Source: Planktothrix tepida PCC 9214 (GTDB lineage Bacteria; Cyanobacteriota; Cyanobacteriia; Cyanobacteriales; Microcoleaceae). Taken from it: a DNA stretch of 64,000 bases. Below the pieces are notes generated by a model. The model searched no databases, was not told where the DNA came from, and saw only the letters and a program-made list of their open reading frames with translations. Location of the stretch: contig NZ_LN889782.1 in assembly GCF_900009145.1 (NCBI RefSeq), positions 1,111,093 through 1,175,092 of the forward strand. Direction: 5' to 3'. Both the position numbers and the translations under genes were made by a program. Positions 1-64,000 of the stretch are shown here, piece after piece (the first letter of the stretch is position 1; the number at the start of each line of letters is the position of its first letter).

Positions 1-1
1 T

Positions 2-184
2 CTATTACTCGCAGATGGGACACCCACCCCCGAAGTCATCGACTGTTGCGACTATCTCACCGACATCTTACACCTCGGTTGGATAACTCCCGACCCCCTC
101 CCGTTACCATTCCCGCAACGTTCCTTTGTGGCGTCGCAGGAGAATTTATTAGAAGCAGTTGAAAGTTGGGTTAGGGAATATTAA
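2..184 (+). CDS. C-terminal end of an unidentified protein (cut by window edge)
   Basis: An open frame enters from the left edge and ends at a TAA at 182-184, giving about 60 residues. The tail contains DILHLGWITP and ends in VESWVREY. I do not recognise the family. Codon use looks normal for the neighbourhood and the frame is open from the first full codon, so it is probably the end of a real gene whose start lies outside the window. It converges on the maturase gene that follows on the minus strand. Confidence 0.55.
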   Translation, partial: LLLADGTPTPEVIDCCDYLTDILHLGWITPDPLPLPFPQRSFVASQENLLEAVESWVREY

Positions 185-186
185 AT

Positions 187-210
187 GGGTTTCGGGTTTC
201 GGGTTTCGGG
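187..210. repeat. Tandem 7-bp repeat (GGGTTTC)x3, STRR type
   Basis: Three perfect direct copies of GGGTTTC followed by GGG lie just after the stop of the preceding gene. Heptameric short tandem repeats of this kind (STRR) are known from filamentous cyanobacteria. They have no assigned function. Confidence 0.75.
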
Positions 211-280
211 TGGGAGATATTTTAAAATCAAAAGTTAAATCAGTAGGGTGGATAAGCGCAGCGCACCCACCTAATTCTTA

Positions 281-1522
281 CTAATTCTTACCAAATCCAA
301 CGGGTTTTTGCTGTCGTTTTTGTGCCAACAGTTGCATCACTTCATCCGCATAACGACCTTGACGCAATAATTCTGCCATCATCGTCATCGGTTGATTAAT
401 ATGAGTAAAAAAAGCTTTATATCCCGCACATAAATAATTTAAACCTGCTTCTCCATCCGGGGTTTCAATAAAGCGGTTTTTCGGACAACCCCCATTACAG
501 GCAAAACGCACCTCACAATTATGACAATAGTTCGGCAAAGAATCAAATTTAGCCTGACCAAATTGATATTGTTTTTCAGATGCAATTAACTCGATCATGT
601 GGGTTTCCTGAATATTACCCAGTTTATAGTCCGGTTCAACAAAGTGATCACAGGAATACAGATCCCCATTATGCTCTAACGCTAACGCCGTTCCACAGGT
701 TTTAGAAAAAATACAAACCCCTGGTTGCACACCCACCCAATTTGCCAAAGCCGCGTCAAAATGTTGAATAAAGATTTTACCTACATCTCGTCGCACCCAC
801 TGATCAAAAATAGCGATCAGAAATTGTCCAAACTGTTCAGGTTTAACTGATCGTTCTGTTACTTGATGACCCGATTGAATTAACGTTGAACCATCTGCAT
901 TGACCCGTTCAATAATTGGAATAAACTGGATAAATTCAACCCCTAAATGATCTCGAAAAAAGCGATAAACTTCTAACGGATGATTACTATTAACCGCATT
1001 AACAGTACAGAGAATATTAACATCAACCTGATGTTTTTTTAAGATTTTCCAACCCTGCATCACCTGTTCAAAACTACCCCGTCCCCGCTTATCCACCCGA
1101 TAGACATCATGGAACGGTTGGGGGCCATCAATACTGAGTCCAATTAAGAAATTCTGCTGTTTAAAAAATCGTCCCCACTGATCATCGAGTTTTGTGCCAT
1201 TCGTTTGCAGAGTATGAATAATTTGCTGTCCGGGTTTCTTATATTTTTCTACTAATTCTAGCGATCGCTCAAAAAATTCTAACCCCATTAATGTTGGTTC
1301 TCCTCCCTGCCAAGCAACCGTCACTTCTGGGGTTTGATGGGATTCTAACAACTGCTGAATATAGTTCTCCAATACCTCATCGGTCATGCGAAACTTGCTA
1401 CCCGGATACAGTTGCTCTTTAGCTAAGAAAAAGCAATACTGACAATCCAAATTACAAATTGCCCCAGTAGGTTTTGCCAGCAAATGAAAAGCCAGAGGCG
1501 CGTTCTTCGGTCGGGTTCCCAT
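281..1522 (-). CDS. Anaerobic sulfatase maturase (radical SAM/SPASM)
   Basis: Predicted to convert the active-site Cys of a sulfatase to formylglycine using S-adenosylmethionine radical chemistry. The N-terminus has the radical SAM cluster motif CNLDCQYC (Cys23, Cys27, Cys30). The C-terminal half has the SPASM-type cysteines for auxiliary Fe-S clusters, including CHNCEVRFACNGGC near residues 330-350. The length of 413 residues fits the anSME family. It lies about 96 bp downstream of the arylsulfatase on the same strand, so the two are probably co-transcribed and this sulfatase is the likely substrate. The product specificity is inferred from family and neighbour. Confidence 0.9.
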   Translation of the reverse strand: MGTRPKNAPLAFHLLAKPTGAICNLDCQYCFFLAKEQLYPGSKFRMTDEVLENYIQQLLESHQTPEVTVAWQGGEPTLMGLEFFERSLELVEKYKKPGQQIIHTLQTNGTKLDDQWGRFFKQQNFLIGLSIDGPQPFHDVYRVDKRGRGSFEQVMQGWKILKKHQVDVNILCTVNAVNSNHPLEVYRFFRDHLGVEFIQFIPIIERVNADGSTLIQSGHQVTERSVKPEQFGQFLIAIFDQWVRRDVGKIFIQHFDAALANWVGVQPGVCIFSKTCGTALALEHNGDLYSCDHFVEPDYKLGNIQETHMIELIASEKQYQFGQAKFDSLPNYCHNCEVRFACNGGCPKNRFIETPDGEAGLNYLCAGYKAFFTHINQPMTMMAELLRQGRYADEVMQLLAQKRQQKPVGFGKN

Positions 1523-1549
1523 AGTCAGAATAATGCAGGAGGGAAAATT

Positions 1550-1615
1550 AATAATTGATAATTGATAATTGATAACTAATAACTGATGATGCGGATACTT
1601 GATAACTGATAACTG
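1550..1615. repeat. Degenerate TTGATAA/CTGATAA heptamer repeats
   Basis: Between the maturase and the sulfatase the sequence consists of repeated heptamers such as TTGATAA and CTGATAA, partly interrupted. This is an STRR-like tract. It occupies most of the intergenic space of the presumed sulfatase operon. Confidence 0.65.
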
Positions 1616-1618
1616 TCT

Positions 1619-3988
1619 CTACTGTCGTGCCATGATGATCTTCAATTGATCTTCAGGATTTATCAAATGGTCGTGGTTATCTGTCCCCACATCAAGCTGT
1701 ACCCAATCGATTTTCCCCGTAAATCGACTACTGTTAAAGGTGTAGTCAGGGGTGACAGGCGTACCGGACTCATAGCCGATATCAGTCGTTTCGTCTGCGG
1801 AAAAAATAAACGCTTGAGTATGTTCCACCCGACCCGTCCCTACTGACTGACCGTCGTAGTAAAGTGTGACATTGCCACCCTTACCTAAACCACCTCCATC
1901 ATAGTTAAACTCCATTCGCACTTGATGTTGACCGGGTGGGATCGGTTGTTCGGCTTCTGTAACAAAACTCTGAATACCCAGGACGTTATAGACAAACTTG
2001 GCTTTTCCTTCATGGCTATAGACACTCCAACCCCCAAACCGACCGCCTTGGGCAATAATCACCCCTTCTACTCCTTCTGAGGGAACTTGCAGTTGGGATG
2101 TCACGGAGAAGGATTTGTTCTTAATATTGACAACGCTGTTTTCCGAGAGACGCCCCATCCCCGCAAAGAACAACTGGGAATTCCCCTTAATTAAAGTTGG
2201 TCGCCCCGCAGTTTCAGGATTACACCGTTCCACCTGGCGATCATCCAATGGTAGAACATTATACTTAACCGCCTCTATGAGAAATAGGCGTTGTAGTTCG
2301 TGCAGTTTCTCTGGCATCTCTTTGGACAGATCATGGGCCTGTATCCAGTCTTTGCTGCCGTCGTACAGTTCCCAGACATCATCATCAAAGGGCAACATCT
2401 TTTGATTTGTCATCACCCAGGGGGTGCGGTGTTTTGTAACGGCACTCCATCCTTTATAGTAGATGCCTCGGTTGCCAAACATCTCAAAATACTGCACCTC
2501 ATGGCGTTCTGGAGCCTTGGCATCATTGAAACTATAAACCATGCTCGTGCCTTCATATTGGCTTTGCTGCACCCCGTTAACCATGATGGGTTCAGGAATT
2601 CCCGCCAACTCCAGAATTGTCGGTGCAATATCAATCACATGGCAAAACTGGTTACGGATGCCGCCCTTTTCCTCAATTTTCTTAGGCCAATGAACAATCG
2701 TACCGTTGCGAGTGCCTCCCCAGTGGGATGCGACTTGTTTTGTCCATTGATAGGGGGTATCCATCGCCCAAGCCCAACCGACGGCATAGTGGTTATAGGA
2801 CTCAGGAGAGCCAAATTCATCTAATTTTGACAACATGAACTCCGGCGTTTCCAGGGCTGCCATGCCGTTGAAGTTCGCCATCTCGTTAAACGCTCCTTGC
2901 AGGGTTCCTTCGGCAGAAGCTCCGTTATCGCCAATAATCACATAAACGAGAGTCTCATCGAGGATGCCTAAGTGTTCTAGGGTGTCGATGACTCGCCCGA
3001 CGTGGTAGTCGGTGTGTTCCAGAAAGGCGGCATAAACCTCCATCTCCCGTTCCAACACGGGTTTAAGTTGGGGGTTCATGTCGTCCCAGGCAGGAATTTC
3101 TGCATGGCGTTGAGTGAGTTGGGCATCGGGTGGGATGACTCCCAGTTCTTTCTGTTTGGCGAAGGTGATTTCACGTTGTTGATCCCACCCGTGAGCAAAC
3201 TTACCTTTGTACTTTTCGATCCACTCCTTGGGAACGTGATGGGGGGCGTGGGTTGCACCGGGAGCAAAGTACATAAAGAAGGGTTTATCGGGCATCAGGG
3301 CTTTTTGTTGACTGACCCATGCGATCGCTTTATCTGCTAAATCTTCGGTTAAGTGATAGCCTTGTTCTGGTGTTTTGGGAGGTTCTATGGGAGTTGTACC
3401 TTCATAGAGGGCGGGTTCCCATTGATTATTCTCCCCACCAATAAAACCATAGAAATATTCAAAACCCCCGCCTCCAGTTGGCCAGCCGTCAAAGGGGCCC
3501 ATCGGGGAGGTTTGCCACACGGGGACTTCATGACATTTGCCTAAATAAGCCGTTGAGTAGCCATTCAATTTCAGGGTTTCTGCAAGGGGAGCTTTGGTGT
3601 TGGGACGCACGGAACTGTAACCGGGGGCGGCGGTGGCCGTTTCCGTAATATTGCCCATGCCGACGGAATGATGGTTGCGTCCGGTGAGTAATGCCTGTCG
3701 GGTGGGAGCACAGAGGGCGGTGGTGTGAAAACGGGTGTATTTGAGTCCCTGGGATGCAAGTTTCTCGAAGGTGGGGGTATTGCAGGGGCCACCAAAGGCA
3801 CTGGAAGCACCAAAACCCACATCATCCAGCAGCACAATTAACACATTGGGAGCCCCTGCTGGTGGACGCAGATCGCGAATGGGGGGATAGTGCGTATCGG
3901 GATCTTTGGCATCGTAGGTGGTCAGTCCGATGGGGGTCTGATCAGGAATCGGGAGAATTTGGCGTTGAATAGAATTACTGGGCGTCAT
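1619..3988 (-). CDS. Arylsulfatase (type I, formylglycine-dependent)
   Basis: Hydrolyses sulfate esters. The active-site signature CAPTRQALLTGR is present with Cys93 as the residue to be modified to formylglycine. Metal-binding Asp residues are seen in the N-terminal strand (VLLDDVGFG, about residues 52-60) and further on at IIGDNGAS. At 789 residues it belongs to the long AtsA-like form, with a C-terminal beta-rich region after about residue 600. No Sec signal peptide is visible at the N-terminus, so location is uncertain. The Cys-type signature fits the anSME maturase encoded directly downstream. The natural substrate cannot be read from the sequence. Confidence 0.92.
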   Translation of the reverse strand: MTPSNSIQRQILPIPDQTPIGLTTYDAKDPDTHYPPIRDLRPPAGAPNVLIVLLDDVGFGASSAFGGPCNTPTFEKLASQGLKYTRFHTTALCAPTRQALLTGRNHHSVGMGNITETATAAPGYSSVRPNTKAPLAETLKLNGYSTAYLGKCHEVPVWQTSPMGPFDGWPTGGGGFEYFYGFIGGENNQWEPALYEGTTPIEPPKTPEQGYHLTEDLADKAIAWVSQQKALMPDKPFFMYFAPGATHAPHHVPKEWIEKYKGKFAHGWDQQREITFAKQKELGVIPPDAQLTQRHAEIPAWDDMNPQLKPVLEREMEVYAAFLEHTDYHVGRVIDTLEHLGILDETLVYVIIGDNGASAEGTLQGAFNEMANFNGMAALETPEFMLSKLDEFGSPESYNHYAVGWAWAMDTPYQWTKQVASHWGGTRNGTIVHWPKKIEEKGGIRNQFCHVIDIAPTILELAGIPEPIMVNGVQQSQYEGTSMVYSFNDAKAPERHEVQYFEMFGNRGIYYKGWSAVTKHRTPWVMTNQKMLPFDDDVWELYDGSKDWIQAHDLSKEMPEKLHELQRLFLIEAVKYNVLPLDDRQVERCNPETAGRPTLIKGNSQLFFAGMGRLSENSVVNIKNKSFSVTSQLQVPSEGVEGVIIAQGGRFGGWSVYSHEGKAKFVYNVLGIQSFVTEAEQPIPPGQHQVRMEFNYDGGGLGKGGNVTLYYDGQSVGTGRVEHTQAFIFSADETTDIGYESGTPVTPDYTFNSSRFTGKIDWVQLDVGTDNHDHLINPEDQLKIIMARQ

Positions 3989-4217
3989 AATGATCTGGCT
4001 TTCCTAAAATTTTTTAAATATATCTCAGGAGTCTGTTAGCCTTAAAGTTAACCTAGATAAGAATCAGGGATTGGCAAATCTTTACATTTCTTTATAAATA
4101 AAAGTTGATTTAGATCCAACTAATGATTAAGCTAAATCTGATCTTTATTAGTCCCTCTTTCCTGCTAAGTCTTCATTATAAAGATAGGATGATTTGCCCC
4201 TCGAAATCTTACCCGTT

Positions 4218-4655
4218 ATGACTCAACCCCCCAACAACTCAGAAACCCATAAACAGCTTTCTACTAATGATTTAGCCGAAGATCGTACCGAACTCGCTAA
4301 ATACCGCAGTCGCGCCGCCGCTGATCGGACTTTAATGGCTTGGATACGCACTTCCCTATCCTTAATTGGTTTTGGTTTTGGTATTCCTACTATTGTCAGA
4401 ACTATTGAACAAACCCACCTGACTCCTAAACTTGATCCGGTGCGATTTTCTGTTATTGTTGGACTGTCTTTTATTGGGACGGGAATGCTAGGAATGGCTT
4501 TAGGACTGAGAGAACATCGTCGGTTACTTCAACAAATAGAAAGCGATCGCTATACTTATGAAACTTCCCACAGTACAGAAATTATCGGGGTTGCTTTACT
4601 GGTGATTGGGTTCATCAGTTTTATTGGGGTGATCGTTAAATCTCTCATGTTTTAA
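4218..4655 (+). CDS. DUF202 (YidH-type) small membrane protein
   Basis: A 145-residue protein with three predicted membrane helices (around LMAWIRTSLSLIGFGFG, FSVIVGLSFIGTGMLGM and IIGVALLVIGFISFIGV). The sequence DRTLMAWIRTSLSLIGFG is characteristic of the DUF202/YidH family, whose role is unknown. An in-frame TTG exists 24 bp upstream at 4194, but the ATG at 4218 matches the usual start of the family better. It stands divergent to the sulfatase and about 40 bp before the next gene. Confidence 0.85.
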   Translation: MTQPPNNSETHKQLSTNDLAEDRTELAKYRSRAAADRTLMAWIRTSLSLIGFGFGIPTIVRTIEQTHLTPKLDPVRFSVIVGLSFIGTGMLGMALGLREHRRLLQQIESDRYTYETSHSTEIIGVALLVIGFISFIGVIVKSLMF

Positions 4656-4694
4656 TTTTGTTTTCAATAACTTTAAACCCGTACAAACGACCAG

Positions 4695-6182
4695 ATGAAA
4701 TCAGTTTTAACTTCTTGTTTTAGTTTATTAACTTTTCTAGTGGTGACTCCCGCTTGGGCGAGTTCTGTTAAACTGGATTCTGAACAAAACCTCTCCTCTG
4801 TTTTTTCAGAAGATCAGCATCAGTTTTTGATTCATTCTGATTGGCATTTTTCCGGTGATCTATCTTCAGTTCAGGTTAATCCGGTTTCGGTTGAGAAAAT
4901 TGCGATCGCTCCTTCACCTTCACAACAATCCACCACACATAATGCAGAAGATTTTAAACTCTCTAATTTGAATTCAACCTTTTTAAATTCTAGCAGGAAT
5001 GCAGCCGATTTGCAACCGTATCAACTGAGAAAAGATGATGAAATTTTATCAAATTCAAGTTGGTCTAATTTAGAAAAAAATACAATCAGCCAAAATCCGA
5101 TTAATTTTGATCAGGTTGTTAATGAAGTCTTGACTGAAGAGTCCCAGAGTTCGACTCCTAAAACTGAACAACCTCAGTCCCGCAACGGATGGCGATTTGA
5201 AGTTGAACCGATGCTATTTGTTCCGTTTAATATTGATGGTTATGCCATTGTTGGAGAAGGTGCGAGTGTTAATCGAGTCGTTTTAGTAGACTTAATTACG
5301 GCTGAAATTACCAATCGTATCTTAAATCAATTACCCCAAGATTTAATTGAAAAAGCGGTTGATCGAGTGTTAGAACGATTACCTTTTGATCGCAGAAATA
5401 CTCGATTAGAAGATCGCATTGCTCAAGAGGTGCGAGAACGTTTACAACAACGGGGACAAGACCTAACAGAACGCTTAGAAACGCAGATTCGGGAAGGGGT
5501 ACAAACAATAGTAGATCGAGTTCCTCCGGGTCAAGTTCCCGTTGAAGTTGATTTTAATATTGGGTTAGGACAGATTTTGGATTTCAATAAAATTTTAGAG
5601 TTAGGAACTCGTTTAGAAGCGTGGAATGGGGATATCGGATTCATCTTTCAGGGAACTTATGCTGAAATGGGTGTTACCGAGAACGGTTCACAAATTGATC
5701 TTGATTTGAATACGAAATTATTAACAGCAGAAGTCTCCCTTGCATGGCATTTAGGAACCCTTTCTCTCACTCAGGTTAAAGATTCTTCTCGACAAAAACC
5801 TGTCTATCCTTCCCTTGATTTTGAAGTTTATGGTGGGACTCGTTTTGGCTATCTTGAGAGTGATTTTAGTTTTGATCCTGGCCCAGATATTAACTATCGA
5901 CCTGATTGGTTTGATCCGTCTTTTGGTGCACAAATTAAACTCAATTTAGCCGATAATTTAGCGATTACAACACGGGGAGGAACTGCCATTACAGGAGGAA
6001 GTGATGCTCTTACGAATTGGGATTTACTCATTGGTTTAGATTGGCAAGTTTCCCGTGATTTAACCTTATCCGCAGGCTATCGTTTATATCAATTAAAAGT
6101 TGAACAAGAAGGAGACTATGGAACCTCTACTGTTAAAATGACTTCACAAGGAATGCGTTTAGGATTAGGTTGGTCTTTCTAA
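4695..6182 (+). CDS. Secreted protein with C-terminal outer-membrane beta-barrel-like region
   Basis: 495 residues with a clear signal peptide (MKSVLTSCFSLLTFLVVTPA, cleavage near AWA-SS). The middle part (about residues 195-280) is rich in charged helical sequence with repeated Arg/Glu. From about residue 285 to the end, alternating hydrophobic strands and a final Phe (GLGWSF) resemble an OMP barrel with a terminal insertion signal. I recognise no specific family. It probably sits in the outer membrane. It is 39 bp downstream of the DUF202 gene and may share its transcript. Confidence 0.7.
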   Translation: MKSVLTSCFSLLTFLVVTPAWASSVKLDSEQNLSSVFSEDQHQFLIHSDWHFSGDLSSVQVNPVSVEKIAIAPSPSQQSTTHNAEDFKLSNLNSTFLNSSRNAADLQPYQLRKDDEILSNSSWSNLEKNTISQNPINFDQVVNEVLTEESQSSTPKTEQPQSRNGWRFEVEPMLFVPFNIDGYAIVGEGASVNRVVLVDLITAEITNRILNQLPQDLIEKAVDRVLERLPFDRRNTRLEDRIAQEVRERLQQRGQDLTERLETQIREGVQTIVDRVPPGQVPVEVDFNIGLGQILDFNKILELGTRLEAWNGDIGFIFQGTYAEMGVTENGSQIDLDLNTKLLTAEVSLAWHLGTLSLTQVKDSSRQKPVYPSLDFEVYGGTRFGYLESDFSFDPGPDINYRPDWFDPSFGAQIKLNLADNLAITTRGGTAITGGSDALTNWDLLIGLDWQVSRDLTLSAGYRLYQLKVEQEGDYGTSTVKMTSQGMRLGLGWSF

Positions 6183-6274
6183 TTTCGAGACAAATTCACG
6201 AACTGTTAAACGCAGTGTATATGACCATCCTAAATCTGATGTAAAATCTTTCTATTCCTTGTTCTGTTTAATTT

Positions 6275-6781
6275 ATGATTACGGTAGAAGAATTAATTAA
6301 AAAATATCAGCTTATTCCTCATCCTGAAGGGGGATATTTTCGAGAAACCTATCGTTCAGAGGGGGTAATTCCTCATCAAGCTTTACCGGATAATTTTAAA
6401 GGCGATCGCAATTATTGTACAGGAATTTATTTTTTATTGCCTCAAGGAACCAAATCCTGTTTACATCGAATTCAATCCGATGAAATGTGGCATTTTTATT
6501 TAGGGGGTTCAATGACTTTGGTGTTAATGCACGAAGACTATGGCGTACAGAATATTATTCTGGGTTCTGATATTCAACAAGGGGAAACGGTGCAGTTTGT
6601 TGTTCCGGCGGGATGGTGGTTTGGCGGTTATCCTAACTCAGAAAGTGTCTATAGTTTTGTCGGGTGTACCGTTGCGCCAGGGTTTGATTTTGCCGATTTT
6701 GAATTAGCGAGTCGGACTGACTTGATCTCCAAGTTTCCAGAGTCTTCTGAACTGATTTTAAAATTAACTCCTGATGCTTAA
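6275..6781 (+). CDS. Cupin-fold protein, DUF985 family
   Basis: 168 residues. The N-terminal LIPHPEGGYFRETYRS and the central LHRIQSDEMWHFYLGG, followed by VVPAGWWFGG, are hallmarks of the DUF985 cupin family. The conserved His and Glu residues (HRIQSDEMWHF) lie where cupins bind metal. The biochemical function of the family is not established. It stands alone between the beta-barrel gene and marC. Confidence 0.85.
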   Translation: MITVEELIKKYQLIPHPEGGYFRETYRSEGVIPHQALPDNFKGDRNYCTGIYFLLPQGTKSCLHRIQSDEMWHFYLGGSMTLVLMHEDYGVQNIILGSDIQQGETVQFVVPAGWWFGGYPNSESVYSFVGCTVAPGFDFADFELASRTDLISKFPESSELILKLTPDA

Positions 6782-6823
6782 TTAAAGGTACAATACATCC
6801 TTTATGCTCTATTAATTTAACAG

Positions 6824-7519
6824 ATGGTAGAAGATTTATTAACCTTTGTTTTAGGCAGTTTTGCGTCCTTATTCCCCATTGTCGATCCCTTGGGTGCTGT
6901 GCCGATATTTTTAATTTTAGCGGCGGGCTATTCTCCAGAGTTGCAACAAAAATGTGCGCTTAAAACTTCCTTGAGCTTTGTAGGAGTTTTAGTCTTCTTT
7001 TTATTAGTCGGAGATGGAATTTTAGAATTCTTTGGTTTAGCAATGTCTGGGGTAAAAGTAGCCGGAGGAATTGTAATTTTTGAATCAGGATGGGAAGCGT
7101 TAAAAGCAGAACCCAGATTAACCCCAACGGAAGAAGAAGCCTTAAGTTGTCAAATTCAAGAACATAAAGATATTTCCTTTATTCCCTTAACCATTCCTTT
7201 ATTAGCAGGGCCAGGAGCGATCGCCGTAACATTAGGATTAGCCGCCCAAGCTGGCGAAACTTTATCCTCAGAAACTATATTACATTTAGGGGCGATTATT
7301 GTTGCGATTGTCCTGATTGGAATTTTAGTTTATGGCTGTTTAATTCTATCCCGTCGTTTACTTAATCTTTTAGGAGAAAATGGAATTATTGCCTTTACCC
7401 GTCTTCTGGGTTTATTTATTTTAGCCCTGGGTGTACAATTAATCTTAAGTGGGTTAGAAGACTGGATTGAAGGTTTATTTTCAACCTATTTATCCGATTT
7501 AATCTCTTTGCCTCGATAG
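6824..7519 (+). CDS. MarC/UPF0056 family integral membrane protein
   Basis: 231 residues, almost entirely hydrophobic, with about six membrane helices. The opening FASLFPIVDPLGAVPIFL and the later FIPLTIPLLAGPGAI are diagnostic of the MarC family of inner-membrane proteins. The original MarC link to antibiotic resistance has not held up and the transported substrate is unknown. Start ATG at 6824 follows a short spacer after the cupin gene. Confidence 0.88.
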   Translation: MVEDLLTFVLGSFASLFPIVDPLGAVPIFLILAAGYSPELQQKCALKTSLSFVGVLVFFLLVGDGILEFFGLAMSGVKVAGGIVIFESGWEALKAEPRLTPTEEEALSCQIQEHKDISFIPLTIPLLAGPGAIAVTLGLAAQAGETLSSETILHLGAIIVAIVLIGILVYGCLILSRRLLNLLGENGIIAFTRLLGLFILALGVQLILSGLEDWIEGLFSTYLSDLISLPR

Positions 7520-7799
7520 AGAAATTCTCAAAACAGGTTGATCCTTAAGTCCTTCTGTCCCAACGCTCAACACCTCACACTGGATGTAAAGAATAATCCT
7601 AAAGTTAGGTCTTCACAAAAATCTAACTTCAAGAGATTCTATTCGTTCTAAAATATTCTTAGAATCCAATGCAGAAGGGTATTTTTGTAGAAATAACATC
7701 ATTTAGCAGCCTATTAAAAAATTAATATGGATCTTAAGACTGAATTTTTATTTCTGCATCCCTTTCATCCTGAGCAATTAACACTTTATATCAACTCTA

Positions 7800-8861
7800 A
7801 TGACCCTTTCTCAACCCAAATTCCAACATATCCAGGGGATTATTCTGTTGATCGTCGTTACTTTACTTTGGGGAACAACATTTCCCTTGGTTAAAGATAC
7901 CATTCATAGTATTTCCCCAGGTGTATTAATTGCTATCCGATCTGCTTTAGCGGCGATCGCTTTTTCCCTGCATTTACGGAGTTTGAATCTGAAGTTAATT
8001 CGAGATGGGATTATATTAGGAATTCTACTCTTTGCTTCCTTAGCCATTCAAGCGATCGCATTAGAAACTCTCTCCGCCAATCGTGCTGCTTTTATTGCCA
8101 GTTTAAACGTCATTTTAGTTCCCTTATTAGGGCAATTATTCGGTCAAAAAATACGACGGGGACTATTCTTAGCCGCCGGACTGGCGTTAGTGGGGGTGGG
8201 GGTGATGTCCTGGGAAGGCGGAATGCTGACGGCTGGAGACTTGTGGATGTTATTAGATGTTCTGCTTTATACCAGCTATATTTTGCTTTTAGAAGCCGTC
8301 ACCTGCACTCATTCATCTCAACCCTTGACCGCCATTCAGCTTGTAGTAATGACGGTTTTAGCGACTGTATGGACGTTACCGGATTTGATGGGACAATGGC
8401 AGGGGATTCAGGGTCATTACGTCCCTTTATTATACCTGGCAGTGGTGACGGCCGTTACGACTTGGTTGCCTGCGATCGCTCAACATTGGGTTTCTGCCTC
8501 AGAAACGGCTGTAATTTATACCTTTGAACCTGTTTTTGCATCCGTATTTTCCTTTTGGTTACTCGGTGAAACGTTAGGACTGCGGGGTTGGTTTGGAGGG
8601 GCAATGATTTTAGCAGCAATGTTTATTAGTCAACAACACACGAACCCGACCGGCTTGAAGGGTGAAACAAGCTGTGAAGAAAATATTCTCATTCCTACAA
8701 TTGAACCCCTGGTAATGAGTGAGGAAATTTGTATTAATTTTTCTTGGAATCATCCCGAATTAGGAACAGAACCAATCCCTGTATTGGCGGCTTCAATTCC
8801 CCATCCAGAGTTAATAGAACAGAGAATTGAAAGATTAGAAGAACCGGGAAGGATAAAATAA
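7800..8861 (+). CDS. DMT-superfamily (EamA) transporter
   Basis: 353 residues with about ten membrane helices arranged as two EamA repeats (approximately 12-140 and 150-285). The first repeat shows TLLWGTTFPLVKDTI and the second ends with LLGETLGLRGWFGGAMILA, both typical. A hydrophilic tail of about 65 residues follows the last helix and is longer than usual. The exported metabolite cannot be predicted. The 280 bp before it contain no gene that I can see and presumably carry its promoter. Confidence 0.87.
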   Translation: MTLSQPKFQHIQGIILLIVVTLLWGTTFPLVKDTIHSISPGVLIAIRSALAAIAFSLHLRSLNLKLIRDGIILGILLFASLAIQAIALETLSANRAAFIASLNVILVPLLGQLFGQKIRRGLFLAAGLALVGVGVMSWEGGMLTAGDLWMLLDVLLYTSYILLLEAVTCTHSSQPLTAIQLVVMTVLATVWTLPDLMGQWQGIQGHYVPLLYLAVVTAVTTWLPAIAQHWVSASETAVIYTFEPVFASVFSFWLLGETLGLRGWFGGAMILAAMFISQQHTNPTGLKGETSCEENILIPTIEPLVMSEEICINFSWNHPELGTEPIPVLAASIPHPELIEQRIERLEEPGRIK

Positions 8862-8878
8862 TTTTATTCGGTCTGATC

Positions 8879-10636
8879 TTACATTCGTTCTAATACCGAA
8901 ATTCCTAACAGAGATAACCCTAATTTTAAAGTTCGTGCGGTTAAATCACACAAAGCAATACGGGAAGTTCGTTGAGGTTCTTCTGCGTCCAAAACCGAAC
9001 ATTGATCATAAAATTGATTGAATTTTTGGCTTAATTCAAACAAATACAAGCATAAACGGTTGGGTAATAAATCCTGGGAAACCTCTACTAAAACCTCTTG
9101 TAATTGCAAAAGATGTTTAGCTAATACCAATTCTGTCTCGGCTTGCAAAACTAGGTTAACATCCGTTCCCAACTGTTGCCAATTAATATTCCCTTTACGA
9201 CTAATGCCTTGAATTCTGGCATAGACATAAAGCATATAGGGGGCTGTATTGCCTTGCAACGCTAACATTTTATCAAAGCTAAAAATATAATCACTGGTGC
9301 GATTTTGGCTTAAATCTGCGTATTTAACCGCACTCAAACCTACAACTTTCGCAACCTGATCAATAAATCCTTCAGTTTCCGTGCGAGCTTCTTCGGTGAT
9401 GCGGGTTTCTAAATCGGTTTTGGCATAATTTACTGCCTCATCTAATAACTCTCTTAACCGCACCGTTTCCCCAGAACGGGTTTTTAATTTTTTGCCATCT
9501 TCTCCTTTGACAACTCCAAAGGAAACATGAACTAATTCGACATTTTCCGGTATCCAACCTGCTCGTTTTGCTACTTGCCAAACCTGCATAAAATGGTTTG
9601 ATTGTCCCGCATCAGTCACATAAATAATCCGGGTCGCTTTTTCGGTTTCAATGCGATGTCTTAAGGCGGCTAAATCCGTTGTCGCATAATTATAACCGCC
9701 ATCGGTTTTTTGTACAATTAAGGGTAAAGGTTCCCCCTCTTTATTGGTAAATCCTTCTAAAAAGACACATTTTGCCCCTTGGTCTTGCACTAATAATCCA
9801 ATTTTGTCTAATTCCTCAATAATAGCAGGTAAAAAGGGATTATAAAAAGATTCTCCTCTTTCGGTTAATTGAATATCGAGATCATCATAAATTAACTGAA
9901 ATTCTCGCCGAGATTGTTCACACAATAATTGCCAAGCTCGACGGCTATCTTCTGCCCCCGCTTGTAATTTTACCACTTCTTGACGGGCTGTTTCTTTAAA
10001 GGTTTCATCTTGATCAAATCTAACTTTGGCTTGCCGATAAAATTCGACTAAATCCCCTAAATCTAACGCATTCGCAGTCGTTAAAGCATCGGGATAAACT
10101 TCTTTTAAATAAGTAATTAACATTCCAAATTGAGTGCCCCAGTCCCCAACATGGTTCAGGCGTAAAACATCATGTCCTTGAAATTCTAAGATTCTGGCAA
10201 TACAATCTCCAATAATTGTAGAACGCAAATGTCCGACGTGCATTTCTTTGGCAATATTGGGGCTGGAAAAATCGACAATTATTTTTTGATTGGGGTTTGC
10301 TTTAGGAATGTTTAACCGTTCATCTCCTAACATTTTTTGCAGTTGGGTTTTTAAATAATCGGTTTTTAAGCGTAAATTAATAAAACCAGGGCCAGCAATT
10401 TCGGGAGTTTCGCAAATTCCATCGAGGTTTAAATGGTTTATGATTTGAGTTGCGATCGCTCTCGGATTACTTTTTAAAGGTTTGGTTAAAGACATCGCCA
10501 CATTACATTGATAATCCCCAAATTTGGGATTTGTTGCTGCAACAACCATCGGGTCAGTTGTGGCGAAATCTTCCCCAAATGCGGCGACTAACGCTTGATT
10601 AAATTTAATTTTGAGCAGTTCTACTGTAGATGTCAT
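8879..10636 (-). CDS. argS: Arginyl-tRNA synthetase
   Basis: 585 residues, class I aminoacyl-tRNA synthetase that charges tRNA-Arg in the cytoplasm. The N-terminal Add-1-like domain is followed by the HIGH-type motif HVGH at residues 133-136 and by [13 protein letters not shown], which stands in the KMSKS region. The C-terminal anticodon-binding DALR domain ends in [13 protein letters not shown], typical of bacterial ArgS. It converges on the transporter gene (17 bp apart) and is divergent from the ssu operon. Confidence 0.97.
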
Positions 10637-10758
10637 GATTAACTCTTTCGACTTAAGGCTTCCTTGAAAGCTGTGCTTTTGAGTCGATTGTACCTTGAAT
10701 TCAGTCCATCCAGAAAATAGCCTATTGCTGGGCTTGGTTCTTAAGTCCTGATCTACTC

Positions 10759-10865
10759 AGGTGGCTAATGGGAGAAGTTTACATTCTGTTACAGAGTAAG
10801 ATTTCTTCCCCCACCTACTGATCTGGCGTCGGGAAGGGGTGGCTAAATCCATTTCAAAATGAAAT
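10759..10865 (+). promoter_or_regulatory. Structured 5' leader upstream of the ssu operon
   Basis: The 363-bp gap between argS and ssuA contains a long hairpin. AGGTGG (10759-10764) pairs with CCACCT (10811-10816), GGGAGAA (10770-10776) pairs imperfectly with TTCTTCCC (10803-10810), and an apical stem TTAC/GTAA plus CTG/CAG closes at about 10790. Downstream lies a second copy of GGTGGCTAA (first 10760-10768, second 10838-10846), then a hairpin ATTTCA-AAA-TGAAAT (10851-10865). The block GGTGGCTAAATCC followed by a hairpin resembles part of SAM-I/SAM-IV riboswitch cores, but I cannot place the remaining conserved elements. It may be an attenuator, an unlabelled riboswitch or an operator region. 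Confidence 0.4.
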
Positions 10866-10999
10866 AATTTATAAATGTATTGAAATTCAATCGAAATCAT
10901 ATTACACTTTCCCTATCGATTTATGATGGATTCTGCATCAAAGTCCATCGCCAGGGTGAGATCCCTAGCTCAGAAATTACGTTAAAGGTGAGAAGTGTG

Positions 11000-12064
11000 A
11001 TGACTCGATTATTTGCCCGGTTAAACGTTCCTTTTTGGCTGCGACACCTCTCAACAGCCCTAAAACGTCGTTCTCTTCTAAGGTTTATGGGTTTATTTGC
11101 GGGTGGCTTATATTTAAGTTTTGCCTTAGCCGCTTGCAGTAGCGGAAATTCTGCCAATACTCCAACTTCTGTCGCCACCAACACAGCCACCCCCTCCAGT
11201 TCTGTGGTTAGAATTGGCTATCAAAAATCCGCTACCCTCCTCAACGCCTTAAAATCCCAAGGAACCTTAGAAAAGCGTTTACAACCCCAGGGAATAACTG
11301 TTCAATGGTCGGAATTTTCGGCTGGCCCCGCAATTTTAGAAGGCTTAAACGTCGGACAAATTGACTTTGGTTACACCGGAGAAACCCCGCCCATTTTTGC
11401 TCAAGCCGCGAATGCGCCCTTAGTTTATGTTGCCTATGAACCCTTGGGGCCGAAAGCCGAAGCGATTTTAATTCCCAAGGATTCACCCATTCAAAGTGTT
11501 GCCGATTTAAAAGGGAAAAAAGTTGCTTTAAATAAAGGTTCAAATGTGCATTATTTACTCGTAGCAGCCTTAGAAAATGCCGGGTTGCAATATAGCGATA
11601 TTACTCCGGTTTTTCTGCCTCCGGCTGATGCAAGAGCCGCCTTTGAACAAGGAAGCGTTGATGCTTGGGTCATTTGGGATCCTTATTTAGCCGTTGCCGA
11701 AACTGCGATTGGGGCAAAAATTTTAACCGATGGTACAGGATTAGTAGAAAACCGAGGCTTTTTCTTAGCCTCTCAAAAGTTTGTTGAGCAAAATTCTCCT
11801 GTAATTACTGCCATCTTAGAAGAACTGAAAACCACCAGCGAATGGGCAAAAACTAACCCTCAAAAAGTTGCAGAATTTCTATCGAAAGAAACAGGAATTG
11901 ATGTTAATTCTCTGTTATTAGCTGAAAGTCGTCGCAGTTATGGTGTTGATCCCTTAACTCCAGAAACCATTTCAGGTCAACAAAAAATTGCCGATACCTT
12001 CTATCGTTTACAACTGATTCCACAACAAATTAGCATTCAATCGGCGGTTAAAAATCTATCTTAA
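11000..12064 (+). CDS. ssuA: Aliphatic sulfonate ABC transporter, substrate-binding lipoprotein
   Basis: Binds alkanesulfonates in the periplasm for import. I choose the ATG at 11000, giving 354 residues, because AAGGTGAGAAG precedes it and the frame upstream (TTG at 10880) has no RBS. The N-terminus is basic, then hydrophobic, and ends in a lipobox (ALAAC). The SsuA/NMT1-like fold follows (VVRIGYQKSATLLNALK; FGYTGETPPIFAQAA). It is the first gene of ssuA-D-C-B-E, which gives strong support for the sulfonate assignment, though taurine or another sulfonate cannot be excluded. Confidence 0.92.
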   Translation: MTRLFARLNVPFWLRHLSTALKRRSLLRFMGLFAGGLYLSFALAACSSGNSANTPTSVATNTATPSSSVVRIGYQKSATLLNALKSQGTLEKRLQPQGITVQWSEFSAGPAILEGLNVGQIDFGYTGETPPIFAQAANAPLVYVAYEPLGPKAEAILIPKDSPIQSVADLKGKKVALNKGSNVHYLLVAALENAGLQYSDITPVFLPPADARAAFEQGSVDAWVIWDPYLAVAETAIGAKILTDGTGLVENRGFFLASQKFVEQNSPVITAILEELKTTSEWAKTNPQKVAEFLSKETGIDVNSLLLAESRRSYGVDPLTPETISGQQKIADTFYRLQLIPQQISIQSAVKNLS

Positions 12065-12103
12065 CGGGTTCTTTTGTTAACTAATTATTGCAGGAATAAA
12101 ACA

Positions 12104-13261
12104 ATGCAAATTCTTTGGTTTTTTCCCACTCACGGAGATGGACGTTATTTAGGAACGAGCTATGGCGGACGAGCCGTTACTCTGGACTACTTAAAACAAA
12201 TTGCCCAAGCCGTTGATCACCTGGGCTACACAGGGGCACTGATTCCGACGGGACGCTCCTGTGAAGATGCTTGGATCGCTGCGGCATCCCTGATTTCCGT
12301 CACCCAACGGATGAAATTTTTAGTCGCCCTCCGTCCCGGGATGACTACCCCTAGCACCGTAGCAAGAATGGCGGCTACCTTTGATCGCCTTTCAGGAGGG
12401 AGGTTACTGGTAAATGTCGTCACCGGAGGCGATCCCGTTGAAATGGCGGGGGAAGGGTTGCATTTGTCCCATGATGATCGTTATGCGTTAACCGATGAAT
12501 TTCTCCAAGTTTGGCGAGGAGTAATGGCCGGGGAAACGGTTGATTTTCAGGGGAAATATTTGGATATTCAAGGGGCAAAATTGCTATTTCCTCCCGTACA
12601 AACCCCCTATCCGCCTTTATGGTTTGGAGGTTCATCTCCCGCAGCGATGCAGGTAGCAGCCAAACACATTGATGTGTATTTGACCTGGGGAGAACCCCCG
12701 GAACAGGTGGCGGAAAAAATTTCCCAGATGCGCCAATTGGCGGAAGCTCAAGGTCGCACAATTCGGTTTGGGATTCGTCTCCATGTGATTGTCCGCAACA
12801 CCTTAACTCAAGCTTGGGATGCCGCAAATGAATTAATTGAATATGTGGATGATGAGGCGATCGCAATCGCCCAAAAAGCTTTATCCCGAACAGATTCCGA
12901 GGGACAACGACGGATGACTCAACTGCATGGAGGCTCAAAAACTGCCCTAGAAATTAGCCCCAACCTGTGGGCGGGTGTGGGGTTAGTGCGGGGTGGGGCG
13001 GGAACGGCTTTAGTGGGGGATGCGGATACCGTTGTTAAACGGATGCTGGAATATCAACAATTAGGAATTGAAACGTTTATCTTCTCCGGTTATCCCCATT
13101 TAGAAGAAGCGTATCGCGTTGCTGAATTGTTATTTCCCCATCTTCCTTTAGAGTATCAACCTCCCTCTTTAGAGACGAATATGATGAGTCCTTTTGGGGA
13201 AATTATTGCTAATGATCGCCATCCCAAATCTCAACGGATTCCCACTCCTACTGCGTCCTAA
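12104..13261 (+). CDS. ssuD: FMNH2-dependent alkanesulfonate monooxygenase
   Basis: Releases sulfite from alkanesulfonates using FMNH2 and O2. The ATG at 12104 with AGGA eight bases upstream gives 385 residues, close to E. coli SsuD. The start [17 protein letters not shown], and [13 protein letters not shown] and [10 protein letters not shown] further on, are characteristic of the SsuD branch of the luciferase-like monooxygenases. It lies between the binding protein and the permease, and its flavin is supplied by the reductase at the end of the operon. Confidence 0.96.
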
Positions 13262-13264
13262 ATT

Positions 13265-14044
13265 ATGGCTAAAAAAGGATTAGATACCGTTTTAAATCAT
13301 CCGATTGTTCCTTGGATTGTACCCGTCGGATTTTTGCTCATTTGGCAATTTTTATCTCAGGTGGGATGGTTATCGAATCGGGTTTTACCCGCCCCAACGG
13401 ATGTCCTACAAGCTGCGATTAAATTAGGGTTAAGCGGTGAATTATTCAAACATATTCTGATTAGTACCCAACGAGCGATCGCAGGCTTCATTGTTGGGGG
13501 AATAATTGGGGTGGCTTTGGGCTTACTCAATGGCATTTCCCAACCAGCTAACAGAATTCTGGATACCTCTGTGCAGATGGTCAGAAATATTCCTCACTTA
13601 GCTTTAATTCCCTTGGTCATTCTTTGGTTTGGAATTGGGGAAGAAGCCAAACTTTTTTTAGTGTCTTTTGGGGTATTTTTTCCCCTTTATATTAATACTT
13701 GGCATGGAATTAAAACCGTTGATGCAGGATTAATTGAAATGGGGAAAGTTTATGGTTTAAATCCTTGGGATTTATTTTGGCAAGTGATTCTGCCAGGGGC
13801 GTTACCGTCTATTTTAGTGGGAGTGCGCTATGGATTAGGAATTATGTGGTTAACCTTAATTGTTGCCGAAACCATTGCGGCGAATTCAGGAATTGGTTAT
13901 ATGGCGATGAATGCTCGTGAGTTTATGCGAACGGATGTCGTGGTTTTAAGTATTCTCATGTACGCCTTACTGGGAAAATTAGCCGATGCGATCGCCTGTG
14001 GATTAGAAGCGAAATTATTGCAATGGCATCCAAGTTATCAATAG
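13265..14044 (+). CDS. ssuC: Sulfonate ABC transporter permease
   Basis: 259 residues with about six membrane helices and the inner-membrane EAA-type loop ([20 protein letters not shown]), which contacts the ATPase. It starts three bases after the ssuD stop, so the two are translationally close. The SsuC/TauC family assignment follows from the sequence and the operon. Confidence 0.95.
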
Positions 14045-14066
14045 AAATAAAAGGAGAATGTACAGT

Positions 14067-14852
14067 ATGAATACAAAAATTAGAGGCTCAGATGTGAAAC
14101 TTTTAGGATTGAGTAAATCCTTTGGTCAAACCTCTATTTTATCCCATTTGAGCTTAGACATTAAGCCCGGAGAATTTGTGGCGATTGTCGGGCGTAGTGG
14201 TTGTGGAAAAAGTACCTTATTACGATTAATTGCTGGGTTAGATCATCCGACGGCTGGGGGGATTTTAGTCGATGGAGAACCCCTGCATCAACTCAATCCC
14301 ACTGCACGGGTGATGTTTCAAGATTCCCGTCTATTATTGTGGCGGCGGGTATTAGAAAATGTGGGTTTAGGATTGCGGGGAGACTGGAAACCGAAAGCCT
14401 TGGAAATGCTGACGCAGGTGGGTTTAGGGGAACGCGCTCAGGACTGGATTGCCGTTTTGTCGGGGGGACAACGACAACGGGTCGCTTTAGCCAGGGCGTT
14501 GGTGAGTCAACCCCGTTTACTCCTTCTCGATGAACCCTTGGGGGCGTTGGATGCTTTAACTCGAATTGAAATGCAATCTTTGATTGAACAATTGTGGTTA
14601 GAAAAGCAGTTTACGACGTTATTAATTACTCATGATGTTGAAGAAGCTGTAGTGTTAGCAGATCGAGTTTTGTTATTAGAAGCAGGGCAAATCACGATGG
14701 ATTTAGATATTCCCATTTCTCGTCCTCGTCATCGCGGTGATCCGACCGTTGCCAGATTAGTTGAACGAATTTTAGCACGGGTTTTAAAGAGTCACTCTTC
14801 TGTTCAAAACCCATTTCAATTAGCAGGATTAGGTTCACCAAGATATCAATAA
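14067..14852 (+). CDS. ssuB: Sulfonate ABC transporter ATPase
   Basis: Energises sulfonate import. Walker A is GRSGCGKST, the ABC signature is [15 protein letters not shown], and Walker B is [13 protein letters not shown]. An ATG at 14058 lies too close to the ribosome-binding site. AAGGAG (14051-14056) fits the ATG at 14067, giving 261 residues. The [10 protein letters not shown] element after Walker A is typical of SsuB. It lies in the ssu operon after ssuC. Confidence 0.95.
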
Positions 14853-14908
14853 GAAATCTTTAAATTGAATCTATTCATGTTTTAAATTCTAACATAGGAG
14901 TTTTTCTA

Positions 14909-15472
14909 ATGGCAAAAATTGTAGCGATCGCAGGCAGTCCTTCCCATCCTTCTCGGACTTATGGAATTGTCGAATATGCCCTAAATTTACTGGCTCAAAA
15001 TGGGTTTGAAACCGATTTAATTTCCGTTCGAGATCTCCCTTCAGAAGATTTAATCTTTGGACGCTATGATAGTCCGGCTTTAGAACCTGCAAAAGCCTTA
15101 ATTCAAGCTGCATCAGGATTAATTGTTGCTACACCTGTTTATAAAGCGGCTTATACTGGGGTATTAAAATCCTTTTTAGATTTATTACCGCCTAAATTTC
15201 TATCAGGTAAAGTGATTTTACCCATCGCTACTGGGGGAACAATTGCCCATTTATTAAGTATTGATTATGCTCTTAAACCTATTTTATCAGAATTAGGCGC
15301 GGAATATTTATTAAATGGGGTTTATGCAGTTGATAAACAAATTCAACGTCAAGAAAATGGGGGGTTTTTATTAGATGAAGAGATTGAACAACGCTTACAA
15401 AAATCGGTTCACGATTTAGGACAAACCGTTGAGCAGATATCTAACCTTACCGAAAAATTAATTCCGGCATAA
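14909..15472 (+). CDS. ssuE: NAD(P)H-dependent FMN reductase
   Basis: 187 residues, flavodoxin-like fold. It reduces FMN to supply the SsuD monooxygenase. The N-terminal AIAGSPSHPSRTYGIVEYAL and the central VATPVYKAAYTGVLKSFLDL match the SsuE family. AGGAG lies seven bases before the ATG. It is the last gene of the operon and is followed by a terminator. Confidence 0.94.
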   Translation: MAKIVAIAGSPSHPSRTYGIVEYALNLLAQNGFETDLISVRDLPSEDLIFGRYDSPALEPAKALIQAASGLIVATPVYKAAYTGVLKSFLDLLPPKFLSGKVILPIATGGTIAHLLSIDYALKPILSELGAEYLLNGVYAVDKQIQRQENGGFLLDEEIEQRLQKSVHDLGQTVEQISNLTEKLIPA

Positions 15473-15485
15473 ATTTTATGTTTTG

Positions 15486-15518
15486 GGGCTGAAACTTATT
15501 CAGCCCTAATTCAACTTT
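15486..15518 (+). terminator. Rho-independent terminator after ssuE
   Basis: GGGCTGAA (15486-15493) pairs perfectly with TTCAGCCC (15499-15506), and a run of T follows after a short spacer at 15515. It closes the ssu operon. Confidence 0.65.
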
Positions 15519-15632
15519 TTTAGGACAACATTATTAGCATTAATCAACCCTGAAATCCTAGTCTATTAGACACAGATTAAAGGTGCATCCCTAGGGTGAT
15601 ATTCTGGGTTCTCTGGTAAGATTCAATGAAAA

Positions 15633-16001
15633 TTATCTAATACCGACTTGTGCTAAGACCTGAAACAGAAGAGAATTAATAAAACTCAAAGCTAAAGCCC
15701 CAATTACAGCACTCCAAATTCCCCACCGTAAGCTAAATCCTTCCACCAGTTTAGCCGCTAAGGCAAACATCACAACGTTGAGAATAAATGTAATAAAAGA
15801 TCCTGCAAAAATTAAAGTTGCTGGGAGGAAAATTAAGACTAAAAGAGGGCGTACTAAAGCATTAACCAGTCCAAAAACCGCCGAAGAAATCAAGGCTTTT
15901 TTAAAATCATTAATTTCAACACCAGTAAATTGACTGAGTTGAGCAATTAGATATAAACTGACGGCTGTTACTAACCAAGCAATTAACAAACTGACTAACA
16001 T
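15633..16001 (-). CDS. Phage-holin-like family (YvlD-type) four-helix membrane protein
   Basis: 122 residues with four hydrophobic helices. VNALVRPLLVLIFLPATLI and FGLVNALV are typical of the small membrane proteins grouped as phage holin family 4 / YvlD. They are common chromosomal proteins and not a sign of a prophage here. Function is unknown. The gene lies downstream of ychF on the same strand, about 150 bp away. Confidence 0.8.
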   Translation of the reverse strand: MLVSLLIAWLVTAVSLYLIAQLSQFTGVEINDFKKALISSAVFGLVNALVRPLLVLIFLPATLIFAGSFITFILNVVMFALAAKLVEGFSLRWGIWSAVIGALALSFINSLLFQVLAQVGIR

Positions 16002-16115
16002 TTTCCAAACTCCAATTTCTGATAAAGCTTGATTTTACACCCTCAACTCTAAGTGATCACAGTTTCAAGATAAAACGATAAAATCTTTATTTTTTCTTAA
16101 TAAAAATTTATACAA

Positions 16116-16143
16116 CCTTCTCCCCAACTCGATAGGGAGAAGG
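16116..16143 (-). terminator. Hairpin after ychF
   Basis: CCTTCTCCC (16116-16124) pairs perfectly with GGGAGAAGG (16135-16143) just beyond the ychF stop. On the minus strand a T-rich stretch follows after a few bases, so it can act as the ychF terminator. Confidence 0.55.
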
Positions 16144-16151
16144 TTCAAACA

Positions 16152-17243
16152 TTAAACATTAAATCGGAATAACATCACATCTCCTTCTTGAACAATATAT
16201 TCTTTTCCTTCACTACGAACTAACCCTTTTTCCTTCGCCGCCGTCATCGAACCTGTCGCCACTAAATCTTTATACGCAACGGTTTCCGCCCGAATAAATC
16301 CCCGTTCAAAATCAGAGTGAATAACTCCGGCGGCTTGGGGTGCAGACATTCCGGCTTTAATTGTCCAGGCACGAGTTTCTTTCGGGCCAGTGGTTAAATA
16401 GGTGCGTAATCCTAATAATTCATAAGTGGCTCTAATTAAGGATTTTAAACCCCCTTCTTCTACGCCTAAAGACGCTAAAAAGTCCGCTCGTTCTTCTTCG
16501 GATAAATCCACTAATTCGGCTTCCACTTGGGCTGAAATAATTACCACTTGAGCATTATCTAATTTTGCGACTTCTCGGACTTTTTCAACCTGTTCATTAC
16601 CTGTTGATAAATCATCTTCTGACACATTTGTTGCATAAATCACAGGTTTTTGTGTGACTAACCCTAACCCTTTAACGGCTTCTATTTCTTCTTCGGTTAA
16701 TGTTGCTTGACGGGCGGGTTTTCCTTCATTTAATAATACTGCAACTTTTTCTAAAGCGGTGACTTCAATTTGAGCTTCTTTGCTGGTTCTTGCTTGTTTG
16801 CGGGCACGGTCAATACGTCGTTCAACTTGGGCTAAATCTGATAAGGCTAATTCTAAATTAATAATATCAATATCACGCAAGGGATCAACAGAACCCGCTA
16901 CATGAATAATATCATCATTTTCAAAGCAGCGCACGACATGAACAATGGCATCTACTTCTCGAATATGGGATAAAAATTGATTTCCTAACCCTTCTCCTTG
17001 ACTCGCTCCTTTTACTAATCCTGCAATATCAACAAATTCAATTCGAGTGGGAATAATTTGTTCAGAATTAGAAATTTTTGCTAAAACGTTCAACCGTTCA
17101 TCGGGAACTGCGACAACGCCGACATTCGGTTCAATAGTACAAAAGGGAAAGTTAGCCGCAGTCGCCTTCGCATTAGCAACTAAAGCGTTAAATAATGTCG
17201 ATTTACCAACGTTGGGAAGTCCAACAATTCCGGCTCTTAGCAT
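16152..17243 (-). CDS. ychF: YchF/OLA1 family ribosome-binding ATPase
   Basis: 363 residues, an Obg-related P-loop protein that hydrolyses ATP. Walker A GLPNVGKST is at residues 8-16, with DIAG as the G3 motif. A coiled-coil segment lies around residues 130-200, followed by a C-terminal TGS domain ending in VQEGDVMLFRFNV, which matches the family exactly. YchF associates with ribosomes and stress responses. It is a single-copy housekeeping gene. Confidence 0.97.
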   Translation of the reverse strand: MLRAGIVGLPNVGKSTLFNALVANAKATAANFPFCTIEPNVGVVAVPDERLNVLAKISNSEQIIPTRIEFVDIAGLVKGASQGEGLGNQFLSHIREVDAIVHVVRCFENDDIIHVAGSVDPLRDIDIINLELALSDLAQVERRIDRARKQARTSKEAQIEVTALEKVAVLLNEGKPARQATLTEEEIEAVKGLGLVTQKPVIYATNVSEDDLSTGNEQVEKVREVAKLDNAQVVIISAQVEAELVDLSEEERADFLASLGVEEGGLKSLIRATYELLGLRTYLTTGPKETRAWTIKAGMSAPQAAGVIHSDFERGFIRAETVAYKDLVATGSMTAAKEKGLVRSEGKEYIVQEGDVMLFRFNV

Positions 17244-17369
17244 GGGTTCGATGGTTGAGTTAAACGTTCAATAGACTATCAATTTATAATTATAAACTGT
17301 TTGGGGACAAATTTAACAAATTTATAATTTAACACAATTTACGCTACAGTAATATAAAATTAATGCAGT

Positions 17370-17387
17370 GCGAGCGTCCTCGCTCGC
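17370..17387. repeat. Short GC-rich palindrome
   Basis: GCGAGCG-TCCT-CGCTCGC is a perfect 7-bp inverted repeat standing in AT-rich DNA between ychF and the methyltransferase gene. It looks like a dispersed extragenic palindrome. A related CTCGCTAGC stretch occurs near 47218. Confidence 0.5.
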
Positions 17388-17443
17388 TAGTTATAATTAA
17401 AAGTTCATAATGATTTGCAAGACAGACAATATCGAGTAAAAAT

Positions 17444-18457
17444 ATGAGTCAATCTCTTAAAATAGCAGATTTATTTTCAGGAATTGGGGGATTTAGGCTG
17501 GCTTTTGAAAAAGCGGGTTATCAATGCGTATATTCTTGCGAAAAAGATCCCGCCTGTCAATCGGTTTATTTCGACAATTTTGGAGAACAGCCAGAGGAAG
17601 ATATTACTAAAATTGATTATCAGAATATTCCTCAGTTTGATGTCTTAACGGCAGGTTTTCCCTGTCAACCCTTTAGTATTTGTGGAAAACGTCAAGGCTT
17701 TCAAGATACCAGAGGAACCTTATTTTTTCATATTTGCGAAATTATAGAAACCCATCATCCTAGGGTTGTTGTTTTGGAGAATGTCAAGCATTTGTTACAT
17801 CATGATCAAGGGAGAACCATTAAGACTATTTTATATTCCTTAGAAGATTTAGGCTATTTTGTAGATTATCAATTATTGAATGCTAAAGACTTCGGACTTC
17901 CTCAAAATCGAGAACGGGTAATTATTATTGCTTGCAAAGATAAAAAATTTTCTTTTTCAAAACTGCAAAGGGTTTATCCTGTGCCTAAATTAAGATATTT
18001 TTTAGATAAAAAGGGGAAATTCGACTACTTAAACCCGGAAGATTATACATTAATTGAAGGTTATAAACAGCAGTCATCTGGTTTAATTTTTGTAGGATAT
18101 CGAAATAAAAATATCTGGAAAAAAGGAATCAGGCCGAATACTGAACATTTATCGAGGGTACATCACCAACCAAATCGAATTTACTCCATTGATGGAGTCC
18201 ATCCTACTATTCCATCCCAGGAAACATCGGGACGTTTCTTTATTTATATTCCCGAAGAAAATCAAGTTCGTAAGTTAACCATCCAAGAATGTTATAGAAT
18301 TATGGGATTCCCTGATACCTTTAAATTGCATTCCAATTTAGGAGAATGTTATAAACAGATTGGAAATTCTATCTGTATTCCTTTATTCCAAGAACTTGCA
18401 ATTCAGATTAAAGAACAAATTTTTGATATTTTTGAACATCAGCGTTTATTAGGATAG
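17444..18457 (+). CDS. DNA cytosine-5 methyltransferase (solitary)
   Basis: 337 residues, a complete m5C methyltransferase. Motif I is DLFSGIGGFRLAFEKAG (from residue 9), motif IV GFPCQPFS has catalytic Cys74, motif VI is ENV at 112-114, and motif VIII includes QNRERVIIIA. Conserved motifs IX-X (IMGFPDTF; YKQIGNSICIPL) are present. No restriction endonuclease gene adjoins it. The next gene, 11 bp downstream, is a PLP decarboxylase, so this is a solitary methyltransferase. The target sequence cannot be read from the protein. Confidence 0.93.
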   Translation: MSQSLKIADLFSGIGGFRLAFEKAGYQCVYSCEKDPACQSVYFDNFGEQPEEDITKIDYQNIPQFDVLTAGFPCQPFSICGKRQGFQDTRGTLFFHICEIIETHHPRVVVLENVKHLLHHDQGRTIKTILYSLEDLGYFVDYQLLNAKDFGLPQNRERVIIIACKDKKFSFSKLQRVYPVPKLRYFLDKKGKFDYLNPEDYTLIEGYKQQSSGLIFVGYRNKNIWKKGIRPNTEHLSRVHHQPNRIYSIDGVHPTIPSQETSGRFFIYIPEENQVRKLTIQECYRIMGFPDTFKLHSNLGECYKQIGNSICIPLFQELAIQIKEQIFDIFEHQRLLG

Positions 18458-18468
18458 AACATTATTCA

Positions 18469-19935
18469 ATGTTAGAACAATCTCAAACCCCCTTATTAAC
18501 CGCCTTAAAAAATTGTGCTAATCAACCCGATACTCCCTTTTATGCTCCTGGACATAAACGAGGACAAGGAACTTCACCGTTATTAATAGAACTGTTAGGA
18601 ACCCAACTCTTTAAAGCGGATTTACCCGAATTACCCGAACTCGATAATTTATTTAATCCTGAAGGTGTCATAGCAGACGCTCAAGCTTTAGCTGCTGAAG
18701 CATTTGGTGCTGAACAAACATGGTTTTTAGCCAACGGTTCAACGGCGGGAATTATTGCAGCAATTTTAGCCATTTGTGGAACCGGAGATAAAATTTTAGT
18801 TCCTCGAAATGTACATCAATCTGTAATTTCTGGGTTGATTTTATCCGGTGCGATCGCAATTTTTATACAACCCGACTATAATCAAACTTGGGACTTAACC
18901 TATAGTATCACCCCGGAAATTATTGCTCAAACCCTACAACAACACCCCGACGCGAAAGCCGTCTTAATGGTGTATCCGACCTATCAAGGAATTTGTGGAA
19001 ATATTACCGAAATTGCTAAAATTACCCATCAATATCATATCCCCTTAATTGTCGATGAAGCACACGGTGCCCATTTTAATTTTCATCCTAATTTACCCCT
19101 ATCAGCCTTAAAAGCTGGAGCAGATTTAACCATACAATCAACCCATAAAGTTTTAGGTTCCCTCACCCAATCTTCCATGCTTCATGTTCAGGGAAATCTT
19201 ATTAACCGAGAACGATTATCCCAAACCTTACAATTCGTTCAATCGACCAGTCCCAATTATATTTTATTAGCCTCATTAGATGCGGCTCGTCAACAAATAG
19301 CAACCCAAGGCTATGATTTAATGAGTCAAACCCTATCTTTAGCTAAAATTGCCCGAACTGAAATTAATAATATTCCAGGTTTATCTAGTTTTGGAACACC
19401 TGACTTTCAACCTACATCAGGATGTGTTACCTTAGATTTAACTCGTTTAACCGTTAAGGTTTCAGACTTAGGAATCAGTGGTTATGAAGCCGATGAAATT
19501 CTCCGTCAACAATTCCACGTTACCGCAGAACTTCCCAGTCTTCATCACCTCACCTTTATTATCAGTTTAGGAAACACGAAAACCGATATTGAACAACTGA
19601 TTAACGCACTCAAAACCCTTTCTATTCAACACCCTCCCATCACCACCCCCGGTCAAAATTTCTTCCCTACACCCCATAACTTGCCCTCCATACCCCCTTG
19701 CTCTTGTCGAGAGGCTTTTTTTGCCCCAACAGAACAGCGTCCCCTAGCAGACTGTATTGGGCGCATCAGTGCAGAAATGATCTGTCCTTACCCACCGGGT
19801 ATCCCAGTATTAATGCCTGGTGAAATTGTGACCTCTGATGCACTAAAATTTTTGCAACAAGTGATAGCTTTGGGTGGGAAAATAACAGGATGTAGCGATC
19901 CGAACCTGCAACAGCTTAAAATTGTTAAAGGTTAA
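18469..19935 (+). CDS. Orn/Lys/Arg decarboxylase-type PLP enzyme
   Basis: 488 residues of the fold-type I lysine/arginine/ornithine decarboxylase family. YAPGHKRGQGTSPLL near the N-terminus, VDEAHGAHF and the PLP lysine in STHKVLGSLTQ are visible. The C-terminal domain has CPYPPGIPVLMPGE. The length matches the short cyanobacterial and Gram-positive SpeA-like form without the N-terminal wing domain. The amino acid substrate is uncertain. It is probably co-transcribed with the upstream methyltransferase. Confidence 0.88.
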   Translation: MLEQSQTPLLTALKNCANQPDTPFYAPGHKRGQGTSPLLIELLGTQLFKADLPELPELDNLFNPEGVIADAQALAAEAFGAEQTWFLANGSTAGIIAAILAICGTGDKILVPRNVHQSVISGLILSGAIAIFIQPDYNQTWDLTYSITPEIIAQTLQQHPDAKAVLMVYPTYQGICGNITEIAKITHQYHIPLIVDEAHGAHFNFHPNLPLSALKAGADLTIQSTHKVLGSLTQSSMLHVQGNLINRERLSQTLQFVQSTSPNYILLASLDAARQQIATQGYDLMSQTLSLAKIARTEINNIPGLSSFGTPDFQPTSGCVTLDLTRLTVKVSDLGISGYEADEILRQQFHVTAELPSLHHLTFIISLGNTKTDIEQLINALKTLSIQHPPITTPGQNFFPTPHNLPSIPPCSCREAFFAPTEQRPLADCIGRISAEMICPYPPGIPVLMPGEIVTSDALKFLQQVIALGGKITGCSDPNLQQLKIVKG

Positions 19936-20002
19936 ATCAATAATAGACATCGATTCAGTTATCCCTAAGCTGATCATTACAACTTTAAACCAAGCCCCAA
20001 AA

Positions 20003-20602
20003 ATGTCCAAACTTTGGCCCTATGTCACCCCTGGTATTCCTGATGATTTATTTGAACGGTTACCGGGTATTCCGTTGAGTAAGCGAGAAGTTCGGTTATT
20101 ATTAGTGTCTCTCATGCGACTACAACCCGACTCAATTGTCTGGGATATTGGGGCAGGTACTGGGACAATTCCGGTGGAAACGGGGTTATTATGTCCTCAT
20201 GGTCGAATTATTGCCATTGAACGGGATGAAGATGTGGCGAATTTAATTCGGCTGAATTGTGAACGGTTTGAAGTTAAAAATGTTGATGTTATTGAAGGGA
20301 ACGCCCCAGATTGTTTACAGGATATTTCCTATCTTCCCCATCGGGTTTGTTTGGAAGGAGGGCGACCCATTAAAGCGATTTTAAATGAAGTTTGGAAATA
20401 TCTACAACCTCACGGACGAATTGTGGCGACTGCATCAAATTTAGAAACTCTTTATGCTATTTCTGAAGGGTTTGCTGAATTACAAGTCCGTAATGTGGAA
20501 GTAGTTCAATCTGCCATGAATCGCTTAGAAAAAAGGGGAAATCATCAAACCTTTGAGGCTGTTAATCCCCTGTTTATTTTAAGTGGGGAAAAAATAGATT
20601 GA
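20003..20602 (+). CDS. cbiT: Cobalt-precorrin-6B C15-methyltransferase (decarboxylating)
   Basis: A 199-residue SAM methyltransferase of corrin biosynthesis (B12 or pseudo-B12). The nucleotide-binding loop is DIGAGTGTIPVETG, preceded by GIPLSKREVRLLLVSLMRL, which is typical of CbiT. The frame is open from a TTG at 19922 overlapping the previous gene, but the ATG at 20003 gives the usual N-terminus (MSKLWPYVTPGIPD). No other cobalamin gene is in the window. Confidence 0.88.
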   Translation: MSKLWPYVTPGIPDDLFERLPGIPLSKREVRLLLVSLMRLQPDSIVWDIGAGTGTIPVETGLLCPHGRIIAIERDEDVANLIRLNCERFEVKNVDVIEGNAPDCLQDISYLPHRVCLEGGRPIKAILNEVWKYLQPHGRIVATASNLETLYAISEGFAELQVRNVEVVQSAMNRLEKRGNHQTFEAVNPLFILSGEKID

Positions 20603-20699
20603 ATTCAAAATCTAAACCCCTATCGAGACGTATCATGGTACCTCTTTAGAATATCCTAACTCCTATACAGACGCACTATGGATCGTCTTTACTCACTTT

Positions 20700-20735
<36 letters not shown>

Positions 20736-20741
20736 AACACT

Positions 20742-21632
20742 ATGCCTTCTTTGTCTCGCATTATAAGTGGAATTATAGCAATTATTTTAGCTTTGGGAAT
20801 GCTCATTTTTGGAGGATGGTATTTTACCCTTGGTTTTAGTGTGATTGTCTATTTAGGTCAATTAGAATATTTTCAATTAGTCCGGGCTAAAGGAATAGAA
20901 CCTGCGGGGAAAACAACTTTAGTGGTAAGTCAAGCCTTATTGTTAACGGCGGCATTTTCTCCAACTTTAGTCGATGCGATGTTCGCCTTAGCCGGAACGC
21001 TCATTTGTTTTTATCTCTTATTTCAACCGAAATTATCAACAATTGCTGATATTAGTTCCTCAATTTTAGGTTTATTTTATGGAGGATATTTACCCAGCTA
21101 TTGGGTACGGTTAAGAGTTGGACTTGAACCCCATACATTATTAGAAAAAGCCTTTGCGAGTCCCATTACATTTAATGAACATTGGTTAGAGAATTTATCA
21201 TTTCCTAATTTATCCCAAGGATTAACTGCAACTTTATTAGCTTTTAGCTGTATTTGGGCGGCGGATATTGGAGCTTATATTTTTGGTAAGTGTTTTGGAC
21301 GGACTCGCCTATCGGATATTAGTCCGAAAAAAACCGTTGAAGGAGCAATTTTTGGGGTTTTAGGAAGTATTGTTGTAGCCATATTAGGATCTTGGTTGTT
21401 ACAATGGCCAGGGTTTCCCTGGGCAGGTTTAATCCTGGGATTATTAATCGGAATTGCCAGTTTATTAGGGGATTTAACCGAATCTTTAATGAAACGAGAT
21501 GCAGGCGTAAAAGATTCGGGTCAACTCATTCCCGGTCATGGCGGAATTTTAGACCGGGCTGATAGTTATGTCTTTACCGCCCCTTTAGTCTATTACTTTA
21601 TCACCTTATTTTTACCTTTATTATTAGCCTAA
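20742..21632 (+). CDS. cdsA: Phosphatidate cytidylyltransferase
   Basis: Makes CDP-diacylglycerol from phosphatidate and CTP in the membrane. 296 residues with about eight hydrophobic helices. The C-terminal CDS signature is seen from GDLTESLMKRDAGVKDSG to HGGILDRADSYVF, with its conserved Asp residues. Start ATG lies six bases after the STRR tract. It is an essential phospholipid gene and apparently monocistronic. Confidence 0.95.
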   Translation: MPSLSRIISGIIAIILALGMLIFGGWYFTLGFSVIVYLGQLEYFQLVRAKGIEPAGKTTLVVSQALLLTAAFSPTLVDAMFALAGTLICFYLLFQPKLSTIADISSSILGLFYGGYLPSYWVRLRVGLEPHTLLEKAFASPITFNEHWLENLSFPNLSQGLTATLLAFSCIWAADIGAYIFGKCFGRTRLSDISPKKTVEGAIFGVLGSIVVAILGSWLLQWPGFPWAGLILGLLIGIASLLGDLTESLMKRDAGVKDSGQLIPGHGGILDRADSYVFTAPLVYYFITLFLPLLLA

Positions 21633-21719
21633 ACATCTTCTGAAGACAAATTTACCAGTAACAGTAACGAGAATAAACTCACGAATAACTCAACACAAAC
21701 AACATCAATTATTAATAAT

Positions 21720-22919
21720 ATGGCTTCAGAATTCAAGGTGATTATTATCGGAGGTGGGATGGGGGGTTTAACTCTAGCCCATGCTTGTCTACATCAGGGG
21801 ATTTCCGTTGAACTCTATGATAAACGTGACCTCAAAGCCATGCTTTCAGGGCCAGGAGGAATTTTTATTCAACACAATGCTTTAAGAGTCTATAAACTCC
21901 TAAACTCAGGACAGCTTTCTCAGCGTTTTTACCAACAGGGAGGCAAAATCCTCAAAGGTGGATTTTTTAGTCAAACTGGAGACCCCCTTTATATCAACTC
22001 CCCTGAATTTATCCGCGAAGACGACTTAGGGGTATGTCTGCTGCGACCGGAACTTCAGCAAATTCTGTATGAAACCTTACCCCCCGAAATCGTACACCCA
22101 GGAGTCGCCTTTGAAAACTTTGAAGACATCGGAAACCAGGTGCGGGTTAGTTTTTCCGATGGTAGCACCGTTGAGGGGGATATCCTTGTGGGTGCTGATG
22201 GTCTTTACTCCAAGGTGCGGGCTAGACTTCAAGATCAGGAACGCTTAGAAGAGCCTGTTTATAGTGGTACTTGTTGCTGGAGAGGATACTTCAACACCTC
22301 TAGTTTATCCCTAGATTCCCGCTACAGTTGGGCAGAATTCTGGGGTCAGGGTCATCGGTTCGGCTATTTTGATGTCGGTGGGGGTCGGTTCGCCTTCTAT
22401 GCCTTTAACAACACCTCAGCCGGGGGAAATGACGATGCAGTCGGGGGTTCCTTAAAGGCGTTACGTTCCATTTTTCAAGACTATGCTGAACCCATACCTG
22501 CCATTATTGACGCATTAGACCCGGAGAAGATTTACCGAGATGATATTGTAGACCGAGCCCCCTTGGGAAGCCAATGGGGTCAAGGACGAGTTACTTTAAT
22601 TGGAGATGCGGCACACCCCGTTTTACCGACGTTAGGTCAAGGGGGTTGCATGGCGGTGGAAGATGGGTTTGAATTGGCGAAACAACTGTCTGTTCATACC
22701 GGAAGTGCAGATAATGTTTCTGAACTGTTACGAGAATTTGAAGCCCATCGCAGTCAACGAGTCACTCGCGTTTTCAACACCTCCCGACAAATTGCTACAT
22801 TAGCACAAGCAGATACGGCTATTGGATGTTGGTTGCGAAATTGGATTTACAAACTGACTCCAACTCGGTTGGCGGACTTGCAGTTTAAATGGTTGTTTGA
22901 TTACCAACCTAAACCATGA
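21720..22919 (+). CDS. FAD-dependent monooxygenase (PHBH/UbiH-like)
   Basis: 399 residues. The FAD-binding GxGxxG is IGGGMGGLTLAHACL near the N-terminus, the middle DG motif is LVGADGLYSKVRA, and the second flavin motif is LIGDAAHPVLPTLGQGG. This is the aromatic-ring hydroxylase/zeaxanthin-epoxidase-like group A flavoprotein architecture. The substrate is unknown. Its stop overlaps the start of the following DNA methyltransferase (ATGA), indicating translational coupling. Confidence 0.87.
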   Translation: MASEFKVIIIGGGMGGLTLAHACLHQGISVELYDKRDLKAMLSGPGGIFIQHNALRVYKLLNSGQLSQRFYQQGGKILKGGFFSQTGDPLYINSPEFIREDDLGVCLLRPELQQILYETLPPEIVHPGVAFENFEDIGNQVRVSFSDGSTVEGDILVGADGLYSKVRARLQDQERLEEPVYSGTCCWRGYFNTSSLSLDSRYSWAEFWGQGHRFGYFDVGGGRFAFYAFNNTSAGGNDDAVGGSLKALRSIFQDYAEPIPAIIDALDPEKIYRDDIVDRAPLGSQWGQGRVTLIGDAAHPVLPTLGQGGCMAVEDGFELAKQLSVHTGSADNVSELLREFEAHRSQRVTRVFNTSRQIATLAQADTAIGCWLRNWIYKLTPTRLADLQFKWLFDYQPKP

Positions 22920-23866
22920 GTCTAAAATTAACTCAATTCAGAGTCATTGATTTATTCTGTGGATGTGGGGGATTATCCCTGGGATTACAAAACGCTGGCT
23001 TTAATATTGTTGCCGGATTTGATAACTGGAAATTGGCTCTTGATATCTATCAAAAAAATTTTAAACATCCCAGTTTTTTAATGGATTTAGGCAACTTACA
23101 GGGCGATTTCTCAAATTTTAAAATGTTTAAGGCCGATATTATTGTTGGGGGCCCTCCCTGTCAAGACTTTTCCAGCGCCGGAAAACGAGATGAAAGTTTA
23201 GGGCGAGGAGATTTAACCTTAGTTTTTGCTGAAATTGTAGCTACCATTCAGCCTCAGTTTTTTATCATGGAAAATGTGGCTCGATTTATTAAAACTCAGA
23301 AATATAAACAAGCAAAAACTCTTTTAAGATCGGCTAATTATGGGTTAAGTGAAATCATCTTAGATGCAAGTTTATGCGGAGTTCCTCAAATTAGGAAACG
23401 TTTTTTTTGGATAGGAGAATTTCAAGGAAAAGATGACCAATTCAAACAAAGTTTAGAAGCCAATTTATCTTCAAAATCATTAACAATCCGAGACTATTTT
23501 AACCAAATTAGTAAACCCTTAGATATTGAGCATTATTATCGACACCCCAGAAGTTATCAACGACGTGGAATTTTTAGCATTGATGAACCTAGTCCTACTA
23601 TTAGAAGTGTGAATAGACCTATTCCTAAAACCTATCAACCTCACCCCGGAGACTCCGCTTTAATTTCCCCGGAAGTTCGTCCCTTAACTACCCTCGAAAG
23701 AAGTTATATACAAACTTTTCCAGAGACTTTTATTTTCACCGGAAGTAAAACCCACCTCGAACAAATCATCGCCAATGCTGTCCCTGTAAAATTAGCCGAA
23801 TATGTCGGTCGCTGCTTAATTCACGATTGTGTTTCTACTGAAGGTATAAAATGTGTCAATTATTAA
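22916..23866 (+). CDS. DNA cytosine-5 methyltransferase (second solitary enzyme)
   Basis: 316 residues. Motif I is DLFCGCGGLSLGLQNAGF, motif IV GGPPCQDFS has catalytic Cys82, motif VI is ENV at 119-121, and QIRKRFFWIG is motif VIII. The C-terminal TLERSYIQTFPETFIFTG and IANAVPVKLA complete the enzyme. There is no restriction partner beside it. It differs strongly from the methyltransferase at 17.4 kb, so the two presumably recognise different sites. It overlaps the preceding flavoprotein gene by 4 bp. Confidence 0.93.
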   Translation: MSLKLTQFRVIDLFCGCGGLSLGLQNAGFNIVAGFDNWKLALDIYQKNFKHPSFLMDLGNLQGDFSNFKMFKADIIVGGPPCQDFSSAGKRDESLGRGDLTLVFAEIVATIQPQFFIMENVARFIKTQKYKQAKTLLRSANYGLSEIILDASLCGVPQIRKRFFWIGEFQGKDDQFKQSLEANLSSKSLTIRDYFNQISKPLDIEHYYRHPRSYQRRGIFSIDEPSPTIRSVNRPIPKTYQPHPGDSALISPEVRPLTTLERSYIQTFPETFIFTGSKTHLEQIIANAVPVKLAEYVGRCLIHDCVSTEGIKCVNY

Positions 23867-23961
23867 CGCAGAAAAACGATTTGATCTTGATAGGTCAATG
23901 ATATATAATAACTTAAACATTTTAACTAACCACGAGTAAAAATTCCCACTCCAGTGTATCT

Positions 23962-25752
23962 ATGTTAAAAACACTAAGACTTCAGAAGCGTCACTTTTCT
24001 CAACTGATTGTAGCACTTGGAATTTCTCTGTTCGCTTTAATATCGACTTGGGGCATTCCAGTAACCTTCGCTCAAGATGCTTTACCGAGTGCCATTAACC
24101 CTGTAACCTCTGTCATTCAGGTCGGAAATCTAATTTCAGCACCTGTTATTGTTGACGGTTACGAGTTATTTCGAGTGGCTATGAAAATTCCCATAGAGGC
24201 GGATAAAAAACAAAACAATCCCTCTATTATCCAAAGAGCCAAGCTCATTGAAAATGAAATTCATGGAATTTTAGATAATCGATTGTATGGAGGCAATTTT
24301 GCTAAAGGCTTTAATCCTGATACTCTCACCATAACTGTTAAAACAGATAATCAAGGGAATAGCCAGATTTTAGTATCTGATCAGGATCAACTTCAAGAAA
24401 GAGTCATTTTCACGGTGACTCCTCAAGATGCAGAATATAATGGTTATTCTGTTCAAGTTTGGTCTGATAAACTAGCAACAATCATTAAAAAAGCTTTAAT
24501 GCGAGGTTATGAACACCGCCAGCCCGCTTATTTATATCAAGCGAGTTTATGGTCATTGGGTTTAATTTTAGTTTCATCCTTATTGAGTTTTGCGGTTTAT
24601 TTGCTCCAGAAAAACTTATCCAAAAAGACACAAAATCTAAATGATAAAAAGCAGGAATTAACTTTAGAACAAAATCAGATCACGAATAATCTGACTGATT
24701 CTGATGATTCAGCATCAATTTCTGAAATCACTACTAAGCTACAACAGTGGCACACAAGATACAATACCAATCAATTTAAGAAATTGGTTTTAAAACTCAT
24801 TCAACTTTTAATTTGGGCATTTACTATTTGGAAAATTGCTAGATTATTCCCTCAAACTCGATTTTTTGCCCATTGGATGAGTCGAGATCCTTTGTCTATT
24901 TTAATTATTGTAATTCTTGTGGGGATAGCGATCCGAATCAGTACCCTTTTGATTGACTATCTCTTAAAGTCCTTCCAAGATGAACATAGAAACTTTAATC
25001 TGAGTTCCACTGCCTCTCAGCGTCAAGAACTCCGTTTTTCTACTTATAGTGTTGTTTTAAAAGGCGTTAGTAAAGCCATCTGGATTTCCATAGGTTTTAT
25101 TGTTGCTTTAGACTCCCTTGAAATCCCAGTTGCTCCTGTCGTTGCTGGTTTAGGAATTATAGGTTTAGCCTTATCCTTTGGGTCTCAAAATTTGATTCGA
25201 GATGTCTTAAATGGAATTTTCACTCTCTTGGAAGATCAGTATGCCGTCGGAGATTATATTACGGTTGGTGAAACATCCGGCTATGTAGAATATATGAACT
25301 TACGCATTACTCAAATTCGCGGGAAAGAAGGACGTTTAACCACTCTTCCTAACGGAAGTATTAGTATTGTTCACAATCAAACTAAAGACTGGTCAAGAAT
25401 TGATTTTAAAACAACAATTACATACCAAACCGACATTGATTTTGCCTTGGATATCATGAAAAAAGTGATTGAAGAAATGGCAAACGAACCCGACTGGCAA
25501 AATTCAATTCTGACTCCGGTTCTTTTGACAGGGGTAAGTGATTTAGCAGATGCAGGTGTTGAACTGGAAATGCGAATTAAAACCCGTCCGGGAACGCAAT
25601 GGACAATTGCTCGTGAATTTCGTCGTCGCTTAAAATTGGCTTTTGAGCAACAAGGAATTGAATTTGGACGGCATGAACAAGCTGTATTCTTACCCGAAGT
25701 TGCTCAGTGGTTAAATCAACAATCTGTTAATAACGGGTACACTGATGAATAA
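23962..25752 (+). CDS. MscS-family mechanosensitive channel
   Basis: 596 residues. It has a signal-anchor-like N-terminus, a periplasmic domain of about 150 residues, then membrane helices near residues 190-215, 270-290 and 310-335. The conserved pore-lining helix and beta domain follow (VAPVVAGLGIIGLALSFGSQ to EDQYAVGDYITVG), with the cytoplasmic vestibule after that. The extra N-terminal domain and charged linker make it larger than E. coli MscS, as is common in cyanobacteria. It should gate on membrane tension during osmotic downshock. Confidence 0.9.
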   Translation: MLKTLRLQKRHFSQLIVALGISLFALISTWGIPVTFAQDALPSAINPVTSVIQVGNLISAPVIVDGYELFRVAMKIPIEADKKQNNPSIIQRAKLIENEIHGILDNRLYGGNFAKGFNPDTLTITVKTDNQGNSQILVSDQDQLQERVIFTVTPQDAEYNGYSVQVWSDKLATIIKKALMRGYEHRQPAYLYQASLWSLGLILVSSLLSFAVYLLQKNLSKKTQNLNDKKQELTLEQNQITNNLTDSDDSASISEITTKLQQWHTRYNTNQFKKLVLKLIQLLIWAFTIWKIARLFPQTRFFAHWMSRDPLSILIIVILVGIAIRISTLLIDYLLKSFQDEHRNFNLSSTASQRQELRFSTYSVVLKGVSKAIWISIGFIVALDSLEIPVAPVVAGLGIIGLALSFGSQNLIRDVLNGIFTLLEDQYAVGDYITVGETSGYVEYMNLRITQIRGKEGRLTTLPNGSISIVHNQTKDWSRIDFKTTITYQTDIDFALDIMKKVIEEMANEPDWQNSILTPVLLTGVSDLADAGVELEMRIKTRPGTQWTIAREFRRRLKLAFEQQGIEFGRHEQAVFLPEVAQWLNQQSVNNGYTDE

Positions 25753-25813
25753 ACCGGGTTTCTGAATCAAAAATTCTGATTTGATTCTATCCCTAACATC
25801 AGAAACTCGGTTT
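25751..25813. terminator. Bidirectional terminator between the MscS gene and alr
   Basis: AAACCGGGTTTCTGA (25751-25765) and TCAGAAACTCGGTTT (25799-25813) form a long stem with one mismatch between two convergent genes. The left arm is identical to a sequence at 54740-54754, so it is also a dispersed repeat. Confidence 0.6.
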
Positions 25814-25825
25814 ATTAGGTGATTA

Positions 25826-27046
25826 TTATTTTATATTAACTCGAGGAAGCCGATGTTTAAAACCACAGAGAATTTCCCAAGAAATGGTTCCTAATATATT
25901 AGCCCAATCGTCAGCCGAAATCGAATAATCTCCATCTTGACCTAATAATGTGACCACTTCTCCCACTTGTAAATCAGGAATATCACTGACATCTAACATG
26001 ATTTGATCCATTGTAATTGTTCCAATTTGAGTCACCCATTGACCCCGAATTAATACTTTGATCTTATTAGATAGATTTCGAGGAATTCCATCGGCATAAC
26101 CGATTCCAACAACAGCAATACGAGTTTGTTTTTTCGCAATAAATTGATAGCCATAACTGACTCCTGTGCCAGCTTCAATGGTTTTAACTTGTGTTACCCG
26201 TGCTTTAATTTGCATCGCGGGTTTTAAAGTAACAGCCGATTCTAAATGAGGAGCCGGATAAAGACCATAAAGACTTAATCCAATGCGTACCATATCATAA
26301 TGTAAATTAGCATCTGCTAAGGTCGCGGCGGAATTAGCAATATGTAATACCGGAAATTTCAAATGAGTATCAGATTGCCAATGGTCTCGAATTTCATTAA
26401 CAACATTTTCAAAACGATAATGTTGTTGTCGCATTATGGTTGGGTCAGGGCTATCTGCTGTGGCAAAATGGGAATAAATTCCGGCTAATTCTAAATTCGG
26501 TAATCGTTGGACTAATTGAAAAAATTCTAACCCTTGTTGCCAAGGAGTTCCTAACCGCGACATTCCCGTATCAATCTTAATTTGAACCCCTAAAGATTGA
26601 TTTAATGAACTCAAGGTTTCTGAGAATAATAAAGCCTGTTGGGGGGTGCATAATGTGGGTTGTAGTTGCCAATGGGCGATGGCCTGTACTTCTCCAGCAG
26701 TATGTATCGCCCCCAACACTAAAATCGGTTTCTTAATTCCGGCTTCTCGTAATTCTATCCCCTCTGGAAGGGTCGCCACGGCTAACCATTCCGCGCCTGC
26801 CTGACAAACCGTTTTCGCCACTGAAACTGCCCCATGTCCATAGGCATCCGCTTTCACAACGGCCATTAAATGGGTTTGGGGAGATAATAACCGTTTAATT
26901 TGGCGAACATTTTCCCCCAGTGCCTCTAAATCTACTTCAACCCACGCCCGTTGACGAATTCCAACCTCTATCTCGGAATTGTGCAACGATGAATCGAGGG
27001 ATTGATTCGTTGTGTTTGCAATCGAAATCGATTTTCCGCTCACCAT
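25826..27046 (-). CDS. alr: Alanine racemase
   Basis: 406 residues. It makes D-alanine for peptidoglycan. The PLP lysine lies in MAVVKADAYGHGAV and the catalytic tyrosine in GVSYGYQFIAKK. The barrel domain is followed by the C-terminal beta domain (MDQIMLDVSD). About 30 residues precede the usual Alr start (RAWVEVDLEALGENV). They are polar and may be an extension or a start chosen too far upstream. Confidence 0.96.
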   Translation of the reverse strand: MVSGKSISIANTTNQSLDSSLHNSEIEVGIRQRAWVEVDLEALGENVRQIKRLLSPQTHLMAVVKADAYGHGAVSVAKTVCQAGAEWLAVATLPEGIELREAGIKKPILVLGAIHTAGEVQAIAHWQLQPTLCTPQQALLFSETLSSLNQSLGVQIKIDTGMSRLGTPWQQGLEFFQLVQRLPNLELAGIYSHFATADSPDPTIMRQQHYRFENVVNEIRDHWQSDTHLKFPVLHIANSAATLADANLHYDMVRIGLSLYGLYPAPHLESAVTLKPAMQIKARVTQVKTIEAGTGVSYGYQFIAKKQTRIAVVGIGYADGIPRNLSNKIKVLIRGQWVTQIGTITMDQIMLDVSDIPDLQVGEVVTLLGQDGDYSISADDWANILGTISWEILCGFKHRLPRVNIK

Positions 27047-27379
27047 ATTTTAATTCACTCCTCAACCCAGAATTAGAATTGACAATTCCTAATCAATAGA
27101 ATTGTCCTATCAGTTATTTACAGCTTTCTACTCTATTGTCAACCTTCCGCAATCTGTTGTTATAGCAGGGAACAGGCAACCGGGAATAGGGAACAGCAAG
27201 AAAAAGACAGATACAAGTCTAGGTTTGAACATCAATCTTGCTCATTCACCGGGCTGGAGACTTCTCAGTCATCAAACAAGTAACAGTTTATGAATTGACT
27301 TCGCCGTATTTTGCCGTTTAACCCCTGAAGACGTTAAGCTGTGTTAATATCGGTCAAATCTTATTGCAGAATCCAGACA
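27047..27379. other. Intergenic region between alr and the HNH gene
   Basis: 333 bp with divergent promoters expected for the two flanking genes. It contains GCAGGGAACAGGCAACCGGG (27165-27184), part of a dispersed GGGAAC-rich repeat also seen near 41063. A 63-codon open frame here has no recognisable protein character. I see no RNA gene. Confidence 0.5.
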
Positions 27380-27877
27380 ATGGGTAATGTGTTAGTTTTG
27401 AATGCCTCCTATGAGCCACTCAATATCACGACTTGGCGACGGGCGGTTATTTTGTTGCTCAAAGAAAAAGCCGAACAGGTTGAGCATAATGGAAAATTTA
27501 TTTTTCCCGATTTTCCATTTCCAACCGTGATCAGACTTCGCCATTATGTTCGGGTTCCTTATAAAGATATTCCACTAACCCGAAGAAATATATTGCACCG
27601 GGATAGTCATTCCTGTCAATACTGTGGATATACCGGAGATGATTTAACCCTAGATCATGTGATTCCGCGTTCTCGTGGTGGAGGAGATTCTTGGGAAAAT
27701 CTGGTGTCTGCTTGTGTTCAGTGTAATGTCAGGAAGGGCAGTCGCACACCAAAAGAGGCTGGGATGACCTTGCGGATACCCCCGCGAAAACCCTACAGCA
27801 GCCTTTATTTTGAAGTGACGAAGCACGTCAAAAGTGGCATGAACAAAGAGTGGCAAAAATATATAATTGGTCTTTAA
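27380..27877 (+). CDS. HNH endonuclease family protein
   Basis: 165 residues from the ATG at 27380. The N-terminal [20 protein letters not shown] and the HNH core [20 protein letters not shown], with a second zinc CxxC pair (CVQC), match the widespread cyanobacterial HNH family. Such genes are conserved and chromosomal in cyanobacteria. No mobile context is seen here. Its role is unknown, and a nuclease function is inferred from the fold. A strong terminator follows. Confidence 0.88.
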
Positions 27878-27878
27878 G

Positions 27879-27909
27879 CCCCTGTCTATATCAAGTACAG
27901 GGGTTTTTT
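27879..27909 (+). terminator. Rho-independent terminator after the HNH gene
   Basis: CCCCTGT (27879-27885) pairs perfectly with ACAGGGG (27897-27903), followed by six T residues. The stem begins one base after the stop codon. Confidence 0.9.
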
Positions 27910-27952
27910 GTTAGTCGGGTTGCGGGTGTTGCTTGGTTCTTGATTTTTTAAG

Positions 27953-28018
27953 AATTACGAATTAAGAATTAAGAATTAAAAATTGTAATTCGTAATTTGT
28001 AATTTGTAATTCGTAATT
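27953..28018. repeat. AT-rich heptamer tract ending in a 12-bp inverted repeat
   Basis: AATTACGAATTA (27953-27964) and TAATTCGTAATT (28007-28018) are perfect inverted copies enclosing tandem AATTAAG-like and AATTTGT-like heptamers. The whole tract can fold into a long AT hairpin before sixA. Confidence 0.7.
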
Positions 28019-28048
28019 AAATGTTCATTCTCAATTGAAAAAAATTTT

Positions 28049-28546
28049 ATGACGGATTTATATTTAATTCGGCACGGAATTGCAGCAGAACACGGAACCT
28101 ATCAAAATGATGACGAACGCCCATTAACCCAAGAAGGCGATCGCAAAACTCGAAAAGTTGCCAGTCGCCTTAAAGAGTTAGAATTAGAATTTGATATAAT
28201 CTTGACCAGTCCTCTGATTCGCGCTCGCCAAACCGCAGAAATTCTCAAAGCCGCAGGATTATCACAGCAGTTAGAAGAATGTGCTGCTTTAGCTCCCGGT
28301 GGTAATCTTCACGATTGGGTAAGTTGGTACAACAATTGGAAAACAACATCCGCTAAGGCATTCGCTTTAGTCGGACATCAACCGGATTTAGGTCATTGGG
28401 CAGAATTATTGCTCTGGGGGAATTTTCAAGAATCCTTAATAGTCAAAAAAGCAGGAGTCATCGGGATTACACTCCCCTCAACAGGTTCTCCCATCGGTCA
28501 GAGTCAACTTTTCTGGCTGACTTCCCCTAAATTTTTGCTGAGTTAA
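28049..28546 (+). CDS. sixA: Phosphohistidine phosphatase SixA
   Basis: 165 residues of the histidine phosphatase superfamily. The catalytic RHG motif is in LYLIRHGIAAEHG, and a second His is in FALVGHQPDLGHWAE. SixA removes phosphate from phosphohistidine in phosphorelay or PTS proteins. The substrate in cyanobacteria is not known. Start ATG is at 28049. Confidence 0.9.
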   Translation: MTDLYLIRHGIAAEHGTYQNDDERPLTQEGDRKTRKVASRLKELELEFDIILTSPLIRARQTAEILKAAGLSQQLEECAALAPGGNLHDWVSWYNNWKTTSAKAFALVGHQPDLGHWAELLLWGNFQESLIVKKAGVIGITLPSTGSPIGQSQLFWLTSPKFLLS

Positions 28547-28665
28547 GCCGTTCACCCCTTCTCCAAAGCCACTAGAAAGTTAATAAAATCCTGTCAAAAC
28601 GAGAACACTATCAAGCACTCTGATAATGTACCTTGAGAAAGATCCACATACATACATAAACTTTT

Positions 28666-29838
28666 ATGACTGCTGTTAGTGAATTCAAACCTGGTCTTGA
28701 AGGCGTTCCAGCCACCTTATCCAGCATTAGCTACGTTGATGGACAAAAAGGCATTCTGGAGTACCGAGGAATTAGTATTCAACAACTGGCGAACTATAGT
28801 ACCTTTCTGGAAACATCTTATTTGTTGATTTGGGGAAAACTTCCCACTAAAGACGAATTAACTGAGTTTGAGCATGAAATTCGCTATCATCGACGGATTA
28901 AATATCGGATTCGGGACATGATGAAATGTTTCCCGGAAACGGGTCATCCTATGGATGCCTTACAAACCTCAGCCGCGGCGTTAGGATTATTCTATTCTCG
29001 TCGGGCTTTGGATAATCCTCAATATATTCGAGAAGCGGTGGTGCGGTTACTTGCAAAAATTCCCACGATGGTGGCTGCATTTCAATTAATGCGGAAAGGA
29101 AATGATCCGGTACAACCCCGTGATGATTTGGATTATTCCGCTAATTTTCTCTATATGTTGAGTGAACGGGAACCTGATCCCTTAGCAGCATGGGTTTTTG
29201 ATGTGTGTCTGACTCTTCATGCAGAACATACCATTAACGCTTCTACCTTTTCCGCCATGGTGACCGCTTCTACGTTAACCGATCCCTATGCGGTGATTGC
29301 TTCAGCCGTTGGTACTTTGGCAGGGCCATTACATGGAGGGGCCAATGAAGAGGTTTTAGTGATGTTAGAAGAAATTGGTGCTGTAGAAAATGTCGCTCCC
29401 TATATAGACAGTCTGATTGCTCAAAAATCTAAGATTATGGGATTCGGACATCGGGTTTATAAAGTTAAAGACCCCCGCGCTACGATTTTACAACAACTAG
29501 CCGAAAAACTGTTTGAGAAGTTCGGTCATGACCAATATTATGAAATTGCGCTGGAACTAGAACGAGTCGTTGCTGATCGTTTAGGCGGAAAAGGAATTTA
29601 TCCTAACGTTGATTTCTATTCGGGTCTGGTTTATCGCAAGTTAGGCATTCCGGCCGATTTATTCACCCCAATTTTTGCGATCGCTCGTGTTTCGGGTTGG
29701 TTAGCCCACTGGAAAGAACAACTCACCAAAAACCGCATCTTCCGCCCCACTCAAATTTATACGGGTTCTCACAATGAAACCTACGTTCCTATCGATGAAC
29801 GTAACTGTGCCATTAACCTAGAAGAATCAACGTTGTAA
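28666..29838 (+). CDS. gltA: Citrate synthase
   Basis: 390 residues. It condenses acetyl-CoA with oxaloacetate at the entry of the TCA branch. The active-site motif GFGHRVYKVKDPRA and an earlier catalytic His in LHGGANEEV are present, and the short bacterial/archaeal type length fits. It acts upstream of aconitase (acnB at 55.6 kb), which lies in the same window but is not linked to it. Confidence 0.96.
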   Translation: MTAVSEFKPGLEGVPATLSSISYVDGQKGILEYRGISIQQLANYSTFLETSYLLIWGKLPTKDELTEFEHEIRYHRRIKYRIRDMMKCFPETGHPMDALQTSAAALGLFYSRRALDNPQYIREAVVRLLAKIPTMVAAFQLMRKGNDPVQPRDDLDYSANFLYMLSEREPDPLAAWVFDVCLTLHAEHTINASTFSAMVTASTLTDPYAVIASAVGTLAGPLHGGANEEVLVMLEEIGAVENVAPYIDSLIAQKSKIMGFGHRVYKVKDPRATILQQLAEKLFEKFGHDQYYEIALELERVVADRLGGKGIYPNVDFYSGLVYRKLGIPADLFTPIFAIARVSGWLAHWKEQLTKNRIFRPTQIYTGSHNETYVPIDERNCAINLEESTL

Positions 29839-30271
29839 CAGTTGACGGTTGACGGCTTTGCACTGAGCTTGGTCGAAGTGTTGACAACTCGCCGTTAACC
29901 GCAAACTTTCGTTTTTTTAATTTCACCCATCAGTAAGTTTCGAGAGTCAGCGCAAGTTTTGAGGACGGTCAAACGCTATACTAATTTACGGTAAAGTCTT
30001 AAAAAATCTTTACGAGAATGTGGGCTTTGTGAAGTCGTAGAGACAGCCTAGGGCAAGTCTCGCCTCAACCCAGAGCGGTTTAAAGTCACTGAACTTTGTC
30101 TCTAACTGTTGCTATCGCAACAAAATTTAGGGAATTCAAAGTTAAAACTTCATCTAAGCTGGGGGATCAACAAAGTCTTCAAAACAGGACGGACAATCTC
30201 CTATTTTCACTTAATGGAATTTTGCCGTTTTTAAATTAATCAAGCATCCATTGTTGCGTATCACAGATTCC
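29839..30271. other. Long intergenic region and probable ndhA leader
   Basis: 433 bp without a gene. It starts with STRR-like TTGACGG copies (29842-29856), has a small hairpin GTAAAG/CTTTAC (29991-29996 and 30008-30013), and otherwise no recognisable RNA gene. It presumably carries the promoter and a long 5' leader of the ndhAIGE operon. Confidence 0.45.
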
Positions 30272-31390
30272 ATGAACCCAGGAATTGACTTACAAGAAAG
30301 TTTTGTAGAAGCCCTAATAGGTCTGGGCTTACCGTCAGAGATTGCTAAATTGTTTTGGCTTCCTCTGCCGATGGGACTAATGCTTGTAGCTGCAACCGTT
30401 GGTGTTTTAGCAACGGTCTGGTTAGAACGGAAAATTTCTGCCGCAGCCCAACAACGCATTGGCCCGGAATATATAGGCCCGATGGGAACCTTAGCCCCTT
30501 TAGCAGATGGCTTGAAATTGCTCTTTAAAGAAGATACGGTTCCGACAAATTCTGACCCTTGGTTATTTACCTTGGGGCCGATTATTGTAGCAATTCCCGT
30601 GTTTTTGTCCTATTTAATTGTCCCTTTTGGACAAAACATGGTGATTACAGATTTAGGAACTGCTATTTTTCTGTGGATTGCCCTTTCGAGTATTCAACCC
30701 ATTGGGTTGTTAATGTCGGGTTATGCCTCCAATAATAAATACTCTTTATTAGGAGGGTTACGAGCCGCAGCCCAATCCATTAGTTATGAAATTCCTCTGG
30801 CTTTAGCAGTTCTGGCTGTGGTGATGATGTCCAATAGTATGAGTACCCTGGATATCGTCAATCAACAGTCGGGCTATGGAATTTTAGGTTGGAATATTTG
30901 GCGTCAACCCGTTGGATTCTTGATCTTCTGGATTGCAGCTTTAGCTGAATGTGAGCGTTTACCTTTCGATTTACCTGAAGCTGAAGAAGAACTGGTGGCG
31001 GGTTACCAGACTGAATATTCAGGGATGAAGTTTGCTCTGTATTATTTAGCCTCATACATCAATTTGGTACTCTCATCCCTGATGGTGGCGGTTTTATACC
31101 TGGGGGGTTGGGATTTTCCGATTCCTGTCGATTGGGTGGCTCATACGTTAGGGTTGAGTGAAACCACACCCTGGTTACAAGTGATATTGGCGATGCTGGG
31201 CATCACCATGACGGTTTTAAAAGCTTATCTTTTGGTCTTTACGGCAATTTTACTGCGCTGGACAGTGCCTCGCGTTCGGATTGACCAACTGTTAAATCTA
31301 GGCTGGAAATTCTTATTACCGGTTGGTTTAGTCAATTTGCTGTTAACCGCAGCCCTGAAATTGGCGTTCCCCGTTGCTTTTGGTGGATAA
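30272..31390 (+). CDS. ndhA: NAD(P)H-quinone oxidoreductase subunit 1
   Basis: 372 residues from the ATG at 30272, the usual NdhA length. The TTG at 30251 would add seven residues. It is a membrane subunit of NDH-1 at the quinone-binding site. Typical sequences are [35 protein letters not shown] and [15 protein letters not shown]. It is the first gene of ndhA-I-G-E, which acts in respiration and cyclic electron flow in the thylakoid. Confidence 0.98.
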
Positions 31391-31447
31391 AGCCATTGAT
31401 CTCCATAAACCACGATTACTTGCCTTCATCTGTTCGAGGAAGACATC

Positions 31448-32038
31448 ATGCTGAAGTTTCTTAACCAAGTCACTGAGTACGCCAAAGAAACCTTTCAAGC
31501 TGCCAAATATATTGGTCAGGGGCTTTCTGTTACATTTGATCATATGCGTCGTCGTCCGATTACGGTTCAGTACCCCTACGAAAAATTAATTCCTTCTGAA
31601 CGGTTTCGGGGACGGATTCACTTTGAATTTGACAAATGTATTGCTTGCGAAGTTTGTGTTCGTGTCTGTCCGATCAATTTACCTGTGGTGGATTGGAACT
31701 ATAACAAGGAAAGCAAGAAAAAGCAGCTTAAACACTACAGTATTGATTTTGGCGTCTGTATTTTCTGTGGGAACTGTGTAGAATACTGTCCCACAAACTG
31801 CCTCTCCATGACGGAGGAGTATGAATTAGGAGTTTATGACCGTCATGAGTTGAATTATGATAGCGTCGCTTTGGGACGTTTACCTTATAAAGTCACGAAT
31901 GATCCCATGGTCACGCCGTTACGCGAGTTCGCTTATTTACCGGCTGGGGAATTTGACCCCCATGATCTGCCGGAAACGGCTCGTCGTGCTGGCTTGCGTC
32001 CAGAGTCCATTATTGAACAACTGGAAAAAAAAGAATAA
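31448..32038 (+). CDS. ndhI: NDH-1 subunit I (two 4Fe-4S clusters)
   Basis: 196 residues. The two ferredoxin-type cluster motifs are [12 protein letters not shown] and [12 protein letters not shown]. The subunit passes electrons to the quinone site in the peripheral arm of NDH-1. It lies 57 bp after ndhA in the operon. Confidence 0.98.
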
Positions 32039-32040
32039 GG

Positions 32041-32072
32041 GTTGACCGTTGACGGGAAACCGTTGACGGTTA
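32041..32072. repeat. TTGACGG heptamer copies between ndhI and ndhG
   Basis: TTGACCG, TTGACGG and a second TTGACGG follow each other with a short interruption. The same heptamer lies before ndhA at 29842-29856. This is an STRR tract inside the ndh operon. Confidence 0.6.
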
Positions 32073-32120
32073 ATTACTGCTGAATTGCTCTAAATACTTT
32101 AATTAAGGGATGATGAAATT

Positions 32121-32738
32121 GTGAATCTAGCAGAAGGGGTTCAATTTGTTGCATTTGGCTTATTAGCCGTGATGATCATTGGAACAGCTTTAGGTGTGGT
32201 ACTGCTGACCAATATCGTCTATTCTGCGTTTTTATTGGGTGGTGTATTTATTAGCATTGCCGGATTATATCTTCTCCTGAATGCTGATTTTGTCGCCGCT
32301 GCACAAGTTTTAATTTATGTCGGTTCGGTGAATGTTCTCATCCTATTTGGGATTATGTTAGTCAACAAGAGGGAAACTTTTAAAGAACTTCCTCTAAGTT
32401 GGCTTCGCAAAGGCTCAACAGCCGTTGTTTGTGTGGGATTATTTGCCCTTTTAGGCGCAATGGTCTTGTCTACATCTTGGTCAATTACCCCAGTGGTTGC
32501 ACCCGTTGAAAGTTCAATTGCTTTAATTGGACAACACTTTTTTACCGATTTCCTATTACCCTTTGAATTGGCTTCGGTGTTTCTTTTAATGGCGATGGTC
32601 GGAGCAATTATTCTGGCCCGTCGAGATTATATTCCTGATGTTTCATCTACCCAAAAAACTGAGACTCCGGTTTTAACTTTACAAGAACGTCCCCGTGAGT
32701 TCGTATCTATAGGAAGCGATCGCCCTCAAGATCGTTAG
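32121..32738 (+). CDS. ndhG: NAD(P)H-quinone oxidoreductase subunit 6
   Basis: 205 residues with five membrane helices, starting at GTG 32121 (AAGGGA upstream). VYSAFLLGGVFISIAGLYLL and AAQVLIYVGSVNVLILFGIM are typical of NdhG/NuoJ. The hydrophilic tail after residue 170 is normal for cyanobacteria. It is the third gene of the operon. Confidence 0.97.
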   Translation: MNLAEGVQFVAFGLLAVMIIGTALGVVLLTNIVYSAFLLGGVFISIAGLYLLLNADFVAAAQVLIYVGSVNVLILFGIMLVNKRETFKELPLSWLRKGSTAVVCVGLFALLGAMVLSTSWSITPVVAPVESSIALIGQHFFTDFLLPFELASVFLLMAMVGAIILARRDYIPDVSSTQKTETPVLTLQERPREFVSIGSDRPQDR

Positions 32739-32820
32739 GGATTTTAAGGGTAAAAAGGGGGAAAGGGACTGCTATTTTTAATGTGTTCAATTCAAGTCAA
32801 TAGGAGAAAATCGTAATCTT

Positions 32821-33132
32821 ATGCAATTACAACTGGAGTATTTTTTGTTGTTAGCGGCGGCTTTATTTTGCATTGGAATTTATGGATTAATTACCAGCCG
32901 AAATGCAGTGCGAGTGTTAATGTCCATTGAAATCTTACTAAATGCAGTCAACTTGAATTTAATGGCATTTTCTAACTTTTTAGATTCTGCTAATATTAAA
33001 GGTCAAGTCTTTACTGTATTTGTGATTACTGTAGCTGCGGCTGAAGCCGCCGTCGGTTTAGCAATTGTTCTCACCATTTATCGCAACCGAGACACGGTTG
33101 ATATGGAAGAATTTAATTTGTTAAAATGGTAA
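32821..33132 (+). CDS. ndhE: NAD(P)H-quinone oxidoreductase subunit 4L
   Basis: 103 residues with three helices. [20 protein letters not shown] carries the conserved membrane Glu, and [13 protein letters not shown] follows. It is homologous to NuoK, part of the proton-pumping membrane arm. It is the last gene of ndhA-I-G-E, and the STRR tract begins at its stop codon. Confidence 0.98.
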
Positions 33133-33134
33133 GT

Positions 33135-33187
33135 CAGTTATCAGTTATCAGTTATCAGTTATCAGTTATCAGTTATCAGTTATCAGT
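33135..33187. repeat. Tandem 7-bp repeat (CAGTTAT)x7, STRR type
   Basis: Seven perfect direct copies of CAGTTAT start three bases after the ndhE stop codon, the longest uninterrupted heptamer array in the window. Only noncoding DNA separates it from the convergent peptidase gene. Confidence 0.9.
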
Positions 33188-33253
33188 GGTTATATATACT
33201 TGGAGCCTACGGCTTCACTCGGTGCTAGATGCGTCTGTACACAAGTTAATGAT

Positions 33254-33325
33254 TTCCCATCTCTCCTCATCCCCTCATCTCCCCGTCCCCTTGTCTCCCC
33301 GTCCCCTTGTCCCCTTGTCCTCCCT
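33254..33325. repeat. Pyrimidine-rich imperfect repeats (TCCCC/TTGTC)
   Basis: The plus strand is almost pure pyrimidine with repeated CCCCTTGTC and TCTCCCCGTC blocks. Its origin is unknown. It stands between the ndhE-side STRR array and the end of the peptidase gene. Confidence 0.55.
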
Positions 33326-34587
33326 TATGGCTGAACAACCATGACTGCATAATGGTTTAAATTCAGGAGTTCGGTCACAATATTTTGGAGTTCTAAAGGC
33401 TGAAAGGATTGAATTTGTAGGGGATAAGTTACGGATAAATCAGGTTGTGCGACGGTGAAATAATATCCATATAACCCGGCTAACTGTCCTGGAGTCTCCG
33501 TTGAAAAGGCATAGTCATTACAGAGAAAACGTTGACTTCGCCTCAATTCGGTTTCAGAAATTGGCTCAATCATTAATTCATGAATTTCTTCACAAATTAA
33601 GTCTTCTACTTTCTCTAAATTTTGAGGTTCTAATAAAGCACTAATTGTAAATAAGCTAGACTCTTGTTGTAAAGAAAAATCGCTGCAAATATCATGGACA
33701 AGCTGAAGTTTCTCTCGCAGTTTTTGGACTAATCGAGAAGTTCGTCCCGATGCGATAATGGAAGAAATTAAATCTAAGCCATAAGCTTGTCTTAAATGGT
33801 CAATTCCTGGCCCTGTCCACGCTAAGGTTAATCGTGCTTCTTCAATATAAGGTAAACGCAGTTCTCGGCGACGAATTTCTTTAATTTGGGGGCGAACCAC
33901 CTCATAAAGATGGGGGAAACTAGCAGGGGGGAAAAAATTATCAAAGGCTTCATGAATTAAATCCAAAGCTTGCTGCTCCTCCACACCCCCAATAATCACA
34001 ACCGCCATATTTTCCGGTTGGTAACGACATCGATGGAAGCAACGCATTTCATAGGGCGAGTGTTCCATTAATTTCGCTTCTGTACCCAAAACAGAACGAC
34101 TGTAGGGATGACGTTCATACACCGTTTCCATCAAGGCTTGAAAACTCAGCCAATCAGGATCATCTTGCGCTTGACGAATTTCTTCTAAAACCACATCCCG
34201 TTCTCGATTAAACTCGCTTTCGGGAATCGTTGCGTGTAGTAATAAATCCCCCAAAGCCTGCAATGTTTCCTTCAAATATTGAGCGGCAGTTGTAATATAA
34301 AAATGAGCATAATCGTGACTGGTAGCAGCATTCGCCACACCCCCACAACTTTCAATCACTTGATCGAACACACCAGGGCCAATCCACTCTGTACCCTTAA
34401 AAATCATGTGTTCTAAAAAGTGCGCCATTCCTGACCACATATCCGGCTCATAAATGGCACCAGCCCTTACCCAGACATCAACAACGACAACTGGGGTTGC
34501 CGGAATTTGCTGGTGAATAACCGTTAAACCATTATTCAGCTTAAACGTGCTGGCGGGAAACGTTGACGTTGCGAAAACTTGAGACAA
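33325..34587 (-). CDS. M16 family zinc metallopeptidase
   Basis: 420 residues. The inverted zinc motif HFLEHMIFKGT is near residue 61, and the distal Glu fits the E of VLEEIRQAQDD. The C-terminal half has ASGRTSRLVQKLREKLQLVHD, typical of M16B processing-peptidase-like proteins. No signal peptide is seen. Cyanobacteria often carry two adjacent M16 genes, but here only one is present and it looks complete for a single subunit. Confidence 0.92.
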   Translation of the reverse strand: MSQVFATSTFPASTFKLNNGLTVIHQQIPATPVVVVDVWVRAGAIYEPDMWSGMAHFLEHMIFKGTEWIGPGVFDQVIESCGGVANAATSHDYAHFYITTAAQYLKETLQALGDLLLHATIPESEFNRERDVVLEEIRQAQDDPDWLSFQALMETVYERHPYSRSVLGTEAKLMEHSPYEMRCFHRCRYQPENMAVVIIGGVEEQQALDLIHEAFDNFFPPASFPHLYEVVRPQIKEIRRRELRLPYIEEARLTLAWTGPGIDHLRQAYGLDLISSIIASGRTSRLVQKLREKLQLVHDICSDFSLQQESSLFTISALLEPQNLEKVEDLICEEIHELMIEPISETELRRSQRFLCNDYAFSTETPGQLAGLYGYYFTVAQPDLSVTYPLQIQSFQPLELQNIVTELLNLNHYAVMVVQP

Positions 34588-34773
34588 ATTGTTAAGTATT
34601 AAACTCCACTTAATCTAGCCTACTCTAAATTAATCAGGAGTAACCGAGAAAATCTGAGTATCTTGATACAAATTGCCGACGGAAGAACCCTTGCTTGTGA
34701 CTGGCAGCAGAAAATAGAACATCGGGAGTCGCTTAACTCGGTGAACCAACAATTCAGCGTCTAGGTGTGAGGG

Positions 34774-34838
34774 AAAAAAATATCATCCTAGAGCAAGGCT
34801 AGGGGCTGTGTAAGCCAGGCTGCTGCTCTAGGATGATA
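34774..34838 (-). terminator. Very strong terminator after the SdrD-like gene
   Basis: TATCATCCTAGAGCA (34781-34795) and TGCTCTAGGATGATA (34824-34838) are perfect 15-bp inverted repeats. On the minus strand the stem is followed by seven T residues (A run at 34774-34780). It lies 40 bp beyond the stop of the SdrD-like gene and insulates the peptidase gene from it. Confidence 0.9.
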
Positions 34839-34878
34839 TAAGTATTAAATAGATAGCAAAATCAATGCTATGTCCGTT

Positions 34879-36438
34879 TTAAACGACAGTGGTTCCCGGA
34901 ACGGGAATTAAAGCGTTTTGGTTAATGGCGGGACTGGGTTGGAAAGTCGCCAAACCAACGGCAACTTGGGCTGCTTGATTCGTACCTAAGATGACATTAG
35001 GAACGGCAGTGGTTAAGAACTGATCCGTTGTCCGAACAATGTAGTCCTTGGGAGTGTCAAGATTCAAGAACCCGAAGGAACCCGCCGCATCACTCACTGA
35101 ACTCGGTTCACTGGAATCTAACTTGGAGTTGTTATTGAGGTCAAGATAGATTTCCGCACCGGGCAGATTGGGTTCACCCGGTTGAACAATGCCATCACCG
35201 TTAAGATCATTGAAAACAAATCCTGTGATGCTGTCCGGTAAGACGGCACTTGCTGTAGGAGCAAAAGTATAGAGGAAGTTAGCCTGAGCAGAACCTGCTG
35301 GAATCACCGGAGCATCAATTGTAGCCCCAGGCAGAGGTGAAGTTCTAACGTAGCTAGTCGTTGGGGGAACGGAAGTTACGGGGAAAGACTTGGCGACAGA
35401 AAGGGGATCGGCTAAAAGCTGGTAAGCGAGATAGGGGTTTTGAGCTAAGGTTTCGTTAGATTGCTGTCCAACATTAGTATTTAAGCCTTTGATAATGTAA
35501 GCCCCATCAGCACCACTCACCGTAGACTTTTCACCTAAGTCAAAGACGTTATTTCCATTAGAATCAATAAAGACCGTAACGCCTCGAATTCCGGGTTCTG
35601 AAGCTTCGGGGAAGCCATTACCATTCAGGTCATTAATGACTTTACCGTAAACACTATTGGGAGCAACAACACCCAGATCGGCTCTGGTGGTCGAGCCACC
35701 AAAGACATCAACCACTAACGGAGTATTGGTTGTTGATAAGAGATCACCCAGAATCGAGTTTTCTCCTGTTACCTCAGAAGCTTGAGCAATTCTCAACAAG
35801 TAGGAACCCGGGGGTAAAACATTAAAGTTATAAAACCCGGCTTCATTCGTAAAAGTGCTAGGTTCGTTGGAGTTGAGGAAACCATCGTTGTTCAGGTCAA
35901 TGTAGACCGGAATATTGGGTAACGTCGCATCCGTAAAGGGATCATATATCTGAGTATTGGCAAACCCATTGGTATTGACAATCAGGTTGCCGTTACTGTC
36001 GTAGATGTTGGAATTATAGGGAACGATATTGCCGTTATCGTCGTAGACGTAGTTGTAGAGACCGAGCAGATTGTTATCTACAAAGACAGCCCCTGCAATG
36101 TTGCCACTCAGAGACGGAACAACGGGGGTAACGGCTCCAGTATTGGCAATGTTAAATGTAGCTGTGTCTGCGGCTCCTGTTAGGGTGACAGGTTTGGCTA
36201 CCGTTGTCCGTGTAAAACCTGGAGGAACGACTTGTCCAACTTGATAGCTTCCTGCCGCTAGACTGGGAAACGAATAAAAACCGTTAATGTCAGTGATCGA
36301 AACTTTTTCTAGGGACTCGGGTAAACCATTGCCATTGCTATCTAAAAAGACAGTGACATTGGGAAGTGCAATATCTCCAGCATCAAAGATGCCGTTGAAA
36401 TTAATATCATTAAATGTTGTACCGTTGAGAGTGCTCAC
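34879..36438 (-). CDS. SdrD B-like repeat protein (cell-surface type)
   Basis: 519 residues made of about four SdrD_B-type beta-sandwich repeats. Each starts with a GxxFNDxNxNG-like calcium-loop sequence (GTTFNDINFNGIFDAGD; GKVINDLNGNGFPEASEPG; GFVFNDLNGDGIVQPGEPN) and runs to a PGSYxxR-like strand. Asp/Asn-rich DxNxNG loops are the calcium-binding elements known in Staphylococcus Sdr proteins. There is no N-terminal signal peptide and no LPXTG-type or PEP-CTERM anchor, so export, if any, is by another route such as type I secretion. The role is unknown. Confidence 0.8.
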   Translation of the reverse strand: MSTLNGTTFNDINFNGIFDAGDIALPNVTVFLDSNGNGLPESLEKVSITDINGFYSFPSLAAGSYQVGQVVPPGFTRTTVAKPVTLTGAADTATFNIANTGAVTPVVPSLSGNIAGAVFVDNNLLGLYNYVYDDNGNIVPYNSNIYDSNGNLIVNTNGFANTQIYDPFTDATLPNIPVYIDLNNDGFLNSNEPSTFTNEAGFYNFNVLPPGSYLLRIAQASEVTGENSILGDLLSTTNTPLVVDVFGGSTTRADLGVVAPNSVYGKVINDLNGNGFPEASEPGIRGVTVFIDSNGNNVFDLGEKSTVSGADGAYIIKGLNTNVGQQSNETLAQNPYLAYQLLADPLSVAKSFPVTSVPPTTSYVRTSPLPGATIDAPVIPAGSAQANFLYTFAPTASAVLPDSITGFVFNDLNGDGIVQPGEPNLPGAEIYLDLNNNSKLDSSEPSSVSDAAGSFGFLNLDTPKDYIVRTTDQFLTTAVPNVILGTNQAAQVAVGLATFQPSPAINQNALIPVPGTTVV

Positions 36439-36677
36439 GATTTGACTCCTCCACCAAAGTGAATTGCGAAGACCGATTCCGTTTAGCTGCGGGCGTAACC
36501 CGTTGCTTACCCTTGTAACTACACCCCTTAATTTAGAATAAGCGAGTGTATCAAGTCCAAGCCGGATATGAATTCTACATTATCGTAGGCAACTATATCA
36601 GACTTCCTAGAGATCTGGCAATTTGGATCGCCGGATTGAATTGCATCTTTCAATTAAATTTAGGTTTGAGCAACACC

Positions 36678-36703
36678 AGCACCCCATAAGCCATCGGGGT
36701 GCT
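36678..36703 (-). terminator. Hairpin downstream of ndhJ
   Basis: AGCACCCC (36678-36685) and GGGGTGCT (36696-36703) form a perfect 8-bp stem about 35 bp after the ndhJ stop. There is no clear T run, so it may be an RNA-stabilising 3' end rather than an intrinsic terminator. Confidence 0.5.
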
Positions 36704-36738
36704 AGAAGCTCATCAATATCTAAGGGCTGGCTTTGCCC

Positions 36739-37242
36739 TCAATAGGCATCTTGCAATTCATGGAAATCAGGAGAGATATAATCTTTTCTTAAAGGCCAAC
36801 CGACCCAATCTTCCGGCATTAAAATCCGTTTGAGATTGGGATGACCTTCGTAGACGATACCATACATATCGTAGGATTCTCGCTCCTGAAAATCGGCTGC
36901 TTTCCAGATCCAGTAGACTGAAGGGACTCTGGGATCATCCCGTGGAACGAAGACCTTGACGCAGATTTCCTGGGGTTGTTCCACATTGTCATCAATTTTA
37001 ACTAAGTGATAAACGCTGACTAAGGCATCCCCAGGGCCAGCATCATAGGCGCATTGACAACGCAGACAGTTGAACCCATAGGCATACAAAGCAGTGGCTA
37101 AGGGGATCAAATAATCTCGATCCACTTTAATCATTTCCACGCCCATTGTATTCGGGCCAAGGGATTCATGCTCAAAGCCATTTTGACTGAGCCATTGAGA
37201 AACTTTTCTGGCTTCAACGAGGGGGGCTTCGGAATTAGCCAC
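36739..37242 (-). CDS. ndhJ: NAD(P)H-quinone oxidoreductase subunit J
   Basis: 167 residues. I choose GTG at 37242 because AGGAGG lies six bases upstream. The in-frame TTG at 37269 would overlap ndhK by 35 bp and lacks an RBS. The peripheral-arm subunit motif [20 protein letters not shown] and [17 protein letters not shown] are typical of the NuoC/30-kDa family. It is the last gene of ndhC-K-J. Confidence 0.97.
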
Positions 37243-37957
37243 GTTTTTCCTCCTTTGTCCGTTCGGCAATTAAAGCGGGAGGAATCGGCATTCCCATAGC
37301 TTCGGTTAACTGTTTGGGGGGAACTTGACGGGACTCGGTGACTAAATATTGGCCGGTTAAAATCGGTGCAACCGGTTTCATATTATGACGACGGGTGTAA
37401 TAGCGATGGGTTTGTTGAAGATTAGCCCGTTCTTGCAAGGAATCATCCGAAATTTTCTTACGCAGTTTGATCACCGCATCAATAATGGCTTCGGGACGAG
37501 GAGGACACCCCGGAATATAAACATCCACAGGAATTAATTTATCAACCCCTCGCACGGCCGTTGTGGAGTCCATGCTGAACATTCCTCCGGTAACGGTACA
37601 AGCTCCCATGGCAATCACATACTTCGGTTCTGGCATTTGTTCGTACAAACGCACCAAAATCGGAGCATATTTCATGGTGATGGTTCCGGCGGTAATCAAT
37701 AAATCCGCTTGTCGAGGACTAGACCGAGGAACCAAACCAAAACGGTCAAAGTCAAACCGAGAACCAATTAAAGCGGCAAATTCAATAAAACAACAAGCTG
37801 TCCCGTACAACAGAGGCCATAAGCTAGACAGCCTTGCCCAGTTGTAAAGGTCATCCACCGTTGTCAGAATCACGTTTTCCGAGAGTTCCTGAGTGACTTG
37901 GGGACGCTCAACCGGATTGATAATTTTTTCCATTTCGGGTGAAATGCTTTGAGTCAT
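37235..37957 (-). CDS. ndhK: NAD(P)H-quinone oxidoreductase subunit K (4Fe-4S, N2)
   Basis: 240 residues from the ATG at 37957 (AAGGTG upstream). Another ATG at 37981 overlaps ndhC. Cluster N2 ligands are in [20 protein letters not shown] and [10 protein letters not shown]. This is the electron donor to the quinone. The gene overlaps the ndhJ start by 8 bp, consistent with coupled translation. Confidence 0.97.
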
Positions 37958-37971
37958 GGTTTTATCACCTT

Positions 37972-38334
37972 TTATGACCATTCCAAGGCACCTTTACGCC
38001 AAGCGTAAACCAGTGCAATGACGAGAATTGCAATAAATATCAGGGCTTCAATAAAAGCCAAGAGTCCCAAATTATGAAAGGCAACGGCCCAAGGGTAGAG
38101 AAACACGGTTTCAACGTCGAAGACGACAAACACCAAGGCGAACATATAGTATCGGATGTTGAATTGAATCCATGCCCCTCCGATGGGTTCGTTCCCCGAT
38201 TCGTAGGTGGTGCGACGGACACCACTCCGGCTTTTGGGTCGTAGGACTTTGGACGCGCCCAAAGCCAGGATAGGAACTAGGCTGCAAATGATTAAGAAGC
38301 CTAAAAAATATTCGTAGCCACTAAGAACAAACAC
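37972..38334 (-). CDS. ndhC: NAD(P)H-quinone oxidoreductase subunit 3
   Basis: 120 residues with three membrane helices. The long first loop contains [19 protein letters not shown], and [13 protein letters not shown] follows. It corresponds to NuoA. It is the first gene of the ndhC-K-J operon and is divergent from rubA, with about 316 bp between the two starts holding both promoters. Confidence 0.98.
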
Positions 38335-38650
38335 AATAAATCACAGATCGCGCTAGGTTTGTAACTGATTTTTTACATTTTGACATAATCCCCCGTTAAT
38401 CTTCGATCTAACCGGGAATTCTTAAATTTACAACTCTGTAAGATTTTAAAGCTTGATCGTCATTCCTCTGCCGTTAAGGGTCGTACCCATTTCACGAAAG
38501 TCCTGTTTCTGGATTTTCGGGTAGTGGGGGATACTGTTCAAATCTACGTCTGCTGTTCATACTGATGTGGGAAGGTTTGTTGTGATTTGCTCAAATTTTG
38601 TAATATTATTTAATAGTTATTCTAATAATCCTCAACTCATCCCTGTTCAA

Positions 38651-38980
38651 ATGAGTGAACCAGCCACTGAAGTGACAGCCCTTGATCGCCATGAGTGTAA
38701 GGCTTGTGGCTATGTCTATGAGCCAACCAAAGGCAGTTCTAATGTTCTTGCGGGGACAGCGTTTACAGATTTACCGACAAAGTGGCGTTGTCCCGTCTGT
38801 GGCGCACCGAAAAGCCAGTTTATCAATATTGGCTCTGAGGAAAACCCCTCTGGGTTTCAAGAGAACTTAGGCTTTGGTTTGGGGGTAAATACCTTGACCG
38901 CCCAGCAAAAGAATCTCCTAATTTTTGGGAGCTTGGCCCTGGGATTTTTGTTCTTTATGAGCTTGTATGGCCTAAATTGA
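38651..38980 (+). CDS. rubA: Membrane-anchored rubredoxin
   Basis: 109 residues from ATG 38651. An upstream in-frame start at 38567 adds a non-conserved stretch. The iron site is CKACGYVYEP plus RCPVCGAPKS, and a C-terminal membrane helix (LLIFGSLALGFLFFMSLYG) anchors it to the thylakoid. RubA is needed for photosystem assembly in cyanobacteria and is usually found directly before ycf48 and psbEFLJ, as here. Confidence 0.95.
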   Translation: MSEPATEVTALDRHECKACGYVYEPTKGSSNVLAGTAFTDLPTKWRCPVCGAPKSQFINIGSEENPSGFQENLGFGLGVNTLTAQQKNLLIFGSLALGFLFFMSLYGLN

Positions 38981-39004
38981 GGGATTAAAATTTCATTGAA
39001 TCTA

Positions 39005-40012
39005 ATGCACATTGTTAAATTTTTGCAAAAAATCGTTATAGTCTTGACAGTTGCATTAATTTGTGCAAGCTGTCGATACCTGCCCCAACTCAGTTACAAT
39101 CCCTGGGAAGTGGTTCCCACTGAAACCCAAGCGAATTTAGCTGACATTGCCTTTACCGGAACCAACCCGAAACATGGTTGGATTGTGGGCAGTGACGCGA
39201 CGCTATTGGAAACCACCGATGGGGGCGACCATTGGCAAGTCAAGCAACTGGATTTAGGGGAAGAAAAAGTTCGCTTCAACGCCATCAGCTTTAAGGGGTC
39301 TGAGGGCTGGATTGTGGGACTACCCTCCATTTTGTTGCATACGACCAATGAAGGGAATAAGTGGGAGCGAATTAGCCTCAATGCTAAATTACCCGGTGCT
39401 CCATATAGTATTGTGGCTCTTAGTCCCAATACCGCAGAAATGACAACGGATGTGGGAGCGATTTACCAAACCGAAGATGGCGGGAAAACCTGGAAAGCTC
39501 TCGTTGAAGATGCCGTAGGTTTTGTCAGAAGTCTGTCTCGTTCTGCGGATGGTCGCTATATTAGCGTTTCGGCTAAGGGGAATTTTTACTCAACTTGGGA
39601 ACCGGGATCTAAAGCGTGGGAACCTCATAACCGTTACAGTTCTAAACGGTTAGAAAAGATTGGTTTTGGTCAAGATGGCCGCTTGTGGATGATTGCTCGG
39701 GGCGGTGAATTGCGGTTTACTGACCCAGAAGATATCCAAGCCTGGGGTGATCCGGTTAACCCAGAATATTCTACCAGTTGGGGATTTTTAGATTTAGCTT
39801 ATCGCACTCCTGAAGAAATTTGGGTCAGTGGCGGGAGTGGAAATCTTCTGTGTAGTTTTGACGGTGGCCAAACTTGGCAGAAAGATCGGGGAATAGAAAA
39901 TGTCCCATCGAATCTGTACAAAATCAAGTTTTTCGACCCTGAACAAGGGTTTGTCCTGGGTCAAAGGGGGACATTACTCCGTTATCAAGGTTCGACCCCA
40001 GAAGCGGCTTAA
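39005..40012 (+). CDS. ycf48: Photosystem II assembly factor Ycf48 (HCF136)
   Basis: 335 residues. A lipoprotein-type signal peptide ends in LICASC, so the mature protein is lipid-anchored on the lumenal side. Repeated blade sequences ([36 protein letters not shown]) form the seven-bladed propeller. Ycf48 binds precursor D1 and aids early PSII assembly. It lies 24 bp after rubA and about 100 bp before psbE. Confidence 0.96.
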
Positions 40013-40042
40013 ATAAACCTGAGATAAATCAATGGAGTAGGC

Positions 40043-40071
40043 TTGTTCCACATTCCCTGCTCCCGTATCAT
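40043..40071 (+). promoter_or_regulatory. Candidate promoter of psbEFLJ
   Basis: TTGTTC (40043-40048), a 17-bp spacer and TATCAT (40066-40071) resemble -35 and -10 boxes about 42 bp before psbE. This rests on pattern only. Transcription from the ycf48 side is also possible. Confidence 0.3.
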
Positions 40072-40112
40072 ATAGATTTGAGTGTTCAACCGTTGCTTGA
40101 GGAGATTTAACG

Positions 40113-40361
40113 ATGTCAGGAACAACTGGAGAGCGTCCTTTTGGCGATATTATTACCAGTATCCGGTATTGGGTGATTCACAGTATTACAATTCCGGCTT
40201 TATTTATTGCAGGTTGGCTGTTTGTCAGCACCGGTTTAGCTTACGATGCCTTTGGAACCCCTCGCCCTGATGAGTATTTTACTCAACAACGCCAGGAACT
40301 TCCGATTGTAAGCGATCGCTTTAATAGCAAAGATCAAATTGGCGATTTCATTAGTAAATAG
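40113..40361 (+). CDS. psbE: Cytochrome b559 alpha subunit
   Basis: 82 residues. A single membrane helix carries the haem ligand His23 ([17 protein letters not shown]). The C-terminal lumenal part [15 protein letters not shown] is typical. It forms the PSII cytochrome b559 with PsbF. It is the first gene of psbEFLJ. Confidence 0.99.
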
Positions 40362-40520
<159 letters not shown>

Positions 40521-40530
40521 GAGACTGACA

Positions 40531-40650
40531 ATGGAACGGAGTAATAATCCCAATCGTCAACCTGTTGAGTTGAACAGAACTTCACTCTATTTAGGTTTGC
40601 TGTTGATTTTTGTTCTGGGTATTTTATTCTCCAGTTATTTCTTTAACTAA
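40531..40650 (+). CDS. psbL: Photosystem II protein L
   Basis: 39 residues. It begins [20 protein letters not shown] and ends in SSYFFN, the standard PsbL sequence with a single helix. It stabilises the PSII dimer and protects the quinone site. It lies ten bases after psbF. Confidence 0.98.
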
Positions 40651-40811
40651 CTGGATTTTTTCTCGATTTAACGATTTTGGATTCACTTCGTGACGCTTCG
40701 CGAACGTTGATTGAGGAAACATATTTTTTACCTAAATATTCATCCTAAATCTCATATCCAAAATCTAAAATCCCTTGTCAATTAAGCTTTTGAATTAACG
40801 AGGTAATAGCC
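40651..40811. other. Enlarged psbL-psbJ spacer with repeat-like DNA
   Basis: 161 bp separates two genes that are normally only a few bases apart. It contains CTTCGTGACGCTTCGCGAAC (40688-40707), a partly self-complementary sequence of dispersed-repeat type, then AT-rich DNA with TCTCATATCCAAAATCTAAA. There is no ORF. Confidence 0.5.
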
Positions 40812-40931
40812 GTGTTGCAATCAGGTAGACTTCCCTTGTGGTTAATTGCCACTGTTGCGGGAACAGGTGTTTTAGTTGTGGTTGGTTTATTTTTCTACGG
40901 TTCTTATGTGGGTTTAGGTTCTTCCTTCTAA
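40812..40931 (+). CDS. psbJ: Photosystem II protein J
   Basis: 39 residues starting at GTG 40812, with GAGG eight bases upstream. [20 protein letters not shown] and [13 protein letters not shown] are the typical PsbJ helix and tail. It assists electron transfer within PSII and binding of extrinsic subunits. It is the last gene of the cluster, displaced by a 161-bp spacer. Confidence 0.97.
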
Positions 40932-41022
40932 GACCGATGTAGGTTGATGAGCGCGAGGTATCGTGTCTCTACCCGCTTGAAAGTTGAGTATAAATTTCCC
41001 TAAAACTTTCATACTCATAACA

Positions 41023-41057
41023 AAATCCCGCTCCCTTCCATTGAGTGGGATTTTTGT
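41023..41057 (+). terminator. Terminator of psbEFLJ
   Basis: AATCCCGCTC (41025-41034) pairs with GAGTGGGATT (41044-41053) with one mismatch, followed by TTTT. The A run before the stem and the T run after it would let it work in both directions. Confidence 0.8.
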
Positions 41058-41109
41058 TATACAGCAGGGAACGGGGAACCGTTAGGAAAAGTCGATAGCG
41101 GTGACATAA

Positions 41110-41277
41110 ATGCTTGTTTTAGAATTTAAAGTTAGAGCAAAAAAACAACAGTATAAAGCGATAGATTTTGACTGGAGCAATCCTGTTAGGGCAAGTCGAT
41201 TCGTTGAACAAAGAATCTGCCGTCACATTGCTTTGCGATTGACAGTGAGAGTGTCAAAGCAGGTTAAGCTAGAATAA
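41110..41277 (+). pseudogene. tnpB stub and right-end-like sequence of an internally deleted IS200/IS605 element
   Basis: The frame begins MLVLEFKVRAKKQQYKAID, the standard N-terminus of cyanobacterial IS605 TnpB (OrfB). It then runs into unrelated sequence and stops after 55 codons. About 85 bp later, GAATCTGCCGTCAC (41213-41226) through GTGTCAA (41251-41257) resembles the hairpin-bearing right end of such elements. The centre of tnpB and any tnpA are missing, so the remnant cannot move by itself. Confidence 0.6.
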
Positions 41278-41301
41278 AAGTACATTTCAAGGAGTGTTTT
41301 A

Positions 41302-42915
41302 TTGATTAATTCTGTGAGTGCTTCTGTTTTTGATTCTGAACGTTTGCTGTTTAGTCCCACACCTTCTAATTTAGATGCCATTCCGATTATTTTTGCTTTT
41401 CCCAATGAATATACCGTTGGTATTACCAGTTTAGGATATCAACTGGTTTGGGCGACTTTAGCTATGCGTTCTGATGTAGAAGTAAGTCGTTTATTTACTG
41501 ATGTGCATGAACCCTTACCTCAACAACCTAAACTCGTCGGTTTTTCCTTTTCTTGGGAACTGGATTACGTTAATATTTTTGAGCGTTTAGAATTCCTCAA
41601 TATTCCCCTGCGTTCGGTTCATCGGACAGAAAAACATCCCTTGATTTTTGGGGGTGGCCCCGTATTAACTGCTAATCCCGAACCTTTTGCCGATTTTTTT
41701 GATATTATTTTACTGGGTGATGGAGAAAATTTATTAGGCGATTTCATAGACGCTTATCAACAGGTTTCTCAGGAATCGCGCTCGACACAATTACGACATT
41801 TAGCCCTAATTCCAGGAATTTATATTCCCAGTTTATATGAAGTATCTTATGACAGTTTAGAAGGTAACATTAAAGCCATTAAACCGGTAGATTCTAATAC
41901 TCCTCCCGAAATCCAAAAACAAACCTATCGCGGAAATATTTTATCCGCTTCAACGGTTGTTACGGAAAAAGCGGCTTGGGAAAATATCTATATGGTGGAA
42001 GTGGTTCGCAGTTGTCCTGAAATGTGCCGTTTCTGTTTAGCCAGTTATTTAACTTTACCCTTTAGAACAGCTAGTTTAGAAGCATCTTTAATTCCAGCGA
42101 TTGAACGGGGACTGCAAGTAACGCGGCGTTTAGGTTTATTAGGTGCGTCCGTCACACAACATCCTGAATTTGATGAATTATTGAATTATTTAACTCAACC
42201 GAAATATGATGATGTGCGTTTAAGTATTGCTTCCGTTAGAACAAATACCGTTACCGAAAAATTAGCAAAAACCTTAGCAAAACGAGACACTCGTACCTTG
42301 ACAATTGCAGTTGAAAGTGGTAGCGATCGCCTACGAAAAATCATCAATAAAAAGTTAGAAAATCAAGAAATTATTCAAGCCATTATTAATGCTAAAAATG
42401 GCGGTTTACAGGGGATGAAACTCTATGGCATGGTGGGGATTCCGGGGGAAGAATTAGAGGATGTAGAAGCCACAATAGACCTAATGAAGACGTTAAAAAA
42501 AGCAGTACCGGGCTTTAAATTAACGCTCGGTTGTAGTACCTTTGTACCAAAATCTCACACTCCATTTCAGTGGTTTGGGGTGAATCCTGATGCAGAAAAA
42601 CGACTGAAATTATTAGAAAAACAATTAAAATCCAATAACATTGATTTCCGACCTGAAAGTTATAAATGGTCTGTGATTCAAGCTCTACTTTCTAGGGGCG
42701 ATCGTCGAATTTCTAATCTTTTAGAATTAGTAAGAAACTATGGAGACTCCCTCGGAAGTTATCGTCGCGCCTTCAAAGAATTACGCGGAAAATTACCCCC
42801 AATAGAATATTATGTTAACCAAAATTGGGATTTAGATCAAGTCTTACCTTGGCAACATCTTCAAGGCCCTTTACCCGTCAATACCCTGAAAAAACACCTA
42901 ACTGACTCCCTGTAG
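41302..42915 (+). CDS. B12-binding-domain radical SAM protein
   Basis: 537 residues. The N-terminal half (about 30-190) resembles a cobalamin-binding Rossmann domain (LVGFSFSWELDYVNIFERLE; FGGGPVLTANPEPFADFFD). The radical SAM cluster motif is CPEMCRFC, with Cys238, Cys242 and Cys245. KLYGMVGIPGEELEDVEATI is typical of the catalytic barrel. I keep the TTG at 41302 because AAGGAG lies seven bases before it and the conserved region begins soon after. The reaction is unknown. It is a conserved cyanobacterial gene. Confidence 0.87.
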   Translation: MINSVSASVFDSERLLFSPTPSNLDAIPIIFAFPNEYTVGITSLGYQLVWATLAMRSDVEVSRLFTDVHEPLPQQPKLVGFSFSWELDYVNIFERLEFLNIPLRSVHRTEKHPLIFGGGPVLTANPEPFADFFDIILLGDGENLLGDFIDAYQQVSQESRSTQLRHLALIPGIYIPSLYEVSYDSLEGNIKAIKPVDSNTPPEIQKQTYRGNILSASTVVTEKAAWENIYMVEVVRSCPEMCRFCLASYLTLPFRTASLEASLIPAIERGLQVTRRLGLLGASVTQHPEFDELLNYLTQPKYDDVRLSIASVRTNTVTEKLAKTLAKRDTRTLTIAVESGSDRLRKIINKKLENQEIIQAIINAKNGGLQGMKLYGMVGIPGEELEDVEATIDLMKTLKKAVPGFKLTLGCSTFVPKSHTPFQWFGVNPDAEKRLKLLEKQLKSNNIDFRPESYKWSVIQALLSRGDRRISNLLELVRNYGDSLGSYRRAFKELRGKLPPIEYYVNQNWDLDQVLPWQHLQGPLPVNTLKKHLTDSL

Positions 42916-42964
42916 AGTGCTTAAGCAACGTGGACGCACCATCATATTATTTAGGTATTATTTT

Positions 42965-45823
42965 TTAATCCTCCAAAATTTCAACAGTTCCTTGATAACC
43001 ATCAACTCGAACTCGTTGACCGTCTTTTAAAGAGGTAGTAGCCCCTTGAATATTCATCACCGCAGGAATACCATATTCTCGTGCGATAATAGCACCATGA
43101 GAAAGTTGTCCGCCGACTTCAGAAATAATCGCTTTTGCGGTTAATAAAATGGGCGACCATCCGGCATCGGTGTAGGGAACAACCAGAATTTTATCCTCTG
43201 TTTGATCTATAATATTAGTTAAACTACGACAAATTTTAATGGTTCCTTCCACACAGCCAATACTAGCAGGAATTCCTTGTAAAATTGCAGCATTTTGAAT
43301 ATTTTGTAACCGATGTTTCGGTAAGATAGTACCATAAACAACGGGGAGAATTGTGCGATCGCAATCTTCTTGAAAAATATTCCGACGTTGATGAACTTTC
43401 GGAATAAAATCGGGTTCAATATTCTGTTCTATCCAAGCTTTAATTTCATCCCATTCTAAATAAAAGATATCTCCTGAGTTCTCTAATATTCCTTGAGTAA
43501 TGGCTTGAGATTCTATAGCCAAGATTGTCCATCGTAAATGAGCTAAAAGTTTCCCATAAACTTCAGCGATTTTACTTTTCGTTAACGTGCGTTCATAACA
43601 TTGAGCTTGTCGCCATTTTTCCCATTGATTTAAGTTAGAAACGTTTAAATTTTCCATGCGGTAGTTTACATTTTTGATAATTTTGAATAGCATTTCTTTA
43701 AATATTTCTGGTTGTTCTAACCAATTCGGTACAGAAATATCGGTTCCCACTTCACTTAAATAGCCATAGGTTTGTAACCAGGTTTCAAATTGTTGATGAA
43801 ATTGTTGATTTTCTGCGAGTTTTTGCTCGAAAGATTGATGAGTAATGGGTTCGGTTTCTGTAAAAGTTTCTCTAATTTGATCGGCTAGAGTTTGTAATGC
43901 TTGCATTGAAGCAACTTCTGGGGAAGTATGGGTAGGGATCCAAGCATCAGAAACTTTAAATAAGCTTCGACGAATGGCTAACCCAATGGGTGCAATAATA
44001 TTATAGTAAGTCGCTAATTTTAATGTTTTTTGTAGGGTTTCTGATTGTTCTAAGAGTTGAGTTAAGGTTAGTAATTCAAGAGATTGATGAGATTCAATCT
44101 GTTGTAATGTAGGTAAAAATAGCTGTTCTAAATCTCGTTTAAAATCTTGATCTAAATGCCGTTCTCGTTGAATTAATCGCCATAAACCGGGTAATGAAGG
44201 GAAGAGTTTACCCAGGGGAGGTTTTCCCATTTTTTGCCCTCGGACTAAAAACTCTAACCCCTGTTTAGGTAATCCCATTAACGTAAAGATTTCTCCTAAT
44301 AAACTGGCATTAAAATAGGCATGGGAAGCGAATAACGTAGCAGTTTGTTTAAAATCTAAATGGGAAACTTTTTTTCCTAAAACTAAGGTGAATAGTTCAC
44401 CCCAAACCCCACAGGTTAAGGGGCGATTAATTGACCAGGTTAAGGGAGGAATGACCCCAGGAATGACTTCTGCTGCGATAGTTCTTGTCCAAATAGGGCG
44501 TAAATTAGTAATCGGACGAGTTTGCAAAATCCAAACTTTGACTCCATCCCAACACCATTCAATATCTTGGGGGATACCTTGATAAAAAGCTTCTATATCT
44601 TGGGCGAGTTGAACTAATTCTAAAATAACTGTTTTTGGTAAAAAACTAGGAAGCTCTAACTCCTCTATTAAGGTATTGATTTCTATTTCTAAATGTACCG
44701 GAGTAAATTGACCCCCAACTACTAATTCTGCCCCCCCTCGTAAGGCTTCAATAATAATTTGTGAACCCCCATCTAAGGGGTTGCGAGTAAACATCACGCC
44801 TGCAACTTCACTGGCTAAATAAGGTTGAATTAATACAGCAATTCCCGCATCAGGAAGGTGTTGATTTTGACGATAGGAAATCGCTTCAGGATTCCAATAG
44901 GATTGACGACATTGAATAATAGCAGGTTGTAATTCCGTCGGAGAATAAATAGGGCCAATGGTTTGATATTGTCCTGCTGCTGATGAGTTGTTACTATCTT
45001 CTCCAATAGCAGAAGAACGGATAATTAAGGGATAATTGGTTAATTGAATTTGTTTTTTAAAAGGGATATTAATATCTTCTAAACGGTTAATAGCTGGCAA
45101 AACCCACCCTAAAGGAACTTTAAACCCAGCCCGTTTTAATTCACTTAATCGGGTTGCTTTTTCGCCACAGTGTTGAATATCAAGTTTATCTTTTAAGTTA
45201 AAATATTGTTGTTTCATATACAGTCCTACATCATCTTTTTGAGCTAAATTAATGATAACTAATTCAACCGCTAAACCGATCACTGCCACCAATTCCCAAG
45301 GAGAAAAGGTAGGAGATTGGGATTTTTGATGCCAAAACCACACCCAAAATATCGCACTTAAACACCCTAAACGGGATGCCCAAAGTCGAGAAGAAGACTT
45401 AGAAATGGGCAATAATAAATAACTAACTCTCCAGATCATTAATCCAGTGATTCCGCTACTGACGGCAATAATCGGAGAATAGACTAATATTCCCCAAGTT
45501 GCATTGGTAACGCCTCCACCTTTAGCAATAAAATATCGTCCTGCGACTAATAAAATTAAACTGACGATTTGCAAAACTGGAGTATTGGGGAATAAAATCT
45601 TGGCAGTAATTACTGGAATAATCCCCCGTGCTATTTCTAGGATAACAGCAATGATTCCCGCTTGTTTTCCTCCCTGGGAAAAGGCTGCGGAAACACTAAT
45701 ATTTCCTGTCCCTAATTGTGATAAATTTTTCCCAGATAAGAGTTGGACAACCCAACGGGTTAGGGGTAATGCCCCCAAACTAAAGCTACCCAATAATAGT
45801 AATAGTATTACGCCAAAATACAT
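42965..45823 (-). CDS. Fusion of PlsY-like membrane domain with PEP-synthase/dikinase-like phosphotransferase
   Basis: 952 residues from ATG 45823. Residues 1-195 are a multi-helix domain with PlsY acyltransferase-like loops (GTGNISVSAAF; AKGGGVTNATWG). From about 215 to 440 lies an ATP-grasp PPDK N-terminal domain (GEKATRLSELKRAGFKVPLG; IIRSSAIGEDSNNSSAAGQY; QDIEWCWDG). The last 90 residues hold the swivelling phosphohistidine domain (GGQLSHGAIIAREYGIPAV). There is no C-terminal PEP-binding barrel, so the soluble part resembles rifampicin phosphotransferase layout more than true PEP synthase. The substrate is unknown, and membrane tethering is inferred. Confidence 0.82.
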   Translation of the reverse strand: MYFGVILLLLLGSFSLGALPLTRWVVQLLSGKNLSQLGTGNISVSAAFSQGGKQAGIIAVILEIARGIIPVITAKILFPNTPVLQIVSLILLVAGRYFIAKGGGVTNATWGILVYSPIIAVSSGITGLMIWRVSYLLLPISKSSSRLWASRLGCLSAIFWVWFWHQKSQSPTFSPWELVAVIGLAVELVIINLAQKDDVGLYMKQQYFNLKDKLDIQHCGEKATRLSELKRAGFKVPLGWVLPAINRLEDINIPFKKQIQLTNYPLIIRSSAIGEDSNNSSAAGQYQTIGPIYSPTELQPAIIQCRQSYWNPEAISYRQNQHLPDAGIAVLIQPYLASEVAGVMFTRNPLDGGSQIIIEALRGGAELVVGGQFTPVHLEIEINTLIEELELPSFLPKTVILELVQLAQDIEAFYQGIPQDIEWCWDGVKVWILQTRPITNLRPIWTRTIAAEVIPGVIPPLTWSINRPLTCGVWGELFTLVLGKKVSHLDFKQTATLFASHAYFNASLLGEIFTLMGLPKQGLEFLVRGQKMGKPPLGKLFPSLPGLWRLIQRERHLDQDFKRDLEQLFLPTLQQIESHQSLELLTLTQLLEQSETLQKTLKLATYYNIIAPIGLAIRRSLFKVSDAWIPTHTSPEVASMQALQTLADQIRETFTETEPITHQSFEQKLAENQQFHQQFETWLQTYGYLSEVGTDISVPNWLEQPEIFKEMLFKIIKNVNYRMENLNVSNLNQWEKWRQAQCYERTLTKSKIAEVYGKLLAHLRWTILAIESQAITQGILENSGDIFYLEWDEIKAWIEQNIEPDFIPKVHQRRNIFQEDCDRTILPVVYGTILPKHRLQNIQNAAILQGIPASIGCVEGTIKICRSLTNIIDQTEDKILVVPYTDAGWSPILLTAKAIISEVGGQLSHGAIIAREYGIPAVMNIQGATTSLKDGQRVRVDGYQGTVEILED

Positions 45824-45840
45824 GATCAATATTTTCCTGT

Positions 45841-45996
45841 AATGCGGTTTTAGGGGAAGCTTGTTATCGTTATCTGGTGAATGATAATATTTTAATGACT
45901 TCTGGGGTTTCCGTTATTTTTAATCCTAATCCCGATTCTCCCTGCTATTGTGATGATATTGGCGTGGGTGTAATTCAAAGAAGTTTTAGCTTTTAA
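45841..45996 (+). pseudogene. C-terminal relic of a carbohydrate/iron-type porin (OprB family)
   Basis: The plus-strand frame after a stop at 45823 reads about 50 residues including ACYRYLVNDNILMTSGV, then SVIFNPNPDSP, and ends in GVGVIQRSFSF before TAA. This matches the last two strands of cyanobacterial OprB-type porins (typically YRxxVNDNIxITPGxxVIFNP ... RTTFxF). No start or upstream barrel exists, since the DNA before it is the start of the fusion gene on the other strand. It is therefore a fragment. Confidence 0.65.
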
Positions 45997-46054
45997 TTAA
46001 CAAAAAATGAGATAATCGTTAAGGTATCATTAAATTAAGGAACAAATCGGTCTT

Positions 46055-46225
46055 ATGGCAAGTAATACCCTATGGATTCCGATTGCAGTGCTTGTTGTCG
46101 GATTTATTGCGGCAGTCAGCATTGGATCAATTGCTTGGTATAATTCCAAGCGTCCTCCCGGTTGGGAAGGTAAAGAAAGACCGGACTATATTCCTAAAGT
46201 CAATTCAGAAGATGAGAAAAATTAA
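46055..46225 (+). CDS. Small single-helix membrane protein, Psb35-like
   Basis: 56 residues. One helix (IPIAVLVVGFIAAVSIG) is followed by SIAWYNSKRPPGWEGKERPD. The motif after the helix recalls the cyanobacterial small protein Psb35 (Ssl2148 type), which associates with the CP47 module of PSII. The similarity is from memory, so the name is tentative. It is conserved in length and composition with a real gene, and a bidirectional hairpin follows it. Confidence 0.6.
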   Translation: MASNTLWIPIAVLVVGFIAAVSIGSIAWYNSKRPPGWEGKERPDYIPKVNSEDEKN

Positions 46226-46347
46226 GGATAAAATCGGTCTGTAGATCTGGAGTTTTAATTTCCTCGAATGAGAGGTGCTATTTTTACGCCAGATCCGGAT
46301 CGGTTTTTACTCATCTTTTCAGGTTTCAAACGTTACTGTCAAGATGA

Positions 46348-46379
46348 AAGTCGGGAAGAACAGTTGCTTTTCCCGACTT
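46348..46379. terminator. Bidirectional hairpin between convergent genes
   Basis: AAGTCGGGAA (46348-46357) and TTCCCGACTT (46370-46379) form a perfect 10-bp stem between the small membrane protein gene and the DUF2993 gene. T runs are weak on both sides. Confidence 0.65.
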
Positions 46380-46450
46380 CAAACTCAAACCGATTTTCTT
46401 TAACAACTCTCCTCCGACAATTGAATGTTTAACGACAAACCAACAACGGT

Positions 46451-47209
46451 TTAGTTTTTCTTTCCTTTCGGAAATTGGTTGATTTGAGCAGACCCATAAA
46501 AAATCAGAGAATTGTTTTGAATTCGCAGTCGATCAACCTTTAATTGGGTTCCATCTAAGGCGAACTTGTCGAGATCTAATAAATCATTGACATGGTTCAC
46601 CAAAGCTTGACTCAGGTTAATAGCCTCCTGATTTCCGCTATATTGGACATCGACAAATCGGATTTTTTGACGGTCTTGCACCTCCACTTGAGTTGTAAAA
46701 TCAACTTGAACAGGTTCCTGTGAATTTCCGAGTAGAATTTCTGATTGAATTCGCAGGGCTTTTTCAGGAGTAATAGTCATTAAAGTTTGAGTAAACTTTA
46801 AGGGTTCTCCCTGATATTGAAGGCGCTGAAGTTTTTCGACTACAAACGGGGTATTAAAAGAGTCCGTTAAGTCTTCCTCTGTTAACACGACCCGTAAACT
46901 CGCTTGAGTTGGTTGTCGTAACTTCACTTGACCTGTAAAAATGGCGCTGAAATCAATAGACACCGCTTGCACATAGAGTTCCATGACTGCAATGCGGAGG
47001 CCATTGTACATCAGCATCCCGTTTCCGATGAAATCAAAACCATCGACGCTTCCCTGCAATAGCTTGGCTACAGGTTCCGCCCGAACGTTGGCTTCAATTT
47101 TTTCAGAACGCTTGAACAAAGCCGCGATCGCAGTCCCGACAACCTTGCTGACGAGGCGATCGCCACTTTGAGTCTGAAAAGAAGTGCTTCCAAACAAAGC
47201 CTGTACCAT
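46451..47209 (-). CDS. DUF2993 (LmeA-like) lipid-binding protein
   Basis: 252 residues. GDRLVSKVVGTAIAALFKRSEKIEANV, VDGFDFIGNGMLMYNGLRI and VKLRQPTQASLRVVLTEEDL match the DUF2993 family common in cyanobacteria. The family is structurally related to LmeA/BPI-type lipid-binding tubes. No signal peptide is visible. The function in cyanobacteria is unknown. Confidence 0.85.
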   Translation of the reverse strand: MVQALFGSTSFQTQSGDRLVSKVVGTAIAALFKRSEKIEANVRAEPVAKLLQGSVDGFDFIGNGMLMYNGLRIAVMELYVQAVSIDFSAIFTGQVKLRQPTQASLRVVLTEEDLTDSFNTPFVVEKLQRLQYQGEPLKFTQTLMTITPEKALRIQSEILLGNSQEPVQVDFTTQVEVQDRQKIRFVDVQYSGNQEAINLSQALVNHVNDLLDLDKFALDGTQLKVDRLRIQNNSLIFYGSAQINQFPKGKKN

Positions 47210-47265
47210 TCCTATGCTCGCTAGCCGACCTACCTATTATAACTTTTTATGAAGTTTTGTAAAAA

Positions 47266-47403
47266 TTAGTAATGCTTATCGAAGGCATAGTTGAAAGTTA
47301 AACCAGGGATGGTTGTTACAGGAAATGGTGAACCCGTTAGAATGGTTGAGTCAATCGTCACCCAATAGCGCGTATAAGTCGTGTTGGCTCTTAAGGTACA
47401 CAA
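47266..47403 (-). pseudogene. Possible coding relic between the DUF2993 and Uma2 genes
   Basis: A minus-strand frame from TTG 47403 to TAA 47266 reads about 45 residues including RANTTYTRYWVTIDSTILTG and PGLTFNYAFDKHY, which looks like the end of a secreted beta-rich protein. Just upstream an in-frame stop (47419) interrupts it, and a second frame over the same DNA (ending YLKSQHDLYALLGDD) is also open. I cannot decide which one is genuine, or whether either is. Confidence 0.25.
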
Positions 47404-47453
47404 CTTGATCCGCGATCGCTATGCTGTAATAGAGCATTTGTCCGAGTTGCCGA

Positions 47454-48014
47454 TTACAAAATCAACCATTCAAAAATTTGATTAACGGTTAACTGTAACT
47501 TAATTTCTGTTAAAATAGGTAAGGGAGTATCTCCCCGTAAAAGTTGTACCCGTTGGTCAGCAAATACAATTAAAACTGTTTCTTCATCGGGGTCAATTAA
47601 CCATCCTAATTCCGTTCCATTTTGGGAACAATGCAACAAATTTCCTAAAACTTTGGTTTGACTTTGTTCAGGGGATAAAATTTCAATTGACCAATCAGGA
47701 TGAACCTCGAATCGATTAGCAATTCGACCGGAAGAGGTGCGAGAAATTCTTTCCCATCGGAATACAACAACATCAGGAACAATTGCATTTCCCCCAAAAC
47801 TACAGCGTAATTCAGGAAACGCATAGGCAATTTTGTGAGGTTCAGCAACGGCGTTAATCACCTCACAGAGTTTACCTTGAATTAAACTATGTTCACCTTG
47901 GGGCATTGGCTTGGGTCTAATTTGACCATTAATAAATTCTTGAGCAGGTTTCGTTTCCGGTTGTTGCAGGAATTCCTCTAATGTTAACTTTGGGGTGGTC
48001 GTTTGAATCATCAC
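47454..48014 (-). CDS. Uma2 family (DUF820) endonuclease-like protein
   Basis: 186 residues of the PD-(D/E)XK-like Uma2 family, strongly expanded in filamentous cyanobacteria. Typical features are LTLEEFLQQPETKPAQEFING, AIVPDVVVFRWERI, HPDWSIEILSPEQS and ELGWLIDPDEETV. The Asp and Glu residues in these blocks form the predicted active site. The role of the family is unresolved. Confidence 0.88.
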   Translation of the reverse strand: MMIQTTTPKLTLEEFLQQPETKPAQEFINGQIRPKPMPQGEHSLIQGKLCEVINAVAEPHKIAYAFPELRCSFGGNAIVPDVVVFRWERISRTSSGRIANRFEVHPDWSIEILSPEQSQTKVLGNLLHCSQNGTELGWLIDPDEETVLIVFADQRVQLLRGDTPLPILTEIKLQLTVNQIFEWLIL

Positions 48015-48107
48015 TTTGAACCCAATTTCTGTTTTAATTTTGATACTTTATTACCCTTAAAGTAGGCACTCCTAGGCAATATCATTAAAATCAATCCCTG
48101 TGTTCTG

Positions 48108-48734
48108 TTAGGTGTTCAATTGATCGCTTCCTAACGCTGTTCCTTCCAAACAAGCACCTTCTAAAATAACACCTAAAAATACAGTTTGTTCAACAATGGC
48201 ACAAAGTAAATTAGCTCGTTCTAAATTAGTTCCTCGAAGAATAGCACCAGATAAATTAGCTTCTTCTAAATCAGCTTGAGATAAATCAGCCCCCGATAAA
48301 TTTGTATTTCTTAAATCAGCTTGACATAAAATTCCTTGAGATAAATTCACACCGCGTAAATCAGCCCCCCTGAAATCAATTCCACTTAAATCTATATTTC
48401 CACAGGTCGCTCCGGTTAAAAATGCCCCGATAAAACTCGCTTCTTGAACCTCGGCATTGATCAGAATTGCTCCTCTTAAATCAGCATTTCTTAAGTCTGC
48501 TCTTTGCAAATTTGCACCGGATAAATCAGCCCCTCTTAAGTTAGCTCGAAGTTGAGATCCTTGTAAATTAGCACCGGATAAATTAGCACCGGATAAATTA
48601 GCACCGGATAAATTTACCTCAGCTAAATGGGCTCCCGATAAATCCATACCGGATAAATTCATATTACTGAGGTCTTTAATAGTTCCTCGCTTAATAACAT
48701 TGAGATCAACAGATGGGGATTGAGTCATAGTCAT
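48108..48734 (-). CDS. Pentapeptide repeat protein
   Basis: 208 residues. From about residue 20 to 190 the sequence is a run of A(D/N)LxG-type pentapeptides (NLSGANLSGANLSGANLQGS; ADLSGANLQRADLRNADLRG), predicted to fold as a right-handed quadrilateral beta helix. No other domain is present. The target or partner is unknown. Two in-frame ATGs occur at the start (48734 and 48728). It lies 22 bp after the DICT protein gene and may share its transcript. Confidence 0.9.
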   Translation of the reverse strand: MTMTQSPSVDLNVIKRGTIKDLSNMNLSGMDLSGAHLAEVNLSGANLSGANLSGANLQGSQLRANLRGADLSGANLQRADLRNADLRGAILINAEVQEASFIGAFLTGATCGNIDLSGIDFRGADLRGVNLSQGILCQADLRNTNLSGADLSQADLEEANLSGAILRGTNLERANLLCAIVEQTVFLGVILEGACLEGTALGSDQLNT

Positions 48735-48756
48735 AAAAAGTGATGATTTAAACTTG

Positions 48757-50178
48757 TTAAACTTTAGATTCTTTTGGGGATTTCGATTTTGAACTTAAGG
48801 CTTCCTCTAACCAAACGTTGGGTAATTGGCTGGGTTGAGTTGGCAATTGTATTAATCCAATTTCAGCTAATTTTACAACATTTTTCAAGGCTTCAACTAA
48901 TGCCGGATCAAACCGAGTTCCACTCAACTCCTGACATTTTTCTACCGCCTCTGTTAAGCTATGGGCGTGGCGTTTTCCTCTAGGATGAGTTAAGCTTTGG
49001 AAATAAGCAACTAACCCTAAAATTCGAGCTTTAATATTAATTTCTTCTCCTTTTTGCCCATCGGGTTTCCCACTGCCATCCCAATATTCTAACTGATGAG
49101 CAACTACATCCCGAATAATTGCTAATTCTGGCATCGACTCTAATAATCTTGCTCCAATTAAAGCCCGTTCTGACCAAAACTTGCGAGTCGCATCATCCAT
49201 TTCTTCTGGGCTTTGAGTAAATACTTCATCCGGTGCTGAAGACAACCCAATTCTATATAATAATCCGGCTAATTGTAACCGCCTTAATTTCACCGTAGGC
49301 AGATCTAAAATTTGTCCAAGGGTTTCTGATAAGGCAGCGACTTGTAAGGAGGCACAGGGGTTATTTTGATCTCGTTCATCAACCCGTTGCGCCATTCTTA
49401 AAAATGCTTGTAATTTATTGCCAGTAATATTGCGACTGATTCGTTTTGCTTGTCCTTCTAATTCCCAGAATTCGCGGTTTTGGCGGTTAACAGTAATCAG
49501 TTCTTGTTGAGAAGATTGTAAATAACTGACAATCCGAGAAACGACTCCGGTTAAATCAGGAACTTGATGATAAGGTGTAGCTATAATTTCCTGATACTGT
49601 TGCAATAAACAATCTGCTAATTCAGCATTATAGGGTCGAAAACGCTCAATTAAAATTTTAGCCGATTCTCGAACTAATTTTTGATCAAATGTCCATAATC
49701 CATAAAATTTTCGTTCTGTATCAATCGTGGGTTTGGTATGAGCCGGATATTCATCAGGCATTAATTCATGGCATAATACCATTGTCGTATAACTCGGAGC
49801 TAGAATAATTAAATTCCACTCCATTACCAAACTATCAGAACGGTCTAAATTAATTAAAGAAACATTTTCTAACTGTCCGGTGCGATGGGTCAAAAACCCA
49901 CTATCTGCAACGGCGCTAATCACAACATGACGACAAGATTGAACAACATCAAAATAGCGATCAGCTTCTTGAAGATACCATTTTCCCTCTTGAAATGTCA
50001 CTAACACAAGAGGTTGTTGCTCTGGAGGTGCATCACTATTTTGCAAAATGTGATCTTCAAGTGCATGACAGAGTGCAACTAGCGTATTCTTGAAATAGAC
50101 ACCATAACTAGAAGGCAGTTGACCATCCGAAAGGGAGGCTTTAAGCTGATTGAGCGTGGATTCTGGATTCATTGGCAA
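48757..50178 (-). CDS. DICT sensory domain with degenerate HD-GYP-like domain
   Basis: 473 residues. The N-terminal part (about 15-160) resembles the DICT domain found beside light or cyclic-nucleotide signalling proteins. The C-terminal part (about 280-450) follows the HD-GYP fold: LRRLQLAGLLYRIGLSSAPD, then VVAHQLEYWDGSGKPDG and RILGLVAYFQSLTHPRG. The HD dyad of active enzymes is replaced (LLYRIG), and GYP reads GKP, so cyclic-di-GMP hydrolysis is doubtful. It may bind a ligand or a partner instead. It is divergent from the adenine-deaminase gene. Confidence 0.8.
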   Translation of the reverse strand: MPMNPESTLNQLKASLSDGQLPSSYGVYFKNTLVALCHALEDHILQNSDAPPEQQPLVLVTFQEGKWYLQEADRYFDVVQSCRHVVISAVADSGFLTHRTGQLENVSLINLDRSDSLVMEWNLIILAPSYTTMVLCHELMPDEYPAHTKPTIDTERKFYGLWTFDQKLVRESAKILIERFRPYNAELADCLLQQYQEIIATPYHQVPDLTGVVSRIVSYLQSSQQELITVNRQNREFWELEGQAKRISRNITGNKLQAFLRMAQRVDERDQNNPCASLQVAALSETLGQILDLPTVKLRRLQLAGLLYRIGLSSAPDEVFTQSPEEMDDATRKFWSERALIGARLLESMPELAIIRDVVAHQLEYWDGSGKPDGQKGEEINIKARILGLVAYFQSLTHPRGKRHAHSLTEAVEKCQELSGTRFDPALVEALKNVVKLAEIGLIQLPTQPSQLPNVWLEEALSSKSKSPKESKV

Positions 50179-50384
50179 ACGCGAGTCCCGACTATTCCTT
50201 AAATCTTAACTGCTATGGGCAGAATTATAAAAGTAAATAGCTAAAAATTTTAATTTTCTGGTCGAGATCGCCCAGAATTTAGGATAGGATCAATCCATCA
50301 AGGATATTACAGCTTTTAAACCCCTCCGCATTTTCTGTTTAATTTTAGCTTGATCTGACTTAACAAGAGAAAAAACAGGAATAG

Positions 50385-51455
<1,071 letters not shown>

Positions 51456-51638
51456 GCTGTTCAGTCTCTAAATTTGATCCAGCTTAATTTCCTAAACCCC
51501 ATATCCTACACTTGATCTCAATAGTTAGTTTTGAAATAGGCAGGTTATTGCTATTTTCACTTTTTTTGTAGTAGGATAATTTGTACTTTTTAAACAGAGC
51601 AATTTCTTTCGCCTTGATCTTTTACGGAGATTGGATTT

Positions 51639-52427
51639 ATGACCTTGCAACCGAATTTTTCATCCCCATCTACTCCTGAACCTGTCGCAATGTCCACAGG
51701 TAGTACAACATCCTTAGTAGGAGTTAATATTATTACAATTACAAATAAAAATGTCAATAGAAAGGGGGAATATATTGGGACGACTAACCCTGATTATATT
51801 GAAGTTTCTCCATTTCTAGCCCCCTTTGATTTTATAATTTATGGCTTAGAAGGTGCGGATACCTTATCAGGAGGTGCAGGGGATGATAGTTTATTTGGAG
51901 GGAAAGGAAACGATTCTTTAATTGGTTTAAATAGTAATGATATTATCCAAGGAAATTTAGGTGCAGATTATATTAATGGGGGAAATGGAGATGATTCGGT
52001 TTTTGGCGGACAGGGAAATGATACTCTTTTGGGTTCAGCCGGAAATGATTCCTTGGCTGGTGATAAAGGGGTAAATCAATTAACAGGAGGATTTGGATCT
52101 GATCGCTTTGCAGTTCGTTCTATTGAGTCAGAAAATACAGGTTCAGCATCGGATTTTATTCCCGATAATGCGGATGTGATTACAGATTTTACCCCTGGGG
52201 AAGATGTGATTGTCGTCAGTGGTGTTCCTTCCTTTGCTCAACTCAGTTTAGTTTCAATTACCCCTGAAGCTGTCCGAGGTATATTCCCCAGTATTGAACG
52301 CACCCTGGGTGGGGGAACCTTAATCGAAGTTCAAGCGACAGGTCAAGTTATCGGATTTTTAGAAAATATTGAACCCCAGCAATTATTAACTTCTTCGTTC
52401 CTATTTTTTCCCACTTCTTTAGGTTAG
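51639..52427 (+). CDS. RTX calcium-binding repeat protein
   Basis: 262 residues. Nonapeptide GGxGxDxLx repeats are seen at about residues 70-155 (GGAGDDSLFGGKGNDSLIG; GGNGDDSVFGGQGNDTLLG), forming a calcium-stabilised parallel beta roll. There is no N-terminal signal peptide, so type I secretion through a C-terminal signal is expected from the family. No type I exporter lies nearby. The final residues ITDFTPGEDVIVVSG and FLENI fit the common cyanobacterial RTX C-terminus. Its stop abuts the stop of the convergent kinase gene with no gap. Confidence 0.88.
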   Translation: MTLQPNFSSPSTPEPVAMSTGSTTSLVGVNIITITNKNVNRKGEYIGTTNPDYIEVSPFLAPFDFIIYGLEGADTLSGGAGDDSLFGGKGNDSLIGLNSNDIIQGNLGADYINGGNGDDSVFGGQGNDTLLGSAGNDSLAGDKGVNQLTGGFGSDRFAVRSIESENTGSASDFIPDNADVITDFTPGEDVIVVSGVPSFAQLSLVSITPEAVRGIFPSIERTLGGGTLIEVQATGQVIGFLENIEPQQLLTSSFLFFPTSLG

Positions 52428-53522
52428 TTAATCGGTAAAATCTGAACTATTGGTTTCTCCATCACTTAAGGGTAAAAAGATCTCAACAATAGTTCCTTGA
52501 TTTTTTCCGGGACTGACTAATTGGATTTTACCTCCCATCATTTCTACTAAATTTCTGGAAATGACTAATCCTAGTCCTGTACTTCCTAACGCATGGAGTC
52601 GGGATTCATCTTCAACGACAAACGGTTGAAATAGTTTTTCTTGAATTTGAGGGGAAATTCCAATTCCAGTATCTTTAACAGTAATGACTGCCATTTCTTC
52701 ACTCTCTTGAGTATCACTCTGAACAATAGAGCGAACTTCTGTGCTAATCGAAATACTCCCTCGATCTGTAAACTTAATAGCATTCCCAATAATATTGATT
52801 AAAACTTGTTTGAGTTTTGTCGGGTCTGCTTTAACTTTAATCCGGTGAGAATAGTCTTGTTTATAGAGGCGTAATCCCTTTTGACGAATATTAGAAAATT
52901 GTAGATAAATAGCGGCTGTTAAACTGGCGTGTAAATCAATGGTTTTAATATCAAAGGAAACTCGACCTTCTTCAATTCGAGCTAAGTCTAAAACTTGATT
53001 AATTAATGTTAAGAGATGGAGAGAAGAATCATGAGCTTGTTCTAAAAGCTCTCGTTCTTCATCTCGATCATCACATAAATCATCTAATAACAGTTGTAAG
53101 GAACCAATAATCCCATTCATCGGCGTTCTTAACTCATGGGAGGTTTGCCTCAAAAACTCATCCTTTCGATGATTCATCTCCTGCAAAACTTTATTTTTAG
53201 CTTCAACAGAACGATATTTATCCAAGGTTATTTTAAGTTTTTGTTCGAGATCTGCTTTTTCAACCTGAAACTTTTCTTTCGTGGTTTGTAATAACGCCTC
53301 TAAAGCAACTTTTTCCAGTTTTAACTGTTGCAGATTTTGATAATAAATCAACGCCATTACAGAACTAAACAAAGCCACTAACACCGAAACAATCGGTATG
53401 AATGCTGTGAAGACTGGAAAACTTTGAGCAAAATAAGCAATAAGTCCCACTGCTATCACACCGACTATAGCAATTAGCACTCCTCGCTGTAGTTCCCTGG
53501 ATTGTCTGAGCTTTTGACCCAT
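52428..53522 (-). CDS. Membrane-bound hybrid-type sensor histidine kinase without sensor domain
   Basis: 364 residues. Two N-terminal helices (about 14-33 and 38-62) are followed by a coiled coil (about 65-115). HisKA then has phospho-accepting His129 in RQTSHELRTPMNG. HATPase motifs are N (INIIGNAIKFTD), G1 (VKDTGIGI) and G2 (STGLGLVISRNLVEMMGG). No periplasmic sensor, PAS or receiver domain is present, so the signal may be sensed in the membrane. No response regulator gene is adjacent. Confidence 0.92.
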   Translation of the reverse strand: MGQKLRQSRELQRGVLIAIVGVIAVGLIAYFAQSFPVFTAFIPIVSVLVALFSSVMALIYYQNLQQLKLEKVALEALLQTTKEKFQVEKADLEQKLKITLDKYRSVEAKNKVLQEMNHRKDEFLRQTSHELRTPMNGIIGSLQLLLDDLCDDRDEERELLEQAHDSSLHLLTLINQVLDLARIEEGRVSFDIKTIDLHASLTAAIYLQFSNIRQKGLRLYKQDYSHRIKVKADPTKLKQVLINIIGNAIKFTDRGSISISTEVRSIVQSDTQESEEMAVITVKDTGIGISPQIQEKLFQPFVVEDESRLHALGSTGLGLVISRNLVEMMGGKIQLVSPGKNQGTIVEIFLPLSDGETNSSDFTD

Positions 53523-53683
53523 AATATATTACACCCGTCAGTCGCTCCAAAGGTTGAATCTCAGCAACCCTTAAACTTACTTTTCTATTCTAGGTGACAA
53601 ATTCCAAAGCGTAACCCATCCTGATCCGTCTGAAATTACCATTGTTCTAGCTGGGTTAGGAATTTTTTGATCTTTATTGCCAA

Positions 53684-53971
53684 TCATAGCGTCAATGTCT
53701 GATTTCGACTGCTATAGTCTGGACAATTGATTGCGGCTTCAGATAAGGCGATTTTCGGTTGGACTGGACATTTGAGGTGATAGTTCCCTGTAAAGAACAT
53801 ACAATCTGCACAGGGGATTTGGTGCATTTGCTTGGCCCGTTGCATGGTATCCCGCATCGCAGCACCGATACTCCAAACTATCAAAATCACAAATCCCCAA
53901 GCCAAAACAAAGCAAATGGGCACTAAAAAGGGTTGAATAATCTGAATTAGGATTTGTAACAGTTCCAACAC
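53684..53971 (-). CDS. Conserved cyanobacterial small membrane protein with Cys cluster
   Basis: 95 residues if started at GTG 53971, which follows AAGGAGGA with good spacing. The longer frame from 54034 lacks such a site. One long hydrophobic segment (LVPICFVLAWGFVILIVWSI) is followed by PCADCMFFTGNYHLKCPVQP and NCPDY, whose four Cys could bind metal. I recall similar cyanobacterial hypothetical proteins but no function. Confidence 0.65.
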   Translation of the reverse strand: MLELLQILIQIIQPFLVPICFVLAWGFVILIVWSIGAAMRDTMQRAKQMHQIPCADCMFFTGNYHLKCPVQPKIALSEAAINCPDYSSRNQTLTL

Positions 53972-54196
53972 GATGCTCCTCCTTCCGTTCATTATTTTAA
54001 ATCTGATTCTAACGCAAGGAAAACCGTTAATCATCCCTTGAACAACAAAATTAATTGATTTTCAAGCATCAGGGGAAGAGGAGGAATTAATATCTATTTA
54101 AAGTTTTATTTTTAGACAGCGATCGCTTATACCCTATCCTGATTTAATAAAATCTGCTATAATAAAATTGAGTAAACTGTTATAAAAGATTAAATT

Positions 54197-54448
54197 ATGC
54201 AAGCATTTGAAGTCATGGGAACAGTGGATGAAAACGGGCAATTAATTTTAGATCATCAACTTGATATTAATACACCGAGTCGGGTGAAAGTAATTGTTTT
54301 AGTTTCTCCCCAGGATGAATCTAAATCTGATCCTGATGATACCCCTGTGCAAGAAATAAAAGCGAGTTTGAGACGAGCGTTACACGAAATGAAAACAGGA
54401 CAAACAATCCCTTTAGAAAAAATGTGGGAGCGTATTGATGCAGAATAA
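54197..54448 (+). CDS. RelN-family-like antitoxin, without toxin partner
   Basis: 83 residues. The N-terminal EVMGTVDENGQLILDHQL and VKVIVLV and the C-terminal ASLRRALHEMKTGQTIPL resemble cyanobacterial RelN-type antitoxins (AbrB-like beta N-terminus and a toxin-binding helix). In typical loci a RelE toxin gene overlaps or follows. Here only AT-rich DNA and an ATPase fragment follow, so the gene is an orphan. The family is recalled from memory. Confidence 0.65.
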   Translation: MQAFEVMGTVDENGQLILDHQLDINTPSRVKVIVLVSPQDESKSDPDDTPVQEIKASLRRALHEMKTGQTIPLEKMWERIDAE

Positions 54449-54515
54449 TTGGTTACAGTTTATATAATTAAAATTTGTGATATAATATTTTATTATTTTT
54501 AATAAAAAATAAATT

Positions 54516-54704
54516 ATGGCTAAATCAGTTCAAAAAAGTAATTCTACAAAATCAAAAAATGAAAAGCTTGAAGGAATTACTAAAATATCTGTTGATGGCT
54601 ATAAATCTATTGCCAATCCCTGCACTATAGAAATTCGGAATCTAACGATACTATCAGGAGCCAATAGTTCACTATCAAATGCTTGGAAGAGGGAGCCAGA
54701 TTAG
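54516..54704 (+). pseudogene. N-terminal relic of an AAA (RecF/OLD-like, DUF3696-type) ATPase
   Basis: The reading frame shows KISVDGYKSIANPCTIEIRN and NLTILSGANSS, the N-terminal strand and P-loop approach of AAA-15/21-type ATPases, normally followed by GKSS. It breaks exactly at the Walker A site and ends 10 codons later. Another short frame over the junction (to 54739) ends in ARLENKRLLGYREE and may be the tail of a different lost gene. Confidence 0.7.
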
Positions 54705-54775
54705 AAAATAAAAGACTACTGGGCTATCGTGAAGAATAGAAACCGGGTTTCTGAGCGATCCCATCTCAAATTCCC

Positions 54776-54895
54776 CTACAACCTTATGTTTTCTTTTATA
54801 TCCTTAAATCCCAGAATATATTCTTCTGTCGATGGCAAATTATCTAGCTTATAAATTTTCATTTTTAACTCATCCAAGAACTCAACCTTTATCAA
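54776..54895 (-). CDS. Small overlapping ORF (39 residues)
   Basis: TTG 54893-54895 overlaps the stop of the upstream gene (TTGA), and the frame runs to TAG 54776-54778. The product is mixed polar and acidic (VEFLDELKMKIYKLDNLPST) with no known family. The overlap and codon use suggest a coupled small gene, but the length and TTG start leave doubt. An internal ATG (54863) would give 28 residues. Confidence 0.4.
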   Translation of the reverse strand: MIKVEFLDELKMKIYKLDNLPSTEEYILGFKDIKENIRL

Positions 54896-55161
54896 ACCCA
54901 CTCATCCGACAACAACCTGCCTTGAATGGGTTCATATTCATCCTCTAATAACCACAATTTAGCGGTTTCATAATCTTCAGCCGAAAAAATAACTGTATAA
55001 TCCTTAGCGGGGTCATAGATTTGACACTTTCCCTGAGCATCAGCTAAGAGTAATAAGATATAAGGCGGTGTTAACATTGGGTCTATCCAAACCTCGGCGA
55101 ACTGCCAATTATTCTGTACTGGGTTGAGTTCTTGGGATAATGTGATATTGGTTATATTCAT
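54892..55161 (-). CDS. Unknown small protein, second member of overlapping cassette
   Basis: 89 residues. WQFAEVWIDPMLTPPYILLLLADAQGKC, with an acidic C-terminal half (DYETAKLWLLEDEYEPIQGR), gives a compact acidic protein of a type often seen as an immunity or inhibitor protein. I recognise no family. It overlaps the preceding gene by 53 bp in another frame, unusually long, so the true start may be internal. Confidence 0.6.
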   Translation of the reverse strand: MNITNITLSQELNPVQNNWQFAEVWIDPMLTPPYILLLLADAQGKCQIYDPAKDYTVIFSAEDYETAKLWLLEDEYEPIQGRLLSDEWV

Positions 55162-55447
55162 CTATTTTTATTTCTCCATAATAAAGGGGTTGCCTTGTAC
55201 CATCAGGACTAATTCGATAACCAATAAGCTCGCTAAAATACAAGCCATATCGATCATATTTCCTGACTTTACCCGTATATTCTCCTCTCTCTATAATAGC
55301 TTGAGCCACTCGATATAACGTTTCGCTATCTTTAAAAACATGGGCTGCAAGTCCTTTTCTTAAAAGTCTTTGCATTTGGGGGGTATTGGGCAAATGTTTA
55401 GCGAGATGTCGTGTATCAAATTGAATTGAGATCTCAATACCAGCCAT
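55109..55447 (-). CDS. Unknown protein (DUF6972/polymorphic-toxin-like fold suspected)
   Basis: 112 residues. The N-terminus HLAKHLPNTPQMQRLLRKGL is helical and basic. The rest (VRKYDRYGLYFSELIGYRIS; PLYYGEIKIDEYN) has Lys, Tyr, Arg and His residues in a beta-rich arrangement that reminds me of small nuclease domains at the ends of polymorphic toxins. It is first in a three-gene overlapping cassette, divergent from acnB. The function is not known, and toxin-like is a guess. Confidence 0.6.
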   Translation of the reverse strand: MAGIEISIQFDTRHLAKHLPNTPQMQRLLRKGLAAHVFKDSETLYRVAQAIIERGEYTGKVRKYDRYGLYFSELIGYRISPDGTRQPLYYGEIKIDEYNQYHIIPRTQPSTE

Positions 55448-55608
55448 TCATAAATTTAAGGTAAATATTAAACTTGATTATATTCTAATGGCATATTCTT
55501 GATTAACTTCAACTCCAAAAACCGTTATCCCAGAACACTCTCACCCCCCTAATAGCGATAAACTAACGATAATAGCTAGAACATTGTCTTAGGAGAACAC
55601 CCGAACCT

Positions 55609-58197
55609 ATGCTAGAAGCATATCGTCAACACGCAGAAGAACGCGCTCAATTAGGCATTCCCCCCCTACCCCTCAACGCCCAACAAACCGCCGAACTCTG
55701 CGAACTCTTGAAAAACCCGCCAGAAGAAGAGAAAGAATTCTTGATGACCTTGCTGAGAGACCGTATCCCTCCCGGTGTCGATGAAGCCGCTTATGTCAAA
55801 GCTGCCTTTTTAACCGCTATTGCCAAAAACGAAATCACCAGCCCCCTGATTTCCCATCAAGGCGCTGTTTCTCTTTTGGGTACAATGGTGGGAGGCTATA
55901 ACGTCCAATCCCTGATAGACTTACTCCAAGTTCGGGATGAAAGTATTGCTTCGGCGGCTGCTAATGCCCTCAGTAAGACGTTGTTAGTCTTCGACGCCTT
56001 CAACGATGTTCTGCATTTATCGGAAGTTAATCCTTTTGCTAAACAAGTCATTGACGCTTGGGCAGAAGCCGACTGGTTTATTGGACGTCCGCAACTCCCC
56101 AAAACCATTACCGTGACTGTCTTTAAAGTTCCTGGGGAAACCAACACCGATGACCTGTCCCCCGCACCCCACGCCACAACTCGCCCCGATATTCCCTTAC
56201 ACGCCTTAGTAATGTTAGAAAGTCGGATGCCCGGAGGGTTAGAAACCATAGCCGAACTGAAGAAAAAAGGGCATCCCGTCGCCTATGTCGGAGACGTTGT
56301 TGGCACAGGTTCTTCTCGGAAATCAGCGATTAACTCCGTGTTGTGGCATATTGGTAACGATATTCCCTACGTTCCCAATAAACGCGCTGGGGGCTATATT
56401 CTAGGGGGAAAAATTGCCCCGATTTTCTTTAATACGGCCGAAGATTCCGGCGCCCTCCCCATCGAATGTGATGTTAGTAAACTGAATACTGGGGATGTGA
56501 TCACCATTCATCCCTACAACGGTGAAATTACCAACGAAGCGGGAGAAGTGATTTCCACCTTTACCCTGAAACCCGATACGATTTTAGATGAAGTGCGGGC
56601 TGGAGGTCGCATTCCTCTATTAATTGGTCGTAGCTTAACGGATAAAACCCGTGCCGCCTTGGGACTCGAACCCAGCACCTTGTTTGTGCGTCCTTCCCTG
56701 CCGGAAGACACCGGAAAAGGCTTTACCCTCGCCCAAAAAATGGTCGGAAAAGCCTGCGGGTTGCCCGGAGTCCGTCCAGGGACATCCTGCGAACCGTTGA
56801 TGACCACCGTAGGTTCTCAGGATACCACTGGCCCGATGACCAGGGATGAACTGAAAGAACTTGCCTGTTTAGGGTTTTCGGCTGATTTAGTCATGCAGAG
56901 TTTCTGTCACACCGCAGCATACCCGAAGCCCGTTGATATTAAAACCCATAAAGAATTACCCGACTTTTTCGCGACTCGTGGGGGGGTTGCCTTAAAGCCT
57001 GGAGATGGAATTATTCACTCTTGGTTAAATCGGATGTTGTTACCGGATACCGTCGGTACAGGGGGCGACTCTCACACCCGTTTCCCCCTCGGTATTTCCT
57101 TCCCCGCCGGGTCAGGTTTAGTGGCTTTTGCCTCCGCTTTAGGAGTCATGCCCTTAGATATGCCAGAATCGGTGTTAGTTAAGTTTACCGGAGAATTACA
57201 ACCCGGAGTCACCTTACGGGATATTGTTAACGCCATTCCCTGGGTCGCCATGCAACAAGGTAAGCTCACCATTGGAAAAGAGAACAAAATCAACGTTTTC
57301 AACGGTCGCATCATGGAAATGGAAGGTTTGCCGGATTTAAAGGTGGAACAAGCCTTTGAATTAACCGATGCCACGGCTGAACGTTCCTGTTCTGGAAGTA
57401 CGATTAAACTCAGTGAAGAAACCGTCGCGGAATACTTGCGTTCTAACGTCGTGTTAATGAAAAATATGATAGCACGGGGTTATCAAGATGCTCCTACCTT
57501 GTTACGGCGGATTGCTAAGATGGAAGCATGGTTGGCTAATCCGAGTTTAATGTCTGCGGATGCCAATGCGGAATATGTGGATACCCTGGAAGTGAATTTA
57601 AGCGAGATTAAAGAACCGATTGTTGCCGCGCCTAATGACCCGGATAACGTTAAATTAATGAGTGAATGTGTCGGGGATAAAGTAGATGAGGTGTTTATTG
57701 GTTCTTGTATGACCAATATTGGACATTATCGGGCGGCGGCTAAGATTTTAGAAGGTGCGGGTACGGTTAAAGGCCGTTTATGGATTTGTCCCCCGACTCG
57801 CATGGATGAACAACAACTCCGAGAAGAAGGGGTTTATGGCATCTTTGCCGCCGCAGGTGCAAGGACAGAAATGCCCGGATGTTCCCTGTGTATGGGTAAT
57901 CAAGCCCGTGTCGAGGATAATGCTACGGTGTTCTCGACTTCGACCCGTAATTTTAATAATCGCATGGGTAAAGGTGCAAGGGTCTATCTCGGTTCTGCGG
58001 AATTGGCGGCGGTTTGTGCCCTATTAGGTAAGATTCCGACCGTTGAGGAATATATGGATATTGTGGCGCAAAAAGTTGATCCATTTAAAGGTGATTTATA
58101 CCGTTATCTCAATTTTGATCAAATTGAGAATTTTGAGGATTTCGGACGGGTGATTCCTGTGGATCAGATGCCTAAATTAGAGGAGGTTTTGGTTTAG
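55609..58197 (+). CDS. acnB: Bifunctional aconitate hydratase 2 / 2-methylisocitrate dehydratase
   Basis: 862 residues of the AcnB type with the HEAT-like N-terminal domain (about 1-150), the swivel domain next ([13 protein letters not shown]), then the Fe-S catalytic core. Cluster cysteines are seen in [11 protein letters not shown] and in [10 protein letters not shown]. It isomerises citrate to isocitrate, the step after citrate synthase (gltA at 28.7 kb). The length and order of domains are complete. Confidence 0.97.
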
Positions 58198-58323
58198 TAT
58201 AATGATTGGGGTGGGTCTTGATTGACTCACCTTGATGATCCAATTATTACTCGGTGAAAATAGGACGCACCTCGATTAAATTTGTCTATCGAAGTACCCT
58301 AAGTAAAGCAGGAAAAAAACATC

Positions 58324-59004
58324 ATGAGTAAGAAAATACTTGTCGTTCTAACCAGTGTTGAAAAGTATCCAACCCTGAAACGAGCAACGGGTCTGTGGCT
58401 TGGAGAGGCTGTTCACTTTGTTAAGAAAGTTGAAGAAGCTGGCTATGAAGTTGATTACGTTAGCCCCAAGGGAGGATATACACCGATTGATCCCCACAGT
58501 CTGGAAATGGCAGATCCCATTGATTGGGAATGGTATCAGAAGAAAGAATTTATGAATCGTCTTGGGGCTACTCTCAAACCCAGTGAAGTGAATCCAGATG
58601 ATTATGTTGCGATTTATTACGCGGGTGGTCATGGTGTGATCTGGGATTTTCCTGATAATGAGGTACTACAATCCATCAGTCAAAAAATTTATGAAAAGGG
58701 TGGTTTTGTCTCTTCGGTCTGTCATGGTGCCATAGGCTTGCTGAATATCAAATTGTCAAGTGGATCATTGCTGATTAAAGATAAAGAAGTCACTGGTTTT
58801 TCCAATGAGGAAGAGAAACTGGCGGGACTGGATCAATTGGTTCCTTTCCTAACAGAAACTGAATTAGTAGCACGAGGGGCTATTTACAAAAAAGCAGATG
58901 AGCCTTGGGCTGCTTTTGCTATTGAAGATCAGAGACTCATTACTGGGCAAAATCCAGCATCGGGTGTGGCTGTCGCTGATTTACTGATTGCAGCCTTAAA
59001 ATAG
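58324..59004 (+). CDS. DJ-1/PfpI-type class I glutamine amidotransferase-like protein
   Basis: 226 residues. The nucleophile elbow VSSVCHGAIGLL has Cys133, and YYAGGHGVIWDF is the matching oxyanion/His region. This is the Hsp31-like branch (VDYVSPKGGYTPIDP). Members act as glyoxalase or chaperone-type stress proteins, and the activity here is undetermined. ATG 58324 has only a weak upstream Shine-Dalgarno sequence. No operon partner is visible. Confidence 0.87.
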   Translation: MSKKILVVLTSVEKYPTLKRATGLWLGEAVHFVKKVEEAGYEVDYVSPKGGYTPIDPHSLEMADPIDWEWYQKKEFMNRLGATLKPSEVNPDDYVAIYYAGGHGVIWDFPDNEVLQSISQKIYEKGGFVSSVCHGAIGLLNIKLSSGSLLIKDKEVTGFSNEEEKLAGLDQLVPFLTETELVARGAIYKKADEPWAAFAIEDQRLITGQNPASGVAVADLLIAALK

Positions 59005-59067
59005 AAGTCTAACCATCTTGTTGTAGGCTAATCGTATAGTCTGATCGCTGATCTTTTAGGTCTGTAT

Positions 59068-59108
59068 GAGGTGCGATCGCTCTTTGAGGAGTTGAGGTGC
59101 GATCGCTT
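59068..59108. repeat. Direct duplication of a HIP1-containing 15-mer
   Basis: TGAGGTGCGATCGCT occurs at 59068-59082 and again at 59094-59108, both with a complete HIP1 octamer. The short distance suggests local duplication in this noncoding stretch. Confidence 0.6.
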
Positions 59109-59172
59109 GTAAAGTAGATTTCAATGCCTAAGTTTGACGAGGCTTTAGTGTAGTATTATGATGAGGGTTTTA

Positions 59173-60219
59173 GGTTCTTCAGTATCTAGTCTGCAAAAGA
59201 TTTAGTTAAAATGCCAATTCAGTAAACATCTTGATTGAAAGTTTTTGAAATTTCTGAATCCATAAGCCGAACGTTTAATCAGTTTCAGTTTGTTATTAAT
59301 TCCCTCCACTACTCCACTGGTTGTTCTATGATCAAAGTAGGCAATAATTTCATCTAGCCATCGAATCATTGTATGAATGACTGTTCGGGAAATACTTTTG
59401 AGCTTCATCTAACCACCTCCCCAATTCCCATAATCCTCCTAACCAATCATTTGTTTCCTCAAAAATTTGACGGATTTTTTCTTGTGTTCTTCCTTCAAGT
59501 AGGGCTATTAACTTCGACTTTTCTAAATCTACTAGAACTGCACAATAATTTCCTTTTCCTTTAATCAATGCTATTTCATCAATTCCTAATCTTTTTAAAT
59601 CGGTGGGTTTCAACTCGGCTAATTTTGATGATGCGTCTTTTAACATCCTTTCTATTTCTTCTGTTGTGACTAACCCTTTTTTGGCGACACTGTTTATATC
59701 CTTTTCTAAAACTTCTTGTAGGATTCTATCAGCCAATCTTTTTGTATAAGTCCTTCTTTTCCCCACGAAATCTAAATCCTCACTAAACGGCTTTTTACAT
59801 TTCTTACATTTGAACTGTCGTCTATTTATTTCTAAGAATACTGGCGATTCTCCCCAAGGTAAATCTTTAATTATATATCTATGGTTTTGATGTAATTTAT
59901 GACTTTTTTCCCCACAACGAGGACAGATACTTTCCTGATGGATTGGCTCTATCTCTAAAATTATTCCAATCCCTTTATGCTGATGACGTGAGACTACTTT
60001 TACTCCTTCTAGCTCCAGAAGTTCTGTGAGCATTTTAATTTCCCTTGAGGAAGTCATTGTTACTGATTTACCCTGAATTTACCATTTTTCTGATTTTAGT
60101 TAACAACACAGATGGCTTAACTGTCAACCGGAAAAAGCTTTTCAGCTAGGGGTAGATATATTTTTTGTCTTTCTTGATTTTATTAACTATAATTTTAGCA
60201 TACTAGATACTGAAGAACC
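59173..60219 (-). mobile_element. ISL3-family IS, internally deleted
   Basis: Perfect 18-bp terminal inverted repeats GGTTCTTCAGTATCTAGT (59173-59190) and its complement (60202-60219) bound 1047 bp. The similarity continues imperfectly inward for about ten bases. The transposase inside lacks its middle and is frameshifted. Full ISL3 elements are typically near 1.3-1.5 kb. I see no clear 8-bp target duplication (GGGTTTTA on the left, ACTTAAGA on the right). It separates the DJ-1-like gene from the methyltransferase island. Confidence 0.85.
59202..60057 (-). pseudogene. Defective ISL3 transposase
   Basis: The first part (60057 to 59350) has the zinc-finger-like CPRCGEKSHKL and CKKCKKPFSEDLDF, then the DDE domain start (RLGIDEIALIKGKGNYCAVL). 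After EGRTQEKI it jumps directly to IFEETNDWLGGLWELG, omitting about 130 residues normally found in ISL3 proteins, including the second catalytic Asp region (VADRFHVMKQ). A frameshift near 59370-59400 then moves to the frame of RWLDEIIAYFDHRTTSG to SRCLLNWHFN. The product cannot be an active transposase. Confidence 0.85.
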
Positions 60220-60330
60220 ACTTAAGAATTCTGTTGATTTGGAATATTTTTTCCAAAATCTTGAAGATTTAACTCATCTATGATAGTGTAAACCATAATA
60301 CCAGCCTAAAGGACATTAGGGAATATAAGT

Positions 60331-61104
60331 ATGGATTGCAAAGATATGGTTTTTAAAACTAGCCTGAGTGACAATGGTAACTATCCTGAATTATGTCTGC
60401 AAGCCAGTTTAGATAATGCCACATTCCGAGATTTTCGTCGAAATGAAATATACAATATTACCTTAGAACACGACTCATTTGAGCAAGGTCTAGAGTATCT
60501 TGAAGTCACCCAAAAATCTGGATCTAATGTCTTGAGTAAAATTCATGAATTTATCAAAAATGATCAAATTGGAAATCCTAGAGTTTTTGATTACGAAGCC
60601 ATTGGTAAAATCGCACCAACAACCCTGCGATACATAAAAATCCTGTCTGATTTGGAATCGGAATTCGGAACTTTAGACAACTACAATATATGTGAAATTG
60701 GAGTGGGTTATGGAGGTCTGTGCAGAATTATCAGTAGTTATTTTCATGTTAAAAGCTATACATTAGTTGACTTGAAACCTGTTCTCCTACTCGCGCAACG
60801 GTATTTAGATCATTTCCCATTAAACACGACGCTGATCTATAAGACTATGAATGAATTACGCAAAGACAATTATGATCTTGTGATTAGCAATTATGCCTTT
60901 ACGGAGATTAGACGAGAAGTACAACAAATGTATTTAGAAAAAGTGCTTTTGTCTGCTAAAAGAGGCTATATTACATACAATGAAATTAACCCAGAAGATT
61001 TTAATTCTTACACAAAAGAAGAGTTGATTGAAATCCTGCCCCAAATCAGAGTCAAGCCCGAAGTTGGCATCTTACACCCTAAAGATTGTACTTTGGTTTG
61101 GTAA
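60331..61104 (+). CDS. Putative sugar O-methyltransferase
   Basis: 257 residues. The class I SAM motif is NICEIGVGYGGLCRIISSYF, followed by YTLVDLKPVLLLAQRYL and LVISNYAFTEIRREVQQMY. These match the family annotated putative sugar O-methyltransferase, found in polysaccharide clusters. The frame is complete. It is the only intact gene of the degenerate glycosylation island. Confidence 0.82.
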   Translation: MDCKDMVFKTSLSDNGNYPELCLQASLDNATFRDFRRNEIYNITLEHDSFEQGLEYLEVTQKSGSNVLSKIHEFIKNDQIGNPRVFDYEAIGKIAPTTLRYIKILSDLESEFGTLDNYNICEIGVGYGGLCRIISSYFHVKSYTLVDLKPVLLLAQRYLDHFPLNTTLIYKTMNELRKDNYDLVISNYAFTEIRREVQQMYLEKVLLSAKRGYITYNEINPEDFNSYTKEELIEILPQIRVKPEVGILHPKDCTLVW

Positions 61105-61131
61105 ACTCACATTTTTCTGTAGGGTAGGGTT

Positions 61132-61157
61132 AGGGTTCTTGCGAACCCTTATTTTTA
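61132..61157 (+). terminator. Terminator after the sugar methyltransferase
   Basis: AGGGTTC (61132-61138) and GAACCCT (61143-61149) form a perfect stem with a TTGC loop, followed by TATTTTTATT. Confidence 0.75.
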
Positions 61158-61234
61158 TTGTGTTTTGTACCTGACCTATGGTTTCTGAATTTGGAATTGC
61201 AAGCTGTTCAAGTTCATCCTACTCAATTGACGAA

Positions 61235-61804
61235 TTACTGTTCACCTTTTGTAAACCAGACGGCTGTGTAATCAATCAAGTGTAAGTTAAATTGTTCTTG
61301 TCTTGACTGTTCAAAATCATGTAAGGCTTTCTTGCAGCCGTCCCAATACCCATAATCATCTACCTGAATTTTACCATGAGGAACGACCTGATCGTAGAGG
61401 GTATTAAAAATATCCATTGTGGATTCATACCAGTCTCCATCTGCGTGCAAAAAAGCAATATTCCCAATTTTAGACTGATATTGGGGCAAGGTTTGAGCAA
61501 ATAACCCCTTAACAGGAATCACAATATCTTGAATCTCTAATTTTTGACAAATTAATTGGATATTTTCTGCCATTGGTGCTTTTAAAGCGCCCACTCCAGC
61601 CCCAGTAAGGTTGGCGGGTATTCCTTCGTGAATATCAACGGTTGTGGGTTCGGGCATTCCTTCAAAGGTATCAAAGGCATAAAGTAAACGGGGGCGGCGA
61701 CTGTAACGTTTAATCACCCAAGCTAACAACGCACCTGATCCCCCTTTGCAGCTTCCACATTCCACAAAGTTACCCGGAATATCTTCCAAACAAACTTTTT
61801 TCGC
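61235..61804 (-). pseudogene. N-terminally truncated TylF/MycF-type O-methyltransferase
   Basis: The catalytic body is preserved: IPGNFVECGSCKGGSGALLA, LLYAFDTFEGMPEP, FLHADGDWYESTMDIFNTLY and VDDYGYWDGCKKAL with its metal-binding Asp pair. The usual 60-80 N-terminal residues are missing. An ATG at 61789 would give 184 residues and might still be translated. The open frame continues to the in-frame TGA that ends the next methyltransferase fragment upstream. Confidence 0.7.
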
Positions 61805-62287
61805 TCACTTACGCTGTTGTTGTTCGGCTAACTCCGCTACTGCGTCAGGACTATAACCACTGACTAAATTAACGCTTTCAAGCACACCCGCCGATTGCAA
61901 AGAATGAGCAACACTATCATAAATATCAGGTTTGGCTAAGAGCGGATCAATCACGTCTAATTCGACTCCGGCCAACGCCAGATGACAAGCTGACCAACCA
62001 TACCAACAGCCAATTTCTAAGGCTCTTTTACCTCTAAATTTTAGGGCGGTATTATAAAGAATATGGGCTTCATCTCGATTGAGAAATCCCACAGATTTCT
62101 CTCTTTGATCTACATACCAGTTATGGGGAATATCCCGTCTGAGATAGGGCCAATCCGATGCACTGGTATCTTGAACAATCATATTGGGAAAACATTGATC
62201 AGGTTTGATGATTTCCAAACCAGGTGAAACATAATCGCCCTCTGCTAACAAGTCTCTATCAATAAATTCTACGGTTTCTTTATTCAT
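61805..62287 (-). pseudogene. C-terminally truncated class I SAM methyltransferase
   Basis: 160 residues from ATG 62287 (AAAGGA upstream). ALEIGCWYGWSACHLALAG is SAM motif I and LDVIDPLLA follows. It stops at VAELAEQQQRK, where homologues continue with a WSLIFIDGNH-like segment and another 90 or more residues. The stop TGA (61805) lies in the same frame as the TylF fragment. The junction looks like a deletion that removed the end of one gene and the start of the other. Confidence 0.7.
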
Positions 62288-62334
62288 CTTTTTCCTTTCA
62301 TGTTCGGGTTTAAATGACTTAACCAACCTAGTCT

Positions 62335-63402
62335 TTAATAGTAAAAACTGGTAAATTCGTCAATGATTCTAATATAGTTTTTAATCAGGCGACTAAAATC
62401 AAAGTTGTCTTTGACATATTCTACAATTTCTTGACGATACTCTTGATTTTTTTCGATCATTTCCTGAATGGCTTCCGTGACAATTTCCTGATTTTCTGGG
62501 GTCACATTCGTTAGAATGTCATCAGGTAAAACTTTAATAAATTCTTTTTTGTGTAAATTAGCACTCGCTGATTCAGAAATAACCACACATAAGCCTGCTG
62601 CTAAAGCTTCAAGGATAACTAAAGGGGCAACTTCTCCATCACTAATAAGAACTAAACAATTATAATCAGTGAGATGGGTATACACCTGTTGTAAACTCCA
62701 AATTCCTAAATATTGAGTTGTGTTCCCTTCTTGAAAATCAGGATCATCCAAGGGGCCAACAAAATCTAAGGATAACTTTCCCTCTACAATTTCTGCCAAT
62801 AATCTCTGCCGCTTTCTGGGTTGAATCCAACCTAAACAAATGGCTTTATTATTGCCTCTTTCCTTAAAATTAATTTTCTGTGTATCAATACCATTCGGTT
62901 GCATTCTCATAAACCCAGAGTATCCTTTGTTTAGGAAAAACTCTTTTGTTTCATGAGAAGCAGCAATTATACCTGGCGCATCTATATAAGGTTTAAAAGC
63001 TTGTCGAAAGTTTTCCTCCCATTTATTTTCTTTCAACAAATAACCATATTGGCAGGTAAAACAATATTTCTGTTTCAGTTTTTTATTGAATTCACCAACA
63101 AAATCGCAAGCGTGTAAGGAATGAAAAACCAATAAGGTGACTAATTGAGAAATAGTTTACAGTGGATCAAGGTTTCCAGGGTTTAGTTGTGCAAGTTATT
63201 TATTTTTCATTCCTAAATGTACAAAATCAAAATTACTATTGTTGATCTGATCAATTGCCTGATCAACATCTTTCTCATCTATAAAATCAACTTCATATCC
63301 CAGTTCATTTAAAAAAAATTTATACTCGTTCATTAAAGTATAAATAGAATTTGATAAGGGTGGAACCGGAATGTAACCCCAAGCAACAAGAGCAATTCTC
63401 AT
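62335..63402 (-). pseudogene. Glycosyltransferase family 4 gene interrupted by a 96-bp insertion
   Basis: The N-terminal part (63402-63217) begins MRIALVAWGYIPVPPLSNSI and ends in FDFVHL. The C-terminal part (from about 63114) begins HACDFVGEFNKKLKQKYC and contains the GT4 donor-site region SDGEVAPLVILEALAAGLCV. Between them, a 96-bp element plus a duplicated TTA adds two in-frame TAA stops (63196-63198 and 63156-63158) without changing frame. Removing 99 bp restores VHLHACDFVGEF and a 322-residue GT4 enzyme. As it stands, only fragments can be made. Confidence 0.85.
63118..63213. mobile_element. 96-bp MITE-like element with TAA target duplication
   Basis: The ends are inverted: GGAATGAAAAA at 63118-63128 and TTTTTCATTCC at 63203-63213, with weaker pairing further in (CCAATAAGGTG against the complement TAAATAACTTG). 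Identical TAA trinucleotides flank it (63115-63117 and 63214-63216). It splits a glycosyltransferase gene precisely, and excision of one TAA plus the element restores the protein. No coding capacity. I do not recognise a parent IS. Confidence 0.8.
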
Positions 63403-63514
63403 TACAAAATATCCTCTGGAAAAATCCGCAGTGTAAAAGATGTATGATTAATGAATAAATACCATCTTTAGGTGCAATTGATCAAGAAATTGTTACCCCC
63501 AACCCGTGTCAATA

Positions 63515-64000
63515 CTACTGCACGGTCGAATCTAGGGGTAAATCCAGGGGTAAATCCTCGGCAAAATTCAAAGATAATTGCTTGGGAAGCTGATCGACCT
63601 GGAAATACTGATGAAATTTTTTCGTAACTTGTAGCCAATAGGAGCGGGCGTTGGGTTGTTTGCGTTTGTGAACAAATCCCAATTCCACCAATTCCTGAAC
63701 CTGTTGATAGGCTCCTGATCCTCTTAATTCAACTAAATCCGTTTGCGTAATCCCTCCATTCAGGGCGATCGCCGCTAAGGTTCTTAAGGCCCCTACTCCT
63801 AACTCTGGGGCGACTAAGGTGTGCATTAACTCCATATAGGCTTCTCGGAGTTGCAAGGTATATCCAGAGTCGGTTTCTACCACTTCTAAAGCACTATCTC
63901 GATGGGCATAGTCAGACATGAGTTGAATTAATGCTTCTTCAACTTCTTTGCGATCGCACCGGGCTAATTCTGCTAGTCCTCCAATGGAAAGGGGTTGACC
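63515..64000 (-). CDS. scpB: Segregation and condensation protein B (5' end outside window)
   Basis: At least 161 residues. The frame remains open to the right edge. SIGGLAELARCDRKEVEEAL is the first winged-helix region of ScpB, followed by YTLQLREAYMELM, ALRTLAAIALNGGITQTDLVELRG and the second winged helix (LVELGFVHKRKQPNARSYWL). ScpB binds ScpA and SMC in chromosome condensation. The ATG at 63919 is internal, so the start lies beyond 64000. The C-terminus is acidic and short. Confidence 0.93.
   Translation of the reverse strand, partial: GQPLSIGGLAELARCDRKEVEEALIQLMSDYAHRDSALEVVETDSGYTLQLREAYMELMHTLVAPELGVGALRTLAAIALNGGITQTDLVELRGSGAYQQVQELVELGFVHKRKQPNARSYWLQVTKKFHQYFQVDQLPKQLSLNFAEDLPLDLPLDSTVQ

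Follow-up and report, generated by a model that had tools for sequence, protein, structure and literature searches.

The DNA analysed here, a stretch of 64,000 nucleotides from Planktothrix tepida PCC 9214, is referred to as the window. In this window a glycosyltransferase gene is split in two by a segment of 96 bp. The question raised by the locus is what this segment is, and which transposase could have carried it into the gene.

The interrupted glycosyltransferase gene

The gene lies on the reverse strand, where a 62-aa N-terminal piece (63217..63402) is followed by the element and then by a 260-aa C-terminal piece of a group 1 glycosyltransferase (62335..63117; PF00534, PF13692). A contig scan with the 260-aa piece gave nine homologous loci, all in Nostocales-type genomes by title. 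The C-terminal piece is 67–75% identical to these homologues. The N-terminal piece has no Pfam match on its own, and tblastn matches it in all nine loci at 58–74% identity. In every one of the nine the two halves abut without the segment, the N-terminal match ending one base before the C-terminal match, and the seven homologues with a printed frame read ..DFVHLHA.. across the junction. The first-pass annotation had named homologues containing the same segment as the finding that would speak against an insertion, and none of the nine contains it.

The gene is lengthened by 99 bp without loss of frame and gains two stops, as the same annotation had claimed. In the frame of the gene, positions 63115–63216 translate as LGMKNK*LAQLNPGNLDPL*TISQLVTLLVFHSL. 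The TTG at 63132, within the element, could serve as an ORF restart. We infer that the split gene is probably inactive. At E 0.001 the 260-aa piece matches nothing in the other nine genomes of the genus, one of which is only 73% complete, and for this reason no element-free counterpart of the window's own site can be shown within the genus.

A further irregularity is seen on the same strand at 61235–62326, where an ORF at 61805–62326 and a TylF methyltransferase ORF (PF05711) adjoin in frame with one TGA between them. The ORF at 61805–62326 has no Pfam match and is methyltransferase-like by eye. The same two segments of the methyltransferase region lie ~400 bp apart in four of the nine homologous loci (L033–L036). 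It seems that a deletion has fused two broken genes here. This apparent deletion, together with the MITE insertion, suggests the decay of a cluster shared with Nostocales.

Structure of the 96-bp element

The element occupies 63118..63213 on the forward strand and contains no transposase gene. Its termini, GGAATGAAAAA and TTTTTCATTCC, are inverted and perfect over 11 bp, and the inverted repeat extends imperfectly beyond them, with 16/18 and 18/22 end positions in agreement. The left terminal inverted repeat is GGAATGAAAAACCAATAAGGTG (63118..63139, forward strand) and the right one reads GGAATGAAAAATAAATAACTTG on the reverse strand (63192..63213). The element is flanked by two copies of the target-site duplication TAA, the left at 63115..63117 and the right at 63214..63216. 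The length, the coordinates, the 11-bp ends, and the TAA flanks proposed in the first-pass annotation were all exact on recheck. Repeat detection returned 19-nt arms that are 89% complementary, one base of each arm being flank.

When 63110–63220 is folded as single-stranded DNA, the fold has a z-score of -2.75, and 2 of 200 shuffles are equally good. A promoter scan of 63000–63520 gave one promoter-like site, outside the element, against 2.8 by chance. Reading the segment as an RNA element was dropped, since Rfam has no match at gathering score over 62300–64000.

The end sequence is not rare by itself. Allowing one mismatch, the 11-mer occurs four times in the window, against 5.7 expected from shuffling. 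Chance does account for the 11-mer, and it does not account for the family of copies or for the rule that their flanks obey.

Copies in the genome and in relatives

The genome of P. tepida PCC 9214 (6.78 Mb, 191 contigs) contains ten matches to the element, which correspond to 7–10 copies. Three matches are full and identical, one is full at 94%, and six are partial and identical over 72–80 bp. Of the partial matches, three are left parts and three are right parts, and the number of copies behind them could be as low as three. Five of the ten matches lie at contig ends, and the element accounts for some of the assembly breaks in this genome. The first-pass annotation had also named the lack of any second copy, together with no empty site in relatives, as a finding against an insertion, and second copies are present.

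Within the genus, nine of ten genomes match, P. tepida included, and the tenth genome is 73% complete. The number of matches is ten in P. tepida and 0–6 elsewhere. Across the family, 23 of 61 genomes and 3 of 11 genera match. One of the matching genera, like part of the genomes of a second, matches by a 20–30 bp end alone, and long matches outside the genus are confined to one other genus of the family. Among 72,556 plasmid records a single one matches, a P. agardhii plasmid (strain No.66), at 94.8% identity, and the phage collection holds no match to the element. The first-pass annotation called the element new. This holds insofar as no description of it was found among the open-access papers listed for MITEs and Planktothrix, including the available portions of PMC4766695 and PMC3542288. 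It does not hold in the sense of a local novelty, since the element is spread genus-wide and has long matches in one further genus.

Target-site duplication and element-free sites

The flanks were scored at 49 loci, comprising 32 genus matches, the plasmid copy, and 16 long matches outside the genus (of 17; G035:C76, a 74% match, was omitted). Seven copies at contig edges were excluded, which leaves 42 scored with both flanks. Equal 3-bp flanks are present in 28 of these 42 copies, and all 28 have the form TNA (TTA 16, TAA 10, TCA 1, TGA 1). At control offsets of one to five bases, equal flanks occur in 1, 2, 2, 0, and 0 of the 42. The 14 copies without equal flanks include L005, which breaks at an N and is not a true full copy, the truncated L135 and L140, and L139, which is out of register in the ungapped extension; all four were counted as misses. 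Some copies share the same flanks (L018/L021, L001/L011, and L027/L028), so the number of sites is smaller than the number of copies.

A duplication of only the two bases TA was considered on account of copy L001, whose flanks are TTA and TAA. It was rejected, as L011 in G004, at the same site, has TTA on both sides and the 28 copies obey the 3-bp rule. The flank of L001 at 1443–1494 (G000:C61) belongs to a repeat of ~50 bp that is matched dozens of times across the genus, mostly in G004.

Counterpart sites in relatives provide the empty state. For copy L002, five counterparts lack the element, one each in G001, G002, and G007 and two in G009. The counterpart in G007 and one of those in G009 read ..GAATTGC TAA GAGAGG.., with a single TAA where P. 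tepida has TAA-element-TAA, and the other three have TGA at the insertion place. A sixth relative match (G004, L094), which spans only ~100 bp on one side, was set aside. For copy L004, one of the seven relatives compared (G007) aligned through the site, and it carries a single TTA. For L001, the flank matches of relatives end short of the insertion point, with the exception of G004, where the element is present. The search for an empty site proposed in the first-pass annotation therefore succeeded for L002 and L004 and not for the window's own site, whose gene is unmatched in the other nine genomes of the genus.

Based on the repeat family, the TNA flanks, the element-free sites, and the abutting gene halves in the homologues, the 96-bp segment is a MITE-like insertion. 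It is 96 bp long and transposase-less, which falls within the MITE size range of 50–500 bp given in the available text of PMC10969869, and it has terminal inverted repeats, a target-site duplication, many sites, and element-free sites in relatives.

An ISAzo13-family insertion sequence with the same ends

The matches in other genera that consist of an end alone led to a full IS in G022 (L055), which is 1365 bp long and flanked by TTA at each end. Its 410-aa transposase scores 491.9 bits against NF033519 (ISAzo13; cut-off 200 bits) and 353.7 bits against PF07592. The P. tepida genome carries three identical copies of a 1366-bp IS, each scoring 488.4 bits against NF033519, and the encoded protein is 84% identical to the G022 transposase. 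The ends of this IS are GGAATGAAAAAGTAATAACTTG and GGAATGAAAAATCAATAAATGG. One copy has equal TAA/TAA flanks (L068), one has unequal TTG/TTA flanks (L060), and one runs into a contig end (L064). The earlier suggestion to look for an IS with the same 11-bp ends is thus answered within the genome itself. Three more IS ends in this genome stop at N after 81–83 bases and look like collapsed copies.

All four arms of the MITE and of the P. tepida IS have GGAATGAAAAA..AATAA...G in common, and the 11-bp tips are identical. The MITE agrees with the IS ends at 18–20 of 22 positions and at 20–25 of 36. Its left repeat equals either IS end at 18/22 positions, and its right repeat equals one of them at 20/22 and one G022 IS end at 22/22. 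Exact TNAGGAATGAAAAA sites occur 20 times in the genome, and by hand tally these are eleven MITE ends, seven IS ends, and two lone ends (L143, L144). With one mismatch allowed the pattern has 75 sites against 49 for a reversed control, so only the exact ends carry weight.

The similarity does not extend inward. The longest exact match of the MITE interior to the G022 IS is 12 bp (E 0.014), and the P. tepida IS gives nothing better than E 2. Apart from the ends, direct comparison returned short weak matches only, which do not support an origin of the MITE interior from the IS interior. Since the similarity is confined to the ends, the ISAzo13-family IS is the probable mobiliser rather than a shown parent of the MITE. 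In the terms used in the accessible part of PMC10969869, the MITE would be classed nearer type II than type I, because its interior is unmatched in the IS beyond these short stretches.

Among the ten genomes of the genus, full-length copies of the IS are found only in P. tepida, and pieces occur in G002, G004, and G008. The ISAzo13 protein has no match in six of the ten genomes, five of which carry the MITE. An IS-like end is present in G001 (L042). The only genome with a full-length IS is also the richest in MITE matches, which fits a recent spread in the presence of the transposase, although a single genome is an anecdote and not a test.

Which transposase moved the element

The ISL3-family element in the window (59173..60219, reverse strand; PF01610, PF14690) lies 2.9 kb from the MITE, and this proximity is all that recommends it as the mover. 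Its end pair, GGTTCTTCAGTATCTAGT, is unlike the ends of the MITE, and it was rejected as a candidate. ISL3 elements duplicate 8 bp and the MITE has flanks of 3 bp. In addition, the transposase here is broken over two ORFs. Movement by this element is hardly credible, and the first-pass annotation was right to look for another mover: the ISL3 ends differ from those of the MITE, and an ISAzo13-family IS carries the MITE's ends. The ISL3 element itself has 22-nt ends that differ at one position and 8-bp flanks that are unequal.

It is also very improbable that the segment is a passive structured repeat, such as a REP-like palindrome or a small RNA gene, that lies in the gene without any transposon insertion. 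The segment is short and repeated, its ends are palindromic, and its fold beats most shuffles, all of which would suit such a repeat. The TNA flanks, equal in 28 of the 42 copies, and the sites that have a single TNA and no element speak for insertion instead; only precise deletions could reconcile the element-free sites with a passive repeat. The ends are moreover common to an IS, and Rfam is silent over the region. A third possibility leaves insertion in place and changes the mover to an IS5-family element of the IS1031 group, or to another transposase that duplicates TNA, so that the likeness to ISAzo13 ends would be coincidental or reflect an older shared origin. IS1031-group elements duplicate TNA, and an IS5 mover of this type was the first guess from the duplication. 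It is also consistent with the five genomes of the genus that have the MITE and no ISAzo13 protein match. This guess lost ground once an ISAzo13 IS sharing these ends was found. Of the 20 exact TNA-plus-11-bp ends in the P. tepida genome, 18 belong to the MITE or to this IS and the other two are lone; the agreement of the ends reaches 22/22 with one G022 IS end; and the sole genome of the genus with a full-length ISAzo13 IS has the most MITE matches. Such a mover is therefore improbable, if somewhat less so than the other two explanations.

Mobilisation by the ISAzo13-family transposase of the same genome is preferred. The 96-bp segment is very probably a non-autonomous MITE copy that this transposase mobilised, through the shared ends, into a TNA target. 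Mobilisation in trans is usually argued from ends that match and duplication rules that are equal, and from these we infer that the ISAzo13 transposase could act on the MITE in this way, by cutting or copying. The transposase encoded by the 1366-bp IS would recognise the ends shared as GGAATGAAAAA..AATAA...G and would mobilise the MITE, which would then insert at a 3-bp TNA target that is duplicated in the process. At this locus the target would have been a TTA leucine codon of the glycosyltransferase gene, and the in-frame gain of 99 bp with its two stops would have split the gene in two. Under this mechanism, a mini-element that has spread through a cyanobacterial genus has a probable autonomous partner. 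The element also provides a minimal substrate for testing a transposase family that, according to the accessible text of PMC10045372, is related to eukaryotic Zator.

Other MITE-like families with the same kind of end

Other genomes contain MITE-like families whose interiors differ and whose ends are of the same type. They measure 98–99 bp in G016 (L044, L045, L047, L048), 124–126 bp in G030 (L049, L050, L051) and G038 (L054), and 80 bp in G035 (L056). All nine scored loci have equal TNA flanks (L046, L052, L053, and L057 were left out). At L046:2823–2981 (G016:C2), a complete MITE-like unit is followed after 59 bp by another copy of this end.

We lean slightly toward a broader reading, in which this MITE family is the first to be assigned to the ISAzo13/Zator superfamily and several MITE families with different interiors live off one ISAzo13 group within its bacterial family. 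If this is true, the minimal end of the ISAzo13 group (GGAATGAAAAA..AATAA plus a TNA target) could be read from natural variants.

Comparison with known systems

Gene-interrupting MITEs are familiar from cyanobacteria, as described in the available text of PMC3542288 and PMC10969869. The insertion described here is confirmed and largely ordinary in kind, and the part worth keeping is the probable ISAzo13 partner. Among the open-access sources, a single paper mentions both ISAzo13 and MITEs, and its available text draws no connection between them. The table in the accessible part of PMC9366434 lists ISAzo13 for Planktothrix, and the available text of PMC10045372 gives 3-bp target-site duplications for both ISAzo13 and eukaryotic Zator.

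The MITEs of Anabaena sp. 90 (PMC3542288, in the sections available) resemble the element in being short, in having terminal inverted repeats, and in splitting genes, 15 of 147 lying in disrupted ORFs. They were classed as type II, that genome having no similar IS ends, whereas the element described here shares its genome with an IS whose ends match. Nezha, compared by description only, is a cyanobacterial MITE with a proposed IS partner, which is ISNpu3-like in the accessible part of PMC3049150; this partner may or may not be of the same kind as the one proposed here. The ISAzo13-family ISs (NF033519, PF07592) would supply the transposase, the ends, and the 3-bp target duplication. These ISs are full-length and autonomous, whereas the MITE shares only their ends.
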